A DNA stretch of 62,342 nt, from the NCBI RefSeq assembly GCF_020991365.1, contig NZ_JAJLRA010000032.1, positions 1-62,342 of the forward strand, read 5' to 3'. Shown piece after piece: positions 1 through 62,342 of the stretch; position 1 is the stretch's first letter, and every line of letters begins with the position of its first letter. The notes beneath the pieces were generated by a model. That model was not told where the DNA came from and made no database searches. It saw only the letters and a program-made list of their open reading frames with translations. Source of the stretch: Streptacidiphilus sp. ASG 303 (GTDB lineage: Bacteria > Actinomycetota > Actinomycetes > Streptomycetales > Streptomycetaceae). Made by a program: the position numbers and the translations under genes.

Positions 1-382
1 CGCCCTCCGACTCCGGAAAGCCTGCCGACCTGGCCTTTTCGGGCCCCGTCGGCGAGATCAGACTCTAGCGAATCCGGACCGGAGGTCCAAACCCGCCGCA
101 TTTCCCTTTTCCGCACCCGCCGCACGTGCCGCATTCGCACGCGAATACGGATACCGACGCGAGTCCGGAGCGGACGGCACGCGCCGTCGCCGCACTCGCG
201 CACGTGGAGGGGGTGGATCGGGGAGATGGCCGCTCCGGGACCGTCCGCGCAGACGCGTGTCCGGTGCTCCCTGCCGAGCGACCAGTCAACTGTACGGCCT
301 GGCCGCGTCCGAGGCAAAACGGCGCTCCACGCGGTCGTCCCGACCTACTGACAGGCTGTCAACAGGGCGGCATGCTTGTCCC
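1..382. other. Gene-free left edge upstream of the P450
   Basis: No convincing gene is visible. A minus-strand reading frame (65-289) ends in a cysteine-rich stretch, but its codons lack the GC3 bias of neighbouring genes; it is discussed under findings. Positions about 90-160 are distinctly less GC-rich than the rest of the window. A short perfect inverted repeat lies just before the P450 start and is listed separately. Confidence 0.5.
349..361. promoter_or_regulatory. Candidate operator before the P450 gene
   Basis: TGACAG and CTGTCA form a perfect 6-bp inverted repeat around one central base, about 20 bp upstream of the P450 ATG. Position and symmetry suit a repressor site or part of the core promoter. 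No cognate regulator lies in the window, so this is inference from symmetry only. Confidence 0.3.
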
Positions 383-1660
383 ATGGACGCCGTCGCAGCC
401 GTGGAAGCCCTGCTCTCGCCCGAGGGGCGGGAGGACCCGTTCCCGTACTACGCCGCACTGCACGCGCACGGACCGGTGGTCGACCTGGGAGGCGGGTACA
501 CCGTCGTGGTCGGGTACGACGCGCTGAACCGGGCCCTGCGGAACCCGGCCCTGCGGGAGGAGGGGCCGGAGTGGGTGCAGGATCGGTGGGCGGAGTGGGC
601 CGGCAACCCGTCGGTCCGCCTCTTCTCCCAGTCCATGCTCTTCTCCGGCGACCCGGGGCACGCGCGGGTGCGCCGCCTGGTGAGCAGGGCGTTCACACCG
701 CGGCGGGTGGCCGCGCTGGCACCTGCCGTGGAGCGCCTCGCCGACGGACTGCTGGACCGGTTGGCCCGGCTCGGGGCCGACGGAGCGCCGGTGGACTTCA
801 TGGCGGAGTTCGCCTACGCGCTGCCGGTGGCGGTGATCTGCGAGCTGCTCGGCGTGCCCGAGCAGGACCGGCTCTGGTTCCGTCCGCTGGTGGCGGACCT
901 GGCCGCCCAGCTGGAGCCGGTGTACTCGAAGGAGCAGCTGGAGGCCGCGGACGCGGCGGCGCTGACCCTGCTGGAGTACTTCGCGGACCTGGCGGCGCAG
1001 CGCCGGGCGGAGCCGCGGGACGACCTGGTGAGCGCGCTGGTGCAGGTGCGCGACGAGGACGACGGGCGCCTGGGCGACCAGGAGCTGCTGGACAACCTGG
1101 TGCTGCTGCTGGCGGCGGGGTTCGAGACGACCACCAACCTGCTGGGCAACGGCCTGGCGCTGCTGCTGGACCGTCCGGCGCACCTGGCGGCGCTGCGGGC
1201 GGACCCGTCGGCGGCCCCCGCCTACGTCGAGGAGTTCCTGCGCTACGACTCCCCCGTGCAGCTGACGGCGCGGTGGGCGCCGGAGGGTGCGGTGGTGGAG
1301 GGGGTGGCGGTGCCGCCGGGCGGCGAGGTGCTGCTGCTGCTCGGTGCGGCCAACCGCGACCCGGTGCGCTTCGCACGGCCGGAGGAGTTCGACCCGGAAC
1401 GCCCGGGGAACCAGCCGCTGAGCTTCGGGGGCGGCCCGCACTTCTGTCTCGGGGCGGCGCTCGCCCGGCTGGAGGGCGGGACGGCGTTCGGCCGGCTGCT
1501 GGGACGGTTCCCCCGGCTGGAGGCGGCGGGGGTGCGGACCCGCCGCGGCCGGCTGACGCTGCGCGGGTACGCGACGCTGCCGGTCTCCGTGGCCGGGACC
1601 GCCACCGGGACCGGGACCGCCGCCGGGGACACGTGCCGGCCGTCCGTTCACGGCGGGTAG
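383..1660 (+). CDS. Cytochrome P450
   Basis: The 425-residue product is a soluble bacterial class I cytochrome P450, a haem monooxygenase that needs ferredoxin partners. Visible hallmarks are the I-helix oxygen-binding motif AAGFETT near residues 244-250, the K-helix ExxR in EEFLRY near 284-287, and the haem loop FGGGPHFCLG with axial ligand Cys355. Length is normal for actinobacterial CYPs. I chose the ATG at 383 because MDAVAAVEALLSPEG looks like a normal CYP N-terminus; a longer in-frame extension from 257 has no family resemblance. No ferredoxin, reductase or biosynthetic cluster genes lie nearby, so substrate is unknown. It converges on the MarC gene with only 21 bp between stops. Confidence 0.95.
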   Translation: MDAVAAVEALLSPEGREDPFPYYAALHAHGPVVDLGGGYTVVVGYDALNRALRNPALREEGPEWVQDRWAEWAGNPSVRLFSQSMLFSGDPGHARVRRLVSRAFTPRRVAALAPAVERLADGLLDRLARLGADGAPVDFMAEFAYALPVAVICELLGVPEQDRLWFRPLVADLAAQLEPVYSKEQLEAADAAALTLLEYFADLAAQRRAEPRDDLVSALVQVRDEDDGRLGDQELLDNLVLLLAAGFETTTNLLGNGLALLLDRPAHLAALRADPSAAPAYVEEFLRYDSPVQLTARWAPEGAVVEGVAVPPGGEVLLLLGAANRDPVRFARPEEFDPERPGNQPLSFGGGPHFCLGAALARLEGGTAFGRLLGRFPRLEAAGVRTRRGRLTLRGYATLPVSVAGTATGTGTAAGDTCRPSVHGG

Positions 1661-1681
1661 CGGTCGGCCGACGGCCCACGC

Positions 1682-2308
1682 TCAGTACTCGCGGGGGCCC
1701 AGCGGGACGGCGAGGCCCTCCAGGCCGTCGAGGACGAGGTCGACGCCGACCGCGGCGAGGAGGAGGCCCAGCAGGCGGGCGAGGAGCTCGACGGTGGTGT
1801 GGTGGGTGGCCTGGAGGACCCGGTTGAGGAGCAGGACGCAGAGCAGGTCGATGGCGACGACGGCCACGTAGGCCCCGCCGACGACGGCCCGCCAGGTCCA
1901 GTCGTTCCGGGCCGTGGACTCCAGGAGGAGGGCGGTCATGGCCAGCGGGCTGACGATGTACGGGAGGAGCAGTTCCCGGATGCCGTCGGAGAGGCCGGGG
2001 CCGCCCTCCTCCTCCTGGACGCCGAAGTGGAGGCCGAGGACCAGGCCCACGGCGTAGACGAAGAAGATCGCGCCGCCGGCGATCTCCAGCGCCTCGGTGC
2101 TGATGTGGAAGATCCCGAAGAGGGCGGGGGCGGTGACGTCGGCGAGCAGGCCGACCAGGGCGGCTCCGGCGGAGGAGACCAGGGCGAGGGTGCGGAGCTG
2201 GCGTGTGGTCCGGGTCTGGGCCAGCGAGGCGAAGGAGAGGAGCACCTTGGGCGGCCCGACGACGGCGAGGAAGGTGATGAAGGCCCCACCGAGACTCAGC
2301 TGGTTCAT
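1682..2308 (-). CDS. MarC-type integral membrane protein
   Basis: The 208-residue, very hydrophobic product has about six predicted membrane segments and resembles the MarC/UPF0056 family, whose transport role remains unclear despite the historical multiple-antibiotic-resistance name. The N-terminal block with FLAVVGPPKVLLSFASL corresponds to the conserved region after the first helix. The start MNQLSLGGAF fits family N-termini; the reading frame continues upstream without family resemblance. It lies downstream of the MocR regulator gene on the same strand, separated by 139 bp that include a hairpin, so co-transcription is uncertain. Family assignment is from overall pattern. Confidence 0.8.
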   Translation of the reverse strand: MNQLSLGGAFITFLAVVGPPKVLLSFASLAQTRTTRQLRTLALVSSAGAALVGLLADVTAPALFGIFHISTEALEIAGGAIFFVYAVGLVLGLHFGVQEEEGGPGLSDGIRELLLPYIVSPLAMTALLLESTARNDWTWRAVVGGAYVAVVAIDLLCVLLLNRVLQATHHTTVELLARLLGLLLAAVGVDLVLDGLEGLAVPLGPREY

Positions 2309-2414
2309 GGGGGCATCATCGCCACGGGCGGCGTCGGCGCCGCCCGTGACACGGCGCCGGCCGCACCGGTCCCCCCTGGGGACGCCGCCCCCGGCCGCGC
2401 GGGTGCACGCCGCT

Positions 2415-2440
2415 CCGGCCCGGCACGGGGGTCGGGCCGG
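2415..2440 (-). terminator. Hairpin after the MocR regulator gene
   Basis: Arms CCGGCCCG and CGGGCCGG pair perfectly across a 10-nt loop immediately downstream of the regulator stop codon. There is no U-tract, as is common for actinomycete terminators. It may terminate or only partly attenuate readthrough toward the MarC gene. Confidence 0.45.
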
Positions 2441-2447
2441 TGGGGGG

Positions 2448-3896
2448 TCAGCCCTCCTCGGCGAAGGCCGCGGCGAGCCTGCGGACCCCTTCGTCGACCT
2501 CCTCGACACCGGCGGTCTCGGCGAAGCTGAGCCTGAGGTGCGGCCCGGGTGCCTCGGCGGCGAAGTAGGGGCGGCCCGGGGAGACTGCGACCCCGGCGCG
2601 GAGCGCCGCCGAGGTGAGTCCGGCCTCGTCGGTGCCGTCGGGCAGGCGCAGCCACAGGTGGTAGCCGCCGTGCGGGAGCGTGTACGGGACGGCCTGCGGG
2701 AGGTGGGTGCGCAGGGCGGCGGCCATGGCGTCGCGGCGCTGCTGGAGGCCTGCGGCGACGGCGCGCAGGTGGCGCGTCCAGGCGGGTGAGCCGACGAGTT
2801 CGAGGGCGGCCTCCTGGAGGGGGCGCGGCACGAAGAAGGTGTCGACCACCTGGATGGCGCGCAGCCGCTGGAGCGCGGGGCCGCGGGCGACGAGGGCGCC
2901 GACGCGCAGCGACGGGGAGGTGACCTTGGTGAGCGAGGCCATGTGGACGACGGTGCCGTCGGGGTCGTCGGCGGCCAGCGGGGGCGGCAGCGGGGGGCCG
3001 GAGGTGTGGCCGAGGCGGCGGGAGAAGTCGTCCTCGACGACGAAGGCGCCCGCGGCGCGGGCGACGGCGAGGACCTCGCGGCGGCGTTCGGCGGTGAGGA
3101 CGGCGCCGGTGGGGTTCTGGAAGAGCGGCTGGCAGAAGAAGACGCGCGCCCCGGTGGCGGCGAACGCCTCGGCCAGGAGGTCGGTGCGGACCCCGTCGGC
3201 GTCGACCGGCACGGGGACGGGCCGGACTCCGGCGGCACGGGCGACCGCGAGGGTGCCGGGGTAGGTGGGGGACTCGACGAGGACGGCGGAGCCGGGGGCG
3301 GCGAGGGCGTGGAGGGCCGTGGTGAGCGCGCTCTGGCCGCCGGCGGTCACGAGGACGTGGGCGGCGCTGACGGCGCCGGCCGGGCCGCCGGTCTCGCGGG
3401 CGAACCAGGCGCGCAGTTCGGCGATCCCCTCGATCGGCGGGCGGTCCCAGGCGCCGGGGCGGCGGCCGGCGCGGGCGAGGGCGGCAGCCATGGCGTCGCG
3501 GGGCTGGAGGGAGGGGTGGAGGTAGCCGCCGTTGAAGGGGATGACGCCGGGGGGCGGTGCGGCGAAGGAGGCGAGGACGCCGGTGGCATCGACGGCGCGG
3601 GGGGCCGCGTCGGGTCCCTCGGGCCCTTCGACGGCGAGGGCGACCTGCTGCCAGGAGGTGTCGCCGGGGGGTGCGGGGACGGCGGGGCGGTCGGCGCGGT
3701 AGGTGCCGGCACCGGGCCGGGTGACCAGCAGGCCCTCGGCCGCGAGGGCGGCCAGGGCGCGGGAGACGGTGACGGGGCTGACGTGGAAGCGGTCGACGAG
3801 GGCGCGGTTGGAGGGGAGTTTCTGGCCGGGAGAGTAGCGGTTGATCTCCGACCGGAGGGTCTCGGAGATCTGGGCCACACTGCTACCGCTGCTCAT
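2448..3896 (-). CDS. MocR-family GntR/aminotransferase regulator
   Basis: The 482-residue product joins an N-terminal GntR winged helix-turn-helix (about residues 5-75, with LPSNRALVDRFHVSPVTVSR) to a fold-type I aminotransferase domain (about 110-475). The PLP-binding lysine is expected at Lys324 in ASLTKVTSPSLRVG. MocR proteins use PLP or a PLP-amino-acid adduct as effector and often control vitamin B6, GABA or taurine genes; no such target is adjacent. The start is followed upstream by a perfect 12-bp palindrome, suggesting autoregulation. The divergent neighbour, a DedA protein, starts 465 bp away. Length is typical for the family. Confidence 0.92.
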   Translation of the reverse strand: MSSGSSVAQISETLRSEINRYSPGQKLPSNRALVDRFHVSPVTVSRALAALAAEGLLVTRPGAGTYRADRPAVPAPPGDTSWQQVALAVEGPEGPDAAPRAVDATGVLASFAAPPPGVIPFNGGYLHPSLQPRDAMAAALARAGRRPGAWDRPPIEGIAELRAWFARETGGPAGAVSAAHVLVTAGGQSALTTALHALAAPGSAVLVESPTYPGTLAVARAAGVRPVPVPVDADGVRTDLLAEAFAATGARVFFCQPLFQNPTGAVLTAERRREVLAVARAAGAFVVEDDFSRRLGHTSGPPLPPPLAADDPDGTVVHMASLTKVTSPSLRVGALVARGPALQRLRAIQVVDTFFVPRPLQEAALELVGSPAWTRHLRAVAAGLQQRRDAMAAALRTHLPQAVPYTLPHGGYHLWLRLPDGTDEAGLTSAALRAGVAVSPGRPYFAAEAPGPHLRLSFAETAGVEEVDEGVRRLAAAFAEEG

Positions 3897-3906
3897 GAAA
3901 GATCAT

Positions 3907-3918
3907 GATAGCGCTATC
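3907..3918. promoter_or_regulatory. Palindrome upstream of the MocR gene
   Basis: GATAGCGCTATC is a perfect 12-bp palindrome 11 bp upstream of the regulator's start codon. It is a plausible autoregulatory site for the adjacent MocR/GntR protein, placed where it would block the promoter or initiation. Assignment to that protein is inference. Confidence 0.45.
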
Positions 3919-4121
3919 CCCGGCGGCGCGCCGGGAGTCCGGCCGGCCCGGCCGCGGGCGGCGGGCCGCCGCGGGGGCCTCCCGCCGCCCGCGGCCGGGG
4001 GGCGGGCGACGTGCGGCGGGCGACGTGCGGGAACGGTCTTGCCCCGACGAATTCATCGACCGTAGAATTGCGCCGCCCCGACCGGGACGGTGCGGATGTC
4101 GAGCGCGTCACACCGGGGTGC

Positions 4122-4152
4122 TTGAGGGCATGGAATATCGACACGCTAGGTT
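4122..4152 (+). promoter_or_regulatory. Possible promoter for the DedA gene
   Basis: TTGAGG and TAGGTT resemble a housekeeping -35/-10 pair with a 19-bp spacer, slightly long. They lie in an unusually AT-rich patch of the 465-bp region between the MocR and DedA genes, about 210 bp before the DedA start. The rest of that region holds no gene I can support. Confidence 0.3.
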
Positions 4153-4361
4153 GTTGTTCCGATGTGAACGGCTCCGCCGAGCAGGAGTGATGCCCCGGAG
4201 GGTGTGCCCGCACCCGCCGCGCCGGCTCCCGGAACCCGCAGGACCGCACGTTCCCGGCACAAGGTCCCAGTGCCGGGCGGCGACGGCCCTGGTCACCCCG
4301 CACCCATCCGGGAGCGGGCCAACCGGACAGCGGATCCTCGGGAAAGCAGGGACAGCAGCTC

Positions 4362-4946
4362 ATGGACACCGCGGCACTCGTCGGCTCGTCGTGGATCTTC
4401 ATCCTCGCCTTCGCCGCCGTGCTCGGCGACGCCTTCCTCCCCTTCATCCCGAGCGGCACGCTGGTGATCGCGGCGGCCCTGAAGACGGCGGACCTGGACG
4501 GCGCACCCGTCCTCCTGGCCCTCGGTGTGGCGGCCGCCTCCTTCGCCGGCGACCTCATGCTGCTCCGGCTCGCCCGGCGCAGCGCGCCCTGGGTGCAGGC
4601 CCGCCTCGACCGGCGGCCGCAGTGGGCCGGCGCCACCAGCAGGGTGCAGCAGGCCCTGGAGACCCGGGCCGGCCGCACGGTGATCGTCGCCCGGTTCGTG
4701 CCCGCCGGGCGGACGGTCCTCGACCTCGCCATGGGCCGCAGCGACAACCCGCACCGGTTCGTGCGGTGGTCCGCGGTGGCGGCCCTGGTGTGGGCGGCGT
4801 ACATCGTCACGCTGGGCTGGCTGAACAGCCACTGGTTCAACACCGCGTGGCTGGGCTTCGCCGTCTCCTGTGCGGCCGCCACCGCCGTCAGCGCGTCGAT
4901 CGCACGCCTGGTCAGGCGGCAGCGGCGGGCGGCCGCCACCGTCTGA
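4362..4946 (+). CDS. DedA/SNARE-associated family membrane protein
   Basis: The 194-residue product shows the DedA layout: an N-terminal hydrophobic region with FLPFIPSGTLVIAA and a central ARFVPAGRTVLDLAMG block, matching the conserved [F/Y]xxR...G signature, followed by hydrophobic C-terminal helices. Some DedA proteins act as lipid-carrier flippases, including undecaprenyl phosphate recycling; which lipid this one handles is unknown. RBS-like purines precede the ATG. It stands alone and is followed by a hairpin. Confidence 0.85.
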   Translation: MDTAALVGSSWIFILAFAAVLGDAFLPFIPSGTLVIAAALKTADLDGAPVLLALGVAAASFAGDLMLLRLARRSAPWVQARLDRRPQWAGATSRVQQALETRAGRTVIVARFVPAGRTVLDLAMGRSDNPHRFVRWSAVAALVWAAYIVTLGWLNSHWFNTAWLGFAVSCAAATAVSASIARLVRRQRRAAATV

Positions 4947-4953
4947 CGGGGAG

Positions 4954-4984
4954 CGGGGCCCGGCCGCCGGCGCGGCGGGCCCCG
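4954..4984 (+). terminator. Hairpin after the DedA gene
   Basis: Arms CGGGGCCCG and CGGGCCCCG pair perfectly, and the enclosed GC-rich sequence can extend the stem. The structure begins 8 bp after the DedA stop codon. It looks like a factor-independent terminator without a U-tract. Confidence 0.5.
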
Positions 4985-5518
4985 TCCCGGCCCGCACCGG
5001 CGGCGCGGGCCCCGTCGGCCGTGACCGCCGGGCCGGTCCCCACCGCCTCCACCGGACCTCCGGCCGCACCGCCGCCGGGGTCGGCGCCGCACCCGGGCGG
5101 CCCGTGGGCGGCGGTGCGCGTCCGACGGCAGGGCGGCCCCCGGGCGGGGCCCGTGGAGGCGGCGGAGCCCTCCGGGGCGGGCGCGCACCGCCCGCCGGAC
5201 GGACCGCACCTTCGCGGCGGGCCGTCGCGGCCGTCCGGGGCCGGCGTTCCGGGCCGTGCGCGAAGAGGCAGGCGAGTGTCCCGAAACGGCAACAAGGTCC
5301 CGGCGGGGGAGCCGCCCGAGGAGGGCGTTCGTCCGTGTGATCGATGGATCTTTGTAGTGTGGCTTCCCGATTGTCGAGTTTTCGGACTGCGCCGCCCCCG
5401 GTGGGACCGCGGTGCGGGGCGGGACCGGAGTCGGGAGGGCGCGGCCGCCAGCGGGACGCAAGTGGCGGTTCATGCACAATTGCCCGGATCGGTGGGGCAC
5501 GACAGACCAGGGGAGAGC
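4985..5518. other. Gene-free region before the deacetylase-like lipoprotein
   Basis: The first 300 bp are low-complexity and extremely GC-rich with no supported gene. From about 5330 to 5400 the sequence becomes AT-richer and includes TTTGTAGTGTGG, a reasonable place for a promoter of the downstream lipoprotein gene. I cannot define the hexamers with confidence. Confidence 0.35.
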
Positions 5519-6907
5519 ATGGGCACCATCTCGCGCAGGACCGTCCTGACGGCTGCGGCCTCCACAGCCGCACTGGGGGCGGTCGCCGCGTGCTCGAGCG
5601 ATGGCGGCCGGGGCGGGAGCAGCGACACGGGCCTCAGGCCCACCGGCGGGAGCAGCAGCGCGGGCGGGGGCGTGCGGGGCGGAACCCTGGGCAGCCGGCA
5701 GCCGGCCAGGCCCATCGGGGACGGCTCGACCGCGGACACCGGCCCCCAGCCGGGGCAGCCGAAGCCGGAGCGCCTGGCCCCGGGGCAGCGCCCCCCGCAG
5801 TTCGTGGTCTTCTCCTGGGACGGGGCGGGCGAGCTCGACAACAGGCTCTTCGAGCGGTTCCGCGGACTCGCCAGGCGGCACCACGCCGCGATGACGTTCT
5901 TCCTCAGCGGCATCTACACCCTGCCCGAGTCGAAGAAGCACCTCTACCACCCGCCGCGCCACCCCGTCGGCGCGTCCGCCATCGGCTACCTCTCCGACGA
6001 GCACATCCGCGCCACCCTGCAGCAGGTGCGGCTCGCCTGGCTGGAGGGCCACGAGATCGGCACCCACTTCAACGGGCACTTCTGCGGCCCGGACGGCGTC
6101 GGCCGCTGGTCGCCCGCCGACTGGGACAGCGAGATCCGGCAGGCCAAGGCGTTCGTGACCGAGTGGCGCACCAACACCGGCTTCACCGACCTGGAACCGC
6201 TGCCCTTCGACTACGAGAAGGAGCTCACCGGCGGCCGCACGCCCTGCCTGGAGGGCCAGCGCAACCTGCTGCCGACCGCCGCCAGGCTGGGCTGGACCTA
6301 CGACGCCAGCTCCCCCGGGGGCATGCAGATGTGGCCGGGCAAGGTGCAGGGCGGCCGGATCTGGGACTTCCCGCTGCAGTCCATCCCGTTCCCCGGGCAC
6401 TCGTACCAGGTCCTGTCGATGGACTACAACATCATGGCCAACCAGTCCGGCGGGAACCCCAAGGGCGACCCCGCCCGCCGGGCCGCCTGGCGCGCCCAGG
6501 CCCGCGACGCCTACCTCGCCGGCTTCCGCCGCGCCTACGACAGCAACCGCGCGCCCTTCTTCATCGGGAACCACTTCGAGCAGTGGAACGGCGGCATCTA
6601 CATGGACGCCGTCGAGGAGGCGCTCACCGAGATCGCCGGGCACCCGGAGGTGCGCATGGTCTCCTTCCGGCAGCTGGTGCAGTGGCTGGAGGCCCAGGAC
6701 CCGTCGGTGCTGCGGAAGCTGCGCACCCTGAACCCGGGCCAGAAGCCGGCCGGGGGCTGGGAGTCCTTCCTCGGCGTCGCCTCGCCCTCCTCGGCGTCGG
6801 GCTCCCCCTCCCCGTCCGGCCCGCCCGCCGCACCGGGGTCGGCGTCCCCGTCGCGGTCCCTGCAGCCCTCCGCGTCGCGCTCCGCGTCGGCGCCGGCGGG
6901 CGGCTGA
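5519..6907 (+). CDS. Polysaccharide-deacetylase-like lipoprotein
   Basis: The 462-residue product starts with a twin-arginine-like lipoprotein signal (SRRTVLT...AVAAC, predicted lipidated Cys25). After a Gly/Ser-rich linker comes a NodB/CE4-like region: SWDGAGE near residues 101-107 provides the catalytic-type Asp, and HEIGTHFNGH supplies the H-xxx-H metal pair. Such enzymes usually deacetylate chitin-like or peptidoglycan sugars outside the membrane. The large middle region, with DYNIMANQSGG and FFIGNHFEQWNGGIY, is characteristic of a secreted actinobacterial subgroup whose substrate I do not know. The last 50 residues are a Ser/Pro/Ala-rich tail. The ATG is preceded by GGGGAGA. Confidence 0.8.
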   Translation: MGTISRRTVLTAAASTAALGAVAACSSDGGRGGSSDTGLRPTGGSSSAGGGVRGGTLGSRQPARPIGDGSTADTGPQPGQPKPERLAPGQRPPQFVVFSWDGAGELDNRLFERFRGLARRHHAAMTFFLSGIYTLPESKKHLYHPPRHPVGASAIGYLSDEHIRATLQQVRLAWLEGHEIGTHFNGHFCGPDGVGRWSPADWDSEIRQAKAFVTEWRTNTGFTDLEPLPFDYEKELTGGRTPCLEGQRNLLPTAARLGWTYDASSPGGMQMWPGKVQGGRIWDFPLQSIPFPGHSYQVLSMDYNIMANQSGGNPKGDPARRAAWRAQARDAYLAGFRRAYDSNRAPFFIGNHFEQWNGGIYMDAVEEALTEIAGHPEVRMVSFRQLVQWLEAQDPSVLRKLRTLNPGQKPAGGWESFLGVASPSSASGSPSPSGPPAAPGSASPSRSLQPSASRSASAPAGG

Positions 6908-7027
6908 CGGGGCGGGCCGCCGGCGGGCCGGGCCGGGGGCGCGCCGCCCGCCGTCCGTAGCCCGCCGCCCGCCGCCCGCCGGCGAAAACCGGGTGCGGAA
7001 CGGGTCCCGCGGTGCCAGGGTGCCCGG

Positions 7028-7774
7028 ATGGACCGTCGCAGAATGAGCGCCCTCGCCCACGCCCACCATCCGATAGCCGCCCCGCTGGCCGACGCCTCGG
7101 TGGCCCGGCTGCTCGACCGCTCCGTGGTCCGGGGCGACGAACGCGCCCTGGACCTGGGCTGCGGGCAGGCCGAGTGGCTGCTGCGCGTCCTGGAGCGGCA
7201 CCCGCGGACGCTGGCCGAGGGGGTGGACACCGACGGGGCGGCGCTGGACCGGGTGCGGGACGAGGCCGCGCGGCGCGGGGTCGCCGACCGGCTGGCGCTG
7301 CACCACATGCCGGCGGCGGAGTTCACCTCGGCCCGGAGCTTCGACGTGGTCCTCAGCGTCGGCGCCACGCACGCCTACGGCGGTCTGCGGCAGACCCTCG
7401 CGGCCGCCCGGGAGCACCTCGCCCCGGGCGGCCGTGTGCTGGTGGGCGAGGCGTTCTGGGAGCAGGAGCCCGACGCGGCGGTGCGCGCCGAACTGGACGG
7501 CCCCTGCGTGTGGGACGACCTGCCGGGCACGGTCGACCTGGTCGCGGCCGACGGCTGGACGCCGGTGTACGCGCACACGAGCACCCCGGAGGAGTGGGGC
7601 GACTACGAGTGGTCCTGGACCGGCTCGCTGGCCCGGTGGGCGCTCGACCACCCGGACGACCCGGACGCCGCCGACGCGCTGAAGGCCGCGGAGGAGCACC
7701 GCACGGCGTGGCTGCGCGGCTACCGGGGCGTCCTCGGGTTCGTCACCCTGGTGCTGCGCCGGGCCGACACCTGA
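7028..7774 (+). CDS. Class I SAM-dependent methyltransferase
   Basis: The 248-residue product has a Rossmann-type methyltransferase core. Motif I is LDLGCGQAE at residues 41-49, the acidic ribose-binding position is in GVDTDG, and post-I motifs follow in FDVVLSVGATHAYG and LAPGGRVLVGEAFWEQEP. The acceptor substrate cannot be deduced. It begins 120 bp after the deacetylase-like lipoprotein gene and converges on the PIG-L gene; the 55-bp gap is made of CACCG-like repeats. Confidence 0.85.
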   Translation: MDRRRMSALAHAHHPIAAPLADASVARLLDRSVVRGDERALDLGCGQAEWLLRVLERHPRTLAEGVDTDGAALDRVRDEAARRGVADRLALHHMPAAEFTSARSFDVVLSVGATHAYGGLRQTLAAAREHLAPGGRVLVGEAFWEQEPDAAVRAELDGPCVWDDLPGTVDLVAADGWTPVYAHTSTPEEWGDYEWSWTGSLARWALDHPDDPDAADALKAAEEHRTAWLRGYRGVLGFVTLVLRRADT

Positions 7775-7829
7775 CCGTCCGGCACCGCACCGCACCGCAC
7801 CGGCCGGCACCGCACCGTCCGGCGCTCCG

Positions 7830-8570
7830 TCAGCGCTCGAAGACGCGGAAGGCGACGGAGGACCGGCCGCCGAACCGCTCGGCGGAGCGGGCCAGCACCC
7901 CCGCGACGAACTCCCTCGCGTAGGCGGCCGGGTCGCCGTCCGGCCCGGTCAGGGCGGTGATGTAGGCGCGGTGCTCGGCGAGCGACGCCACCGCCCGCTC
8001 CACCGACTCCTGCGACACGGCCACGGCGTGGGTCGGGTCGGCGCCGGCCACCGCGACCCGGCGGACCCCGTCCCACGGCTCGGGGTCGCCGCCGCCCGGG
8101 GCGGGCGGGAAGATCCAGCGGTTGCCCGCGTCGCCGGCGGCGTCCAGCACGGCGCGGCCGACGGCGCAGTGGTCGGGCGAGTTCCAGGCCGTGCCGCCCC
8201 AGGTGTCGGTGTGGTTGAGGGTGACCACCAGCTCGGGCCGGTGGCGGCGGATCGCGAGGGCGATGTCCCGGCGCAGCGGCACGCCGTACTCCACCACGCC
8301 GTCGCGGTGGTCCAGGAACTCCACCGCGGTGACGCCGACCGCGGCGGCGCTCGCCCGCTGCTCCGCCTCGCGGACGCGGGCGCACTCCCCCGGCTCGAGC
8401 GTGTCGATGCCCGCCTCGCCGCGGGTGGCGAGGAGGTAGGCGACCTCGCGGCCCTGCGCCGTCCACTCGGCGACGGCGGCCGCGGCTCCGTACTCCAGGT
8501 CGTCGGGGTGGGCGACGACGGCGAGGGCGCGCCCCCAGTCGTCGGGCAGAGGGGCGAGGTCGGCGGCCAC
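7830..8570 (-). CDS. PIG-L/LmbE family deacetylase
   Basis: The 246-residue product has the LmbE signature [11 protein letters not shown] (zinc-binding His21 and Asp24) and a second metal-ligand region around [15 protein letters not shown]. In actinobacteria the family deacetylates N-acetylglucosamine-linked thiols (MshB), mycothiol conjugates (Mca) or antibiotic precursors. Sequence alone does not distinguish these here, and the product is shorter than typical MshB, so a generic N-acyl deacetylase is the safe call. It is monocistronic, converging with the methyltransferase gene. Confidence 0.87.
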
Positions 8571-8610
8571 GGGCTTCCTCCGCAGGCGGTGACGGCCGAC
8601 TGGTGGCAGC

Positions 8611-8662
8611 CGGCTGGTGACGGCGGACTGGTGACGGACGGCTGGTGACGGACGGCTGGTGG
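8611..8662. repeat. 14-bp intergenic tandem repeat, about 3.7 copies
   Basis: A unit close to CGGCTGGTGACGGA repeats at 8611, 8625, 8639 and partially at 8653, between the divergently read PIG-L start and the downstream end of the liv operon. Copies differ by one or two bases. Similar short tandem arrays occur near 21.0, 30.4 and 50.4 kb. Confidence 0.8.
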
Positions 8663-8729
8663 CCGGGGAGCGGGTGTCAGGGCGGGCCGGGTCCCCCGAT
8701 CATGCCATCGCGGGCCCGCGCCCGCCGGG

Positions 8730-9632
8730 TCACGCGGCCGGTGCGGGCGCCTCCAGGAGCAGGCCGGCGACGGTGCGGGCGCCCGCCGCGCCGAGGAGGA
8801 CGGAGTAGTGGTTGGTGCCGGGCGCGGCGAGGACGGTGACGCGGGCGGGGTCGAGGCCGGCGGCGGCGAGCCGGTCGGCGTCGTACATGCCCTGGGGCTG
8901 GTCCAGCAGGCCGCGCTCGGCCCGGAGCAGGACGGCCGGGCAGGGCAGCGCGTGGACGGCCGCGGCCGCCTCGCGGTCGAGGAGGACCTGCGCGCCGTCG
9001 GTGCGCACGGCCTCCTCCACGCAGGAGGAGCGCAGTTCGGGCTCGGTGCCGGTGAGGTCGCGCTGGAGGTAGGCGTCGAGCCGGGCGGTCCACAGGTCGT
9101 CGTGGAGGGCGGGGTGCCGCCGCCAGAACTCCCGGTAGGCGTCGCGGGAGGGGAAGGCCATGGACAGACGGGCCATGGCGGGGCCGAGGACGGCGGCGAG
9201 GGCGTCCTCCTCGGCGGTGCCGGGCGGGAGGGGGAAGCTGACGGCGCCGTCGACGAGGACCAGCCGGCCGGCCCGGCCGGGGTGGCGGACGGCGAGGAGC
9301 GCGGCGACCCAGGCGCCCATGGAGTGTCCGGCGACGACCGCGCCGTCCAGGCCGAGGTGGTCGAGGACGGCGGCGGCGTCGTCGGCGTGGCGGGCGAGGC
9401 CGTAGGGGCCGGCGGCGTCGCGGCTGCCCGCGCGGCCGCGCAGGTCGGGGGCGACGAGGGCGGCCCGGCCGGCGAGCTGCTCGGCGACCTCGCCCCAGGA
9501 GAGGCCGTTGGCGGTGATGCCGTGCAGGGCGAGGACGGTGGGGGCGGCCGGGTCGGCGGCGGGCCAGCGGAGCACGGCGAGCTCGCCGCCGGGGACGGGG
9601 ACGCGCAGTTCCTCGGGACGGGTGGCGGTCAT
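8730..9632 (-). CDS. Alpha/beta hydrolase at the end of the liv operon
   Basis: The 300-residue product is an alpha/beta-fold hydrolase: oxyanion-loop ALHGIT near residue 37, nucleophile elbow GHSMGAW with Ser104, and the late histidine in APGTNHYSVL. Esterase, lactonase and amidase are all possible. Its ATG overlaps the livM stop as ATGA, so it is translationally coupled to the ABC importer, an unusual partner that suggests the imported solute or a derivative is an ester, lactone or amide. The product ends in an Ala/Pro tail. The start MTATRPEELRVPV follows directly from the coupling. Confidence 0.88.
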   Translation of the reverse strand: MTATRPEELRVPVPGGELAVLRWPAADPAAPTVLALHGITANGLSWGEVAEQLAGRAALVAPDLRGRAGSRDAAGPYGLARHADDAAAVLDHLGLDGAVVAGHSMGAWVAALLAVRHPGRAGRLVLVDGAVSFPLPPGTAEEDALAAVLGPAMARLSMAFPSRDAYREFWRRHPALHDDLWTARLDAYLQRDLTGTEPELRSSCVEEAVRTDGAQVLLDREAAAAVHALPCPAVLLRAERGLLDQPQGMYDADRLAAAGLDPARVTVLAAPGTNHYSVLLGAAGARTVAGLLLEAPAPAA

Positions 9633-10840
9633 GCGGTGGTGCCTCCGGCGGTTCGGTCGGCGGTCTGGTCGGGCTGGTCTGTCCGGTCGGCGGACCGGCC
9701 GGAACGCTCCGGCCGGGCGGACCGGCCCGAGCGGGCGGCCCTGGCCTCGCGGATGCGGGCCGGCAGGCGCACGGCGCCGCCGGGCAGCAGGTAGACGACG
9801 GCGACGAAGAGGGCGCCGAGGAGGAAGAGCGGCTGGGAGAGCGGGACGCGCAGGACGGCGGGCAGGCCCCGGACGGCGTCGGAGTTCGCGAGGTCGCCGA
9901 GCCGGTGGTCCGCCCAGGTGTAGAGGACGCCGCCGAGGAGCGGGCCCCAGCGGGTGCCCGAGCCCCCGAGGACGACCATGACGAGCAGGGACAGGGTGAA
10001 GTCGGAGGTGGCCGCCTGGGGGGTGGCCCCTCCCGAGACCAGAAGGTAGACCACGCCTCCGACGGCGGCCAGGGCCGCGGCGAGGACGAAGGCCGCCAGT
10101 TTGAACCCGTGGGGCCGCAGGCCCAGCACCTCCACCCGGCGCTCGTTCTCCCGGATGCCCTCCCAGACGCGGCCGGCGGGCGAGTGGACGGCGCGGTGGA
10201 CGACGACGAGGGTCAGCACCAGGTAGCCGAGGGCGATCCAGTACAGGTTCGCGGTGTTCCCGATGCCGACGAGGGCGCCGGGCAGCCGGTCGGCGGGGAC
10301 GGACCGGCCCTCCTCGCCGCCGGTGAGCCCGCCGGGGTCGCGCTGCACGAGGATCGACCCGGCCTGGGCGAAGGCGAGGGTCACCATGGAGAAGCCGATG
10401 CCGGTGACGCGCAGGCTCACCGAGCCCAGCAGGAGGGCGAGCAGCACCGCGAAGGCCGTGCCGAGCAGAGCGGCGGGGAGCAGCCCGAGGTGGAGCTCCA
10501 GCATGGCGATGTCGGTGGCGTACAGGCCGGCGGCGAACCAGAGGGCGTGGCCGAAGGAGAGCAGTCCGGTGCGGCCGAGGAGCAGGTCGTATCCGGTGGC
10601 GAGGGCGCCGAAGACCATGCACAGGGCGAGGAGCTGGAGGCTTCCGGGGCTGCCGGGGGGGCCGTCGAGCAGCCCGGGCAGCGGCAGGGTGCTGAAGGGC
10701 GCGGTGAACAGGAGGAGCAGGACGGCGGCGGGCCACCAGCGGGCGGCGCGGCGCAGGGGGGAGGGTCCGGCGGAACCGGCTGCGGAGGCGTCGTCGGCGG
10801 GGTTGTCGGTGGGTGCCTGCATGATGGTCCCGGTGGTCAT
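9629..10840 (-). CDS. livM: Branched-chain-type ABC permease LivM
   Basis: The 403-residue product is the LivM-type inner-membrane permease, with multiple hydrophobic helices and conserved stretches GYDLLLGRTGLLSFGHALWFA, given here as key block GRTGLLSFGHA, and LGGSGTRWGPLLGG. It would pair with LivH to form the translocation channel. ATGA overlaps couple it to livH upstream and to the hydrolase gene downstream. The last 45 residues are an Arg/Ser/Asp-rich low-complexity tail encoded by CCGGTCGGC-like repeats and are not expected in the family. Confidence 0.9.
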   Translation of the reverse strand: MTTGTIMQAPTDNPADDASAAGSAGPSPLRRAARWWPAAVLLLLFTAPFSTLPLPGLLDGPPGSPGSLQLLALCMVFGALATGYDLLLGRTGLLSFGHALWFAAGLYATDIAMLELHLGLLPAALLGTAFAVLLALLLGSVSLRVTGIGFSMVTLAFAQAGSILVQRDPGGLTGGEEGRSVPADRLPGALVGIGNTANLYWIALGYLVLTLVVVHRAVHSPAGRVWEGIRENERRVEVLGLRPHGFKLAAFVLAAALAAVGGVVYLLVSGGATPQAATSDFTLSLLVMVVLGGSGTRWGPLLGGVLYTWADHRLGDLANSDAVRGLPAVLRVPLSQPLFLLGALFVAVVYLLPGGAVRLPARIREARAARSGRSARPERSGRSADRTDQPDQTADRTAGGTTA

Positions 10841-11739
10841 GCGGGCCTCCCGGCGGCTCCTGCGGCGGCCAGGCCGCGCGGGCGGACCAGCAGCAGGACG
10901 GCGAGGAGCACGACGACGGAGAGGTCGCCCAGCCCGGCGGCGGTGTAGTAGTTGGCGAACTGCTGGACGAGGCCGACGGCGACGGAGGCGGCGGCGGCCC
11001 CGGTGACGGAGCCCATGCCGCCCATGACGACGACGACGAACGCGAAGATGAGCAGCGAGGTGCCCTGCCCGGGGCTGACGGAGCCGAAGTAGAGGCCGCC
11101 CAGGGCGCCGGCGAGGGCGGCCGCGGCGCCGCCGATGGCGAAGACGAGGGTGAAGGCCTTGCGGACGTCGATGCCCAGGGCGGTGACCATGGCCCGGTCC
11201 TCGACGCCGGCGCGGACGACGAGGCCGTGCCGGGTGCGGCCGAGGAAGAGCCGGAGGACGACGAGGACGGCGGCCGCGGCGGCGACGAGGACGAAGCGGT
11301 CGGCGGGGACGGCGGCGCCGAGCAGGCGGACGGTGTCGGAGAGCGCGGCGGGCTTGGGGAAGGGGCGGGCGTCGGCGCCCCAGACGGCCATGAGCAGGGC
11401 GGGGACGGCGAGTCCGACGCCGACGGTGGCGAGGACCTGCTCACGGGGGCGGGTGTAGAGGGGGCGGATGAGCGCGAGTTCCAGCAGGACGGCGGCCGCG
11501 GTGCCCACGGCGGTGCCGAAGAGGACGGAGAGGAGGAAGCCCGCGCCGTCGGGGCCCGCGCCGGGGAGGTGGCCGTCGGCGGCCCACCAGGTGGCGTAGG
11601 CGCCGACGGAGAGCAGCGCGCCGTGGGCGAAGTTGAGCACGTCCATCAGGCCGAAGATCAGCGACAGTCCGGAGGCGACGAGGAAGTAGAGCGCACCCAG
11701 GCCGAGGCCGGTGAGGGTGAGCAGGACGACGGTGTCCAT
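10837..11739 (-). CDS. livH: Branched-chain-type ABC permease LivH
   Basis: The 300-residue product is the LivH-type permease. The N-terminal ASGLSLIFGLMDVLNFAHG block and the C-terminal VVMGGMGSVTGAA loop, which contacts the ATPase, are family hallmarks. Its ATG overlaps the livF stop by one base (TGATG), and its own stop overlaps livM by four bases, so the order livK-livG-livF-livH-livM is read as a tightly coupled unit. Confidence 0.92.
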   Translation of the reverse strand: MDTVVLLTLTGLGLGALYFLVASGLSLIFGLMDVLNFAHGALLSVGAYATWWAADGHLPGAGPDGAGFLLSVLFGTAVGTAAAVLLELALIRPLYTRPREQVLATVGVGLAVPALLMAVWGADARPFPKPAALSDTVRLLGAAVPADRFVLVAAAAAVLVVLRLFLGRTRHGLVVRAGVEDRAMVTALGIDVRKAFTLVFAIGGAAAALAGALGGLYFGSVSPGQGTSLLIFAFVVVVMGGMGSVTGAAAASVAVGLVQQFANYYTAAGLGDLSVVVLLAVLLLVRPRGLAAAGAAGRPA

Positions 11740-12548
11740 CAGGGGCGGGCCTCCTGGGGGGCTGCTGCGGGGTGGCGGCCGACGCCGAGGAGGCGGCGGG
11801 CGGCCTCGGCGTCCTCCAGCAGGTCGGCGGTGGCGCCGCGGTGGGCGGTGCGGCCGTCGGCGAGCACGGTGCAGCCGCCCGCCAGGCGGCGCACGACCGC
11901 GAGGTTCTGCTCGACCAGCAGGACGGGCACGGCCTCGGCGGCGCGCTCCAGCACCTGGGCGACCTCGGTGACGACCCTGGGGGCGAGGCCCTTGGTGGGC
12001 TCGTCGGCGATGACCAGGCGGTTGCGGTTGAGGAGGGTCCGGCCGATGGCGACCATCTGCTGCTGGCCGCCGGAGAGGGTGCCGGCGGGCTGCCGGGCGC
12101 GCTGCCTCAGTTCGGGGAAGAGGCCGTGCACGAGCGCGTAGTCGGGGTCGGGGTCGCGTTCGGCGAGGCGGAGGTTCTCGGCGACGGTGAGGGCGGCGAA
12201 GACCCCGCGGTCCTCGGGGGCGTAGCCGACGCCGCGGCGGACCACGGCGTGGGTGGGCAGGTGCACGGTCTCCTCGCCGCCGAGGCGGACGCTGCCGGTG
12301 CGCGGCACCAGGCCGAGGACGGCCCGGACGGTGGTGGTCTTGCCGGCGCCGTTGCGGCCGAGCAGGGCGGTGACGCCGGCGGGGGCGACGTCGAGGTCGA
12401 CGCCGTGCAGGACGTGCCGGCCGCCGATGACGACGCGCAGGTCGCGGACGGAGAGGAGGGGCTCCGCGGCCGCCTCCCCGGAGGGGGACGGCGGCTGTGC
12501 GGAGGGGCCCCCGGACGGCGCCGGGGAGGGTGTCGCGGGGGGTGTCAC
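11739..12548 (-). CDS. livF: Branched-chain-type ABC ATPase LivF
   Basis: The 269-residue product is an ABC ATPase of the LivF type: Walker A GRNGAGKTT, Q-loop region APEDRGVF, signature LSGGQQQM and Walker B LVIADEP followed by TKGLAP. The LivF-like APEDRG and the short length separate it from LivG. I place the start at a GTG overlapping the livG stop (GTGA). This adds a 25-residue Pro/Ser-rich leader before the first strand; a start inside that leader cannot be excluded. Confidence 0.9.
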   Translation of the reverse strand: MTPPATPSPAPSGGPSAQPPSPSGEAAAEPLLSVRDLRVVIGGRHVLHGVDLDVAPAGVTALLGRNGAGKTTTVRAVLGLVPRTGSVRLGGEETVHLPTHAVVRRGVGYAPEDRGVFAALTVAENLRLAERDPDPDYALVHGLFPELRQRARQPAGTLSGGQQQMVAIGRTLLNRNRLVIADEPTKGLAPRVVTEVAQVLERAAEAVPVLLVEQNLAVVRRLAGGCTVLADGRTAHRGATADLLEDAEAARRLLGVGRHPAAAPQEARP

Positions 12549-13357
12549 AGTGCCTCCCCGAGGTAGGCCTGCTGGACGGTGGCGTCGGCCGTCACCGCGG
12601 CGGGCGTGTCGAGGGCGAGCAGGGTGCCGTGGTGCATGACGGCCAGCCGGTCGGCGAGGCCGAGCAGGACGTCCATGTGGTGCTCCACCATGAGGACGGT
12701 CCGGCCCTGGTCGCGGTGGACGGAGCGGATGAGGTCGGTGAGGGCGGGGACCTCCTCGGCGGAGACGCCGGCCATGGGCTCGTCGAGGAGGATCAGCCGA
12801 GGTTCGCCGACCAGGAGCACGGCGAGCTCCAGCTTGCGCTTCTCGCCGTGGGAGAGGGCACCGGCGAGGGTGCCGGACCGGTGGGCGAGGCCGGTGCGCC
12901 CCAGGGTCTCGGCGACCTGCCGGTCGTACCGGCCGGCGCGCCGCCAGATGCGGTGGGAGCCGCCGCCCGCCGCCTGGGCGGCGAGGCGGACGTGGTCCGC
13001 GACGGTCATGCCCGGCCACAGGGAGGAGGTCTGGAAGGTGCGGCCGAGACCGCGGCGGGCGCGGGCGTGGACGGGCTCGGCGGTGACGTCGACGCCGTCG
13101 AGCTCGACCGAGCCGGCGGTGGCGGCGGTGATCCCGGAGACCAGGTTGAACAGGGAGGTCTTGCCGGCGCCGTTGGGGCCGATGAAGGCGACGAACTCGC
13201 CCTCGGCGACCTCCAGGGAGACGTCCTCGACGATGGTGGCTCCGCCGACGGCCCAGCCGAGCCCGCGCAGCCGCAGGACGGGGGCCGCGGCAGGGGCTCC
13301 GGCGGTGGCTCCGGCGGGGGCCGCCGCGGCGACCGCGGCGGCTGCGGGGTCGGCCAC
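12545..13357 (-). CDS. livG: Branched-chain-type ABC ATPase LivG
   Basis: The 270-residue product is the LivG-type ATPase: Walker A GPNGAGKT at residues 60-67, GRTFQTSSLWPGMTV, signature LSHGEKRKLE and Walker B LILLDEPMAGVS. The signature has His in place of the usual Gly, as in several LivG-like proteins. A 27-residue Ala/Pro/Gly-rich N-terminal extension precedes the domain. It begins 4 bp after livK and overlaps livF. Confidence 0.92.
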   Translation of the reverse strand: MADPAAAAVAAAAPAGATAGAPAAAPVLRLRGLGWAVGGATIVEDVSLEVAEGEFVAFIGPNGAGKTSLFNLVSGITAATAGSVELDGVDVTAEPVHARARRGLGRTFQTSSLWPGMTVADHVRLAAQAAGGGSHRIWRRAGRYDRQVAETLGRTGLAHRSGTLAGALSHGEKRKLELAVLLVGEPRLILLDEPMAGVSAEEVPALTDLIRSVHRDQGRTVLMVEHHMDVLLGLADRLAVMHHGTLLALDTPAAVTADATVQQAYLGEAL

Positions 13358-13360
13358 CGG

Positions 13361-14599
13361 TCAGCCCGCCGTCTTCGCGACCGGCGGGGCGACCTCGTCC
13401 GGGCCGAGCACCCTGGCCACCGACGGCCTGGCGGCGGCGCCGCTGCCGGTCAGCTTCACCTGGAACATCGGCTGGAGCAGCGCGTGGTCCTCGGCGCGGA
13501 CGGTGAGCCGGCCCTTGACGCCGTCGAAGGACCAGCCCTCCAGGGCCTTCACCAGGGCGTCGGTGTCGGCGGTGCTGCCCTTGGCGGCCTCGACGGCGTG
13601 GACGGCCATCTGGGCGGCGGTGAAGCCGTCGGGGGTGAAGAGGTCGGCCTTGGCGCCGGCCTTCTGCAGGGCGGCGTCCATGGCCTTCTCCACGGGGGTG
13701 CCGGCGGCGTCCGCGAAGTAGTGGTTGAGGAAGGAGATCTTCTCGCCGGCGGCGCCGAACAGCGGGTAGGAGGCGGCGAGGTCGAGGCCGGTGACGACCT
13801 TGGTGGAGCCGAAGACGCCCTGCTGGTCGAGCGAATGCCACAGGGCGGGGGCGGTGTCGCCGGCCCACGCCACGAAGAGCAGGTCCGGCCTGGCGGCCCT
13901 GGCCTGCTTGGCGAAGGGGGTGAGGTCGGTGGCGCTCGGGGGCGCGAGCACCGAGCCCACGGAGGCGCCCTCGCCGCCGAGGACGGCCTTGACGGCGGCC
14001 ACGTTGGCCTGTCCGAAGGCGCTGTCCTGGGCAAGGACGGTGACCTTGCGGCCCTTGGCGTCGCCGACGAAGGAGGCGGCGGTGCGGATGTCCTGGTAGC
14101 TCTGCCGGCCGGAGCGGAAGGTGTACTTGTTGATGCCGGTGACCTGGTCGGCGGCGGCGGGCCCGCTGATGAACAGGACCTTGTTCTGGGCGGCGATGGG
14201 GGCCAGCTGCAGGGCGACGCCGGAGGCGGTGGACCCGGCGAGGATCCTGTAGCCCTTGCCGATGAGGCCCTTCGCCTCGGAGACGGCCTTGGCGGGGTCG
14301 CCCGCGTCGTCCTGCTCGGCGACCTCGACCGGGTGGCCGTCGACCTTCCCGGTGCCGTGGGTGGCGTAGTCGAGGCCGGCCCTGAAGCCCTCTAGGTACT
14401 GCTTTCCGTAGGCGGCGAGCGGACCGGTGCGGGAGTAGACGAGGCCGATCCTGACGGGGGCCTTCGCCGCGTCGCCGCCGTCCGTGGTGGATCCGGCGGT
14501 GCCGGCCTTGGCGCAGCCCGCCGCGAGGAGGGTGGTCGCGGCGAGGGCCGCCAGGGTCAGGGTGCGGGCGGGTCTGCGGGGGCGGCGGGACTGAGGCAT
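13361..14599 (-). CDS. livK: ABC solute-binding lipoprotein LivK-type
   Basis: The 412-residue product is a type 1 periplasmic-binding-fold protein anchored as a lipoprotein (LLAAGC, predicted lipidated Cys29). [17 protein letters not shown] opens the mature domain, and IAGST-like [16 protein letters not shown] belongs to the ligand-binding core. These proteins bind amino acids, amides, aromatic acids or short acyl compounds. It is first in the importer operon and divergent from a CoA-transferase, so the ligand may be an organic acid rather than leucine. The upstream 290-bp gap must hold both divergent promoters. Confidence 0.9.
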
Positions 14600-14889
14600 G
14601 GTGACCGGCTCCTGTGGCGGCTGCGGTGGCGTGGTGGCTGCCGGAACCGTAGGAGGAGCCCGCCGCCGCGGACATGTGGCCGGATACCGCTTCACCGCCC
14701 GGAGTTGTGTGGACGGCCGCCATGGAAGGCGGGCACGGGCCGCGGGAAGGGTGGTCATGGCCGGAAGACCGGGAACCGGACGGCACACCGGACCGGCACG
14801 CCGGACGGACCCGCCCGGCGTACCCGCCCGGCGGAACGGGCCGGCGGAACGGGCCGGCCGATCGGACCCGGGGGAGCGAGAGGAACGCG

Positions 14890-15654
14890 ATGGACAAGGT
14901 CCTGCACTCGGCCGCGGACGCGGTGGCGGACATCCCCGACGGAGCACTGCTGGCCGTCGGCGGCTTCGGGCTGTGCGGCATCCCGTCGACGCTGATCGGC
15001 GCGCTGGCCGCGGCGGGCACCGGAGGCCTGCGGGTGGTCTCCAACAACTGCGGCGTGGACGACTGGGGGCTGGGCCTGCTGCTGCGGGCCGGCCGGATCG
15101 TACGGATGACCTCGTCGTACGTCGGCGAGAACAAGGAGTTCGCCCGCCAGTACCTCTCCGGGGAGCTGGAGGTGGAGCTCACCCCGCAGGGCACCCTCGC
15201 CGAGCGGCTCCGGGCCGGCGGCGCCGGCATCCCCGCCTTCTTCACCCCCGCCGGTGTGGGCACCCAGGTCGAGGAGGGCGGCCTGCCGTGGCGGTACGCG
15301 CCCGACGGCAGCGTGGCGGTGGCCTCGCCGCCGAAGGAGGTGCGGGAGTTCGGCGGCCGCCGCTACCTGCTGGAGGAGGCGATCACCGCCGACTTCGCCC
15401 TGGTCCGGGCCGAGGTCGCCGACCGGCACGGCAACTGCTCCTTCCACGCCGCGGCCCGCAACTTCAACCCGCTGTGCGCCACCGCCGGCCGGATCACGCT
15501 GGTGGAGGCGGACCGCATCGTGGAGCCGGGCGAACTGCCGCCGGACGCCGTGCACCTGCCGGGGGTGTACGTGGACCGGGTGGTCCCGGCCGACCCGTCC
15601 GACAAGCGCATCGAGCGCCGCACCGTGCGCCCCGCCGCCCTCCAGGAGGTCTGA
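14890..15654 (+). CDS. scoA: CoA-transferase subunit A (3-oxoacid type)
   Basis: The 254-residue product is the alpha subunit of a family I CoA-transferase, with the CoA-site signature [14 protein letters not shown] near residues 22-35 and the [12 protein letters not shown] and [14 protein letters not shown] blocks. The heterodimer swaps CoA between succinyl-CoA and a 3-oxoacid such as acetoacetate or 3-oxoadipate. The ATG is preceded by GAGAGGAA at good spacing. The B subunit gene starts 2 bp after the stop. The region ahead of the start is CCGGC-rich repeat. Confidence 0.92.
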
Positions 15655-15656
15655 CC

Positions 15657-16400
15657 GTGCCCGCGAACGCCGCCGCACCCGCCGCAAACGCCGCCCCTGC
15701 CGTCCCTGCCGCCGCGGACGCGTCCGCCCCCGCCGCCGGGTCCGCCGCCGGGGCCGCCGCGCCGCTCGACCGCGACGCGCTGGCGGCCCGCGCCGCCCGG
15801 GAGCTGCGCGACGGACAGTACGTGAACCTCGGCATCGGCCTGCCGACCCTGATCCCCAACCACCTGCCGCCGGGCGTGCAGGTGGTGCTGCACTCGGAGA
15901 ACGGCATCCTGGGCGTCGGCCCGTACCCGCAGGAGGGCGAGGAGCACCCGGACCTGGTGAACGCGGGCAAGGAGACCGTGACCACCGCGCCCGGCGCCGC
16001 CTACTTCGACTCGGCGCTCTCCTTCGGCATGATCCGGTCCGGCCGGATCGACGTCTCGGTGCTGGGCGCGATGCAGGTCTCCGCCCGCGGCGACCTCGCG
16101 AACTGGATGATCCCGGGCAGGAGCGTCAAGGGGATGGGCGGCGCGATGGACCTCGTCCACGGCGCACGACGGCTGATCGTGGTGATGGAGCACACCGCCC
16201 GCGACGGCTCCCCCAAGATCGTGGAGGAGCTGGACCTGCCGGCCACCGGCCGGGGCGTGGTCGACCGCATCGTCACGGACCTGGCCGTCATCGACGTCAC
16301 CCCGGAGGGTCTGCGGCTGGTCGAGACCGCACCGGGGGTGACGGAGGATCAGGTGCGGGCGGCCACCGGCGCGCGCCTCCTGGAGCGCGCTCCCTGCTGA
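15657..16400 (+). CDS. scoB: CoA-transferase subunit B (3-oxoacid type)
   Basis: The 247-residue product carries the catalytic SENG motif of family I CoA-transferases (Glu81 in [12 protein letters not shown]), which forms the glutamyl-CoA thioester, plus [15 protein letters not shown] and the [14 protein letters not shown] block. I start it at the GTG two bases after scoA; this gives an Ala/Pro-rich 36-residue N-terminal extension not expected in the family. An internal start near residue 37 would restore normal length, but no clear ribosome site shows there. A strong hairpin follows the stop. Confidence 0.92.
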
Positions 16401-16422
16401 CGCCCTCCGCCCACCGACCGCA

Positions 16423-16450
16423 ACCGGACGTCCCCACGGGGGCGTCCGGT
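16423..16450 (+). terminator. Terminator after scoB
   Basis: ACCGGACG and CGTCCGGT form a perfect 8-bp stem that is extended by CCCC/GGGG beyond a single bulged T, with a tight ACG loop. It starts 22 bp after the scoB stop and is a convincing intrinsic-type terminator. Confidence 0.75.
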
Positions 16451-16956
16451 CGTGTGTTCTCCGGGTTCCCGACGGGGGCCGCCTCCGGGGGCGGAACGGG
16501 GAGGCGTCAGGGTTCCCCGGGGGTGCGCCGGGGGCGCGCTCCGGGGCGTCCGCGGCTCCCCGGGGGCGGAAGGTTTCGCGAATATCACGGGCACGGGCGC
16601 ATACGCCCCGCCCTTCGTTAAATCTTCACCATGGCAGGGCCGTCCTCGCCCCAACCGGTTGCGATCAAGCCTCGGCCGCCGCAACAGTGGGCGGCGAAGA
16701 GAGACGGCATCGCGGAGAACGACACAGTTCGACCGAAAGGCTCTGGGGGGAAGCGGAGTCGTCCGTCCCGGCACCGCGCGCCGGGCGGGGGGATGGTCCC
16801 GGGCCGCCGAGGCGGCCCGGGGGGGTCACGGGCCCGTGGGGGCATCGGTCCGTGGCCGCGTCCGGGCATGTCCGCATGCCCGCGAGTCCTGCTGTTCCGG
16901 CAACCCCTGGGCACCGTGACGACGGGCGCCGTGCGCCCGTGGGGGGAGAAGCCGAC
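16451..16956. promoter_or_regulatory. Long leader region of cslA with strong hairpin
   Basis: This 506-bp gene-free region precedes cslA. An AT-rich patch at 16611-16640 (TTCGTTAAATCTTCACC) is the likeliest promoter or structured-RNA area. At 16798-16821, CCCGGGCCGCC and GGCGGCCCGGG form a perfect 11-bp hairpin with a 2-nt loop, 136 bp before the start codon, which could attenuate transcription. I considered a c-di-AMP riboswitch but could not match its conserved core. Confidence 0.4.
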
Positions 16957-18984
16957 ATGACGCAGGTCTCCGCCGGACCGCACCGCGCCGCGCGCGGCGC
17001 GCCGTCCGACGGCCCGCAGGACCGCACCGCCGCGCCCGCACCGCCGCGCCGGTCCGGGGGCCCCGGGACCGTGCCGGCCCAGCGGACCGGCCCGGAGTGC
17101 GCCTTACCACCGGGCGCACCGCCCGGCGCACCGCACACCGACCCGCACACCGCAGCGCACACCGCACCGCCGGACACAGCGCACACCGCACCGCACGCCG
17201 AGCAGCCGGACGCAGCGCGCACCGCACCGTCGGACGCACCCCCCGGCCCGCCGGGCGCACCGCCCGAGGCGGACGCCGGCGCACCGCCCGGGTACGACTA
17301 CGCCCGCCACAGCAGGCTGGCCGGCCCCCTGACCCGGCCGGGCCCGCGCCGCCCGTACCGGGTCGAGTACCGCAGCCTGCTCCGCCGCGAGCGGCACCGC
17401 GTCCGGGCCGCCCTGCTCCTGGTCGGCGCACCCGTGCTGGAGGCGGTGCTGCTGGTCTGGCTGCTGCTGCCCAGCCACTGGCCGCACCGCCCCGGCGAGA
17501 CGCACACCTGGCTGCTCGTCTGCGACAAGGCCATGATCACCATCGTCGCGGTGATCGAGGTCTTCCGCGTCGTCAACGTGGTCTCCAACACCCACGCCAC
17601 CCTGGTGGCCAGCGACCCCGTCCCGGTCGTGCCCGAGACGGGCACCCGGGTCGCCTTCCTCACCACCTGCGTGCCCGGCAAGGAGCCCCTGGAGATGGTC
17701 CGGGCGACCCTCTCCGCGGCGCTGCGGATCCGCCACGACGGCCCGTACGACGTGTGGCTGCTGGACGAGGGCGACGACCCCCGGATGCGGGAGCTCTGCG
17801 CCGGGCTCGGCGTCCGGCACTTCTCCCGCAAGGGCGTGGAGCGGTGGAACACCGACCGCGGCGGCTTCCGCGCGCGGACCAAGCACGGCAACTACAACAG
17901 CTGGCTGGAGGCCCACGGCGACGGCTACGACTTCCTCGTCTCCGTGGACACCGACCACGTGCCGGTGCCCGGCTTCTGCGAGCGGATGCTCGGCTACTTC
18001 CGCGACCCCGACGTCGCGTTCGTGGTCGGCCCCCAGGTCTACGGCAACTACGACTCCGCCGTCACCAAGGCCTCGGAGAGCCAGCAGTTCCTCTTCCACG
18101 CGCTGGTCCAGCGGGCCGGCAACCGCTACGGGGCGCCGATGTTCGTCGGCACCAACAACGCGGTGCGGATCAGGGCCCTGCAGCAGATCGGCGGCCTGTA
18201 CGACTCCATCACCGAGGACATGGCGACCGGCCTGGAGCTCCACCGCCGGCGGAACCCCGCGACGGGGGCCCGCTGGAAGTCGGTCTACACGCCCGACGTG
18301 CTCGCCGTCGGCGAGGGCCCCTCCTCCTGGACGGACTTCTTCAGCCAGCAGCTGCGCTGGAGCCGCGGCACCTACGAGACCCTGCTGACGCAGTTCTGGC
18401 GGGCGGCCTGGCGGCTCCCGCCCGGGAGGCTGCTCAACTACACCCTGATGGTCTGCTTCTACCCGACGGCCGGGCTCACCTGGCTGCTGGGCGGCGTCTC
18501 CAGCGTGCTCTACCTGGGGTTCGGCGCCTCGGGCGTCCACGTCTCCCCGCAGATCTGGATGATGCTCTACAGCGACGCCGCCGCCCTGCAGGTGCTGCTG
18601 TACACCTGGAACCGGCGGCACAACGTGAGCCCGCACGAGCCGGAGGGGTCGTCGGGGATCGCGGGCATGATGATGTCCGCGCTCTGCGGCCCGATCTACG
18701 CCGCCGCCCTGCTCCAGGCCCTGCTGCGGCGCCGGAGCAGCTTCGTCGTGACGCCCAAGGGCGACTCGGCGAGCCCGGACCGGCTGCGGACCTTCCGCAT
18801 CCACCTCTTCTGGGTGCTGGTCTTCGGCGGCTCGCTGGCCGCCTCCTTCGTGACCGGCCACACCCACGCGGCGATGCGCACCTGGGCGTGCATCGCGCTC
18901 TTCTTCAGCCTGCTGCCCCTGCTGATATGGGGCTTCGAGCGGACCCGCCCGCGGTTCCGCCGCACGGGGGGTGACCGGACATGA
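16957..18984 (+). CDS. cslA: Cellulose-synthase-like glycosyltransferase CslA
   Basis: The 675-residue product is a membrane GT2 synthase. Catalytic landmarks are LLDEGDDP (about 267-274), VSVDTDH (about 328-334), TEDMATGLE (about 418-426) and QQLRW (about 465-469, the QxxRW acceptor motif). Two helices precede the catalytic loop and several follow it. In streptomycetes CslA polymerises a beta-glucan at hyphal tips needed for aerial growth, together with GlxA. Residues about 25-115 are a disordered Ala/Pro/His/Thr-rich leader encoded by CACACCGCACCG-like repeats. Codon 50 is TTA, the rare bldA-dependent leucine codon. A GGGGGGAGAA ribosome site supports the start. Confidence 0.95.
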   Translation: MTQVSAGPHRAARGAPSDGPQDRTAAPAPPRRSGGPGTVPAQRTGPECALPPGAPPGAPHTDPHTAAHTAPPDTAHTAPHAEQPDAARTAPSDAPPGPPGAPPEADAGAPPGYDYARHSRLAGPLTRPGPRRPYRVEYRSLLRRERHRVRAALLLVGAPVLEAVLLVWLLLPSHWPHRPGETHTWLLVCDKAMITIVAVIEVFRVVNVVSNTHATLVASDPVPVVPETGTRVAFLTTCVPGKEPLEMVRATLSAALRIRHDGPYDVWLLDEGDDPRMRELCAGLGVRHFSRKGVERWNTDRGGFRARTKHGNYNSWLEAHGDGYDFLVSVDTDHVPVPGFCERMLGYFRDPDVAFVVGPQVYGNYDSAVTKASESQQFLFHALVQRAGNRYGAPMFVGTNNAVRIRALQQIGGLYDSITEDMATGLELHRRRNPATGARWKSVYTPDVLAVGEGPSSWTDFFSQQLRWSRGTYETLLTQFWRAAWRLPPGRLLNYTLMVCFYPTAGLTWLLGGVSSVLYLGFGASGVHVSPQIWMMLYSDAAALQVLLYTWNRRHNVSPHEPEGSSGIAGMMMSALCGPIYAAALLQALLRRRSSFVVTPKGDSASPDRLRTFRIHLFWVLVFGGSLAASFVTGHTHAAMRTWACIALFFSLLPLLIWGFERTRPRFRRTGGDRT

Positions 18985-20945
18985 GGTTCCGCACGTGGCC
19001 GCGGACGACCGGCAGGACGCGCCGGTTCGCCATGGGCAGCACGGTCCTCCTGGCCGTGGCGGGGATGAACGCGCCCGCGGTCCTCGGCTTCGCCGGCGAC
19101 CGGTACCACCGGTACGAGATCTCCAGGCCCGCCTACAAGGCGCAGTACGGCTTCTGGCAGACCGTCCGCATCCCGGAGCACTTCCGGGTCAACGCCATCC
19201 ACGCGACGCTGCTGCGCACGGGCAAGGTGCTGATCGTCGCCGGCTCGGGGAACAGCCGGCAGAACTTCGACGCGGGCACCTTCCGGTCGCTGCTCTGGGA
19301 CCCGGTGCGGAACACCTACAAGCTGGTGCCCACCCCCGCGGACATGTTCTGCGGCGGCCACACCTCGCTGCCCGACGGGCGCGTCCTGGTCGCCGGCGGC
19401 ACCCTGCGCTACGAGGCGCTGAAGAGCGCGGTGACGAGGGCCGCGGGCACCATGCGGATCCGCAACGAGGACCCCGACCACGGGCACGTCCTGCCCAGGG
19501 GCACCGTCTTCACCGCCCCCGACGGCCGCGCGTACCGCTCCACCGCCAGGGCCGTCGTGCCCCCGGCCGTGAAGACCACCGTCCGGGCCGCCGACCGGTC
19601 CGGCCGGCGCCGCCCGCAGGTCAGGGTCACCGCCAGCGAGCAGCACGTCTTCGTCGAGGCCGTGGCCGAGGGCGGCCGGTACGTCACCGCCACCCCGGCC
19701 CAGTACGCCATCAGGGGCCTGACCGGCGCCGACGCCCGCAACCTCTACGGCATGGGCGACCGGATGACGCTGGACAAGCAGGACTTCCAGGGCATCCGCT
19801 CCGCCTACGAGTTCGACCCCGTCACCGAGCAGTACGAGCCGGTGCCGGACATGCGGTTCGCCCGCTGGTACCCCACGCTGACCGGCCTGCCCGACGGCCG
19901 GGTCGTCACCGTCTCCGGCCTGGACGACACCGGGCGGATCCTCACGGGCGACGACAACGAGGTCTACGACCCGCGGACGAGGACCTGGGCCAAGGCCCCG
20001 GACCACTACTTCCCCACCTACCCGTCGCTCTTCCTCACCGCGAAGGGGCAGCTCTTCTACTCCGGATCCAACTCCGGCTACGGCCCGGCCACCGAGGGCC
20101 GCGACCCGGGCATCTGGGACCTGCAGCGGAACACCTTCACCGCCGTGCCCGGGCTGCGCGACCCGGAGCTGACGGAGACCTCGTCCTCCGTGCTGCTGCC
20201 GCCGGCCCAGGAGCAGCGGGTGATGGTGCTCGGCGGCGGCGGCGTAGGGGAGTCGCCGAGGTCCACCGCCCGTACCGACATCGTCGACCTGTCCGCGCCG
20301 GACCCGCACTTCACGCCCGGGCCGGACCTGCCCGCCGGGGGGACCCGCTACCTCAACAGCGTGATCCTGCCGGACGACACCGTGTTCACCACCGGCGGCT
20401 CCGCCGACTACCGCGGCAAGCACCGCAGCGACATCCTCAGGGCGCAGGTCTACCACCCCGGCAGCAACGCCTTCACGCCCGCCGCCGACCCGTCGGTGGG
20501 GCGCGACTACCACTCCGAGGCGCTGCTGCTGCCGGACGGGCGGGTCGTCACCATGGGATCCGACCCGCTCTTCGCGGACAAGGACGACACCGAACCGGCC
20601 ACCTTCGAGCAGCGGGTGGAGGTCTTCACCCCGGCGTACCTGTTCCACGGCGACCGGCCCCGGCTGACGGGCGGCCCCGCCGTGCTGCGGCGCGGCTCGG
20701 CCGCCGCGTTCACCACGCCGGCGCCCGCGGACATCGCCACCGCCCGGCTGATGCGGCCCAGTTCGGTCACCCACGTCACCGACGTGGAGCAGCGCTCGGT
20801 CGCCCTGGGGGTCACCCGCTCCGGCGGCGCGGTGCGGCTCTCCGTGCCGGGGAACGCGGCGCTGGTGCCGCCCGGCTGGTACATGCTCTTCGTGACGGAC
20901 CGGCGGGGCACGCCGTCGGTGGCCCGCTGGGTGAGGGTCGTCTGA
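18981..20945 (+). CDS. glxA: Copper radical oxidase GlxA
   Basis: The 654-residue product is a galactose-oxidase-like kelch protein with an N-terminal membrane or signal segment (TVLLAVAGMNAPAVLGF). By comparison with galactose oxidase, Cys124 (ADMFCGGHTSLPDG) and Tyr297 (RWYPTLTGLPDG) should form the Tyr-Cys cofactor. Tyr510-His511 (RDYHSEALLLPDG) and His598 (SSVTHVTDVEQR) should bind copper. GlxA oxidises glycan ends and produces peroxide during deposition of the CslA-made polymer. It overlaps cslA as ATGA, so the two are coupled and share any bldA control through the cslA TTA codon. Confidence 0.95.
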   Translation: MRFRTWPRTTGRTRRFAMGSTVLLAVAGMNAPAVLGFAGDRYHRYEISRPAYKAQYGFWQTVRIPEHFRVNAIHATLLRTGKVLIVAGSGNSRQNFDAGTFRSLLWDPVRNTYKLVPTPADMFCGGHTSLPDGRVLVAGGTLRYEALKSAVTRAAGTMRIRNEDPDHGHVLPRGTVFTAPDGRAYRSTARAVVPPAVKTTVRAADRSGRRRPQVRVTASEQHVFVEAVAEGGRYVTATPAQYAIRGLTGADARNLYGMGDRMTLDKQDFQGIRSAYEFDPVTEQYEPVPDMRFARWYPTLTGLPDGRVVTVSGLDDTGRILTGDDNEVYDPRTRTWAKAPDHYFPTYPSLFLTAKGQLFYSGSNSGYGPATEGRDPGIWDLQRNTFTAVPGLRDPELTETSSSVLLPPAQEQRVMVLGGGGVGESPRSTARTDIVDLSAPDPHFTPGPDLPAGGTRYLNSVILPDDTVFTTGGSADYRGKHRSDILRAQVYHPGSNAFTPAADPSVGRDYHSEALLLPDGRVVTMGSDPLFADKDDTEPATFEQRVEVFTPAYLFHGDRPRLTGGPAVLRRGSAAAFTTPAPADIATARLMRPSSVTHVTDVEQRSVALGVTRSGGAVRLSVPGNAALVPPGWYMLFVTDRRGTPSVARWVRVV

Positions 20946-21001
20946 GGAGGCGCGGGACGGGCAGCCGGGCCGGGGGCCGCCCCGGCCCGGCGGTCCGGCG
21001 G

Positions 21002-21055
21002 CCCGTCCACGGGCGGCAGCCTGTCCACGGGTGGCGGCCCGTCCACGGGTGGCGG
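21002..21055. repeat. 18-bp tandem repeat between glxA and cslZ
   Basis: Three consecutive 18-bp units close to CCTGTCCACGGGTGGCGG lie between the convergent genes. Copies differ at three or four positions. The gap also contains GC-rich inverted segments that may end both transcripts. Confidence 0.8.
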
Positions 21056-21114
21056 CCGGGGATCGGCCGGGTGGATCCGCGCGGGAGGTCCCGGACAGGT
21101 CGGGGCCGGACAGG

Positions 21115-22182
21115 TCACCGCCGGGCGTTGCGCACCAGGTCCAGGGCGTACTCGGTCCAGAACCGGCCCGGTGCGGGCGCGCCGGGCCGGCACTGGCCGT
21201 CGGACTCGCCCGGGTTCTTGATCCACAGGTACGCGTCGACGCCCTCGAGGCCCGTGCGGGTGGTCGGCGCGTCACCGAGGGCCCGCCCGGGCGGGTTGCA
21301 CCACTCGGTGCCGCCCAGCGGGCCGTTGCCGTTGCGGCTGGTGTCGATGACGAAGCGGGCGCCGCCGAGGCCCCGGGAGACCCGGCGGCCGTAGGCGGCG
21401 CTGTCGGCGGTGGTGTAGAAGTTGGCGACGTTGACGGCGAAGCCGTCGGCGTCGCGGACGCCGGACCGGCGCAGCGCATCCGCCATCCGGTCGGGCTCCT
21501 TCACCCAGCCGGCGTTGCCCGCGTCCAGGTAGACCCGCACCCGGGGGCGGCGCCCGAGCTCCCGTACGGCGTCCGCCAGCAGCCCGTAGCGCTCATCGGC
21601 GAGGGCGCCCCGCACGCAGCCGTCCAGGGTGTGCGCCACCGCGTCGGGCTCCAGCACCACCCAGGCGGGACGGTCGCCGATGCCCGCGGCGACGTCGGCG
21701 ATCCAGGCGCGGTAGGCGGCGGCGTCGGCGGCGCCGCCCGCCGAGTACTGCCCGCAGTCGCGGTGCGGGATGTCGTAGGCGACCAGGAGCGCGGTGCGGC
21801 CGGCCGCGGCCGCGAGCCGGGTCAGCCGCTCGGCCTTCGCCGCCGCGTCCGGTCCGCCCAGCCAAAGCGCGGCGGGCCGGTCGGCGATCCGGTCCAGCTC
21901 CCGGGCCTCGTCCGTCCGGCCCTCCCGGCGCAGGGCCTCGGCCTGCAGCGCGGCCGAGCCGTCCGCGGAGACGTAGAACTGCTGCCCGGCGGGCTGGGGC
22001 CTGTCCTGCGGGCCTCGCGGGGCCGCCGCCGAGGCCGACGGCGGCAGCTCGCCGCGGGCGTCACCGGCGCGTGTGCAGCCCGCGGCCACTGCCAGTGCCA
22101 GTGCGGCTGCGGCCGCTGCCCTCCACACGCGGCGCACCCCGCCTCCCCTCCCCGACAGGCGCCTGTGCTCCCAGCTTCGCAC
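21115..22182 (-). CDS. cslZ: Glycoside hydrolase family 6 lipoprotein CslZ
   Basis: The 355-residue product is a GH6 endoglucanase-like enzyme with a lipoprotein signal ending AVAAGC (Cys36). GH6 features include LLVAYDIPHRDCGQYSAGG with the catalytic-loop Asp, VVLEPDAVAH, YLDAGNAGWV and the C-terminal YLWIKNPGESDGQC. In streptomycetes this gene accompanies cslA-glxA and is thought to trim or release the glucan. Here it faces glxA on the opposite strand. The catalytic Asp residues lie within D-rich conserved motifs, so it should be active. A GTG nearer the signal peptide is an alternative start. Confidence 0.93.
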   Translation of the reverse strand: MRSWEHRRLSGRGGGVRRVWRAAAAAALALAVAAGCTRAGDARGELPPSASAAAPRGPQDRPQPAGQQFYVSADGSAALQAEALRREGRTDEARELDRIADRPAALWLGGPDAAAKAERLTRLAAAAGRTALLVAYDIPHRDCGQYSAGGAADAAAYRAWIADVAAGIGDRPAWVVLEPDAVAHTLDGCVRGALADERYGLLADAVRELGRRPRVRVYLDAGNAGWVKEPDRMADALRRSGVRDADGFAVNVANFYTTADSAAYGRRVSRGLGGARFVIDTSRNGNGPLGGTEWCNPPGRALGDAPTTRTGLEGVDAYLWIKNPGESDGQCRPGAPAPGRFWTEYALDLVRNARR

Positions 22183-22281
22183 AGGGGCCCGGCCGGGGCG
22201 GGGGTTTCCACGACGGACCGTCAGGCACCGGCCGGGCCCCTGTCCGACCGACGGCGCGACGGACCTGTCAGACCGTCAGGT

Positions 22282-22304
22282 CATCAGGCCCGACGGGCCT
22301 GATG
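22282..22304 (-). terminator. Terminator after ung
   Basis: CATCAGGCCC and GGGCCTGATG form a perfect 10-bp stem with a 3-nt GAC loop, 63 bp beyond the ung stop and before cslZ. It most likely ends the ung transcript; it also lies in the upstream region of cslZ. Confidence 0.7.
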
Positions 22305-22367
22305 GGGCCGACGGGCCGACGGCCGTGCAGGCAGGCGGCCCGTCCGCACGGCCGGACGCGGACCGGG

Positions 22368-23099
22368 TCAGCTGCCGGCGAGGTCCGGGATGCGCCAGTC
22401 CAGGGGCTCGTACCCGAGGTCGGCGAGCGCCTTGTCGATCTGCGAGAACGGCCGGCTGCCGAGGAAGAGCCGCGCCGACAGCGGCGAGGGGTGCGCGCCC
22501 TGCACCACCGCGTGCCGCGAGGTGTCGATCAGCGGCAGCTTCTTCTTGGCGTGGTTGCCCCAGAGGACGAAGACGCAGGGCTCCTCGCGGTCGTTGACCG
22601 CCCGGATCACCGCGTCCGTGAACGTCTCCCAGCCCTTGCCCTTGTGCGAGTTGGCCTCGTGGGCGCGGACGGTCAGCACCGTGTTGAGCAGCAGCACGCC
22701 CTGCTCGGCCCAGTGCATCAGGTAGCCGTTGTCCGGGGTCTCCACGCCCAGGTCGGACTTGAGCTCCTTGAAGATGTTGCGCAGCGACGGCGGCACCTTC
22801 GTCCCCGGCCGCACCGAGAAGCACATGCCGTGCGCCTGGCCGTCGTCGTGGTACGGGTCCTGCCCGAGGAGCAGCACCCGCACCTTCTCGTACGGGGTGG
22901 CCGCCAGGGCGGAGAACACCTCGCCCTGCGGCGGGAAGACCTGGTGCGCGGCCCGCTCGCCGGCGACGAACTCCGCCAGCCGGTGGAAGTACGGCTGCTC
23001 GGTCTGGCCGGCCAGCACGGGGCGCCACGACTCCGGCAGCGCGAACTCCTCCCGCGACGCCTCCACGACCGAACCGGCATCCTGCTCCGACACGCTCAC
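22368..23099 (-). CDS. ung: Uracil-DNA glycosylase
   Basis: The 243-residue product is a family 1 uracil-DNA glycosylase that removes uracil arising from cytosine deamination, a relevant repair need in a high-GC genome. The water-activating loop GQDPYHD places catalytic Asp81; CFSV, LLLNTVLTV, the LWGNHAKKK block and the minor-groove leucine loop GAHPSPLSA are all present. Length is normal. It is monocistronic. Confidence 0.98.
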   Translation of the reverse strand: MSVSEQDAGSVVEASREEFALPESWRPVLAGQTEQPYFHRLAEFVAGERAAHQVFPPQGEVFSALAATPYEKVRVLLLGQDPYHDDGQAHGMCFSVRPGTKVPPSLRNIFKELKSDLGVETPDNGYLMHWAEQGVLLLNTVLTVRAHEANSHKGKGWETFTDAVIRAVNDREEPCVFVLWGNHAKKKLPLIDTSRHAVVQGAHPSPLSARLFLGSRPFSQIDKALADLGYEPLDWRIPDLAGS

Positions 23100-23447
23100 G
23101 ACCTCCCACGGCCACGTTCCCCACGACGGTCCGGGGGCCGTCGCGGCCCGCGCGGACCACCCCCGTCACACAGCACCGTATACGCCCCCACCGACAGGCC
23201 GACCCGCCGCAGGTGGAGCCCGGTGGCGCGAAGACGGGTGCGGGGCGCCCGGGCGGGTACGGTCGACCCAGACGCTCCCGGGATCCCGGGCGCACCCGGA
23301 CCCGGACGCCGCCGGGGCCCGGGTGCCCCCGCCTCCCGCCGCCCGGGTGCCCGGGCGGCGGGACCGCCGGGCGTCCGGACGCCCCGGTGCCCGGGCGCCC
23401 GCAAGTCCCGGCACCCAGAAGCCCCGAGACCGGAGGAGGCCGCCGCC
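23100..23447. other. Divergent gap between ung and the nitronate monooxygenase gene
   Basis: The gap must hold both promoters. CACCGTATACGCCCC near 23170 is the least GC-rich patch and the likeliest promoter site. The half near the monooxygenase gene (about 23290-23420) is dense CCCGGGTGCCCGGGCG-like repeat that can fold extensively. No gene is supported. Confidence 0.4.
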
Positions 23448-24593
23448 GTGAACGGCACCGACCACCATTCCGCCCCGCTCCCCCGCACCCTCCTCTCCCG
23501 CCTGCCGCACCCCGTGGTGCAGGCCCCCATGGCGGGGGGCGGCTCCACCCCGGCACTGGCCGCGGCCGTCTCGGGAGCCGGCGGGCTGGGCTTCCTCGCG
23601 GCCGGCTACCAGTCCCCGCAGACCCTGCGGGAGGAGATCGCGCTGACCCGGACGCTCACCGGCGCCCCCTTCGGCGTCAACGTCTTCACCCCCACGCGCC
23701 CCGACCCGCACGCCGCGCAGGAGGCCGCCCGCTACCGCGAGGAGCTGGCGGGCGAGGCGGACCGCTACGGCGCCGCGCTGCCGGACGTCCCCGCCTGGGA
23801 CGACGACGGCTACGAGGAGAAGCTGGACGTCCTGGCCGAGACGGCGGTGCCGCTCGTCTCCTTCACCTTCGGCTGCCCCGACCCCGACGTGGTGGCCCGC
23901 CTGCAGTCCGCGGGCACCGAGATCGCGGTCACCGTCACCTCCCCCGAGGAGGCCGTGGCCGCCCTGCGGGCCGGCGCCGACATCCTCGTGGTGCAGGGCC
24001 CGGAGGCCGGCGGGCACCGGGGCTCCTTCGAGCCGCTGGGCATCGCCGACACCGGCCCCGGCCTGCTGGAGCTGCTGCCCGCGGTCCGCAAGGCGGTGGA
24101 GGAGGACGGCGCCCGGATGCCGCTGCTGGCGGCGGGCGGCGTGATGGACGGCGCCGGCATGGCGGCGGTCATGGCCGCGGGGGCGTCCGCGGCCCAGCTG
24201 GGCACGGCGTTCCTGGCCACGCCGGAGAGCGGCGCCCACCCGCTGCACAAGGCCGCGCTGACCGACCCCCGCTGGACGGAGCACGGCGCCTTCGGCTCGT
24301 CCACCACCGTCACCACGGCCTTCTCCGGCCGGGCCGCCCGCGCCCTGGTCAACCGGTTCGTGGCCGAGCACCGGGCGGCCGCCCCCACCGCCTGCTATCC
24401 CCTGGTGCACCACCTGACGGCGCCGCTGCGCCGGGCCGCGGCCGAGCAGGGGGACCCCGACGGCATGGCCCTGTGGGCGGGCACCGGGCACCGCGGGGCC
24501 CGGCCCCTGCCCGCGGCCCGGCTGGTGGAGCTGCTGGTCACCGAACTGGCCACCGTCAACGACACCCCGCCCGAGCACCGCGCCGCGCACTGA
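23448..24593 (+). CDS. Nitronate monooxygenase family flavoprotein
   Basis: The 381-residue product is a TIM-barrel FMN enzyme of the nitronate monooxygenase (NPD/2-nitropropane dioxygenase) family. VQAPMAGGGSTPALAAAV opens the barrel, VQGPEAGGHRG supplies the conserved active-site histidine near residue 190, and AAGGVMDGAGMAAVMAAGASAAQLGT binds the FMN phosphate. It oxidises propionate-3-nitronate or alkyl nitronates to aldehydes and nitrite, usually as detoxification. The GTG start is supported by an excellent CGGAGGAGG ribosome site. Confidence 0.92.
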   Translation: MNGTDHHSAPLPRTLLSRLPHPVVQAPMAGGGSTPALAAAVSGAGGLGFLAAGYQSPQTLREEIALTRTLTGAPFGVNVFTPTRPDPHAAQEAARYREELAGEADRYGAALPDVPAWDDDGYEEKLDVLAETAVPLVSFTFGCPDPDVVARLQSAGTEIAVTVTSPEEAVAALRAGADILVVQGPEAGGHRGSFEPLGIADTGPGLLELLPAVRKAVEEDGARMPLLAAGGVMDGAGMAAVMAAGASAAQLGTAFLATPESGAHPLHKAALTDPRWTEHGAFGSSTTVTTAFSGRAARALVNRFVAEHRAAAPTACYPLVHHLTAPLRRAAAEQGDPDGMALWAGTGHRGARPLPAARLVELLVTELATVNDTPPEHRAAH

Positions 24594-24783
24594 GGGGACG
24601 GCGCAGCGGCGCGGCGGGGCCGAGAGCGGGGCGCCGGGGCCGCGCGGACCGTCGTGCCGCTGCACCGGTTCGGCCGTCCGCGCATCCGCCGGGGGTCCGC
24701 GACGGCATCCGCGAGGCGTCCCCCGGGCCCGCCTGCTCGATCGTCCGCCGGCGCCGCCCGCGAACCGTGCGGGGTGAGGAGCC

Positions 24784-25950
24784 CTACGTACCGGCCGGGT
24801 ACCGGGCGGGCAGGGTGGCGACGACGTCCAGACCGCCCTCCGGGCGGGGCCGGGCGTCGGCGTCCCCGTCGTGCGACCGGGCGACCGCCCGGACGATGGA
24901 CAGGCCGAGTCCGCTGCCCCGGGCGGAGCCCACCCGGTCGACGAGCCGGCGGAACGGCTCGAAGAGCACCGGGATCTCGTGAGCGGCGATGACGGAGCCC
25001 GTGTTGGAGACCGTGATCCGTGAACCGGCGGCGCTGGTCCCGGTCCGCACTTCCACCCAGCCGTCGGGCCTGTTGTACTTGACGGCGTTCTCCACCAGGT
25101 TGCGTACCAGCTGCTCCAGCAGCACCGGGTCCCCGGCGACCGGCGCCGCACACAGTTCGGCACCGACGCGGAGCCCTTGCGCCTGTGCCAGGTGCCCGGT
25201 GTTCCGCAGGACCGTACGCGCGACGTCCGCCAGGTCGACCGGCACCCGGTCGCCGGTCGCGCTCTCGGCGCGGGCCAGCGTCAGCAGGGCGTCGATGAGC
25301 CGCTCATGGCGATGGTTGACCTCGAGCAGGTTCTCCCCCAGCCGCACCAACGCCGGCGGTGCGTCACGGCGCCCCATCGCGACCTCGACCAGAGTCCTCC
25401 CCACCGCGAGCGGCGTCTTGAGTTCGTGGGCCGCGTTGGCGATGAAGCGGTCCTGGCTGGCGAAGGCCTGGTCCAGCCGGTCGAGCATGCTGTCGAAGGA
25501 GTCGGCGAGCCGCTTCACCTCACCGGGGGGCTCGTCGAGGTCGATCCGGCGGTGGAGGGTGCGGCCGGCGATGCGTTCGGCGGTGGCGGTGATGCGTCCG
25601 AGCGGACGCAGCAGCCTTCCGGCGACGAGCCAGCCGAGGGTGGCGGAGACGACGCCGACCGCGAGGACGGTGAGACCGCCCTTGACGGCGAGGTTGTGAT
25701 CCATCGACGCGAGGATGATCTGCCGGCTCGCCGGATCGATGAAGAGCGACATCTGGCCCTTTCGGATCTGCACGCCACCGTCCGTCGACCAGGTCGAGAA
25801 CTCCGCGGGGATCACCTCGAGCGAGTACTCCATGCTGTGGTGCACCAGGATCACCGCACCCGCCAGCACCGCCGTACCCGCGACGAAGAACATCAGGCCG
25901 AAGAAGACCGTGAGTTGCAGGCGCAGATTGCCGCCCAGGAACCGGCGCAT
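24784..25950 (-). CDS. Two-component sensor histidine kinase
   Basis: The 388-residue product has two membrane helices (about 12-37 and 91-111) flanking a roughly 50-residue extracytoplasmic loop, then a HAMP linker, the H-box ANAAHELKTPLA with phospho-accepting His175, the N-box NLVENAVKYN and the G-box GSGLGLSIV. Its ATG overlaps the regulator stop as TGATG, which fixes this start and implies fixed stoichiometry. The divergent partner is an efflux-type operon, so the signal may be an envelope or antimicrobial stress. Confidence 0.95.
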   Translation of the reverse strand: MRRFLGGNLRLQLTVFFGLMFFVAGTAVLAGAVILVHHSMEYSLEVIPAEFSTWSTDGGVQIRKGQMSLFIDPASRQIILASMDHNLAVKGGLTVLAVGVVSATLGWLVAGRLLRPLGRITATAERIAGRTLHRRIDLDEPPGEVKRLADSFDSMLDRLDQAFASQDRFIANAAHELKTPLAVGRTLVEVAMGRRDAPPALVRLGENLLEVNHRHERLIDALLTLARAESATGDRVPVDLADVARTVLRNTGHLAQAQGLRVGAELCAAPVAGDPVLLEQLVRNLVENAVKYNRPDGWVEVRTGTSAAGSRITVSNTGSVIAAHEIPVLFEPFRRLVDRVGSARGSGLGLSIVRAVARSHDGDADARPRPEGGLDVVATLPARYPAGT

Positions 25951-26606
25951 CACGGGATCCGGTATCCGATGCCGGTGAGGGTCTCGATCACGGCGGGCTC
26001 GCCGAGTTTGCGCCGCAGCGAGCGGATCGTCACCCGCACGACGGTGGTGAACGGGTCGATGTTCTCGTCCCACGCCCGTTCCAGCAGCATCTCCGCCGAC
26101 ACCGGCGCCCCCTGCGCGCGCAGGAGTTCCTCCAGCACGGCGAACTCCTTCCGGGACAGCGGCAGGTATCTGCCGTCCAGGTACGCCTGCCGCAGCGTCG
26201 GGTCGAGCCTGATGCCCGAGCGCTCCAGGACAGGTGGTGCCGCCGGTCGTGAGCGGCGCCCCAGGGCCCGTACCCGGGCGACGAGCTCGGCGAAGGCGAA
26301 CGGCTTGGTGAGGTAGTCGTCGGCGCCGAGACCGAGTCCCGCGACCCGGTCGGCCACGGTGACCGAGACCGTGAGCATGAGCACCCGGACGTCCCCGCCG
26401 GAGGCGGCCACCTGCCGGCAGACCTCGTCGCCGTGCACGCCCGGCAGGTCGCGGTCCAGCACCACGACGTCGTAGGCGTTCACCGCGAGCCGCTCCAGGG
26501 CCGCCGCGCCGTCATGGACGACGTCGACGGCGAACGCCTCCTGGCGCAGTCCCTCGGCGATCGCGCCGGCCAGCATCTCTTCGTCCTCGACGACCAGTAC
26601 GCGCAT
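25950..26606 (-). CDS. OmpR-family response regulator
   Basis: The 218-residue product has a receiver domain with acidic pocket VVEDEE, phospho-accepting Asp51 in VVLDRDLPG and LTKPF lysine, followed by an OmpR/PhoB winged helix (about 125-218) with SAEMLLERAWDENIDPFTTVVRVTIRSLRRKL region; key recognition helix residues are VVRVTIRSLRRKL. It precedes and is coupled to its kinase gene. The adjacent divergent efflux operon is the obvious target. Confidence 0.96.
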   Translation of the reverse strand: MRVLVVEDEEMLAGAIAEGLRQEAFAVDVVHDGAAALERLAVNAYDVVVLDRDLPGVHGDEVCRQVAASGGDVRVLMLTVSVTVADRVAGLGLGADDYLTKPFAFAELVARVRALGRRSRPAAPPVLERSGIRLDPTLRQAYLDGRYLPLSRKEFAVLEELLRAQGAPVSAEMLLERAWDENIDPFTTVVRVTIRSLRRKLGEPAVIETLTGIGYRIP

Positions 26607-26656
26607 GCGATTCCGCTCTGTGTTCGAAAGCCTTGCCCCTCAGTATGCGAAACCGA

Positions 26657-26701
26657 TGTGAAGCAGGTGTGAGCGTGATCGCTCACCGCGGGTTCACCCG
26701 C
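26657..26701. promoter_or_regulatory. Candidate response-regulator binding sites
   Basis: In the divergent gap, TGTGA occurs at 26657 and again at 26668, an 11-bp direct-repeat spacing typical of OmpR/PhoB-family dimers. The second copy runs into the inverted repeat GTGAGCG-TGAT-CGCTCAC (26669-26686). A further repeat, GCGGGT-TC-ACCCGC, follows at 26688-26701. Together these are good candidates for control of both divergent operons. Confidence 0.45.
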
Positions 26702-26782
26702 GCACGGCTTCACTGCTGCCGACTGCCCCGGTGGTACGAGCCCGACAGCGCTCGGCCGGGGCCTTCGAGAGGTGGTGCGGCC

Positions 26783-27348
26783 GTGACGCCACGGGTGAGA
26801 CGGCACGGGGCCCTGGTGGGTCTGGGACTGACGGCGACGCTGCTGCTGTCGGCGTGCGGCGCGGACAAGCAGGTCGGCGTCGCCTCGGCCGACGGGCCGG
26901 CGAAAGCCGGCGTGAAGGCGTCGGCCACCAGCAAGGTGAAGAACATCGACGAGTGGATCGCCTACACGAAGTGCCTGCGCGACCACGGCATGGACGTGCG
27001 GGATCCCGAACCGGACCACGACCCGGACCAGCCCCTCCTGGTGGACTCCAAGGGGAAGTCGCTTCCGGAGTCCGACCTGCCTGCGTATCACGCCTGCCGG
27101 GACAAGCAGCCGCACGAGGAGTGGACTCCGGAGCCCCCGACCGCGAAGGAACTGCAGCAGGCCAGGGATCTGGCGAAGTGCATGCGCGCTGAGGGGGTCA
27201 AGGACTACGCGGACCCCGATCCCGAAACCGGGGTCATGGGGGGGACCCCCTGTCCATCCGCAAGGTCATGATGCAGCCCGGATTCGAGAAGGCCATGCAG
27301 AGCTGCACCCAGAAGCTGGGCCTTGTCAACGAGCACCCGGGCGGATGA
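26783..27348 (+). pseudogene. Frameshifted lipoprotein of the efflux operon
   Basis: The reading frame starts at a GTG with a lipoprotein signal (LLLSACG) and continues through two Cys-containing repeats (TKCLRDHGMDVRDPEPD and AKCMRAEGVKDYADPDPE) to about codon 152. In a run of seven G (27238-27244) the frame then fails and stops at 27271. Adding one G restores a C-terminus with SIRKVMMQPGFEKAMQSC and a stop at 27346-27348 that overlaps the next gene's ATG as ATGA. The coupling shows that the restored frame is ancestral. It may be an indel in the strain or a sequencing slip. The role in the efflux system is unknown. Confidence 0.8.
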
Positions 27349-28433
27349 GCCGCCGCCGGGGCTCCGGGCGGAGCCATGACGACGAAGGCCGTACTCGGCG
27401 CGGCCGCACGGCGATGTGGGCGACGGCCGCAGTGGTGTCGGCCCTCGCCGCCACAGGTGCGGCGCTCTTCGCCACCGGGACCTTCGGGCACGAGCAGCAG
27501 ACGCCCACGGGCCAGGTCCACACGGCGACCGTGGTCCGCACCACCCTCGTCGACCAGGTGATGTTCCAGGGCAAGCTGGGCACCGGCACGGCGACGGCAC
27601 TGCCCGTCCGCGCCCAGGGCACGGTCACCTGGCTGCCCGCCACCGGGTCGGTGCTGCGACGCGGTGACGCGGTGGTCCGGATCGACAACCTCCCGGTGAC
27701 GCTGCTGTACGGCGGCCTGCCCGCCTACCGGGAGCTCAAGAAGGGCACCACGGGTGCGGACGTGCTGCAGTTCACCACGAACCTGCGGGCCCTCGGGTAC
27801 GTGGGATTCGCGGTGGGGGACCACTACGACAGCGGAGTCGTCGCCGCCGTCGACCGGTGGCAGAAGGCCCTCGGACGCCCCGTCACCGGAAGGATCGCGC
27901 TCGGCGACGTGGTGTACGCGCCCGGGCCACGCACCGTGACCAAACAGCTCTCCGGGCTCGGCACCCCCGCGGCGGAGCAGGTGGTGTCGGTCGCGGGCAC
28001 CTCGCGCGTCGCCGTGCTGAACGTCCCGGAGGACGATGTGGCCCTGCTGCACAAGGGAACCGGGCTGACGCTGCGGCTGGCCGACGGCACCCGGACCGAG
28101 GCGACGGTCTCCACGATCGCCGCGGAGAGTTCCCCCTCCGCCGAAGGCGGCGACAGCAGGACCGTCACCGCGTCCATCACCGAGCAGAGCCGCGCCCGCG
28201 GCGCCACCGGGCCGGTGGTCGCGGAGATGGTGAAGGAACGGCACGCCGGCGTGCTCGCCGTCCCGGTCGAAGCCCTGCTGGCCCTCTCGGGGGGCGGTCA
28301 CGGAGTCGAGGTCGTCGACGCCGCGGGAGCCGGCCGTGTCGTCGCCGTCAGGCCCGGCCTGTATGCCGACGGCAAGGTCGAGGTCAGCGGTGCCGGCCTG
28401 GCCGAGGGCATGAAGGTGAAGGTGGCCGAGTGA
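27345..28433 (+). CDS. Membrane-fusion adaptor with peptidoglycan-binding domain
   Basis: The 362-residue product has one N-terminal membrane helix (about 25-47), a lipoyl/HlyD-like beta region around [19 protein letters not shown], a PG_binding_1-like helical insert ([20 protein letters not shown], described here by its [12 protein letters not shown] core) and C-terminal beta domains. It is the adaptor type found with MacB-like exporters in Gram-positive actinobacteria, where it probably links the permease to the cell wall. ATGA couples it to the upstream lipoprotein frame and GTGA to the ATPase gene. Confidence 0.85.
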
Positions 28434-29182
28434 ACGTCGACCCGGCCCTGGTCGTGCTGGAGCACGTCTCCCGCGCCTACCCCGGCGGCGTCGCCGCGGT
28501 CCGCGACATCAGCCTCACGGTGGCGCTCGGCGAGGCGGTGGCCATCGTCGGCCCGTCCGGCTCCGGCAAGTCGACGCTGCTCAACCTCATCGGGACGCTG
28601 GACGTCCCCACCTCCGGCAGTGTGCGCGTCGACGGGCACGACATCGGGTCCCTGCCCGATCGCTCGCTCTCCGCGCTGCGCGCCCGCACCATCGGTTTCG
28701 TCTTCCAGCAGTTCCACCTGCCGGCCGGCGTGCCGATCAGGGATTCGGTCGCCGACGGGCTCCTGTACTCCGGCACGCCGCTGCGCGAGCGGCGCAGGCG
28801 GGCCTCGGCGGCCCTGGAGCGGGTCGGGCTGGGCCACCGGCTCACGCACCGCCCCCACGAGCTGTCGGGAGGTGAGCGCCAGCGCGCCGCCATCGCCCGG
28901 GCGGTCGTCGGCGAGCCGCCGCTGCTGCTCGCCGACGAGCCCACGGGCAGCCTCGACTCCGCCTCCGGCGCCGGGGTGATGGATCTGCTGGGTGAACTGC
29001 ACGCCGCCGGTACGACGGTCGTGGTCATCACGCACGACAGGGACGTGGCCGCCCGGCTGCCCCGCCGCATCGAGATCCGGGACGGCCGCGTCGTCTCGGA
29101 CGGGGCCGGCCGGCACGGCCTCCCCGGCCACCACGAGGTGTCCTCCGCGGCGGTCGTCACCGGGGAGGTGAGCGCTCGATGA
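28430..29182 (+). CDS. ABC transporter ATPase, MacB/LolD type
   Basis: The 250-residue product is an ABC ATPase with Walker A GPSGSGKS at residues 41-48, Q-loop FVFQQFHL, signature LSGGERQR and Walker [14 protein letters not shown]. The GSLDS ending is typical of LolD/MacB-type ATPases that work with FtsX-like permeases. A GTG start overlaps the adaptor stop (GTGA), and its own stop overlaps the permease ATG. The C-terminal 25 residues extend past the usual end. Confidence 0.95.
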
Positions 29183-30381
29183 GCCGTCGGCCCACTCCGG
29201 CGCGGATGTCCGGACGCGACCTGCTCAGGGTCGGCGGATCCGGGCTGCGCAGCCGGCCGCTGCGGGTCGTCCTGTCCGCCCTCGGCATCGCCGTCGGCAT
29301 CGCCGCGATGGTGGCCGTGATCGGGATCTCCTCGTCCAGCCGCGCGGAGTTGGACCACCGCCTGGACGCCCTGGGGACGAACCTGCTCAGGGTGGCCCCG
29401 GGAACGACGATGGACGGCAAGGAGACCGTGCTGCCCCGCCGCGCGGCCACCATGATCAGGAACATCGGGCCGGTGGAGGAGGTCGCCGAGACCGGGCGGG
29501 TCAAGCACGCGCTGGTCTACCGCAACGAGAAGGTCCCTGCCGCGGAGTCGAACGGCATCGCGGTCTACGCCGCCTCACCGGGGCTGCTCCCCGCACTGCG
29601 GGCGACCCTCGCACACGGTCACTGGCCGAACGCGGCCCAGGCCGACTACCCCGCGGTGGTCCTCGGCGCGGACAGCGCCGCGCGGCTGGGCCTGTCGGAT
29701 CCGCCCCAGGGCACGCAGGTCCTGATCGGCGGAGGCCGGTTCACCGTGGTCGGGGTTCTCGACACGGTCGAGCTGGCACCGGAGCTGGACAGCGCGGCGC
29801 TGGTCGGCTGGCCCGCGGCCCAGCACTATCTGCGCTTCGACGGGCACGCGACCACCGTGTGGATCCGTGCCCGCGAGGACGCGGTGACCGCGGTCCGCGA
29901 CGTACTGGCGGCCACCGCCGACCCGGAGCACCCGGAGCACGTCAAGGTGGCCCGCCCGTCGGACGCCCTGACGGCCAAGCAGGCCGGAGAGGACGCGTTC
30001 ACCGGCCTGCTGCTCGGGGTGGGCGCGGTGGCCCTGCTCGTCGGCGGCATCGGCGTCGCCAACACGATGGTGATCTCCGTCCTGGAACGGCGTTCGGAGA
30101 TCGGCCTGAGACGGGCCCTCGGCGCCACCCGCGGTGCCGTCCGCGGGCAGTTCCTCGTCGAGTCGCTGCTGCTGGCCGTGCTGGGCGGGGCCGGCGGAGT
30201 CGTGCTCGGCACGGCCGTGACGGCGGGTTTCGCCGCCACCCGCGGCTGGCCGTTCGCTCTTCCCCTCTGGGTGCCCTGCGGAGCCCTGGGCGCGACCTCG
30301 GCCATCGGCGCGCTGGCCGGCATCTACCCGGCGGTGCGGGCCGCGCGGATGGCGCCGACAGCCGCGCTGGCCGCCCACTGA
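29179..30381 (+). CDS. FtsX-like ABC permease
   Basis: The 400-residue product has the MacB/FtsX layout: one N-terminal helix ([20 protein letters not shown]), a large extracytoplasmic domain (about 55-265) and three C-terminal helices beginning [21 protein letters not shown], with the cytoplasmic [17 protein letters not shown] loop. It uses ATP hydrolysis by the adjacent ATPase to move or release an envelope substrate, possibly a peptide or lipid. It completes the coupled lipoprotein-adaptor-ATPase-permease operon. Confidence 0.93.
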
Positions 30382-30437
30382 CCGCCCTCCTCACTCCGCC
30401 CTCCTCGCTCCGCCCTCCTCGCTCCGCCCTCCTCACT
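30382..30437. repeat. 14-bp tandem repeat after the efflux operon
   Basis: Four head-to-tail copies of CCGCCCTCCTC(A/G)CT start at the base after the permease stop codon. Outer copies carry A and inner copies carry G at position 12. It is intergenic and the unit length is not a multiple of three. Confidence 0.9.
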
Positions 30438-30469
30438 GCCGTCGCTCCCCACCGGAAGACACGCCCGAG

Positions 30470-31393
30470 ATGACCACGCAGCAATCCACCACGAGAGCCT
30501 CGTCCGGCCCCGGCCGCCCGCCCGGGGCACCCCGGAGAAGCGCCGGCCCCGGCCGCACGCCCCCCGGTCAGGGCCGCGCCGCACGTCGCCGCGCGGGGAG
30601 ACGTCGCCGACGGTCGTGGCGTCTCCCTGCGGTGGTGACGACAGCCCTGGTCGCCGTGGTGTGCGGCGCCGGCCATCTGCTCACGGTGCCCGGCACGCCG
30701 GCTCCGGCCCGCACCGTCGCGGTCCCGCCCACCGCGGAGGCCACCGCCGCCCCCACGAAGCACCCCCCGACGCACACCACGGCCGCCCCGAAGCCCTCCC
30801 CCCCGCCCTCCCCGAAAGCCTCCTATCCCGTGAACGGCCCCGGCACCTACACGTGGGCCAAGGGCACCTCGGAGCGCATCGGCACCAGGGGCAGACTGAT
30901 CCGCTACGCCGTCCGGCTGGAGGACGGCACCAATCTGGACGTCGACGATGTCGCCAAGGAGATCAAGGGGATCCTCGCCGACCCCCGGGGCTGGACCCGG
31001 CACGGCGTGGCCTCCTTCCAGCAGGTGGACCGGCCCCCGTACGAGATGCTCGTCACACTCGCCTCGCCCGGCACGACCGACAGGCTCTGCGCCCGATGGG
31101 GGCTCGACACGGGCGGCGAGGTCAACTGCGGCGTCGCCCCGAACCTGATCGTCAACCTCAGGCGCTGGATCGAGCTGAGCCCCCAGTACGCCGGCCGCCC
31201 CCACGCCTACCACACGCTGATCATCAATCACGAGGCCGGCCACGACCTGGGCTACGGCCACCGCACCTGCCCCGGCCCCGGCCTGCCGGCACCGGCGATG
31301 ATGCAGCAGATCAAAGGCCTCAGGGGCTGCAGGCCCAACCCGTACGTCTACGACAGCGACGGCACGTTCATCGACGGCCCCAAGGTCCCGTGA
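30470..31393 (+). CDS. DUF3152 secreted metzincin-like protein
   Basis: The 307-residue product has a basic N-terminal segment (residues 1-48), one membrane anchor (about 52-73), a Pro/Thr/Ala linker and a C-terminal DUF3152 domain. The domain includes a zinc-protease-type motif HEAGHDLGYGH, with predicted ligands His254, His258 and His264 and catalytic Glu255, the metzincin pattern. A Cys pair before and after it probably forms a disulfide. It is likely an extracytoplasmic membrane-anchored metallopeptidase; no substrate is known to me. Confidence 0.87.
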   Translation: MTTQQSTTRASSGPGRPPGAPRRSAGPGRTPPGQGRAARRRAGRRRRRSWRLPAVVTTALVAVVCGAGHLLTVPGTPAPARTVAVPPTAEATAAPTKHPPTHTTAAPKPSPPPSPKASYPVNGPGTYTWAKGTSERIGTRGRLIRYAVRLEDGTNLDVDDVAKEIKGILADPRGWTRHGVASFQQVDRPPYEMLVTLASPGTTDRLCARWGLDTGGEVNCGVAPNLIVNLRRWIELSPQYAGRPHAYHTLIINHEAGHDLGYGHRTCPGPGLPAPAMMQQIKGLRGCRPNPYVYDSDGTFIDGPKVP

Positions 31394-31771
31394 GCGACCC
31401 TCGAGCGGCCCGTGAGTGACCCGTGGGTGAGGGGCGGCACGTGATACGGGCCCCCGCCTCCCGTCGGCCGCGGTGCGCGCGGACGACCGGGTACGAACCG
31501 GCCGGCACAGAGCGGTCGTGCGCATGGTCGGGCGTGACCCGGGGGGGTCGTGCCCGGCCGGGGCCGCCTCGCCCGGCCGTCACCCCGCGGGCGCGCCGTG
31601 CCCCCGGCGGGGGGGCGGTTGCGGCGAGGCGGCCCGTGCGCGGCAGGGCCGCCTCCGGGAGGACGGCGGCCCTGCACAAAAGGTGCGCATACGGAAAGGC
31701 GGTGGACAGCACACCGGCCGAACCGATAGGCAGACGACCACCACGCATCGATCACCACGGGGGGACAGTCC
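31394..31771. other. Gene-free gap before a lipoprotein gene
   Basis: The first 45 bp contain imperfect GTGAGTGACCC-like repeats. From about 31680 to 31760 the sequence becomes AT-richer (AAAGGTGCGCATACGGAAAGG), where a promoter for the next gene is likely. No reading frame here has codon bias that I would defend. Confidence 0.35.
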
Positions 31772-32317
31772 ATGCGCACAACCGCGTTCGCACGCCGCGG
31801 AGCTCCGGTCCTGCTGGCGGCCGCGCTGCTGGCGGCCTGCTCGGCAGGGCACGGCGGCACCGCGGCGCCGGTCTCCGACGACGCCACCCCGGCTGCGGCT
31901 CCGGCCTCCCCCGGCGGCCCCGCCGCGGAGGACTCCGGGTCACCCGCTGCGGCCCCCGCCGGGTCGTCGAGCCCCTACCCGACCAGCGAGGCGGCGCCCG
32001 GCGCGGCGGTGCCGGCGGTCCGCGACTCCTTCGCCGTGCTCCAGGCGACCTACAACGACGGCTGCGGAACCCCGGGGAACTGCCGGTACTTCCTCACGAG
32101 GGTGCTGACCGACCTCGACGACCTCGGCGCGTCGATGAAGGCGGACCCCCAGGGCGCGGAGCACTTCCACGCCCCCCTCGCCTGGATCGGGGCCATGCAG
32201 GCGGCTCTCGGCGGCGACGTCTCCTTCCCCAACCTCAGGCGGCACCAGGACCTCCTCGTCGGCACCCGGGACAGGATCAACACGTGGATGCAGTCGCACC
32301 CCGAGGACTACCGCTGA
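31772..32317 (+). CDS. Putative lipoprotein of unknown function
   Basis: The 181-residue product has a clear lipoprotein signal (LLAAALLAACS, predicted lipidated Cys23), an Ala/Pro/Ser linker to about residue 75 and a helical C-terminal domain with a CGTPGNC cysteine pair. I do not recognise the domain. GGGGGGAC-like purines lie before the ATG. It stands alone between the DUF3152 gene and the damaged phosphatase gene. Confidence 0.75.
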   Translation: MRTTAFARRGAPVLLAAALLAACSAGHGGTAAPVSDDATPAAAPASPGGPAAEDSGSPAAAPAGSSSPYPTSEAAPGAAVPAVRDSFAVLQATYNDGCGTPGNCRYFLTRVLTDLDDLGASMKADPQGAEHFHAPLAWIGAMQAALGGDVSFPNLRRHQDLLVGTRDRINTWMQSHPEDYR

Positions 32318-32393
32318 GCCCCCTCCCGCCCGGGGAACGCGCCCTCCCCGTTCCCGCCGGAGCGCCACGGCGCCACCGCACGGCGCTCGAGCC

Positions 32394-32832
32394 GTGACGG
32401 CCTCCACCTGGGACCCCGCGGCGGCGGGTGTGCTGCGCCTGCCCTCGGGCCGGCGCGTTCCCACGCCTCGCGCAGCGCCTCCCGGGCCGCGGCCCGCCCG
32501 GACCGCCGCCGGACTTCGCCCTCCACCTGCTGGGCCGCCGGCCCGCGCCCGTGCCCTGGGAGGCCCGGTGGCTGCGATGGCCCGACTTCCGGCTGCCGTC
32601 CGACCGGGCCGCGGCCCGGGAGGCGCTGCGCGAGGCGTGGGAACGCGCCGGGTCCGAACGCGTCGAGGTCGCCTGCGGCGGCGGGCGCGGCCGGACCGGC
32701 ACCGCCCTGGCCTGTCTCGCCGTGCTCGACGGCGTTCCCGGGCCCGAGGCGGTCGCCTACGTCCGCGCGCACTACGACCCGCGCGCCGTCGAGACGCCCT
32801 GGCAGCGCCGCTTCGCCGCCGCCTTCGCCTGA
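32394..32832 (+). pseudogene. Disrupted tyrosine-phosphatase-like gene
   Basis: The N-terminal segment (GTG at 32394: TASTWDPAAAGVLRLPSGRRV) and the C-terminal part lie in different frames. The C-terminal part contains PWEARWLRWPDFRLP, the phosphatase loop VACGGGRGRTG with a C-x5-R signature, and VETPWQRRF. Between them, the stretch that should encode the RGRG-like segment is replaced by an exact inverted copy of the gene's own downstream sequence. A shorter frame from about 32428 still covers the catalytic loop, so a truncated protein could be made. In intact actinobacterial relatives, as I recall them, both parts are one roughly 140-residue protein. Confidence 0.7.
32450..32651. repeat. Perfect 47-bp inverted repeat inside one gene
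   Basis: Positions 32450-32496 are the exact reverse complement of 32605-32651, with a 108-bp spacer. The right arm encodes conserved protein sequence in the correct frame (RAAAREALREAWERAG); the left arm does not, so the left arm is the newcomer. The pair could form a very stable cruciform or RNA hairpin. Confidence 0.97.
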
Positions 32833-33101
32833 CACGCCCTCACCCTGGTCCCGGAGGAGGTCGACCGGTGTCGCGGCCGCCGGCGCCACGGCGCCGCGGA
32901 GGAACGCGCGAACCGTCCCCGTCCCCAGCCGCGGCCCGGGCCCGCTGCCGGACGGCAGCGGCACCTTCCGAGAGGAGCGGCCGCCACCGCCTCCGCGAAG
33001 ACCGCACCGGCCCCCAATTCTTCATATCCTCGAACTCGCCCGGCACTTGACGCGGGAGCACATGTGCTGAATCATTCAGGCGGTAAGGATGTGAGATTCA
33101 G

Positions 33102-33374
33102 GTGAATTCCGACAGCACTTCCCCATCGGGCGGCACCTCTCGGATACGGGCGATTCCGCACACCATTTCCGCCGTCACCGAGGCCCTTCCTCATGCCCGA
33201 CGCGGAGATTTCCGCGCCGCCGTGGCCGGGGCCGGGGAGGGGGGCGGCCTGGACACGGTGATGACCGCATGGTGGCTCGAAGCCATGTTCGAGTCGGTCC
33301 CCGGGCGGGACCAGCGCCTCGACGACACCGTCGCCGCAGTGGGGCTCGTCGAGCTTCCGGAGGAGGAAGGCTGA
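33102..33374 (+). CDS. Small acidic protein, possible antitoxin-like partner
   Basis: The 90-residue product is acidic and mostly helical after residue 15, with ALPHARRGDFRAAVAGA and a WWLEAMFESVPGRDQRL block. I do not recognise it firmly, though the pattern recalls small actinobacterial antitoxin-like DUF proteins. The GTG start has only a weak ribosome site. Codons are less GC3-biased than neighbours. Its stop overlaps the next ATG as TGATG, so the two genes are coupled. Confidence 0.6.
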   Translation: MNSDSTSPSGGTSRIRAIPHTISAVTEALPHARRGDFRAAVAGAGEGGGLDTVMTAWWLEAMFESVPGRDQRLDDTVAAVGLVELPEEEG

Positions 33375-33682
33375 TGCAGCCCGACTCGACGGGCTGGAAA
33401 GCGGTCATCCAGATCACGGCCTCCGAAGTGCTCAACGGGATGCGGGACGCAGGCCGCGTCGAGCTGCGCGACAGCATCATCCGCTTTCTCCGCGCGCTGG
33501 CGATCGAGGTCGGCACCACGGTCACGTCCGGCCACCCGCCGCCGGGCCTGCCCATGACCATTCGAGGCGTCACCTGGTACAGCGTGCACGTATTCAACGA
33601 TCCCGTATTCTTCAACTACAGCATCTACCCGGAAGAACGGCAGATCAGGATCTGCGACTTGATCTGGGTGGAGGCCCTGTGA
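33374..33682 (+). CDS. Small protein coupled to the acidic partner
   Basis: The 102-residue product has an N-terminal helix region and a strand-rich C-terminal half (TWYSVHVFND, FFNYSIYPEERQIRICDLIWVE). The alternating strand pattern is like RelE/ParE toxins, but catalytic residues cannot be assigned. The start is set by the TGATG overlap. Together with the upstream acidic gene it has the size, order and coupling of a type II toxin-antitoxin pair. This is inference, not family recognition. Confidence 0.6.
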   Translation: MQPDSTGWKAVIQITASEVLNGMRDAGRVELRDSIIRFLRALAIEVGTTVTSGHPPPGLPMTIRGVTWYSVHVFNDPVFFNYSIYPEERQIRICDLIWVEAL

Positions 33683-33697
33683 ATTTTTCCACCGTTC

Positions 33698-34096
33698 GTG
33701 GGGGCCGATGGCGGGAATGGGGAAGAGGCACGGTTCCCGCAGGTGCCGCCTTCAGGACGCATGACACAACGGCGGGACAAAGCCACAGTCGGCCGCGGCC
33801 CGGAAGGCGTTGACCGTCCCCCGACCGTGACCTCGGACGTCTACCCCGAGAACGACTCGGGCGGCGGCGCGGGCGTACCCGGCACCTTCACCTTCACCCC
33901 CGAGGTCAAGGGCGCGGTCAGCTCCACGTACTCCGTCAACCGGGACGAGGGCACCACGGTGCAGGCCGGCGCCCGCAGCGGGGCGCAGATCTCGTGGACC
34001 CCGCCCGAGAGCGGCTGGTACGCCCTGCAGGTCCACGGCACCATCAAGGACGGGGCCAGGACGGCTTCGGCCTTCTGCTCCTTCACCGTCAACTGA
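33698..34096 (+). pseudogene. Remnant of a secreted Ig-like/LamG repeat protein
   Basis: From about residue 41 the frame reads PPTVTSDVYPENDSGGG, then GVPGTFTFTP and SGWYALQVHG. This is the Ig-like repeat seen, as I recall, at the C-termini of large streptomycete LamG/DNRLRE surface proteins. There is no signal peptide, and the first 40 residues look like out-of-context sequence. It is best read as the surviving tail of a much larger gene, possibly trailing the toxin-like pair upstream. Expression as a 132-residue protein cannot be excluded. Confidence 0.55.
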
Positions 34097-34263
34097 CGTG
34101 TTCTGCAGGTCCGGAGGGGCGCAGGCTGCGGCCTGCGCCCCTCCGGCGCACCACCGGGCGTGGTGCCGCGCGGTCCTCCTCGACGGCGGGCAGGCGCCGG
34201 GCCACCCGGGCGGAGGGGGCGCGGGGCGCGCCGGGTGTCGGCGGCACCCCTTACGGTGCGGCC

Positions 34264-34761
34264 ATGAGCATGATCGGGCACTACCTGCGCGTCACGCCGG
34301 CCGAGCTCGACCGGGCCGTCAAGGACCCGGGTTGGGCGCTGGAGCACATCGAACAGGTTCAGGACGCAGAAGAAAAGACGGACTTCCCCGCCTCGGAAGC
34401 GCGGCACTTCAGCACCGACAAGTGCTGGGACGTGCTGGGCTTCCTCCTGCGCCGCGCCGCCTTTCCCGTCGATGTCGTGCATGGCGACGAGCCCGTCACG
34501 GACGACGACTGGGGCTACGGGCCACCCATGTGCCTCCCGGCCGACCGTGTCCGCTTCGCTGCCGGGAATCTCGACCGGGTCGGCTACGACGACCTGGTCC
34601 GAGGAGTCGATCCCGCGGAAGTGGGCCGGGCAGGGGTCTATCCCTTCATCTGGGACCGCCCCGAGGCCCTGGAGTGGGCCCGCAGCCGGTACGACTCCCT
34701 GGTGGCCTTCTTCTCAGCAGCAGCACGCACGGGTGATGCACTGCTGATCTGGCTGGACTGA
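34264..34761 (+). CDS. DUF1877 (YfbM-like) family protein
   Basis: The 165-residue cytoplasmic product resembles the DUF1877 family: MSMIGHYLRVTPAEL at the N-terminus, DKCWDVLGFLL in the middle and a C-terminal LVAFFSAAARTGDALLIWLD. The family has no established biochemical role and often appears near polymorphic-toxin or accessory loci, which fits the neighbouring remnants. A second ATG two codons downstream is possible as start. Confidence 0.8.
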   Translation: MSMIGHYLRVTPAELDRAVKDPGWALEHIEQVQDAEEKTDFPASEARHFSTDKCWDVLGFLLRRAAFPVDVVHGDEPVTDDDWGYGPPMCLPADRVRFAAGNLDRVGYDDLVRGVDPAEVGRAGVYPFIWDRPEALEWARSRYDSLVAFFSAAARTGDALLIWLD

Positions 34762-35035
34762 ACCTCGCTCCACACGTTCGGGGAGGCTTCCCGCCGCCTG
34801 CCTGAACCCCCGCTCGCGCTCGTCAGCCGGTCCTCGTCCGGCCGGGCCGGTGCGCCGGCGTCCGGAGACATCGTGCGCCATCACGGCGGGGAGCGCGCCG
34901 TCCTCCCCGGCTGCGGCCGGTCGCGCCGAACGCTGGTGCGGACGCCGCCGTACGCGCGCCCTGGCCCACCTGCGAGGTCCCCGGACCGGAACACGGCCGA
35001 CCGGCCCGGCCCGCGGACAGCCCCGCGGGAATCCC

Positions 35036-35620
35036 TCAGAGGTCCCAGGCCCGGGGGCGGTCGAGCGCCTCCCACTCCGACCGCAGGATGCCCAGCACGG
35101 CGAGGTCCTTGCGGCTCCCCCTGTGCAGGCAGGCCGAACGGCGTGTCCCCTCCTGCACGAACCCGGCGTTGGCGAGGGCGGTCAGGCAGGCGGTGTTGTC
35201 GCTGTGGGTGCCGGCCTCGATGCGGTGGAGGGGGAGCTCGCCGAATGCGAGGTCGAGCAGTGCATCGAGCGCGTCCGTGCCCAGGCCCTGTCCCCGCCAC
35301 TGCTCCGCGAGCATGATCGTGACGCTCGCGGTGCCGTCGGCCATGTCCTGATCGACGAGGGCGATGTGGCCGACCGGCGTACCGTCGGGCAGCAGGACCA
35401 CGAAGTCGTCGCGGTCCGTGTCCTCCAGGTCGCGCTCGATGCGCTCGCGGACAGCGGACAGGGACCGGGGCCACACCCCGAGCTCGTGGGCGGCAACGGG
35501 CTCGGACCGCCATGCGTGGACCAGTTCGGCGTCATCGACGTCGAGTGGTGCGAAAGCGGTCCGCCTGCCTCGCCGGCACGGCACCCGCTCCGCCGTCGGC
35601 ACATCGTCCTCGTCCTGCAT
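35036..35620 (-). CDS. GNAT-family N-acetyltransferase (RimJ-like)
   Basis: The product is a GNAT acetyltransferase; the acetyl-CoA loop AEQWRGQGLGTDALDALL gives the Q/RxxGxG/A motif, and HRIEAGTHSDNTACLTALANAGF is the RimJ/RimL-type motif B region (key part NTACLTALANAGF). It could acetylate a protein N-terminus, aminoglycoside or small amine. I choose the start at MQDEDDVPTAERV; a longer frame begins 12 codons upstream with no obvious ribosome site. The 274-bp gap on its downstream side holds no supported gene. Confidence 0.85.
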   Translation of the reverse strand: MQDEDDVPTAERVPCRRGRRTAFAPLDVDDAELVHAWRSEPVAAHELGVWPRSLSAVRERIERDLEDTDRDDFVVLLPDGTPVGHIALVDQDMADGTASVTIMLAEQWRGQGLGTDALDALLDLAFGELPLHRIEAGTHSDNTACLTALANAGFVQEGTRRSACLHRGSRKDLAVLGILRSEWEALDRPRAWDL

Positions 35621-35860
35621 CGTCGGATCATAGGGAGCACCGCCCGCCGGACGCATCCGAGTATCGGCCGCGCGGACGGTGGAGCGGTCCCGGGCGGTGT
35701 CCGGTCCACGGTCCGCGGCCCGGTCCGCCTGCGCCGCCCGCCCTCGGTGTTCCGGGCCGCCGCTGTCGCGGCCGGCGGCCCGGGGACGGTCCGGTCCGGG
35801 CGGCGGGCCACTGCCCGGAGAAGGCCTCCGGGGCAGGGGCTCCTCGGCGTCCGCCCCGGC

Positions 35861-36640
35861 TCAGACCTCGTCGATGAGGTCGGCGATGGACTTCACGACG
35901 CGGCCCGGCCGGTAGGGGAAGCGCTCGACCTCGCCGGGCCGGGTCAGGCCGGTGAGGACGAGGACGGTCTCCAGGCCGGCCTCCATGCCCGCGACCACGT
36001 CGGTGTCCATGCGGTCGCCGATCATGGCGGTGCTCTCGGAGTGGGCCTTGAGGGTGTTGAGGGCCTCCCGCATCATCAGCGGGTTGGGCTTGCCCACGAA
36101 GTAGGGCTCCACGCCGGTGGCCTTGGTGATGAGGGCGGCCACCGAGCCGGTGGCGGGCAGGGCGCCCTCGGCGGACGGGCCGGTCTCGTCGGGGTTGGTG
36201 GCGATGAAGCGGGCGCCGCCGTTGATCAGGCGGATCGCCTTGGTGAGCGCCTCGAAGCTGTAGGTGCGGGTCTCGCCGAGTACGACGTAATCAGGGTTGA
36301 CGTCGGTGAGGACGTACCCGATCTGGTACAGGGCGGTGGTGAGGCCGGCCTCGCCGATGACGTAGGCGGTGCCGCGCGGGCGCTGTCCGTCGAGGAACTT
36401 CGCGGTGGCCAGTGCCGAGGTCCAGATCGACTCCTCGGGCACCTCCAGACCGCTGCCGGCCAGCCGGGCGGCGAGGTCGCGCGGGGTGTAGATGGAGTTG
36501 TTGGTGAGGACCAGGAACGGCTTGCCCGACTCGCGGAGCCGGGCGATGAACTCCTTGGCCCCGGGGATGGGCGTGCCCTCGTGGACGAGCACCCCGTCCA
36601 TGTCGGTCAGCCACGACTCGATGGGCCTGCGGTCTGCCAC
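35861..36640 (-). CDS. HAD-IIA family phosphatase (NagD-like)
   Basis: The 259-residue product is a HAD-IIA hydrolase. The usual DxD nucleophile motif reads [13 protein letters not shown], followed by motif II VLTNNS, the capped C2 domain, Lys in VGKPNPLMM and motif [19 protein letters not shown]. NagD-like enzymes dephosphorylate nucleotides, sugar phosphates or p-nitrophenyl phosphate as house-cleaning phosphatases. Length is typical. It is monocistronic, with over 200 bp to either neighbour. Confidence 0.95.
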
Positions 36641-36818
36641 GTGCCTCTCCCTGCTCCCGGCGGGCGCCCGGGCACCGTGCGTCCCGGCCTCTCCGCGTGA
36701 TGGCTCCCCCGACGATCGCAGCGTAGTCGCAGCTCCCGGACCGGGACGAGGCGTCCGCGGGGCGGGACGGGGACGGGAGGACGGCGGGGACCGGCGGGGA
36801 CCGGTGGGGGACGGGCGG

Positions 36819-36854
36819 GCCGCACCCCTCCCGGACGCCCGGGAGGGGTGCGGC
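36819..36854 (-). terminator. Terminator after the secreted phosphoesterase
   Basis: GCCGCACCCCTCCCGG and CCGGGAGGGGTGCGGC form a perfect 16-bp stem with a 4-nt loop, starting 18 bp past the phosphoesterase stop codon. It is one of the strongest terminator-like hairpins in the window. Confidence 0.85.
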
Positions 36855-36872
36855 GGGCCGGCGGGCCGGCCG

Positions 36873-37733
36873 TCAGTTCCAGACGCCGGTGATGTCGGAC
36901 GACGTGGCGGCGGCGCCCGCGTGCGCGGTGCCGTACATGTCCTCGAGGGTGCGCAGCACGTCGAAGTGGTCGTAGGTGGTCGCCGTGGAGGATCCGGCGA
37001 GCACGGGCTGGCCGTAGAGGACGGTGGCGACGTGGTTGCCGCTGGTGCCGTTGTCCTCGTCGAAGGTGACCAGGAGCAGGCTGTTGTGGGTCTTCGCCCA
37101 GGTCGCGTAGGCGCCGAGGTTGTTCTTCAGCCAGGTGTCGCCGGTGGAGACCGAGCAGTCGTGCATGTCGCTGCACAGGTTGGGGATGACGAACGAGACC
37201 TGGGGCAGCGTGCCGTAGTCCGTGGGGAACTGCGCGAAGGTGCGGGCGCTGGAGGTCGGCACGTTGGAGAAGCCGAACCACGGGTTGTGCTTGCGGGCGT
37301 ACTTCCCGCTGCTGCAGGTGGTGGAGCCCTGGCTCGGCAGCGACTCGTTGTAGCTGGCCCAGGTGCGGCCGGCGGCGATCAGCTCGGAGGCGAGGTTCGG
37401 GGCGGAGCTGAAGCCGGGCGTGTAGCAGTTGTCGTTCGTGATGCCCTGGGTGGCGCCGGAGAACAGGTCGAAGTAGTTGGGCTGGCTGGGGTGGGTGAGG
37501 GCGTAGGAGGCGGTGAGGTTGGCGCCGCCGGCCTTGAGGGAGTTGATGTAGGGGGCGCTGGAGCTGCCGATGATCTGCCCGTAGGAGTGGTTCTCGAAGA
37601 CGACGACCACGGTGTGGTCGGGGGTGGGGACGGCGGCGGCGGCCTGCGCGGTGCCGGCGCCGGTCCACAGGCCGAGCGAGGCGGCGGCGAGGCCGAGGGC
37701 GGAGACGACGGTGGTCAGGGAGCGGCGGGGCAT
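36873..37733 (-). CDS. Secreted phosphoesterase/acid phosphatase-like protein
   Basis: The 286-residue product has a Sec signal peptide (cleavage likely after AGTAQAAAA) and a phosphoesterase-family domain. [19 protein letters not shown] opens it (key motif [10 protein letters not shown]), [14 protein letters not shown] supplies the catalytic-type residue region, and [11 protein letters not shown] plus [15 protein letters not shown] supply the metal ligands. Relatives are acid phosphatases or phospholipase C-like enzymes. A PHO box lies 70 bp upstream, so PhoR-PhoP induction at low phosphate is expected; this fits a phosphate-scavenging role. Confidence 0.9.
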
Positions 37734-37803
37734 GCTGTCCTCCGTGCGACGGGAGCGGGCGGGCCTCCACCGTAGGAGCGCAACCGTGTCATGCACCCGG
37801 CAG

Positions 37804-37825
37804 GACAGGTGAAGTTCAGGCGAAC
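37804..37825 (-). promoter_or_regulatory. PHO box for the phosphoesterase
   Basis: Read toward the phosphoesterase, the sequence is GTTCGCCTGAA followed directly by CTTCACCTGTC: two 11-bp direct-repeat units matching the streptomycete PhoP consensus (G/T)TTCAYYYRSS closely. It lies 70 bp before the start codon and overlaps the 3' end of the ROK regulator gene. Confidence 0.8.
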
Positions 37826-38916
37826 AGGGGCGCCAGCACCAGCTCGGCCGCCCCCCGCGCCACCGCGCGCTCCCCGGCGCGCGCCACCGACACCGGGACC
37901 GCCTGCCACGCCGGGTCGGGGACGCGCGCGGCCAGCTCCGCCGCGACGCCCCGCACGAAGACGTCCGGCGCCGCCAGGACGGCCCGGCCGCCCAGCACCA
38001 CCCGGTCCACGTCGAGCAGCCGGACCAGCCCGGCCGCGCCGACGCCCAGCAGCCGGGCCGCACCCGCCGTGTCGCCGGCCCGCAGCGCGGCCAGGCAGAG
38101 CACCTCCAGGCAGCCGCGGTTGCCGCAGTCGCAGCGGGGGCCGTCCAGCTGCACCGTCTGGTGGCCGAACTCCCCGGCGTTGGTGCGGGCCCCCCGGTAC
38201 AGCGCCCCGTCGAGGACCAGCCCGGCGCCGAGGCCGCTGCCGAGGTGGAGGTAGACCGTGGAGCCGGCCCGCACGGGCTCGGCGAGCACCGCCGCGTTGG
38301 TGTCCTTGTCGAGGACGACCGGCAGGCCCAGCCGCTCGGCGAGGGCGTCCCGCAGCGGGAAGCCGTCCCAGCGGGGCAGGCCGGTCACCCGGTGCAGCAC
38401 CCCGGCGGCGTGGTCCAGCGGCCCCGGGCAGCCGACGCCGACGCCCAGCAGGGGGGTGCCGCCCTCCGCCGCCGCCCTCCGCGCCGCCCCCGCCCCCTGG
38501 GCCGCCCCCTGCGCCGCCGCCGCGGCCTCCCGCACCACCGCCGCGACCCCGTCGGCGACCGCCGCCGGGTCCTCCGGGTGCAGCCCGGCCTCGCGGAGGG
38601 CGACCGGGCGCCCCGCCAGGTCGGCGACCAGCACCGCGACCCGGTCGCGGTCCAGGTGGACCCCGGCGGCGAGCCCGGCCTCGGGCACCAGGCGCAGCAG
38701 GGTGCGCGGCTTGCCGCCGGTCGGCTCGCCGCGGCCGGCCTCGGCGACCAGGCCCTCGTCCCGCAGCCGGGCCACGATCTTGCTGACGGCCTGCGGGGTC
38801 AGCCCGCTGCCCGCGGCGAGCTCGCCGCGGCTGACGCCGTCGCGGCCGCGCAGCAGCCCCAGGACCACGGAGGCGTTGTGCCCGCGCAGGGCGGGCAGGT
38901 TCAGTGCACTGCTCAC
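37816..38916 (-). CDS. ROK-family transcriptional regulator
   Basis: The roughly 366-residue product has an N-terminal winged helix-turn-helix (GVSRGELAAGSGLTPQAVSK; key helix LTPQAVSKIVARL) and a ROK sugar-kinase-like domain. The domain shows LGSGLGAGLVLDG and the zinc motif GEFGH...CDCGNRGCLE (His plus C-x-C-x4-C). Such proteins repress sugar catabolic genes and respond to a sugar or sugar phosphate. I place the start at the GTG giving VSSALNLPALRGHN, typical of ROK repressors; a longer frame starts nine codons upstream. It is divergent from an oxidoreductase gene, its likely target. Confidence 0.9.
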   Translation of the reverse strand: MSSALNLPALRGHNASVVLGLLRGRDGVSRGELAAGSGLTPQAVSKIVARLRDEGLVAEAGRGEPTGGKPRTLLRLVPEAGLAAGVHLDRDRVAVLVADLAGRPVALREAGLHPEDPAAVADGVAAVVREAAAAAQGAAQGAGAARRAAAEGGTPLLGVGVGCPGPLDHAAGVLHRVTGLPRWDGFPLRDALAERLGLPVVLDKDTNAAVLAEPVRAGSTVYLHLGSGLGAGLVLDGALYRGARTNAGEFGHQTVQLDGPRCDCGNRGCLEVLCLAALRAGDTAGAARLLGVGAAGLVRLLDVDRVVLGGRAVLAAPDVFVRGVAAELAARVPDPAWQAVPVSVARAGERAVARGAAELVLAPLFA

Positions 38917-38937
38917 GCGGCCATTCTTGCACTTTCG

Positions 38938-38948
38938 CAACACTGTTG
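38938..38948. promoter_or_regulatory. Candidate ROK operator in the divergent gap
   Basis: CAACA-C-TGTTG is a perfect inverted repeat between the divergent ROK regulator and oxidoreductase genes, embedded in an AT-rich stretch that must also hold both promoters (the gap is only 46 bp). ROK repressors commonly bind such short inverted repeats. Confidence 0.5.
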
Positions 38949-38962
38949 TTTAAGTGGAGGGC

Positions 38963-40093
38963 ATGTCCGATCCCCTCCGCACAGGCCTCGTCGGCTTCGG
39001 CGTCGCCGGCTCCGCCTTCCACGCCCCGCTGATCGCCACCACCCCCGGGCTGCGGCTGGACGCCGTGGTCACCTCCAGCCCGGAGCGCCGCGAGCAGCTG
39101 CGCCGCGAGCACCCCGGCGCCCGCGCCGTCGACGCGCCCGAGGAGCTGCTGGCGGACCCCTCCGCGCTCGACCTGGTCGTGATCGCCTCCCCCAACCGCA
39201 CCCACGTGCCGCTCGCCCGCGCCGCCCTGGAGGCCGGGCTGCCCGTCGTCGTCGACAAGCCCCTCGCCGGCACCGCCGCGGAGGCCGCCGCCCTCGTCGG
39301 CCTGGCCGAGGAGCGCGGACTGATGCTCACGGTCTTCCAGAACCGCCGCTGGGACGGCGACCTGCTCACCGTCCGCCGCCTGCTGGAGGCCGGCGCCCTC
39401 GGCTCCGTGCGGCGCTTCGAGTCCCGCTTCGAGCGGTGGCGCCCGCAGATCAAGGCGGGCTGGCGCGAGCTGGCGGACCCCGCCGAGGTCGGCGGCACCC
39501 TGTACGACCTGGGCAGCCACCTCGTCGACCAGGCCCTGACCCTCTTCGGCCCGGCCACCGCCGTCTACGCCGAGGTCGACGTGCGCCGCCCCGGCGCCGC
39601 CGTCGACGACGACGCGTTCGTCGCCCTCACCCACGCCTCCGGCGTCCGCTCCCACCTGTGGACGAGCGCCACCGCCGCCCAGCTCGGCCCGCGCCTGCGG
39701 GTCCTCGGCGACCGCGCCGGCTACACCAAGCACGGCCTCGACCCGCAGGAGGCCGACCTGCGCGCCGGCCGCCGCCCCGGCGACGGCCGCCCCTGGGGCA
39801 CCGAGCCCGAGTCCGCGTACGGCGTCCTCGGCACCCCCGACGACAGCGCGCCGCTCCCCACCGAGGCCGGCGACTACCCCGCCTTCTACCGCGGCGTCGC
39901 CGCCGCCCTGCGCGACGGCGCGGCCCCGCCCGTCGACCCGCGCGACGCGGTCGCCGTCCTCGCCGTCCTGGAGGCCGCCCGCCGCTCGGCCGCCGCCGGC
40001 ACCACCGTCCACCTCACCGGCGGGGACGCCGGGCAGGGCACCACGGGCACCACGGACACCACGGACACCGCCGAAGGGAGCGGGCGCGCGTGA
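38963..40093 (+). CDS. Gfo/Idh/MocA-family oxidoreductase
   Basis: The 376-residue product has an N-terminal Rossmann fold (TGLVGFGVAGSAFH), the conserved VDKPLAG active-site lysine and a C-terminal domain with GGTLYDLGSHLVDQAL carrying the catalytic histidine. Family members oxidise or reduce cyclitols and sugars with NAD(P). The start MSDPLRTGLVGFG matches family N-termini, although the GGAGG is only a few bases away; a GTG three codons upstream is the alternative. The last 30 residues are a Thr/Gly-rich repeat tail. It overlaps the next gene by GTGA. Confidence 0.92.
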   Translation: MSDPLRTGLVGFGVAGSAFHAPLIATTPGLRLDAVVTSSPERREQLRREHPGARAVDAPEELLADPSALDLVVIASPNRTHVPLARAALEAGLPVVVDKPLAGTAAEAAALVGLAEERGLMLTVFQNRRWDGDLLTVRRLLEAGALGSVRRFESRFERWRPQIKAGWRELADPAEVGGTLYDLGSHLVDQALTLFGPATAVYAEVDVRRPGAAVDDDAFVALTHASGVRSHLWTSATAAQLGPRLRVLGDRAGYTKHGLDPQEADLRAGRRPGDGRPWGTEPESAYGVLGTPDDSAPLPTEAGDYPAFYRGVAAALRDGAAPPVDPRDAVAVLAVLEAARRSAAAGTTVHLTGGDAGQGTTGTTDTTDTAEGSGRA

Positions 40094-40569
40094 ACCCCAC
40101 CGACCTCGCCGAACTCATCCAGCTGGTCGAGGCCGAGGAGAAGCGCCTCGTCCTGCCGCGCCTCGACAACGACGACGCCTGGCGCCTCGGCACCACCCTC
40201 ACCGACCTCGCCCGCGCCCGCGGCGCCGCCGTCACCGTCGACGTGCGCCGCAACGGCCAGCAGCTCTTCCACTGCGCCCTGCCCGGGACCAGCGCCGACA
40301 ACGACGCCTGGATCCTGCGCAAGTCCCGCGTGGTGGACCGCTTCGGCCACGCCTCCTGGCTGGTGGGCCTGCGCTTCCTCGCCAAGGGCTCCACCTTCGA
40401 GGAGAAGTCCCGCCTGGACCCGGACCTGTACGCCGCCCACGGGGGCGCCTTCCCGCTCACCGTCTCCGGCGTCGGCGTCGTCGGCACCGTCGCGGTCTCC
40501 GGCCTGCCCCAGGCCGAGGACCACCGCCTCGTCGTCGCCGGGCTCGAACGCCACCTCGCGGGCGCCTGA
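40090..40569 (+). CDS. UPF0303/HbpS-like protein
   Basis: The 159-residue product resembles the UPF0303 (YBR137W-like) family, related to heme-binding HbpS/GlcG folds. Family-like blocks are LGTTLTDLARARGAAVTVDVRRNGQQLF, represented here by AVTVDVRRNGQQLF, and AHGGAFPLTVSGVGVVGTV. Its function is not established. GTGA coupling to the oxidoreductase gene suggests a shared pathway under ROK control. The 293-bp gap after it is GC-rich and gene-free. Confidence 0.85.
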   Translation: MNPTDLAELIQLVEAEEKRLVLPRLDNDDAWRLGTTLTDLARARGAAVTVDVRRNGQQLFHCALPGTSADNDAWILRKSRVVDRFGHASWLVGLRFLAKGSTFEEKSRLDPDLYAAHGGAFPLTVSGVGVVGTVAVSGLPQAEDHRLVVAGLERHLAGA

Positions 40570-40862
40570 GCCCCGGCGCGCACGGCCGGGGCCGGTCACC
40601 AGCCCGGTCCCGGCCCCGCACCTCCGCCCCTCCGCCGGCCGGGCACGACGTGCGTCGTGCCCGGCCGCGGACCGTCCTCACCGGCCACCTCACCGCACGT
40701 CCCCGCGGCCTCCGCGCCCGCCTCCCCGCCCGACCCGGCCCGGCCAGGAGGCCGCGGACCGGCCGGCCCGTCCCCCCGCCCCGGGAACCCGCCGGAACGA
40801 CCCGCCGGGCGGCCGCCCCCGCCGTACACTGCGGGAAGCGACCGACCGTCAGGAGGGGGACC

Positions 40863-41168
40863 GTGCAGCTGCTCGCAGCCGCCGCCGGCCAGACGTGGCA
40901 CGCCCTGGCCCACCTCCTCGCCGCGCCCGCCGCGCCCGCGGCGCTGGCCGCCCTCGCCGCGGCCGCCACCCTCGCCCTGCTCGCCGGACTGGTGGCGGGC
41001 GTCCTCGTGACCGCCCGCCTGCTCGGGGCGTCCGCGCCGCACGCCGTCCGGGACCGGGCGCTGCGCCTGCGCGCCCGGCGCACGGCCTTCCTCCCCCAGC
41101 GCGACCCGGACGCCCGGGGCAGGTCGCGCCCCCGGGCCCCCTCCGCCGCGGCCCCGACGGCCGCGTAG
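40863..41168 (+). CDS. Small membrane protein (DUF6412-like)
   Basis: The 101-residue product has one or two membrane helices (about 18-52) and a basic C-terminal tail. It resembles a small actinobacterial family that I recall next to YidC-like genes. The GTG is preceded by an excellent AGGAGGGGG ribosome site. Function is unknown; proximity to the YidC-like gene suggests a membrane-insertion accessory, which is inference. Confidence 0.7.
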   Translation: MQLLAAAAGQTWHALAHLLAAPAAPAALAALAAAATLALLAGLVAGVLVTARLLGASAPHAVRDRALRLRARRTAFLPQRDPDARGRSRPRAPSAAAPTAA

Positions 41169-41515
41169 GGCCCGTCCGACCACCCCCACCCGGTGCACGC
41201 CGCGCCCCGGACCGCGTCCGGGGCCGCCCCGGGCACGCCCCCTCCCCCCGCGCCGCCGACCGGCGGCGCGGGGACGCCCCGGGGCGGGCCCGCCGTCGCC
41301 GGAGCCGACCGGGCGCCTCCCCGCAGGAGGCCGGTCCTCCGTCCCCACGGCACGACGCACCGGCCCCCGCCGACCGGCGGCAGGGGCACGCGCGCCCGAC
41401 CGGCGCGCACGGCCGGACAAGCCCACGACCGCACCGCGCTCCCGCGCACGCCGCGCCGCGCGGCCGTCCTCCGCAGCCGCCCGTCACCCGACGAGACCCC
41501 GGAGGGCTCTCCGCC
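41169..41515. other. Gene-free GC-rich gap before the YidC-like gene
   Basis: The gap is dominated by CGGCGGG/CCGCCG low-complexity sequence with two similar ACCGGCGGC... blocks, at about 41259-41270 and 41369-41380. I see no gene and no clear terminator for the upstream small membrane protein. Confidence 0.4.
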
Positions 41516-42733
41516 ATGTCCCCGTTCGACCTCCTCGACCCCGCCGTCGCCGTGGCCCGCGCCGCCGTCGCAGGCCTCGCCCACACCGTCCCCGCCGCCG
41601 CCGCGGTCGTGCTCCTCACCCTGGGCGTGCGGCTGCTGCTGCACCCCCTGGCCCGTGCCGCCGCCCGCGGCGAGCGGGCCAGGGCCCGCCTGGCACCCCG
41701 CGTCGCGGAACTGCGCCGCCGCCACGGCCGCGACCCCGAGCGGCTGCGGGAGGCCCTGGGCGCGCTCCACCGCGACGAGGGCGTCTCCCCCGCCGCGGGC
41801 TGCCTGGCCGTGCTGGCGCAGGCCCCGGTCCTCTCGGTGGCGTACCGGCTCTTCACCGCGCCCGGGGGTGTGCCCGGCGGCACGCTGGCCGGTGTCCCCC
41901 TGGGCTCCCGGCTCGCCGACGCCGCAGCCGCCGGACCGCAGCAGCTCGGCGTCTTCCTGGCCCTCCTCGGCGCGGTCGCGGCGGTGGCGGTCGCCTCGGC
42001 CCTCCGGGCCCGCCGGGCCGCGGCAGCAGCCGCCCCGGCCCCCGACCGCCCGGACGACCCCGGCGCGCGCGTCGCGGCCGTCGCCCCCTGGCTCTCCCTC
42101 GGCACGGTCGCGGCCGCCGCCGTCCTCCCCCTCGCCGCCGGGCTCTACCTGCTCACCACCACCGCCTGGACGCTCGCCGAGCGCGCCCTCCTGCACCGCA
42201 CGCCCCCCGCACCCCCCGCACCGGTGCACGCCCCGGCGCCCGGACGCGTCACGCCCCCCGGTGGCGCGCCAGGTGCGCGTCGATCTCCGCCGCCAGCCGG
42301 GCCTTGCCCGCCCCGTCCAGGAACGACGCCTCCACCGCGTTGCGCGCCAGGGCCGCGACGCCCGCCTCGTCCAGGTCCAGCAGCCGCGCCGCCACCGCGT
42401 ACTCGGTGTTCAGGTCGGTGCCGAACATCGGCGGGTCGTCGCTGTTCACCGTCACCAGCAGGCCGGCCGCGACCATCTCCCGGATCGGGTGGTCCTCGAT
42501 GCGCTCCACCGCCCGGGTCGCGATGTTCGACGTCGGGCACACCTCCAGCGGGATGCGGTGCTCGCCCAGGTGGTCCACCAGCCGCGGGTCGCGGACCGCC
42601 TGCGTGCCGTGGCCGATCCGCTCCGCGCCCAGGTCCCGCAGCGCGTCCCACACCGTCTGCGGACCGGTGGTCTCCCCCGCGTGCGGCACGCTGTGCAGGC
42701 CGGCCGCCCGCGCCCGGTCGAAGTACGGCTTGA
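41516..42733 (+). CDS. YidC/Oxa1-type membrane protein with runaway C-terminus
   Basis: Residues 1-230 look like a short YidC/Oxa1-family insertase: helices at about 22-42, 105-125, 145-165 and 185-215, and the cytoplasmic loop ELRRRHGRDPERLREAL. After LLHRTPPAPPAP the frame stays open for another 165 codons of Pro/Arg-rich sequence, running antisense through the 3' end of the convergent deaminase gene. I see no in-frame stop before 42731, and no stop in the other forward frames near 42240. The natural end was probably lost, or the tail is real but non-homologous. GGAGG precedes the ATG. Confidence 0.65.
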   Translation: MSPFDLLDPAVAVARAAVAGLAHTVPAAAAVVLLTLGVRLLLHPLARAAARGERARARLAPRVAELRRRHGRDPERLREALGALHRDEGVSPAAGCLAVLAQAPVLSVAYRLFTAPGGVPGGTLAGVPLGSRLADAAAAGPQQLGVFLALLGAVAAVAVASALRARRAAAAAAPAPDRPDDPGARVAAVAPWLSLGTVAAAAVLPLAAGLYLLTTTAWTLAERALLHRTPPAPPAPVHAPAPGRVTPPGGAPGARRSPPPAGPCPPRPGTTPPPRCAPGPRRPPRPGPAAAPPPRTRCSGRCRTSAGRRCSPSPAGRPRPSPGSGGPRCAPPPGSRCSTSGTPPAGCGARPGGPPAAGRGPPACRGRSAPRPGPAARPTPSADRWSPPRAARCAGRPPAPGRSTA

Positions 42734-43367
42734 ACTGCGGCCGCGGCACCCCCACCTCGGGGCCGCCCAGGCCGAAGCTGACCAGGCCCTCCGGGGCCAG
42801 GTCCAGCGCCAGGCGCGCCGTCTCCTCCGCGGACTCCAGGCCGGCCTCGCCCGGGATGTCGAAGCACCAGCGCAGCACCACGCCCAGCTCGGCCTCCGCG
42901 GCCCGGCGCGCGTCCTCGATCGCCTCCATGAAGGCGACGTCCGGGATGCCGCGGCGCACCGAGCTGTACGGGGTCACCGTCAGCTCCGCGTACCGGATGT
43001 TCTGCCGGGCCATGTCCTCGGCGACGCCGTAGGTCAGCGCCCGCACGTCCTCCGCGTCGCGGATGAGGTCCACCACCGACAGGTACACCTCGATGAAGTG
43101 CGCGAAGTCGCGGAAGGTGAAGTACTCCGCCAGCAGCCCCGGGTCGGACGGCACCTTCGTGGTGCCCTCGTGCCGGGCCGCGAGCCCGGCGACGACCCGC
43201 GGCGACGCCGAGCCGACGTGGTGGACGTGCAGCTCCGCCTTCGGCATCCCCGCGATGAACGCCCCCAGCCCGTCCGCGCCCGCGGCGCCCGCCGCGTCCA
43301 CCGTCCGCGCCTCCGCACCCGTCCCGGCCTGCGCTCCCGTCCCGTTCCCTGCACCCACCGACGACAT
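42249..43367 (-). CDS. Adenosine deaminase-family enzyme
   Basis: The 372-residue product has the metal and substrate motifs of the adenosine deaminase family: AELHVHHVGS (first metal His pair), HAGET with catalytic Glu, ERIGHGT and the Asp pair in NSDDPPMFGT. In streptomycetes several paralogues exist, and one group deaminates aminofutalosine in menaquinone synthesis; HHVGSASPRVVAGL is like that group as far as I recall, so either substrate is possible. About 33 disordered residues precede the domain. Its 3' part overlaps the runaway YidC-like frame. Confidence 0.9.
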   Translation of the reverse strand: MSSVGAGNGTGAQAGTGAEARTVDAAGAAGADGLGAFIAGMPKAELHVHHVGSASPRVVAGLAARHEGTTKVPSDPGLLAEYFTFRDFAHFIEVYLSVVDLIRDAEDVRALTYGVAEDMARQNIRYAELTVTPYSSVRRGIPDVAFMEAIEDARRAAEAELGVVLRWCFDIPGEAGLESAEETARLALDLAPEGLVSFGLGGPEVGVPRPQFKPYFDRARAAGLHSVPHAGETTGPQTVWDALRDLGAERIGHGTQAVRDPRLVDHLGEHRIPLEVCPTSNIATRAVERIEDHPIREMVAAGLLVTVNSDDPPMFGTDLNTEYAVAARLLDLDEAGVAALARNAVEASFLDGAGKARLAAEIDAHLARHRGA

Positions 43368-43420
43368 CCCTCGCTCCTCGTGCTCCCCGTCCGTGACGAC
43401 CCCCGCATCGTCGCACGGCC

Positions 43421-44794
43421 TCAGCCGGCGGCCAGCACCGAGACCGTGTGGATCAGCAGGCCCGCCAGCGACCCCACCACCGTGCCGTTGATCCGGATGA
43501 ACTGCAGGTCGCGCCCCACGTTCGCCTCGATCTTCCGCGACGCCTCCACCGCGTCCCACCCCGCGACCGTCTCCGAGATCAGCGAGGTGATCTCGTCCCG
43601 GTAGGTGTCCACCACGTACTCGGCCGCGTCCTCCAGCCACCCGTCGACCTTCCGCTGCAGCCGCCCGTCCGAGGCCAGCCGCTCCCCCAGCGACCGCACC
43701 CCGTCGCGGATCCGCCGCCGCAGCTCGCTGTCCTCGTCCTCCGCCGCCGCCAGCACCAGCGACCGCACCGCGCTCCACGAGGAGGCGATCAGCTCCTGCA
43801 CCTCGGGGCGCGCCAGCAGCTGCTCCTTCGCCCGCTCCACCCGGCCGATCGTGCCCGGGTCGGTCCGCAGCTCCCGCGCGAAGTCCGCCAGGAAGCCGTC
43901 GACCGCGCCGCGCGCCGGGTGCGCCGGGTCGTCCCGGACCTCGGCGGAGAACCGCAGCAGCTCCTTGTGGACCCGCACCCCCACCTGGTGGTCGATGAAC
44001 TTCGGCGTCCACCCCGGCGACTCCTCCGCGATCCGCTGCACCACCTCCTCCCGGTGCTCCACCAGCCAGTCGTGCAGCCGCACCGCCACCAGGTCCACCA
44101 CGCCCCGGTGGCCGCCGTCCGCGACCACCCGCCCCAGCATCCGGCCGAGGGGCTGCGCCACCTGCTGCGAGGAGAACCGCCGCGTCACCGCCTCCCCCAC
44201 CACCGCCTGCACGTCCTCGTCGCGCAGCACCGCCAGCACGCCGCGCAGCGCCGCCGACGCCTCCCGCGTCACCCGCTCCGCGCTGCCCGGCGCCGCCAGC
44301 CACCGGCCGACGCGCCCGCCCACCCCCAGCGCCCGCAGCCGCCCCCGCACCACGTGCGCCGCCAGGAAGTTCTCCCCCACGAACGCGCCCAGGCTCCGCC
44401 CGAAGACGTCCTTCTTCGTCGGGATGATCGCGGTGTGCGGGATCGGCAGCCCGAACGGGCGGCGGAACAGCGCCGTCACCGCGAACCAGTCGGCGAGCGC
44501 GCCCACCATGCCCGCCTCCGCCGCGCTCTCCACGTACCCGGCCCAGGCGCCCGCGCCCGACGCCCCCGCCCACCGGGCCAGCCCGTAGACGACCGTCGCC
44601 ACCAGCAGCAGGCCCGTGGCCAGCACCTTCATCCGGCGCACCCCGCGCCGCTTCGCCTCGTCGGAGGCGGTGAACCGCACGCCCGACACGGCGGTGGCGC
44701 CGCCGGGGCCCGCGTCCACCCCGCCGCCCCCGCCCTGCTCCGCGCCGCCGCCCGCACCCACGTCCACGCCCGCGCTCCCGTCCGCACCCGTCAC
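43421..44794 (-). CDS. DUF445 membrane protein
   Basis: The product (about 457 residues) has an N-terminal Gly-rich leader, a helix at about 57-75 and a second at about 85-105. A DUF445 body follows with ADWFAVTALFRRPFGLPIPHTAIIP (key motif ADWFAVTALFRRP), long alpha-helical repeats and a C-terminal hydrophobic helix beginning INGTVVGSLAGLLIH. The family is of unknown function, widespread in Actinobacteria. I use the GTG that gives VTGADGSAG; the ORF extends upstream without similarity. It lies 53 bp upstream of the deaminase gene and could be co-transcribed with it. Confidence 0.85.
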   Translation of the reverse strand: MTGADGSAGVDVGAGGGAEQGGGGGVDAGPGGATAVSGVRFTASDEAKRRGVRRMKVLATGLLLVATVVYGLARWAGASGAGAWAGYVESAAEAGMVGALADWFAVTALFRRPFGLPIPHTAIIPTKKDVFGRSLGAFVGENFLAAHVVRGRLRALGVGGRVGRWLAAPGSAERVTREASAALRGVLAVLRDEDVQAVVGEAVTRRFSSQQVAQPLGRMLGRVVADGGHRGVVDLVAVRLHDWLVEHREEVVQRIAEESPGWTPKFIDHQVGVRVHKELLRFSAEVRDDPAHPARGAVDGFLADFARELRTDPGTIGRVERAKEQLLARPEVQELIASSWSAVRSLVLAAAEDEDSELRRRIRDGVRSLGERLASDGRLQRKVDGWLEDAAEYVVDTYRDEITSLISETVAGWDAVEASRKIEANVGRDLQFIRINGTVVGSLAGLLIHTVSVLAAG

Positions 44795-44933
44795 GACCCC
44801 GATCCTCCCCGCTCCGGCCGCACGAAGGCCGCCGACCCGGACGCCCGGCAGGAGACGCCCGGGCCCGCAGCCCACCGTATGCGGTGCCCGGCCGGCCCGC
44901 GGGGACCGGCCGGACGGCGCCCGCACACCCCCG

Positions 44934-45935
44934 TCAGCCCGACCGCACCGCGGCCCCCTCCCCCGCCCCGGCCGCCGCCCCGGCCCGCTCCCCCGAGTAC
45001 AGCCGCGCGATCACGTCCTCGATCGCCGGCTCCCGCACCGACAGGTCCACCAGCGGGTAGCGGGCCGCGACCTCCGCCACCAGCGGCGCGGCGCTGCGCG
45101 ACGCCGGGAACGCCAGCCACTGCCGCGGCCCCTCCACCCGCACCACCCGCGCCCCCGCCACCTCCACCGGCGGGTGCGGCGCGGCCAGGTCCACCACCAG
45201 CGTCCGCTCGCTCTCCCCCACCGCGTGCAGCTCCGCCAGGCCCCCGTCGTGGACCACCCGGCCGTGGTCGATGACCATCACCCGCGAGCACAGCCGCTCC
45301 ACGTCGGTGAGGTCGTGCGTGGTGAGCAGCACCGTCGTGCCGTGCCCGGTGTTGACCTCCCGCAGGAACTCCCGGACCCGGTTGCGGCTGACCACGTCCA
45401 GCCCGATCGTCGGCTCGTCCAGGTACAGCACTCTCGGGTCGTGCAGGAGCGCCGCCGCCAGGTCGCCCCGCATCCGCTGGCCCAGGGAGAGCTGCCGCAC
45501 CGGGGTGTCCAGCAGCGGCCCCAGGTCCAGCATCTCCAGGCAGCGGTCCAGGTTGCGGCGGAAGCGGTCCGCGGGGACCCGGTAGACGCGGCGCACCAGC
45601 TCGAAGGAGTCCCGCAGCGGCAGGTCCCACCACAGGGTGGTGCGCTGCCCGAAGACCACGCCGATGCGGTGCGCGAGCCGCACCCGCTCCCGCGCCGGGT
45701 CCACGCCGGCGACCCGCAGCCGCCCGGCGCTGGGCACCAGGATGCCGGTGAGCATCTTCACCGTCGTGGACTTCCCCGCGCCGTTGGGCCCGATGTAGCC
45801 GACGCACTCGCCCTCCTCGACGGTGAAGTCCAGCCCGTCGACGGCGCGCACCTCCCTCCTGGTCCTCCTGAACCGGCCGGCGCGGGCGCGCACGGTGAAG
45901 GTCCGGCTGACGCCGTCGACCTCGATGAGTGCCAT
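44934..45935 (-). CDS. ABC exporter ATPase (ABC-2 type)
   Basis: The 333-residue product is an ABC ATPase with Walker A GPNGAGKS at residues 49-56, FGQRTTLWWDLP, signature LSLGQRMRGDLAAALLHDP (key LSLGQ) and Walker B VLYLDEPTIGLD. A C-terminal 85-residue domain follows. FGQRTTLWWDLP is characteristic of ATPases paired with DUF990-type permeases, the two of which lie immediately upstream. The complex probably exports a lipid, glycan or drug. Confidence 0.93.
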   Translation of the reverse strand: MALIEVDGVSRTFTVRARAGRFRRTRREVRAVDGLDFTVEEGECVGYIGPNGAGKSTTVKMLTGILVPSAGRLRVAGVDPARERVRLAHRIGVVFGQRTTLWWDLPLRDSFELVRRVYRVPADRFRRNLDRCLEMLDLGPLLDTPVRQLSLGQRMRGDLAAALLHDPRVLYLDEPTIGLDVVSRNRVREFLREVNTGHGTTVLLTTHDLTDVERLCSRVMVIDHGRVVHDGGLAELHAVGESERTLVVDLAAPHPPVEVAGARVVRVEGPRQWLAFPASRSAAPLVAEVAARYPLVDLSVREPAIEDVIARLYSGERAGAAAGAGEGAAVRSG

Positions 45936-45982
45936 GGTCCCTCTCACGTCCTCTCGTGTCCGGTGGGGTCCGCGACGGGGGC

Positions 45983-46876
45983 TCAGCTGCCGGTGCCGCG
46001 GTACGAGCGCAGACCGGCCCGCCACAGCAGGCCGGCCGCGGCCGCCGCCAGGGCGGCGGCCGCCGGGGAGGCGAAGCGGAACGCCTCTGGCAGGTGCAGC
46101 GGGTCGGGGCGGCCCAGGACGTGCAGCGCCGGCAGCCAGTTGACGAAGGCCAGCGGCACGCCGAACACGGTGCCCGCGACCAGCTCCCGGGCGAAGACCG
46201 TCGGCGGGTACTGCAGGAGCGTGGCGCCGCCGTAGGTGACGGTGTTCTGCACCTCCGCCGCGTCCGCCGCCCAGAACTGCAGGCAGGAGCCGGCCACGAA
46301 CAGCGACGCGAAGATCACCGTGCCGCAGACCGCCATGACCGGCAGCAGCAGCACCCGGTCCCACGTCCAGTCCACGTGCAGCCCCGCCAGCGCCCACGCC
46401 AGGACCGCCGACGCCTGCAGCGGCCGCCCGATCCGGCGCAGCGCGAAGCGGTCCGCGGCCATCTGCGCGAGGGCCGGCGCCGGGCGCACCAGCACCACGT
46501 CGAGGGTGCCGAGGCGGATCCGCTCGCCCAGCTTGTCGATGCTGCCGACCAGCAGGTCCGCCAGGCCCATCGCCAGGCCCGCGGTCCCGTACAGGAACGC
46601 CACCTCCCGCAGCCCCCACCCGCCGAGGCTGCCGGTGTGCCGGAACATCAGCGCGATCACGACGAAGTCCATCCCCGTCGCCGCCAGGTTGCCGACCGTC
46701 ATCAGCACGAACGACGTCCGGTACGCCATCGCCGAACGCGTCCACATCGCGGCGGTCATCCACCACACGCGCAGCCCCCACGCCGTCCGGCCCGGCAGCC
46801 GCCCGACGGGGGGAGCGGAGCCGCCCCCGGCGCCGGGGGCGGCAGGGGAGCCCGGCCCGTCCTCGACATCAGCCAC
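45983..46876 (-). CDS. ABC-2 permease, first DUF990-like subunit
   Basis: The 297-residue product has six predicted helices, a conserved GTLDVVLVRPAPALAQM loop and AFVNWLPALHVLGRPDP near the end, matching the DUF990/ABC-2-type permease group. It works as a heterodimer with the neighbouring permease. Its start overlaps the upstream permease stop by 8 bp, and its ATPase gene begins 47 bp downstream. The first 30 residues are a Gly/Ala/Pro leader. Confidence 0.88.
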   Translation of the reverse strand: MADVEDGPGSPAAPGAGGGSAPPVGRLPGRTAWGLRVWWMTAAMWTRSAMAYRTSFVLMTVGNLAATGMDFVVIALMFRHTGSLGGWGLREVAFLYGTAGLAMGLADLLVGSIDKLGERIRLGTLDVVLVRPAPALAQMAADRFALRRIGRPLQASAVLAWALAGLHVDWTWDRVLLLPVMAVCGTVIFASLFVAGSCLQFWAADAAEVQNTVTYGGATLLQYPPTVFARELVAGTVFGVPLAFVNWLPALHVLGRPDPLHLPEAFRFASPAAAALAAAAAGLLWRAGLRSYRGTGS

Positions 46877-47675
46877 CCTGCACCACCACCCGCCGCGTCG
46901 CCGCCCCCTGCACGGCCCGGCCCGCCCCCAGCAGCAGCACCGCCCACAGCAGCTGGAAGCCCAGCGCCCGGGCCAGCGCCCCGCCGGTACGCCGCTCCAG
47001 CAGCACGTCGCACGGGACCTGCACCATCGCCGACCACGGCAGCACCCGGGCCGCGGCGCCCAGCGCCCCCGGGAAGAGGGCGAGCGGCAGCAGCATCCCG
47101 GAGAGGAACATCCCGGTGATCCCGACCAGCGCCCGTACCCCGTCCGCGTCCAGCAGCCAGAAGCCGGTGAGGGACACCAGGTAGCGGACCGCGAAGCTGA
47201 CCGTCACCGCCAGCGCCGCCGACAGCAGGAACGCCGCCCAGGTCTCGGCCGCGTGCGGCAGCCGCAGCCGGTAGGCGAGCGCCCCCACCAGCAGCGGCGC
47301 GGCGCCCCGCGCCAGGAGCTGGAAGGCGGCCCGGCCCAGGTCGCCCGCCAGCCACCAGGCCTGCAGGTCCACCGGCCGGTACAGGTCGACGGCCACGTCG
47401 CCGCTGCGGATGCGGGCCTGCAGCTCGTCCTGGAAGCCGCCGCCCCACACCGCGACGGTCGCCAGCAGCGCCTGGCCGATCCAGATGTAGGTGACCGCCG
47501 CCTCCGCGCTGTAGCCGCCGAGGCCCGGCCGGGCGTGCCACAGGGCCAGGTAGGTGGAGCTGAGGATGAAGCCGAAGGCGGTGTTGGTGAACGCGCCGGC
47601 GAAGGTCGCCGCGCGGTAGGTGGCGTGGCGGCGGAACGATCCGCGGGCCACGGAGCCGTAGAGGGTGAGCAGCAC
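46869..47675 (-). CDS. ABC-2 permease, second DUF990-like subunit
   Basis: The 268-residue product is the partner permease with six helices. RSGDVAVDLYRPVDLQAWWLAGDLGRA (key VAVDLYRPVDLQ) parallels the RLGTLDVVLVRP loop of its neighbour. I choose the GTG giving VLLTLYGSVARGSFRRHATYR; the open frame upstream is not family-like. It heads the permease-permease-ATPase operon. Confidence 0.87.
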   Translation of the reverse strand: MLLTLYGSVARGSFRRHATYRAATFAGAFTNTAFGFILSSTYLALWHARPGLGGYSAEAAVTYIWIGQALLATVAVWGGGFQDELQARIRSGDVAVDLYRPVDLQAWWLAGDLGRAAFQLLARGAAPLLVGALAYRLRLPHAAETWAAFLLSAALAVTVSFAVRYLVSLTGFWLLDADGVRALVGITGMFLSGMLLPLALFPGALGAAARVLPWSAMVQVPCDVLLERRTGGALARALGFQLLWAVLLLGAGRAVQGAATRRVVVQGG

Positions 47676-48063
47676 ACGACCTCCATGTCGACAAGTCGAC
47701 GCGCGAACGGGCCTTCCGCACCCGGGCACGCCGAACGGCCCCGCACCCGGACACCCCGGGGGTCCCGGGAGTCGGCGCGGAGCACAGCAGCGCGCGCACG
47801 GCACGGCCGCACGCGCACGGTCTTCGGTTGTGCTCGCAGGGTAGCGCCCACCTCCCGCAGGCGCACCCGATTACTCCCCCTTCGGCCCCCTCCGCCACCC
47901 TCCCGAGTGGCCCCCGCCACACCCCCCGTCACAGAACCGCCACAACCGGCGCCGGGGGCGCGCCGCCCCGGCAATCGTTACCGATGATGCGAAGGTGTGA
48001 GCCTGGAGGAGCCGGACGTTCCCCCAACGGCCGCGCCCCGATGCACGACACCGAGCAGGAGCC
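47676..48063. other. Divergent gap between the ABC exporter and the PBP gene
   Basis: This 388-bp region must contain both promoters. ATTACTCCCCCTTC near 47869 and CAATCGTTACCGATGATGCG near 47970 are AT-richer islands; the latter, about 90 bp before the PBP start, is the likelier PBP promoter. No gene is supported on either strand. Confidence 0.4.
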
Positions 48064-50412
48064 ATGAGCGAGCAGAGCAAGGGCGCCGCACGCCGCGCCC
48101 GCCGACAGGCCGCACACGAAGCGCGCCGCGCCCGGCGCACCGGCCTCAGACGCTTGCTCCCCACCTGGCGCGGCCTCCTCGCCGCCCTCCTCCTGCTCGT
48201 CCTCGTCGGCGCCGGCGCCTTCGTCCTCCTCTACCTGACCGTCGCCGTCCCCGACGCCAACGCCCAGGCCGTCGCCCAGAGCAACGTCTACTACTACTCC
48301 GACGGGAAGACCGAACTCGGCCGCACCGGCGACGTCAACCGCGAGTCCGTCCCCCTCGACCAGATCCCCCTCGACATGCAGCACGCCGTCGTCTCCGCCG
48401 AGGACCGCAGCTTCTACAAGAACAAGGGCGTCGACGTGAAGGGCAGCCTCCGCGCCGCCCTCAACACCGTCACCGGCCGGGGCACCCAGGGCGGCTCCAC
48501 CATCACCCAGCAGTACGTCAAGAACTACTACCTCACCCAGGAGCAGACCCTCACCCGCAAGGCCAAGGAGATCCTCATCGCCCTCAAGGTCGACCAGACC
48601 GAGAGCAAGCAGCAGATCCTCGACGGCTACCTCAACACCAGCTACTTCGGCCGCAACGCCTACGGCATCCAGGCCGCCGCCCGCGCCTACTACGGCACCG
48701 ACGCCGCCCGGCTCACCACCGCCCAGGGCGCCTACCTCGCCGCCCTCCTCCAGGCCCCCAGCCAGTACGACGTCCGCAACACCACCCCCGCCAACCGCCG
48801 CGCCGCCGTCGCCCGCTGGAACTACGTCCTCGACGGCATGGTCGAGGAAGGCTGGCTCGCCCCCGCCCGCCGCGCCGCCATGGCCTTCCCCCAGCCGCTC
48901 GAACGCCAGCCCACCCCCGGCGTCGGCGGCCAGGCCGGCTACCTCGTCGACATCGCCCGCGACTACCTCCTGAGGAACAAGGTCGTCGACGAGGCCACCC
49001 TCCAGGCCGGCGGCTGGAAGATCACCACCACCTTCGACAAGAAGAAGCAGGACGCCTTCGCCGCCGCCGTCAAGAAGGAGCTCACCGACCAGCTCGACCC
49101 CCGGGGCCGCCCGAGGACCGACACCGACGTCCGCGTCGCCGGCGCCTCCGTCGACCCCCGCACCGGCAAGGTCGTCGCCGTCTACGGCGGACCCGACTAC
49201 ACCACCCAGCCCTTCAACGACGCCACCCGCCAGGACAACCCCATCGGCTCCACCTTCAAGGTCTTCGACCTCACCGCCGGCCTCGAGGGCGAGCACACCA
49301 CCCAGGACGGCCGGCGCATCACCACCCAGACCTACTACGACGGCACCAGCCGCCGCCCCGTCACCGGCGGCCCCGGCCGCTACGCACCCCCCAACGAGGA
49401 CGACGTCGACTACGGCACCGTCACCCTCCGCTACGCCATGATGAAGTCCGTCAACTCCGTCTACGCCCAGGAAGCCGTCGACGCCGGACTCCAGCACGTC
49501 CGCGACACCGCGATCGCCCTCGGCATCCCCTCCACCGTCGACGGCATGAACCCCGCCAACAGCTCCATGGCCCTCGGCACCGCCACCCCCAGCGCCCTCG
49601 ACCTCGCCGGCGCCTACGCCACCCTCGCCGACCACGGCCGGCGCGTCACCCCCTGGTCCGTCCAGAAGCTCGAACGCGACAACACCGCCACCCCCCTCCC
49701 CGCCCACAACCCCGTCCAGGCCGTCGACCGCGGCACCGCCGACGCCGTCACCTCCGTCCTCCAGGACGTCGTCTCACCCCGCGGCACCGGCTACGCCGCC
49801 CTCGACCTCGACCGCCCCGCCGCCGGCAAGACCGGCACCACCGACGCCAACATGTCGGCCTGGTTCGCCGGCTACACCCCCCAGCTCGTCACCGCCGTCG
49901 GCATCTTCCGCGAGGACGCCAGGACCCACAACCACCTCTCCCTCAACGGAACCGCCGGCCTCGCCCGCATCAACGGCGGCACCTTCCCCACCCGCATCTG
50001 GACCGCCTACATGCGCGGCGCCCTCAAGGGCACACCGACCGCCGCGTTCGAACTCGCCCCCAGCAACGGCAACACCGGCGCCCCGCTCGTCTCCCCCACC
50101 GCCTCACCCAGCCCGAGCCCCAGCCCCAGCAGCACCCCCTCCCCCAGCGGCACCCCCAGCGCCCCCGAGCCCTCCCGCAGCCCCTCCACCGAACCCGGCA
50201 GCCCCGAGGACAGCACCCCGCCCTCCGGCCCGCCCAGCAGCGGCAGCCTCATCGGCGGCGCCCTCGGCGGCGGCGACGGCGGACCCGCCGGCGGCAGCGG
50301 CGGCGACGGCGGCTCCATCGGCGCCAACGACACCGGCGGCGGCAGCGGCGGCACACCCGGCGGCGAGGGCAGCCAGAGCAGCGGCCCCGCCGTCCCCCTC
50401 ACCGGCCAGTGA
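48064..50412 (+). CDS. Bifunctional class A penicillin-binding protein
   Basis: The 782-residue product polymerises and cross-links peptidoglycan at the outer membrane face. An N-terminal anchor (about 37-60) is followed by a GT51 glycosyltransferase domain with catalytic Glu113 in SAEDRSFY and the GGSTITQQYVKN motif. The transpeptidase domain carries Ser396-xx-Lys399 (GSTFK), Ser462-Val-Asn464 and KTG at 589-591. Residues after about 670 form a Ser/Pro tail and then a Gly-rich tail without domain structure. Codon choice is almost purely C-ending. A 17-bp tandem repeat begins at its stop codon. Confidence 0.97.
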   Translation: MSEQSKGAARRARRQAAHEARRARRTGLRRLLPTWRGLLAALLLLVLVGAGAFVLLYLTVAVPDANAQAVAQSNVYYYSDGKTELGRTGDVNRESVPLDQIPLDMQHAVVSAEDRSFYKNKGVDVKGSLRAALNTVTGRGTQGGSTITQQYVKNYYLTQEQTLTRKAKEILIALKVDQTESKQQILDGYLNTSYFGRNAYGIQAAARAYYGTDAARLTTAQGAYLAALLQAPSQYDVRNTTPANRRAAVARWNYVLDGMVEEGWLAPARRAAMAFPQPLERQPTPGVGGQAGYLVDIARDYLLRNKVVDEATLQAGGWKITTTFDKKKQDAFAAAVKKELTDQLDPRGRPRTDTDVRVAGASVDPRTGKVVAVYGGPDYTTQPFNDATRQDNPIGSTFKVFDLTAGLEGEHTTQDGRRITTQTYYDGTSRRPVTGGPGRYAPPNEDDVDYGTVTLRYAMMKSVNSVYAQEAVDAGLQHVRDTAIALGIPSTVDGMNPANSSMALGTATPSALDLAGAYATLADHGRRVTPWSVQKLERDNTATPLPAHNPVQAVDRGTADAVTSVLQDVVSPRGTGYAALDLDRPAAGKTGTTDANMSAWFAGYTPQLVTAVGIFREDARTHNHLSLNGTAGLARINGGTFPTRIWTAYMRGALKGTPTAAFELAPSNGNTGAPLVSPTASPSPSPSPSSTPSPSGTPSAPEPSRSPSTEPGSPEDSTPPSGPPSSGSLIGGALGGGDGGPAGGSGGDGGSIGANDTGGGSGGTPGGEGSQSSGPAVPLTGQ

Positions 50413-50459
50413 GCCCCGTCCGTTCGTGAGCCCCGTCCGTTCGTGAGCCCCGTCCGCCC
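50409..50459. repeat. 17-bp tandem repeat at the PBP stop codon
   Basis: Three adjacent copies of GTGAGCCCCGTCCGTTC (the third ends CCC) begin two bases before the PBP stop codon, followed by a partial fourth copy. The array therefore duplicates the end of the gene several times, with TGA in each unit. The rest of the gap to 50752 is GC-rich and gene-free. Confidence 0.9.
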
Positions 50460-50752
50460 GTGAGCCGCACCCGCACCGGTCCGTGGACAGCCCGGACCAC
50501 GCGGCAGGCCCGCACACGCGGCCCCCGCCTCCGGCCCGGACACCCGCACCCGCACCCGGACACACCGGCGGGCCGCCCCCTCCGCACCGGAGGAGGCGGC
50601 CCGCAGCCGCACCCGGGAACCGCACCACCGGCACGGACCCGGACGGGGAACACCGCCACGACGGCCGCCCCGCAGACCCCGGGGCCCGGCCGGAACAGCC
50701 GCCCGCCGGAACAGCCGGAGGCCGGTGGCGGGGAACCGGCCGGAGTCTTGGG

Positions 50753-50801
50753 CCGGAGACCCGGGTCAGAGGTACGGACCGGAGACCCGGGTCAGAGGTA
50801 C
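50753..50801. repeat. 23-bp direct repeat duplicating the GroES-like gene end
   Basis: Positions 50753-50775 and 50779-50801 are identical 23-mers separated by 3 bp. The second contains the stop codon and last residues (LYL) of the GroES-like gene; the first is an extra copy just beyond the stop. Confidence 0.95.
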
Positions 50802-51145
50802 AGGCCCGTGCCCCCGCCGCCGTCGCCGATCCGCTCCGCCGCCACCGCGTGGATGTCCCGCTCCCGCAGCAGCACGTACACCGTCCCCCGCACCTCCACC
50901 TCCGCGCGGTCCTCCGGATCGAACAGCACCCGGTCACCCGGCTCCACCGAGCGCACGTTCTGCCCCACCGCGACCGCCTCCGCCCAGGCGCACCGCTTCG
51001 ACAGCTCCGCCGTCGCCGGGATCAGGATGCCGCCCGTCGAACGACGCTCACCCTCCCCGCCCTCCGTGCGCACCAGCACCCGGTCGTGCAGCATCCGGAT
51101 CGGCAGCTTCTCGCCGAGGTTCTCGTCCAGCCTGGTCTCACTCAC
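50792..51145 (-). CDS. Orphan GroES/Cpn10-like protein
   Basis: The 117-residue product has a Cpn10 fold: MLHDRVLVRTEGGE at the N-terminus, RSTGGILIPATA as the mobile-loop-like region, and GDRVLFDPEDRAEVEVRGTVYVLLRERDIHAV at the C-terminus (key part VYVLLRERDI). No groEL lies adjacent. It is longer than canonical GroES and is probably the paralogue found in actinomycetes outside the groES-groEL operon. Its chaperone partner, if any, is unknown. Confidence 0.88.
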   Translation of the reverse strand: MSETRLDENLGEKLPIRMLHDRVLVRTEGGEGERRSTGGILIPATAELSKRCAWAEAVAVGQNVRSVEPGDRVLFDPEDRAEVEVRGTVYVLLRERDIHAVAAERIGDGGGGTGLYL

Positions 51146-51243
51146 ACCCCGAAAATACCTTCCCCCGCCCCACCCCCGACACGCGAGGGCCGGACCGGGC
51201 ACCCGCCCGGTCCGGCCCTCGGCGCACAGAAGCCGCGCCCCTC

Positions 51244-51612
51244 CTACCGGCCCCGGCGCCGCAGCAGCACCACGGCCGCCACCGCGGCCACGGCCACCGC
51301 CGCCACCGGCAGCACCCGCTCCGGGCGCAGACCGCCCTTCTCGTCCACGAACTGCGCCCGCACCTGCTCCACACCCCGGTTCGCCGCCACGTACGCACGG
51401 CCCACCGTGCGGTCGGCGGCCGCCGCCACCCGCGCCTTCGCCTGCGCCGCCACCGTCGACGGGTGCACCCGCACCGCGATCTCGTCCAGCGTCGCCGCCA
51501 GCTGGCGGCGGGTCGCCGCGATCGACGCCTCGATCTCGGCGGCGGAACGCCCGTCCGGGCCGCCGCTCCTGCCACGCGTCCCGACCTCGCCCAAGAGGGC
51601 CACCTCACTCAC
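51244..51612 (-). CDS. DUF3618 membrane protein
   Basis: The 122-residue product carries the DUF3618 N-terminal segment (AAEIEASIAATRRQLAATLDEI, key IEASIAATRRQLAATLDEI) followed by an amphipathic linker and one C-terminal membrane helix (VAAVAVAAVAAVVLLRRRGR). In actinobacteria the family often sits near Bcp and phage-holin-like genes. Its role is unknown. It is divergent from bcp with 126 bp between the starts. Confidence 0.88.
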   Translation of the reverse strand: MSEVALLGEVGTRGRSGGPDGRSAAEIEASIAATRRQLAATLDEIAVRVHPSTVAAQAKARVAAAADRTVGRAYVAANRGVEQVRAQFVDEKGGLRPERVLPVAAVAVAAVAAVVLLRRRGR

Positions 51613-51738
51613 CCGTGCCGTATTCGTCCGATGATGAACAGTCTGTCAGGCGCGGTCCCTCGGTGCTCAGCGGCACCCCGCCACCGGAGTACCTTTCCTG
51701 ATACCACGGCCGCATCCCACCCCGAGGAGAAATCCCCC

Positions 51739-52206
51739 GTGAGCGAGCGACTCCAGCCCGGCGACACCGCCCCCGCCTTCACCCTGCCCGACGCGGACGG
51801 CAAGGAGGTCTCCCTCGCCGACCACCGCGGCCGCAAGGTGATCGTCTACTTCTACCCCGCCGCCCTCACCCCCGGCTGCACCAAGCAGGCCTGCGACTTC
51901 ACCGACAACCTCGAGGTGCTCGCCGGCGCCGGCTACGACGTCCTCGGCATCTCCCCCGACAAGCCGGAGAAGCTCGCCAGGTTCCGCGAGAAGGAGGACC
52001 TGAGGGTCACCCTCCTCGCCGACCCGTCCAAGGAGACCCTGACCGCCTACGGCGCCTTCGGCGAGAAGACCATGTACGGGAAGACCGTCACCGGCGTCAT
52101 CCGCTCCACCGTCGTCGTCGACGAGGAGGGGAAGGTCGAACGGGCCCTCTACAACGTCCGCGCCACCGGCCACGTCGCCAAGCTCCTCAAGGACCTCGGC
52201 GTCTGA
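51739..52206 (+). CDS. bcp: Thiol peroxidase Bcp
   Basis: The 155-residue product is a Bcp/PrxQ-type peroxiredoxin. It has the catalytic TPGCTKQACDF motif with peroxidatic Cys47 and resolving Cys52 five residues apart, plus FYP and a C-terminal VARALYNVRATGHV region. It reduces hydrogen and organic peroxides with thioredoxin. The GTG start has GAGGAGAAAT upstream. Peroxide is also made by GlxA-type oxidases, though there is no physical linkage. Confidence 0.97.
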   Translation: MSERLQPGDTAPAFTLPDADGKEVSLADHRGRKVIVYFYPAALTPGCTKQACDFTDNLEVLAGAGYDVLGISPDKPEKLARFREKEDLRVTLLADPSKETLTAYGAFGEKTMYGKTVTGVIRSTVVVDEEGKVERALYNVRATGHVAKLLKDLGV

Positions 52207-52541
52207 AACCCGGCGCCCGGCCCGGGATCCGGCCCCCGCGCCCGGCCCCGGGCGGGCCGACCTCCCCGGGCGGGCCCCCGGGCAGGGCGGAGCGGTGGCG
52301 GCGGGCCCCCCGACAGGACTCTCCGCCACCGCAGGACAAGGACTGTCGCGGATTGGTATGGACCATGTCAACCGATCTTCGGCAAATCCCTTCTCCTGAC
52401 CCGTAACCCGGACGGCCCCTCCCTCGTTCTCCCGTACGACGGCCGACCACACGGCCGCACATGCGACGACTCACTGATGCCACGGCGGATCGGGGAGTCG
52501 CGCTGCGCCCACCCCTCCCGCCACGGCGGGGAGGGAACCCG
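52207..52541. other. Gene-free gap before the HNH endonuclease
   Basis: The first 100 bp are GC-rich without a clean terminator. Around 52352-52400 the sequence becomes AT-richer (GATTGGTATGGACCATGTC), the most probable promoter area for the downstream gene. An in-frame extension of the endonuclease ORF to 52461 is present but lacks a ribosome site. Confidence 0.4.
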
Positions 52542-53591
52542 ATGGACGGTGTCTACGACCGCGACCGCCTCACCGAGGAGGTCGCCCGGTCCAGGAACTG
52601 GAACGACCTGATGCGCCGACTCGGCGTGGAGATCAGCGGAGGGCGGCGCAAGCAGCTCCAGAAGACCGTCGCCGCACACGGCATCAGCACCGATCACTTC
52701 AGGCAGCGCAGCCCGTGGACCAGGTACACCGATCAGGCGATCGCCGAGGCGGTTGCAGCATCCACCACGATGCGAGAGGTGGCGCGACGGCTCGGTGCCG
52801 TTCCGGCGAGCGGGACGATGTCCCACCTGAGGCGGCGCATCCAGGCCGCCGGCATCGACATCGGCCACTTCCCGCAGATGAACAAGGTGGTCAGCGAGCT
52901 GCCATTCACTGCGGAGGAGATCGCGGCCGCCGTCGCGGGAGGCCGCAGCATCCGCGAGGTCGCCAAGCTCCTCGGCATCACCAACGGGGACAGCGGCACC
53001 AGGGCCGCCCTGGGGCGCGCCGTCAGGCAGTTGGAGCTGGACACGTCGCACTTCTCGCACGCCCGTGTCGCGTCCGACCCGGAAGAACTGCGCAGGTTGG
53101 TGGCCGCGTCCACCAGTTTCGCCGAGGTCATGCGGAAGCTCGGGCTGGAGACGACGCCAGGGAACCATCGCAAGGTTCGCACCCGCATCCTCCGTCTGGA
53201 GCTCGACACCTCGCACTTCACCCATCGCTCCTCGGACCTCACGTCGAGGCCCCGTTCGGGAAGGGATGTGACCGACATCCTCCGGATCCGGCCCGAGGGG
53301 TCCTCCCGGATCGGCCACCTCCGCCTGCGACGGGCGATGGAGGACAGTGGGCTCGACTACCGCTGCACCCAGTGCGGCATCTCCGGCGAGTGGCAGGGTG
53401 GGCGGCTCACCCTCCAGATCGACCACGTGAACGGGAATTGGCTCGACAACAGGCTGGAGAACCTCCGTTTTCTCTGCCCCAACTGCCACTCCCAGACCGC
53501 CACCTGGTGCAACGGCAATCGGGCTCGAGGGGAAGTTCGCCTCCGGCCGTCTCATGAGGGTGCCGTGGAGAGCAAGACCCAAGTACCATGA
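52542..53591 (+). CDS. HNH endonuclease with four DNA-binding repeats
   Basis: The 349-residue product has four degenerate repeats of about 50 residues (roughly 6-55, 63-112, 121-172 and 178-227). Each has a helix-turn-helix-like EVxRxLG core and ends GI(S/D)TxHF or LDTSHF. A C-terminal HNH domain (about 270-325) follows: CTQCG, IDHVNGNWLDNRLENLRFLCPN (key DHVNG and NLRFLCPNCHSQT). The zinc cysteines and catalytic His look intact. This domain order is like homing or phage-type HNH enzymes that read a long site. Its stop is 10 bp from a tRNA-Leu gene. GGGGAGGG before the ATG supports this start. Codon bias is weaker than in neighbours. Confidence 0.85.
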   Translation: MDGVYDRDRLTEEVARSRNWNDLMRRLGVEISGGRRKQLQKTVAAHGISTDHFRQRSPWTRYTDQAIAEAVAASTTMREVARRLGAVPASGTMSHLRRRIQAAGIDIGHFPQMNKVVSELPFTAEEIAAAVAGGRSIREVAKLLGITNGDSGTRAALGRAVRQLELDTSHFSHARVASDPEELRRLVAASTSFAEVMRKLGLETTPGNHRKVRTRILRLELDTSHFTHRSSDLTSRPRSGRDVTDILRIRPEGSSRIGHLRLRRAMEDSGLDYRCTQCGISGEWQGGRLTLQIDHVNGNWLDNRLENLRFLCPNCHSQTATWCNGNRARGEVRLRPSHEGAVESKTQVP

Positions 53592-53601
53592 TGGAGTTCA
53601 T

Positions 53602-53686
53602 GCGGCCGTGGCGAAATTGGCAGCCGCCCTGGCTTTAGGTGCCAGTGGATCTTGCATCCGTGAGGGTTCGAGTCCCTTCGGCCGCA
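53602..53686 (+). tRNA. tRNA-Leu (anticodon UAG)
   Basis: An 85-nt class II tRNA folds well: acceptor GCGGCCG pairs with CGGCCGC, the D arm follows TGGCGAAATTGGCAG-type sequence, anticodon stem CTGGC/GCCAG frames loop TTTAGGT with anticodon TAG at 53636-53638, a long variable arm follows, and the T arm is GGTTCGAGTCC. The anticodon reads CUA and possibly CUN codons. CCA is not encoded. Confidence 0.97.
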
Positions 53687-53700
53687 CTCTCCTTTGAATC

Positions 53701-53737
53701 GAAGGCCCGCCCGGGAGAACTTCCCGGGCGGGCCTTC
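53701..53737. terminator. Bidirectional terminator between tRNA-Leu and rdgB
   Basis: GAAGGCCCGCCCGGGA and TCCCGGGCGGGCCTTC form a perfect 16-bp stem with a 5-nt loop. It lies 14 bp past the tRNA and 9 bp past the rdgB stop, so it serves both convergent transcripts. Confidence 0.9.
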
Positions 53738-53746
53738 GGCGTCGTG

Positions 53747-54355
53747 TCAGCCCAGGAACTGCTTCACGACCGGGGCCAGGGCGCGGAAGGCGTGGCCACG
53801 GTGGCTGATGGCGTTCTTCTCGGCCGGGGTCAGCTCGGCGCAGGTGCGGGTGTCGCCGTGGGGCTGGAGGATCGGGTCGTAGCCGAATCCGCTGGTGCCG
53901 GAGGGGGTGGTGCGGAGGGTGCCTTCGAGACGGCCCTCGACGACGTGCTCGGTGCCGTCGGGGAGGGCGAGGGCGGCGGCGCAGGCGAAGTGGGCGCCGC
54001 GGTGGGGCGCGGCGATGTCGGAGAGCTGGGCGAGGAGCAGGTCGAGGTTGGCCTTGTCGTCGCCGTGGCGGCCGGCCCAGCGGGCGGAGAAGATGCCGGG
54101 GGCGCCGCCGAGGACGTCGACGCAGAGGCCGGAGTCGTCGGCGACGGCGGGGTGGCCGGTGGCCCGGGCGAGGGCGTGGGCCTTGAGCAGGGCGTTCTCG
54201 GCGAAGGTGACGCCGGTCTCGCGGACGTCGGGGATGTCGGGGTAGGCGTCGGCGCCGACGAGTTCGACGTCCAGTCCGGCCTCGGTGAGGATGGCGCGGA
54301 GTTCGGTGACCTTGTGCCGGTTGCGGGTGGCGAGGACGAGGCGCTGGGTGCTCAT
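53747..54355 (-). CDS. rdgB: Inosine/xanthosine triphosphate pyrophosphatase
   Basis: The 202-residue product is a HAM1/RdgB house-cleaning enzyme that hydrolyses dITP, ITP and XTP to monophosphates. LVLATRNRHKVTELRAIL supplies the N-terminal SxNxxK-like motif (here TRNRHK), followed by TFAENALLKA, AVADDSGLCVDVLGGAPGIFSARWAG and the C-terminal SGFGYDPI and SHRGHAFRAL. Length is normal. It sits 162 bp downstream of rph, the usual actinobacterial pairing. Confidence 0.97.
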   Translation of the reverse strand: MSTQRLVLATRNRHKVTELRAILTEAGLDVELVGADAYPDIPDVRETGVTFAENALLKAHALARATGHPAVADDSGLCVDVLGGAPGIFSARWAGRHGDDKANLDLLLAQLSDIAAPHRGAHFACAAALALPDGTEHVVEGRLEGTLRTTPSGTSGFGYDPILQPHGDTRTCAELTPAEKNAISHRGHAFRALAPVVKQFLG

Positions 54356-54517
54356 GGCGTCCGATTATCCCCGGGTGGGGCTGCGGGGCGGGCACCCGGC
54401 GGGCACCTGACAGATGCGGGTGGGCGGTGCGGGCCGGGCCGGGGGCCGCGCGGGCGCGCCCGCCGGTCCGGGCGGGTCCGGGTCCGGCGGGCGCGGGCGG
54501 TGGGGCGGGGGTGCGGG

Positions 54518-55243
<726 letters not shown>

Positions 55244-55363
55244 AGCGGTCGAGCCTAGTCGAGCGGGGGCGGGGGTGCGGTGCGGCGGGGCGTCCGGGGG
55301 TGCGGCGGGGCGCGCGGGGGTGGGGCGGGTGTCGGAAGGTGTCCCGGGGGCGGGGCGGCGGGG

Positions 55364-56056
55364 TCAGGGGGTGAGGGGGTGGGTGAGGAGGGCGCGACCG
55401 GCTGCGGGGTCTCCGTCCCAGGTGAGGGCGGGGGCGTCGAGGGGGATGCGCTTCCACAGGGCGAGGAGGAGGTCCTCGGCGGTGGCGGAGAGTTCGGCGA
55501 CGGGGTGCCCGGGGCCGTGGGTGCGGGTGGTGCCGGTGTCGGTGGCGTGGAGGCGGATCGCGGTGCGGGGCGCGTGTGTGCGGCCGCGCGCGGCCTGGCG
55601 TGGGGCGAGGGTGTCGAGGACTTCGGCGACGCCTTCGTCGGCGAGGGCCGGGTCGAGGGGGTGCGGGCGCCCGAGGGCCTGTTCGGCGTCCCAGCGGTGG
55701 ATGAGGGCCTCGAGGGCGCGGCGCCGCTGCCAGAAGGCGACGGTGCGGGGCGGGTGGAAGGTCCACGCCTCGGCTGCGGGGTCGGTGTCGAGGGCGTGGA
55801 GGAGGTCGGCGGAGGTCCGGTCGAACCAGCGGGTGAGGGCGGCGGGGTCGCGGGGTGCGGGGGGTGCCTGGTGGTCGCCGTGCTTCTCGGTGACGGCGGC
55901 GGTGGCCCACTGGTTGGAGCGGCCGAGGTGTTCGGCGAGGTCGTGGAGGGTCCAGGGGGCGCAGTGTGCGACGGGGGCGGCGAGGTCGCCGTCGAGGCAG
56001 GCGCGGAAGGCGGCGAGTTCGCGGCGGAGGTGGGCGAGGAGGTCGACGGGGTGCAT
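55364..56056 (-). CDS. Mycothiol-dependent-type enzyme (DinB fold)
   Basis: The 230-residue product belongs to the maleylpyruvate-isomerase-type, mycothiol-dependent DinB superfamily. The metal-ligand segment WTLHDLAEHLGRSNQW carries the characteristic H-x4-H, and a further His in ALIHRWDAEQALGRP completes a likely three-histidine site. The C-terminal domain resembles the MDMPI C-terminal (SCP2-like) region. Substrate is unknown; such proteins act in isomerisation, detoxification or thiol transfer. Confidence 0.85.
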   Translation of the reverse strand: MHPVDLLAHLRRELAAFRACLDGDLAAPVAHCAPWTLHDLAEHLGRSNQWATAAVTEKHGDHQAPPAPRDPAALTRWFDRTSADLLHALDTDPAAEAWTFHPPRTVAFWQRRRALEALIHRWDAEQALGRPHPLDPALADEGVAEVLDTLAPRQAARGRTHAPRTAIRLHATDTGTTRTHGPGHPVAELSATAEDLLLALWKRIPLDAPALTWDGDPAAGRALLTHPLTP

Positions 56057-56092
56057 GGGGCGAGGGTAGGCGGGAGGTGCGGGGGTGACGGG

Positions 56093-56842
56093 TCAGCCGA
56101 GGTGGTAGACGGCGCCGGAGCGGGCGGCTTCGACGGGGCCGGGGTAGGCGGCGCGGGCGTCGGCGAGGTTGCGCCCGGTGTCGGTCCACGGGGGGATGTG
56201 GGTGAGGACGAGGCGGCGGGCGCCTGCGGCGGCGGCGGTCTCGCCGGCCTGGCGGCCGTTGAGGTGGAGGTCGGGGATGTCCTCGACGCCGTGGGTGAAG
56301 GAGGCCTCGCAGAGGAGGAGGTCGGCGTCGCGGGCGAGGGTGGTGAGTTCGGGGCAGGGGCCGGTGTCGCCGGAGTAGGCGAGGACGTGTCCGCCGTGTT
56401 CGATGCGGAAGCCGTAGGCCTCGACGGGGTGGGCGACGGGGGCGGCGGTGATGCGGAGGGGGCCGAGGGTGAAGGTGCCGGAGGTGAGGGTGTGGAAGTC
56501 GAAGACCTCCTTCATGCCGGGCTGCTCGTCCATGTCGTAGGCGCGGGCGAGGCGTTCGGCGGTGCCCTGGGGCCCGTGGACGGGCAGGGGGTCGGGGCAG
56601 CCGCCGACGCGGTAGTTGCGGGCGACCCAGTAGGCGCACATGTCGATGCAGTGGTCGGCGTGGAGGTGGCTGAGGAGGACGGCGTCGACGTCGTAGAGGC
56701 CGCAGTGGCGCTGGAGGGCGCCGAGGGCGCCGTTGCCGAGGTCGATGACGAGGCGGTAGCCGTCGGCCTCGACGAGGTAGCAGGAGCAGGGGGAGTCGGG
56801 GGACGGGAAGCTTCCCGAGCACCCCACGACGGTCAGGTCCAT
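56093..56842 (-). CDS. Metallo-beta-lactamase-fold hydrolase (RNase Z-like)
   Basis: The 249-residue product has the dinuclear-zinc motif SHLHADHCID (His59, His61, Asp63, His64), later ligands in APVAHPVEAYG and AYSGDTGPC, and a final LVLTHIPPW. The pattern is that of ElaC/RNase Z-like or small phosphodiesterase-type MBL proteins; the flexible arm of true tRNase Z is absent. It is found next to rph-rdgB in streptomycetes as I recall. GTCVGCSGSFPSPDSP-like start region fits the family. Confidence 0.88.
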   Translation of the reverse strand: MDLTVVGCSGSFPSPDSPCSCYLVEADGYRLVIDLGNGALGALQRHCGLYDVDAVLLSHLHADHCIDMCAYWVARNYRVGGCPDPLPVHGPQGTAERLARAYDMDEQPGMKEVFDFHTLTSGTFTLGPLRITAAPVAHPVEAYGFRIEHGGHVLAYSGDTGPCPELTTLARDADLLLCEASFTHGVEDIPDLHLNGRQAGETAAAAGARRLVLTHIPPWTDTGRNLADARAAYPGPVEAARSGAVYHLG

Positions 56843-57181
56843 GCCGCGCCCCTCCGCACCGGCTCGTACCGGCCGGGCCGGCCGGTGATGCTGCTTTCGC
56901 GAGTCGGTGTCGAGCGTAAGGGCGTGGCGGCACCCGGTCCCCTTGTGCGTGCCGCGTTGTGTCGGGAATCACCAGGACGAGGGGCGGCCGGGGGGCGGGT
57001 GCCGGCTCCTCGGGGGCGGGGCCGGGGGTGCTCCGCGCGGGGGTCGCCGAGGGGGTGCCGGGGCGGCGGGAGGGGTGCCGGGGACGGCAGGCCCCGCTGC
57101 GAGGGGGGGCGGCGCGGGCCCCCGCCGGTGGTCGGCGGGGGCCCGGGGTGGTGCGCGGCGGGTCCGGTGGCGGGGTCGGGG
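56843..57181. other. Gap between the MBL gene and cysM
   Basis: Promoter elements for the MBL gene should lie near 56890-56925 (TGCTGCTTTCGCGAGTCGG is the least GC-rich part). The remainder is G-rich low-complexity sequence and the cysM terminator hairpin, listed separately. No gene is supported. Confidence 0.4.
57115..57145 (-). terminator. Terminator after cysM
   Basis: CGGGCCCCCGCCG and CGGCGGGGGCCCG pair perfectly over 13 bp around a 5-nt loop, 37 bp beyond the cysM stop. It ends the cysO-cysM transcript. Confidence 0.8.
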
Positions 57182-59277
<2,096 letters not shown>

Positions 59278-59294
59278 GCGGGCCAGGATATGCG

Positions 59295-59314
59295 GGGCCC
59301 GGCGTGCCGGGCCC
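59295..59314 (-). terminator. Terminator-like hairpin after the permease gene
   Basis: GGGCCCGGC and GCCGGGCCC pair perfectly over 9 bp with a 2-nt loop, between the amino-acid permease stop and the JAMM peptidase start. A second GC-rich hairpin follows toward the permease. Confidence 0.55.
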
Positions 59315-59393
59315 TCCCGTCCCGGGCGGGGGCGGGAGGGCCTGCGGCGGGGGTGCCGGGAGGCCCCGGGGGTTCCGGGGGTTCCGGGGCGGT

Positions 59394-60845
59394 TCAGGCG
59401 TCGGCGGACGCGGGCTCGGCGGTCCCGGCTGCGGCTGCGGCTGCGGCGGGGGCGGGCGCCGGGGCGGGGGCGGCGACGGCGGCCGGGTTGCGGCGGCGCA
59501 GCACGGCGTAGCCGGCGGTCAGCAGCAGCGCCCAGACGGGGAAGACGTAGAGCGAGACGCGGGCGTCGGCGTCGAGGGCGATGAGGACGGTGACGAAGGC
59601 GAGGAAGGCGAGGGCCCCCCAGCTGGTCCAGGGGGCGCCGGGGGCGCGGAAGGCGGGGGCGGGGAGGCGTCCGGCGCGGTGGGCTGCGTGGTAGCGGATC
59701 TGGCTGAGGAGGATGACGGCCCAGGTCCAGATGCCGGCGACGGTGGCGACGGAGGTGACGTAGGTGAAGGCCTCGGCGGGGGCGGTGTAGTTGAGGACGA
59801 CGCCGACGCCCATGAGCAGGGCGGAGACGGTGATGGCGGCGGCGGGGGTGCGCCGGTTGTTGAGGCGGGTGACGGCGCCGGGTGCCTGGCCGCGGAGGGC
59901 GAGGTCGCGGAGCATGCGTCCGGTGGAGTACATGCCGGAGTTGCAGGAGGAGAGGGCGGCGGTCAGGACGACGAAGTTGACGATGCCGCCGGCGGCGGGG
60001 ATGCCGATGCGGCTGAAGGCGGCGACGAAGGGGGAGGCGCCGGGCTGGAACTCGCTCCAGGTCACGAGGGAGAGGATGACGAGGAGGGCGCCGACGTAGA
60101 AGACGCCGATGCGCACGGGGAGGGTGTTGATGGCGCGCGGGAGGGTCTTCTCGGGGTTCTCGCTCTCGCCTGCGGTGACGCCGACGAGTTCGACGCCGAG
60201 GTAGGCGAACATGACGATCTGGAGGGTCGTCAGGGTGGAGCCGACACCGTTGGGGAACAGGCCGCCGTCGGCCCAGAGGTGGGTGGCGGAGGCGGTGTCG
60301 GCGGCGTCGCTGAAGCCGAGGGTGAGGACGCCGACGCCGATCAGGATCATGCCGATGATGGCGGTGACCTTGATCAGGGAGAACCAGAACTCGATCTCGC
60401 CGAAGAGCTTCACCGAGATGAGGTTGGCGGTGTAGAGGACGACGAGGAAGAGCAGGGCGCTGGCCCACTGGGGGATCGAGGGCGCCCAGTAGTGGATGTA
60501 GACGGCGGCGGCGGTCACCTCGGCCATGCCGGTGACGACCCACATGAGCCAGTAGGTCCAGCCGGTGACGAAGCCGGCGAAGGGGCCCAGGAACTCGCGG
60601 GCGTACTCGGCGAAGGAGCCGGAGACGGGGCGGTAGGTGAGCAGTTCGCCCAGGGCCCGCATGATGCAGAAGACGACTGCTCCGGCGACCGCGTAGGAGA
60701 GCACCAGGCTGGGGCCGGCCTTGTGGATGGCGGTGCCGGCGCCGAGGAAGAGGCCGGTGCCGATGGCGCCGCCGATGGCGATCATCTGGATCTGCCGGCT
60801 GCCGAGTCCGCGCTCGTATCCCTCGTCGGGGTTCTGTCCTGCCAT
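59394..60845 (-). CDS. Amino-acid permease (AAT/APC family)
   Basis: The 483-residue product has twelve predicted helices and the APC/AAT signature IAIGGAIGTGLFLGAG in helix 1, with the GELLTYRPVSGSFAEYAREF region (key YRPVSGSF) in helix 3. These secondary transporters import amino acids by proton symport. Residues after about 455 are an Ala/Pro tail. It lies between the JAMM peptidase and DUF2017 genes, on the same strand. A symmetric element lies 118 bp upstream. Confidence 0.94.
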   Translation of the reverse strand: MAGQNPDEGYERGLGSRQIQMIAIGGAIGTGLFLGAGTAIHKAGPSLVLSYAVAGAVVFCIMRALGELLTYRPVSGSFAEYAREFLGPFAGFVTGWTYWLMWVVTGMAEVTAAAVYIHYWAPSIPQWASALLFLVVLYTANLISVKLFGEIEFWFSLIKVTAIIGMILIGVGVLTLGFSDAADTASATHLWADGGLFPNGVGSTLTTLQIVMFAYLGVELVGVTAGESENPEKTLPRAINTLPVRIGVFYVGALLVILSLVTWSEFQPGASPFVAAFSRIGIPAAGGIVNFVVLTAALSSCNSGMYSTGRMLRDLALRGQAPGAVTRLNNRRTPAAAITVSALLMGVGVVLNYTAPAEAFTYVTSVATVAGIWTWAVILLSQIRYHAAHRAGRLPAPAFRAPGAPWTSWGALAFLAFVTVLIALDADARVSLYVFPVWALLLTAGYAVLRRRNPAAVAAPAPAPAPAAAAAAAGTAEPASADA

Positions 60846-60962
60846 GGGTGGTGCGACCTTTCATCCGCTGCCCGGACGGGGTCCCGGCCCGGGAGTGATC
60901 GTGCAGTCGTATCACCGGGCGCCCGGATGCCGGTACGGATCTGATCGCGATTTGAGCATCTG

Positions 60963-60981
60963 AAGGGATGGTTCATCCCTT
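60963..60981. promoter_or_regulatory. Inverted repeat upstream of the permease gene
   Basis: AAGGGATG-GTT-CATCCCTT is a perfect 8-bp inverted repeat in the only AT-rich island of the 407-bp gap (60846-61252). It is a strong candidate operator or promoter-overlapping site for the amino-acid permease. The remainder of the gap toward 61252 is GGCGGG-rich low-complexity sequence without a gene. Confidence 0.5.
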
Positions 60982-61252
60982 TGCATGGCGGTTTGCACCC
61001 GCCGGGAGTCCACCATGCGGACAGGCCGGATGCGGACGGGCCGGGTGGCGGCGGGGTGCGGGCGGGTGGCGGTCCGCCGGGTGGGGAGCGTGGGGGCGGG
61101 GCGCACGCGGGGGCCGGACGCGGGGCGGCGGACGGCGGGGGCGGCGGGGGTAGCGGCCCCGGAGGCCTCAGCCCGGCCGGGCGCGGGGCGGGCGGGGCGT
61201 CGCGGGCGGCGTGCGGCCCGGCGGAAGCGCGTGCGGCCCGGCCCGGGTCGGG

Positions 61253-61849
61253 TCAGGCGGTGAGGGCCTCGACGAGGGACTCCTGCATGGCGCCCAGCCA
61301 CAGGTAGGCCATGACCAGCGGCTTGACCGGGTCGTCGTCGGGCAGCCGGTAGAGCCGCTCGTCCTCGGCGTCGTCGGTGACCTCCAGGCGGGCGCCGAGG
61401 GTGAGGCGCAGGTCGTTGAGGGCGCCGAGCCAGTGGCGGCACTGCTCGGCGTCGAGGCGCAGGACGCCGCCCCTGCCCCCGGCGGTGGCGGCGGAGAAGC
61501 CGTCGAGGGAGCGGACGACGGCGAGGGCGTCGTCGCGCTTGCGGGCGCGCAGGTCGGGTTCGGTGTAGCGGCGGAACTCGGCGGCGGCGGCCCGCTGCTC
61601 GTCGTCGGGCTCGGCGCCGGGCGTGCCGTAGGCGTCGGGGAAGAGGCGGGCGAGCGCCGGGTCGTCGGGCGGGGTGGTGGGGCCCTCGGCGAAGAGGGCG
61701 GCCAGCGGGTCGGCGTCGGGCCCGTCGGCGGGCCCGGGGCCGATGAGCTCCAGCATCTGCACGGCGAGGCTGCGGAGGATGGAGACCTCCACCTCGTCGA
61801 GCGCGATCGCCGCGCCGCCGCCGGGGGTCGTCTCGAACAGTCCTGCCAT
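61253..61849 (-). CDS. DUF2017 family protein
   Basis: The 198-residue product matches the actinobacterial DUF2017 family: ALDEVEVSILRSLAVQMLELI near the N-terminus (key VEVSILRSLAVQMLEL), FRRYTEPDLRARKRDDALAVV in the middle and LRLTLGARLEV toward the end. It usually accompanies clpS. Here the 320-bp stretch before its start holds no clpS. Function is unknown; association with ClpS suggests proteolysis control. Confidence 0.9.
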   Translation of the reverse strand: MAGLFETTPGGGAAIALDEVEVSILRSLAVQMLELIGPGPADGPDADPLAALFAEGPTTPPDDPALARLFPDAYGTPGAEPDDEQRAAAAEFRRYTEPDLRARKRDDALAVVRSLDGFSAATAGGRGGVLRLDAEQCRHWLGALNDLRLTLGARLEVTDDAEDERLYRLPDDDPVKPLVMAYLWLGAMQESLVEALTA

Positions 61850-62055
61850 CAGGCCTCAGGGCCCCTTCGTGTCACGTCTCGCGTCGTCCTCCGCCCCGCC
61901 CGCGGCTGCCGGGGCCGGCGGTGGGCGGCCGGAGCACGCCCGGAGGACGTGGACGACGCAGCCCGTGAGGCCGGCGGGGCCATCACGGACGATTGTGCCC
62001 CATGCCGGACAGGGCCGGGCCCGGCCGTCCCGCTCGCGCCGGGCAGGGCCGCGGA

Positions 62056-62090
62056 CGCCCGGCCCGGCGGGCTCCCCGCCGGGCCGGGCG
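62056..62090 (-). terminator. Terminator after the oxidoreductase beta gene
   Basis: CGCCCGGCCCGGCGGG and CCCGCCGGGCCGGGCG pair perfectly over 16 bp with a 3-nt loop, 79 bp past the stop of the partial gene at the right edge. It separates that gene from DUF2017. The rest of the gap from 61850 is gene-free. Confidence 0.8.
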
Positions 62091-62169
62091 TTCTCCCCGG
62101 CCGCGGGCCCCGCCGCAGGGCCCGGCAGGAGCCGGTCCCGGGTGCGGGTGCGGCCGGGGTGCGGGCCAG

Positions 62170-62342
62170 TCAGTCGGTGACGGTCCAGGTGTCGGGGCCG
62201 GCGAGGAGGGCGGCCAGGTCGCCCTGTCCGCGGGCGGTGGTGGCGGCGGTGAGCTGTTCGGCCATGAGGGTGTCGTAGACCGGGCGGTCGACGGCGCGCA
62301 GCACGCCGATCGGGGTGTGGTGCAGGGTGTCGGGGTCGGTGA
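62170..62342 (-). CDS. korB: 2-oxoacid:ferredoxin oxidoreductase beta subunit, 3' end
   Basis: The minus-strand frame is open to the window edge and ends TDPDTLHHTPIGVLRAVDRP, then YDTLMAEQL and GDLAALLAGPDTWTVTD. HTPIGVLR and the VDRPVYDTL segment are typical of the C-terminus of KorB-type subunits, which with KorA convert 2-oxoglutarate or pyruvate to acyl-CoA with ferredoxin. Only about 56 residues are in the window, so the thiamine-diphosphate domain cannot be checked. Confidence 0.85.
   Translation of the reverse strand, partial: TDPDTLHHTPIGVLRAVDRPVYDTLMAEQLTAATTARGQGDLAALLAGPDTWTVTD

What the first reader, a model, noticed from the sequence alone, without database searches (positions are those of the whole stretch)
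32394..32832. Gene rewritten by a perfect 47-bp inverted copy of its own coding sequence
Positions 32450-32496 are the exact reverse complement of 32605-32651. The right arm codes for conserved phosphatase sequence in frame; the left arm replaces the expected N-terminal segment and shifts the frame. This looks like a template-switch or hairpin-mediated mutation, a rarely documented event in actinomycetes, or alternatively a programmed invertible or cruciform element. A chimeric read or assembly error is possible but less natural for an inverted internal copy.
Basis: partly seen in the sequence, partly recalled or inferred. Interest (0 to 1): 0.78.

Follow-up and report, generated by a model that had tools for sequence, protein, structure and literature searches.

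The report
Gene broken by fold-back copying mistake
In this bacterium the DNA-copying machinery apparently folded back on itself and wrote a backwards copy of one part of a phosphatase gene over its beginning, most likely breaking the gene; the kind of mistake is known, but this is a long and clean natural example.

Summary
Window 32450-32496 is the exact reverse complement of 32605-32651 (47/47), with a 108-nt spacer. It is the longest perfect inverted repeat with a spacer up to 2 kb in the 2.06 Mb examined of this 6.99 Mb draft genome. The right arm is native phosphatase coding sequence. The left arm has written over a segment (RGR[GA]...) present in 109 of 109 homologous loci compared. About 27 native nt became 34 nt, so the frame shifts (+7). 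Best explanation: one quasipalindrome-primed replication template switch. The nascent strand complementary to the gene folded back at a pre-existing imperfect hairpin (32497-32518 / 32583-32604), copied the right arm and returned at a short homology. The unmutated same-genus homologue has that imperfect hairpin in the same register (15 of 22 pairs; window 16 of 22); it looks like a by-product of the encoded protein. The gene is probably inactive: the normal start now reads out of frame, and the structure prediction of the remaining ORF is poor and lacks the N-terminal strands. A programmed invertible element is not supported. An artefact is unlikely but cannot be excluded without reads. The mutation class is known from E. 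coli, yeast and apes; this is a long new example.

The parts
32394..32459 (+). Native 5' end of the phosphatase gene, GTG start, VTASTWDPAAAGVLRLPSGRRV; the copied tract overlaps its last bases
   Evidence: Same residues and frame as the homologues (TWDPxxxGVLRLPSGRLV); left flank 32424-32453 is 87% identical to the same-genus homologue L010 (30 nt). The start codon is inferred from homology.
32450..32496 (+). Left arm of the inverted repeat: the reverse-complement copy
   Evidence: 47/47 match to the reverse complement of 32605-32651; no inverted repeat over 14 nt in this region in 109 of 109 homologous loci
32460..32493 (+). 34 nt of copied sequence where about 27 nt coding for RGRGLRRPL is expected
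   Evidence: RGR[GA] at this place in 109 of 109 homologous loci; alignment of the 34 nt with native 27-mers scores no better than with shuffled ones (mean -1.5 against 0.9); PSG-to-WPDF distance 136 nt against 129 nt (43 codons) in 104 of 109
32497..32604 (+). 108-nt spacer (hairpin loop), native orientation and native coding sequence
   Evidence: Collinear with homologues; right flank from 32500 is 81% identical to L010 over 278 nt
32497..32518 (+). Left half of the pre-existing imperfect hairpin (quasipalindrome)
   Evidence: Pairs with 32583-32604 at 16 of 22 positions; 15 of 22 in L010; mean of 109 homologous loci 11.0 against 6.7 in 24 other registers
32583..32604 (+). Right half of the pre-existing imperfect hairpin (quasipalindrome)
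   Evidence: As above
32605..32651 (+). Right arm: native coding sequence (DRAAAREALREAWERAG region), the template of the copy
   Evidence: Encodes residues aligned with the 28 homologues
32428..32832 (+). Remaining phosphatase-frame ORF, 134 aa from an internal GTG; catalytic loop CGGGRGRTG at 32674-32700 (counted by hand)
   Evidence: Pfam PTP-SAK PF22784 E 8e-8 and Y_phosphatase PF00102 E 1.8e-4, both above cut-off; predicted model poor and without the N-terminal strands
32394..33050 (+). What the normal start now reads: 22 native residues, then 196 out-of-frame residues to a stop
   Evidence: ORF list; no Pfam match up to E 1; translation

Best explanation
A single quasipalindrome-primed template-switch mutation broke this phosphatase gene, recently. 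INFERRED mechanism: while the strand complementary to the gene was being synthesised (right to left in window coordinates), its 3' end reached about 32494-32497. It folded back through the imperfect 22-nt stem 32497-32518 / 32583-32604 (64-nt loop), used the stretch it had just made (32605-32651) as template, then re-annealed to its proper template through a short homology (CCGGC, 32450-32454). SHOWN: the exact 47-nt inverted copy, its absence from the 109 homologous loci compared, the loss of a conserved segment, the +7 length change and frameshift, and a matching imperfect hairpin in the unmutated same-genus homologue. INFERRED: loss of function, because the normal start now reads 196 wrong residues and the only listed phosphatase-frame start lacks the conserved N-terminus. 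The confidence given is for a template switch of either version; of it, 0.25 goes to the inter-strand version listed among the rivals.
For: 47/47 inverted identity, an outlier in 2.06 Mb of the same genome. 109 of 109 homologous loci carry RGR[GA] at the replaced place and none has an inverted repeat over 14 nt there. PSG-to-WPDF is 43 codons in 104 of 109 (44 in 4, 45 in 1) but 136 nt, 45.33 codons, in the window. The junction with up to 3 mismatches occurs in 1 of 394 genomes of the family, the own one. The imperfect hairpin: window 16/22, L010 15/22, mean of 109 loci 11.0 against 6.7 (sd 2.1) in 24 other registers; codon resampling gives 10.3, so it follows mostly from protein sequence and codon bias. 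The altered arm is the one that the complementary strand synthesises second, as fold-back predicts. A chance origin of the 34 nt has log10 P about -16.4, against about -5.6 for choosing a nearby source (rough). AlphaFold2, best of five models: native homologue L039 pLDDT 87.7, pTM 0.86, strands at 11-13 and 19-24; window ORF pLDDT 61.9, pTM 0.52, residues 1-24 under 50.
Against: No raw reads, no second strain and no close sister (the nearest held relative differs by about 19% in the right flank), so an artefact is not excluded and the ancestral sequence and exact switch points are not known. The two positions at the inner edge (32497-32498) do not pair, so priming must rest on the CCG homology beyond them or on a bulge. 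L010's 15 of 22 pairs are not significantly above its own codon-resampled mean of 12.5 (7% reach 15). The spacer is long: in yeast, template-switch repeats had shorter spacers than others (PMC8604942, passages; that study looked only at spacers up to 70 bp). An inter-strand switch gives the same product. Inactivity of the protein is predicted, not measured; the low model confidence extends over the whole chain and could partly reflect the unalignable N-terminus in the input.
Confidence: 0.84

Rival explanations
1. Library, PCR or assembly artefact: a fold-back chimera entered the consensus of a very GC-rich stretch of a draft assembly.
For: The genome is a 200-contig draft; the arm is 87% G+C. 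PCR polymerases do switch templates at inverted repeats, up to 1.54% of reads (PMC5218489, passages), and library preparation creates inverted-repeat chimeras seen as low-frequency calls (PMC10908179, abstract and passages).
Against: Such artefacts are minority reads in those two papers, whereas a consensus needs a majority. The sequence returns to native-like sequence on both sides of the copy. No comparable repeat is found in the 2.06 Mb scanned of the same assembly.
Confidence: 0.09
2. The same template switch, but between strands: the growing coding-sense strand jumped at 32450-32454 to the opposite template, copied 32651 back to 32605, and jumped home.
For: It gives the identical product; both intramolecular and intermolecular versions are described (PMC8604942, passages; Rosche et al. 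1997 seen only as a reference).
Against: Entry would rest on about 5 nt at the left edge, whereas the pre-existing 22-nt imperfect stem lies at the inner edge, where nascent-strand fold-back needs it.
Confidence: 0.25
3. A programmed invertible element or functional cruciform: the 47-nt arms flip the 108-nt spacer or regulate the gene.
For: Long perfect arms with a spacer; predicted single-strand fold of -123.4 kcal/mol against -76.6 in shuffles, z -12.4.
Against: No such arm in 109 of 109 homologous loci. Inverting the spacer breaks the phosphatase reading and restores no native reading in any of three frames. No recombinase family among the 9 neighbouring ORFs scanned (the rest of the window was not scanned).
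Confidence: 0.02
4. The altered gene is still functional: the 134-aa ORF is made from the internal GTG with a new N-terminus.
For: The ORF is open with an intact catalytic loop, GC at third positions of 0.95, and 29 synonymous against 21 nonsynonymous changed codons of 110 compared with L010.
Against: Those features are also expected of a recently broken gene. R21 G22 R23 G24 L25 of the lost segment are invariant in the 28 homologues aligned, and the predicted model degrades to pTM 0.52 with residues 1-24 under pLDDT 50. I see no clear ribosome-binding site before the internal GTG (by eye on the sequence printed; none is clear before the normal start either).
Confidence: 0.1

Closest known systems
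Quasipalindrome-associated template-switch mutation of E. coli (lacZ reporters; Ripley model)
   Same: An imperfect inverted repeat becomes a perfect or more perfect one; the nascent strand is used as template (PMC7202029, passages).
   Different: The reporters there correct a 4-bp frameshift at a palindrome. Here 47 nt are copied across a 108-nt spacer, about 27 native nt are replaced by 34, and a conserved gene is frameshifted in a natural genome.
Short-range template switches in great ape genomes (four-point model)
   Same: Local reverse-complement templated change with switch and return; median copied length 12, maximum 128 (PMC7954356, passages).
   Different: Bacterial, in a coding gene; 47 nt is above that median but within the range.
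Template switching in Saccharomyces coding genes
   Same: Homogenisation of inverted-repeat arms inside genes (PMC8604942, passages).
   Different: The longest arm in the passages seen is 16 bp and the changes described there are amino-acid substitutions; the study searched spacers up to 70 bp. Here a 47-nt arm, a 108-nt spacer and a frameshift.
Coding palindromes of Nematomorpha mitochondria
   Same: Long perfect inverted repeats inside genes; template switching named as one possible mechanism (PMC6649704, abstract and passages).
   Different: There both arms code for conserved residues and the proteins are thought functional; here the copied arm destroys conserved sequence.
Dual-specificity/tyrosine phosphatases (VHZ/DUSP23-like fold)
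   Same: Model of the native homologue L039 matches 4erc and 2img (Foldseek E 1.5e-6 and 1.5e-5, TM-score about 0.6); CX5R loop present.
   Different: The window copy has lost the conserved N-terminal segment.

Membership tests
Quasipalindrome-associated template-switch mutation | Pre-event imperfect inverted repeat at the switch site | tested here: met
   L010 15/22 and window 16/22 in the same register; mean of 109 homologous loci 11.0 against 6.7 in 24 shifted registers; the true ancestor is not known
Quasipalindrome-associated template-switch mutation | Event makes the inverted repeat perfect or more perfect | tested here: met
   47/47 perfect in the window; longest perfect repeat 7-14 nt in the 109 homologous loci
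Quasipalindrome-associated template-switch mutation | Changed sequence is a copy of the other arm, which stays native | tested here: met
   Right arm collinear with homologues, left arm not
Quasipalindrome-associated template-switch mutation | Arises during DNA synthesis (polymerase-dependent) | not testable with these tools
   Needs experiment
Quasipalindrome-associated template-switch mutation | Short homology at the return point | tested here: inconclusive
   CCGGC at 32450-32454 fits native codons of homologues, and CCG at 32494-32496 fits the codon for P in L010; the true ancestor is unknown
Programmed invertible DNA element | Two orientations, at least one giving a working product | tested here: not met
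   Neither the sequenced nor the inverted spacer gives the native reading
Programmed invertible DNA element | Conserved repeats in relatives | tested here: not met
   0 of 109 homologous loci; junction in 1 of 394 family genomes, its own
Programmed invertible DNA element | Adjacent recombinase | tested here: inconclusive
   None among the 9 neighbouring ORFs scanned; the rest of the window was not scanned
DSP/PTP-fold phosphatase | CX5R catalytic loop | tested here: met
   CGGGRGRTG in the ORF; PF22784 and PF00102 above their cut-offs
DSP/PTP-fold phosphatase | N-terminal strands of this subfamily | tested here: not met
   Window ORF pTM 0.52, residues 1-24 under pLDDT 50 and no strand before residue 30; native model has strands 11-13 and 19-24, pTM 0.86
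Sequencing or assembly artefact | Reads without the arm | not testable with these tools
   No reads available

The most novel reading that the evidence does not exclude
The conserved protein sequence of this phosphatase family forces an imperfect DNA hairpin into its gene (GPxPDF near the start against WPDFxLP), so the family carries a built-in hotspot for fold-back template switching and is repeatedly broken by it across actinomycetes, which would help explain its patchy presence.
Probability: 0.08. Interest if true: 0.62.

Novelty: new member of a known kind. Interest (0 to 1): 0.4.

Why it matters
The bacterial evidence for this mutation that I saw comes from reporter genes or speaks of small changes. 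A natural event this long, with template, product and the matching imperfect hairpin in an unmutated relative all visible, points to the polarity of the copying and gives a testable case in a G+C-rich bacterium. It also warns gene annotators that a frameshift of this sort can be one mutation and not a sequencing error.

Tried and rejected
Programmed inversion: rejected by homologues and by the frame test. Chance: rejected. A second intact copy of the gene in the genome: none found by DNA (where the 17 other own-genome hits are short matches) or by protein (where the only second own hit is the inverted arm). Synteny as a test of orthology: the 48 kb of G001 around its homologue match the window only over the gene itself. 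In G002 the upstream gene has a relative, but the 20 kb taken there match the window nowhere else. So the sequences compared here are homologous loci, the nearest from the same genus, and not all proven orthologues. Replication direction (leading or lagging) could not be assigned in a draft contig. Whether the family is a recurrent hotspot was not tested beyond the 109 loci (0 other inverted repeats over 14 nt); G049 and G063 carry homologues with a stop and were not examined. NCBIfam gave no family for two proteins. Paper searches served for background; one search listed nothing on the subject. PMC5941160 on inverted repeats in proteobacteria is not held.

Full report
WHAT WAS CHECKED. The inverted repeat is real: 32450-32496 is the reverse complement of 32605-32651 at 47 of 47 positions, separated by 108 nt. 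The repeat finder extends it, imperfectly, to 69 nt at 91%. The longest inverted repeat in 20 Markov-simulated windows was 22 nt at any distance and 17 nt within 1 kb. I scanned 2,062,342 nt of the same genome, window included, for perfect inverted repeats of 14 nt or more with spacers up to 2 kb. This one is the longest. The next are 34 and 33 nt with loops of 2 and 1 nt, which look like terminator hairpins (my reading, not tested). With a spacer of at least 30 nt the next are 28 and 27 nt with spacers of 1.9-2.0 kb, then 25 nt with 133 nt. The genome is a 200-contig draft of 6,985,763 nt, 99.5% complete by the tool's figure.

WHAT THE GENE IS. The ORF 32428-32832 matches Pfam PTP-SAK (PF22784, E 8e-8) and Y_phosphatase (PF00102, E 1.8e-4), both above their cut-offs. 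There is also a match below cut-off to Tc-R-P, a phosphatase family named after polymorphic toxin systems (E 6.3e-4, 20.7 bits against 27), which I do not take as a sign of toxin function. 55 of 100 genomes searched, the own one included, have a match. I compared 109 homologous loci: 29 and 80, all that those two calls handed over apart from the window's own. They are the best-scoring ones, so broken or distant copies are under-represented, and one pair (L020, L083) shows the same sequence and is probably one genome. The AlphaFold2 model of the homologue L039 resembles VHZ/DUSP23 (4erc, Foldseek E 1.5e-6); a profile search of PDB sequences also finds DUSP23.

WHAT CHANGED. In all 109 loci PSGRxx or its equivalent is followed by RGR[GA]. 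From PSG to WPDF there are 43 codons in 104 of 109, 44 in 4 and 45 in 1; in the window there are 136 nt, 45.33 codons, so +7 nt against the usual 129. The window keeps the start (VTASTWDPAAAGVLRLPSGRRV), then shows 34 nt (32460-32493) that align to the native 27 nt no better than to shuffled ones (mean score -1.5 against 0.9), then resumes native sequence (81% identity to the same-genus homologue L010 over 278 nt from 32500). None of the 109 has a perfect inverted repeat over 14 nt in this 300-nt region, and the few of 11-14 nt lie in other registers (8 loci). The residue R at 32454-32456 is L in 101 of 109 and R in 1, which fits the copy starting within 32450-32454. The junction, allowing 3 mismatches, occurs in 1 of 394 genomes drawn from the family, the own one; a diverged copy of it would be missed by that test.

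WHY A FOLD-BACK TEMPLATE SWITCH. Just inside the perfect arms lie 32497-32518 and 32583-32604, which pair at 16 of 22 positions. In L010, from the same genus and without the mutation, the same register gives 15 of 22. Over the 109 loci the mean is 11.0 (range 6-15) against 6.7 (sd 2.1) in the other 24 registers tested. Resampling synonymous codons gives 10.3 on average, so the stem is largely a by-product of protein sequence and codon bias. L010 is not significantly above its own resampled mean of 12.5 (7% reach 15). The window is (0.03% reach 16), but that stretch was chosen on the window, so the figure is flattering. A nascent strand complementary to the gene passes the right arm first and the left arm second. 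Folding back at this stem it would extend from the inner edge outwards, copying 32605 to 32651 into the left arm. Which arm is native and which is altered agrees with that polarity. Return would be through CCGGC (32450-32454). These steps are inferred; the anatomy is shown. Two unpaired positions (32497-32498) at the inner edge and the long spacer are the weak points. An inter-strand switch would give the same product.

HOW RECENT. The arms differ at 0 of 47 positions. Third codon positions of the retained part differ from L010 at 35 of 110, about 0.42 substitutions per site by Jukes-Cantor. If the arms drifted neutrally, about 20 differences would be expected at the age of that split, so the event falls in roughly the last 15% of that time. 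This is rough, and gene conversion between the arms would weaken it.

CONSEQUENCE. The normal start now gives 22 native and 196 foreign residues, with no Pfam match up to E 1. The only listed phosphatase-frame start is GTG 32428. AlphaFold2 gave, as best of five models, mean pLDDT 87.7 and pTM 0.86 for the native L039 (28-row alignment), with strands at 11-13 and 19-24. For the window ORF, put before the same rows, it gave 61.9 and 0.52, with residues 1-24 below 50 and lower confidence over the rest as well. Loss of function is thus likely but predicted. No second copy was found in the genome, and 45 of 100 genomes searched show no match, so the loss may be tolerated. As single-stranded DNA the region 32440-32660 folds at -123.4 kcal/mol against -76.6 for shuffles.

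RIVALS. A programmed invertible element fails two tests. A library or PCR chimera is conceivable in an 87% G+C arm. PCR template switching reached at most 1.54% of reads in one study (PMC5218489, passages), and library chimeras appear as low-frequency calls in another (PMC10908179, abstract and passages). A consensus with both junctions argues against it, but only reads can settle it.

WHAT IS KNOWN. Quasipalindrome-associated template switching is established in E. coli (PMC7202029, abstract and passages), in yeast genes (PMC8604942, passages) and in apes, with a median copied length of 12 and maximum of 128 (PMC7954356, passages). A review of bacterial mutation bias says that it causes small insertions, deletions or base changes (PMC10710837, passages). 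It has been traced in rRNA hairpins, including an actinobacterial loop inversion (PMC8794818, passages). Searches for template switching with Streptomyces, inverted repeat and mutation (4 papers, none on the subject by title and abstract start), quasipalindrom- with Streptomyces (0 papers) and quasipalindrome with Mycobacterium (4 papers, none describing such an event by title and abstract start) found no actinomycete gene broken this way. The library holds only open-licence papers. The event is therefore, as far as I can see, a long and clean new member of a known kind.

Noticed in passing
G000:C156:117954-120004 (L227 and L228): Two perfect inverted matches of 27 and 28 nt with spacers of 1.9-2.0 kb; possibly an inverted pair of similar genes or domains (not looked at).
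   Followed up: no
G000:C88:28521-28857 and G000:C111:176068-176250: Clusters of neighbouring 20-25 nt inverted repeats with spacers of 4-182 nt; possibly smaller copying events or intergenic repeats.
   Followed up: no
window 31772-32317: Putative small lipoprotein gene directly upstream with no Pfam match; a relative (73% DNA identity over 343 nt) lies in the same-genus genome G002, where the 20 kb taken matches the window nowhere else.
   Followed up: partly
G001:C1:611597-612029 (L010, L179-L181): The same-genus homologue of the phosphatase sits in a different neighbourhood (48 kb compared), and no match was found in G002, so the gene may move or be lost easily.
   Followed up: partly
G049:C1:1777467-1777670 and G063:C82:9063-9326: Homologous stretches with one stop codon inside: other possibly broken copies of this phosphatase.
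   Followed up: no
window 33698-34096: ORF of 132 aa with no Pfam match, next to an ORF with a weak below-cut-off DUF6247 hit (33102-33374) and a DUF1877 gene (33994-34761).
   Followed up: no
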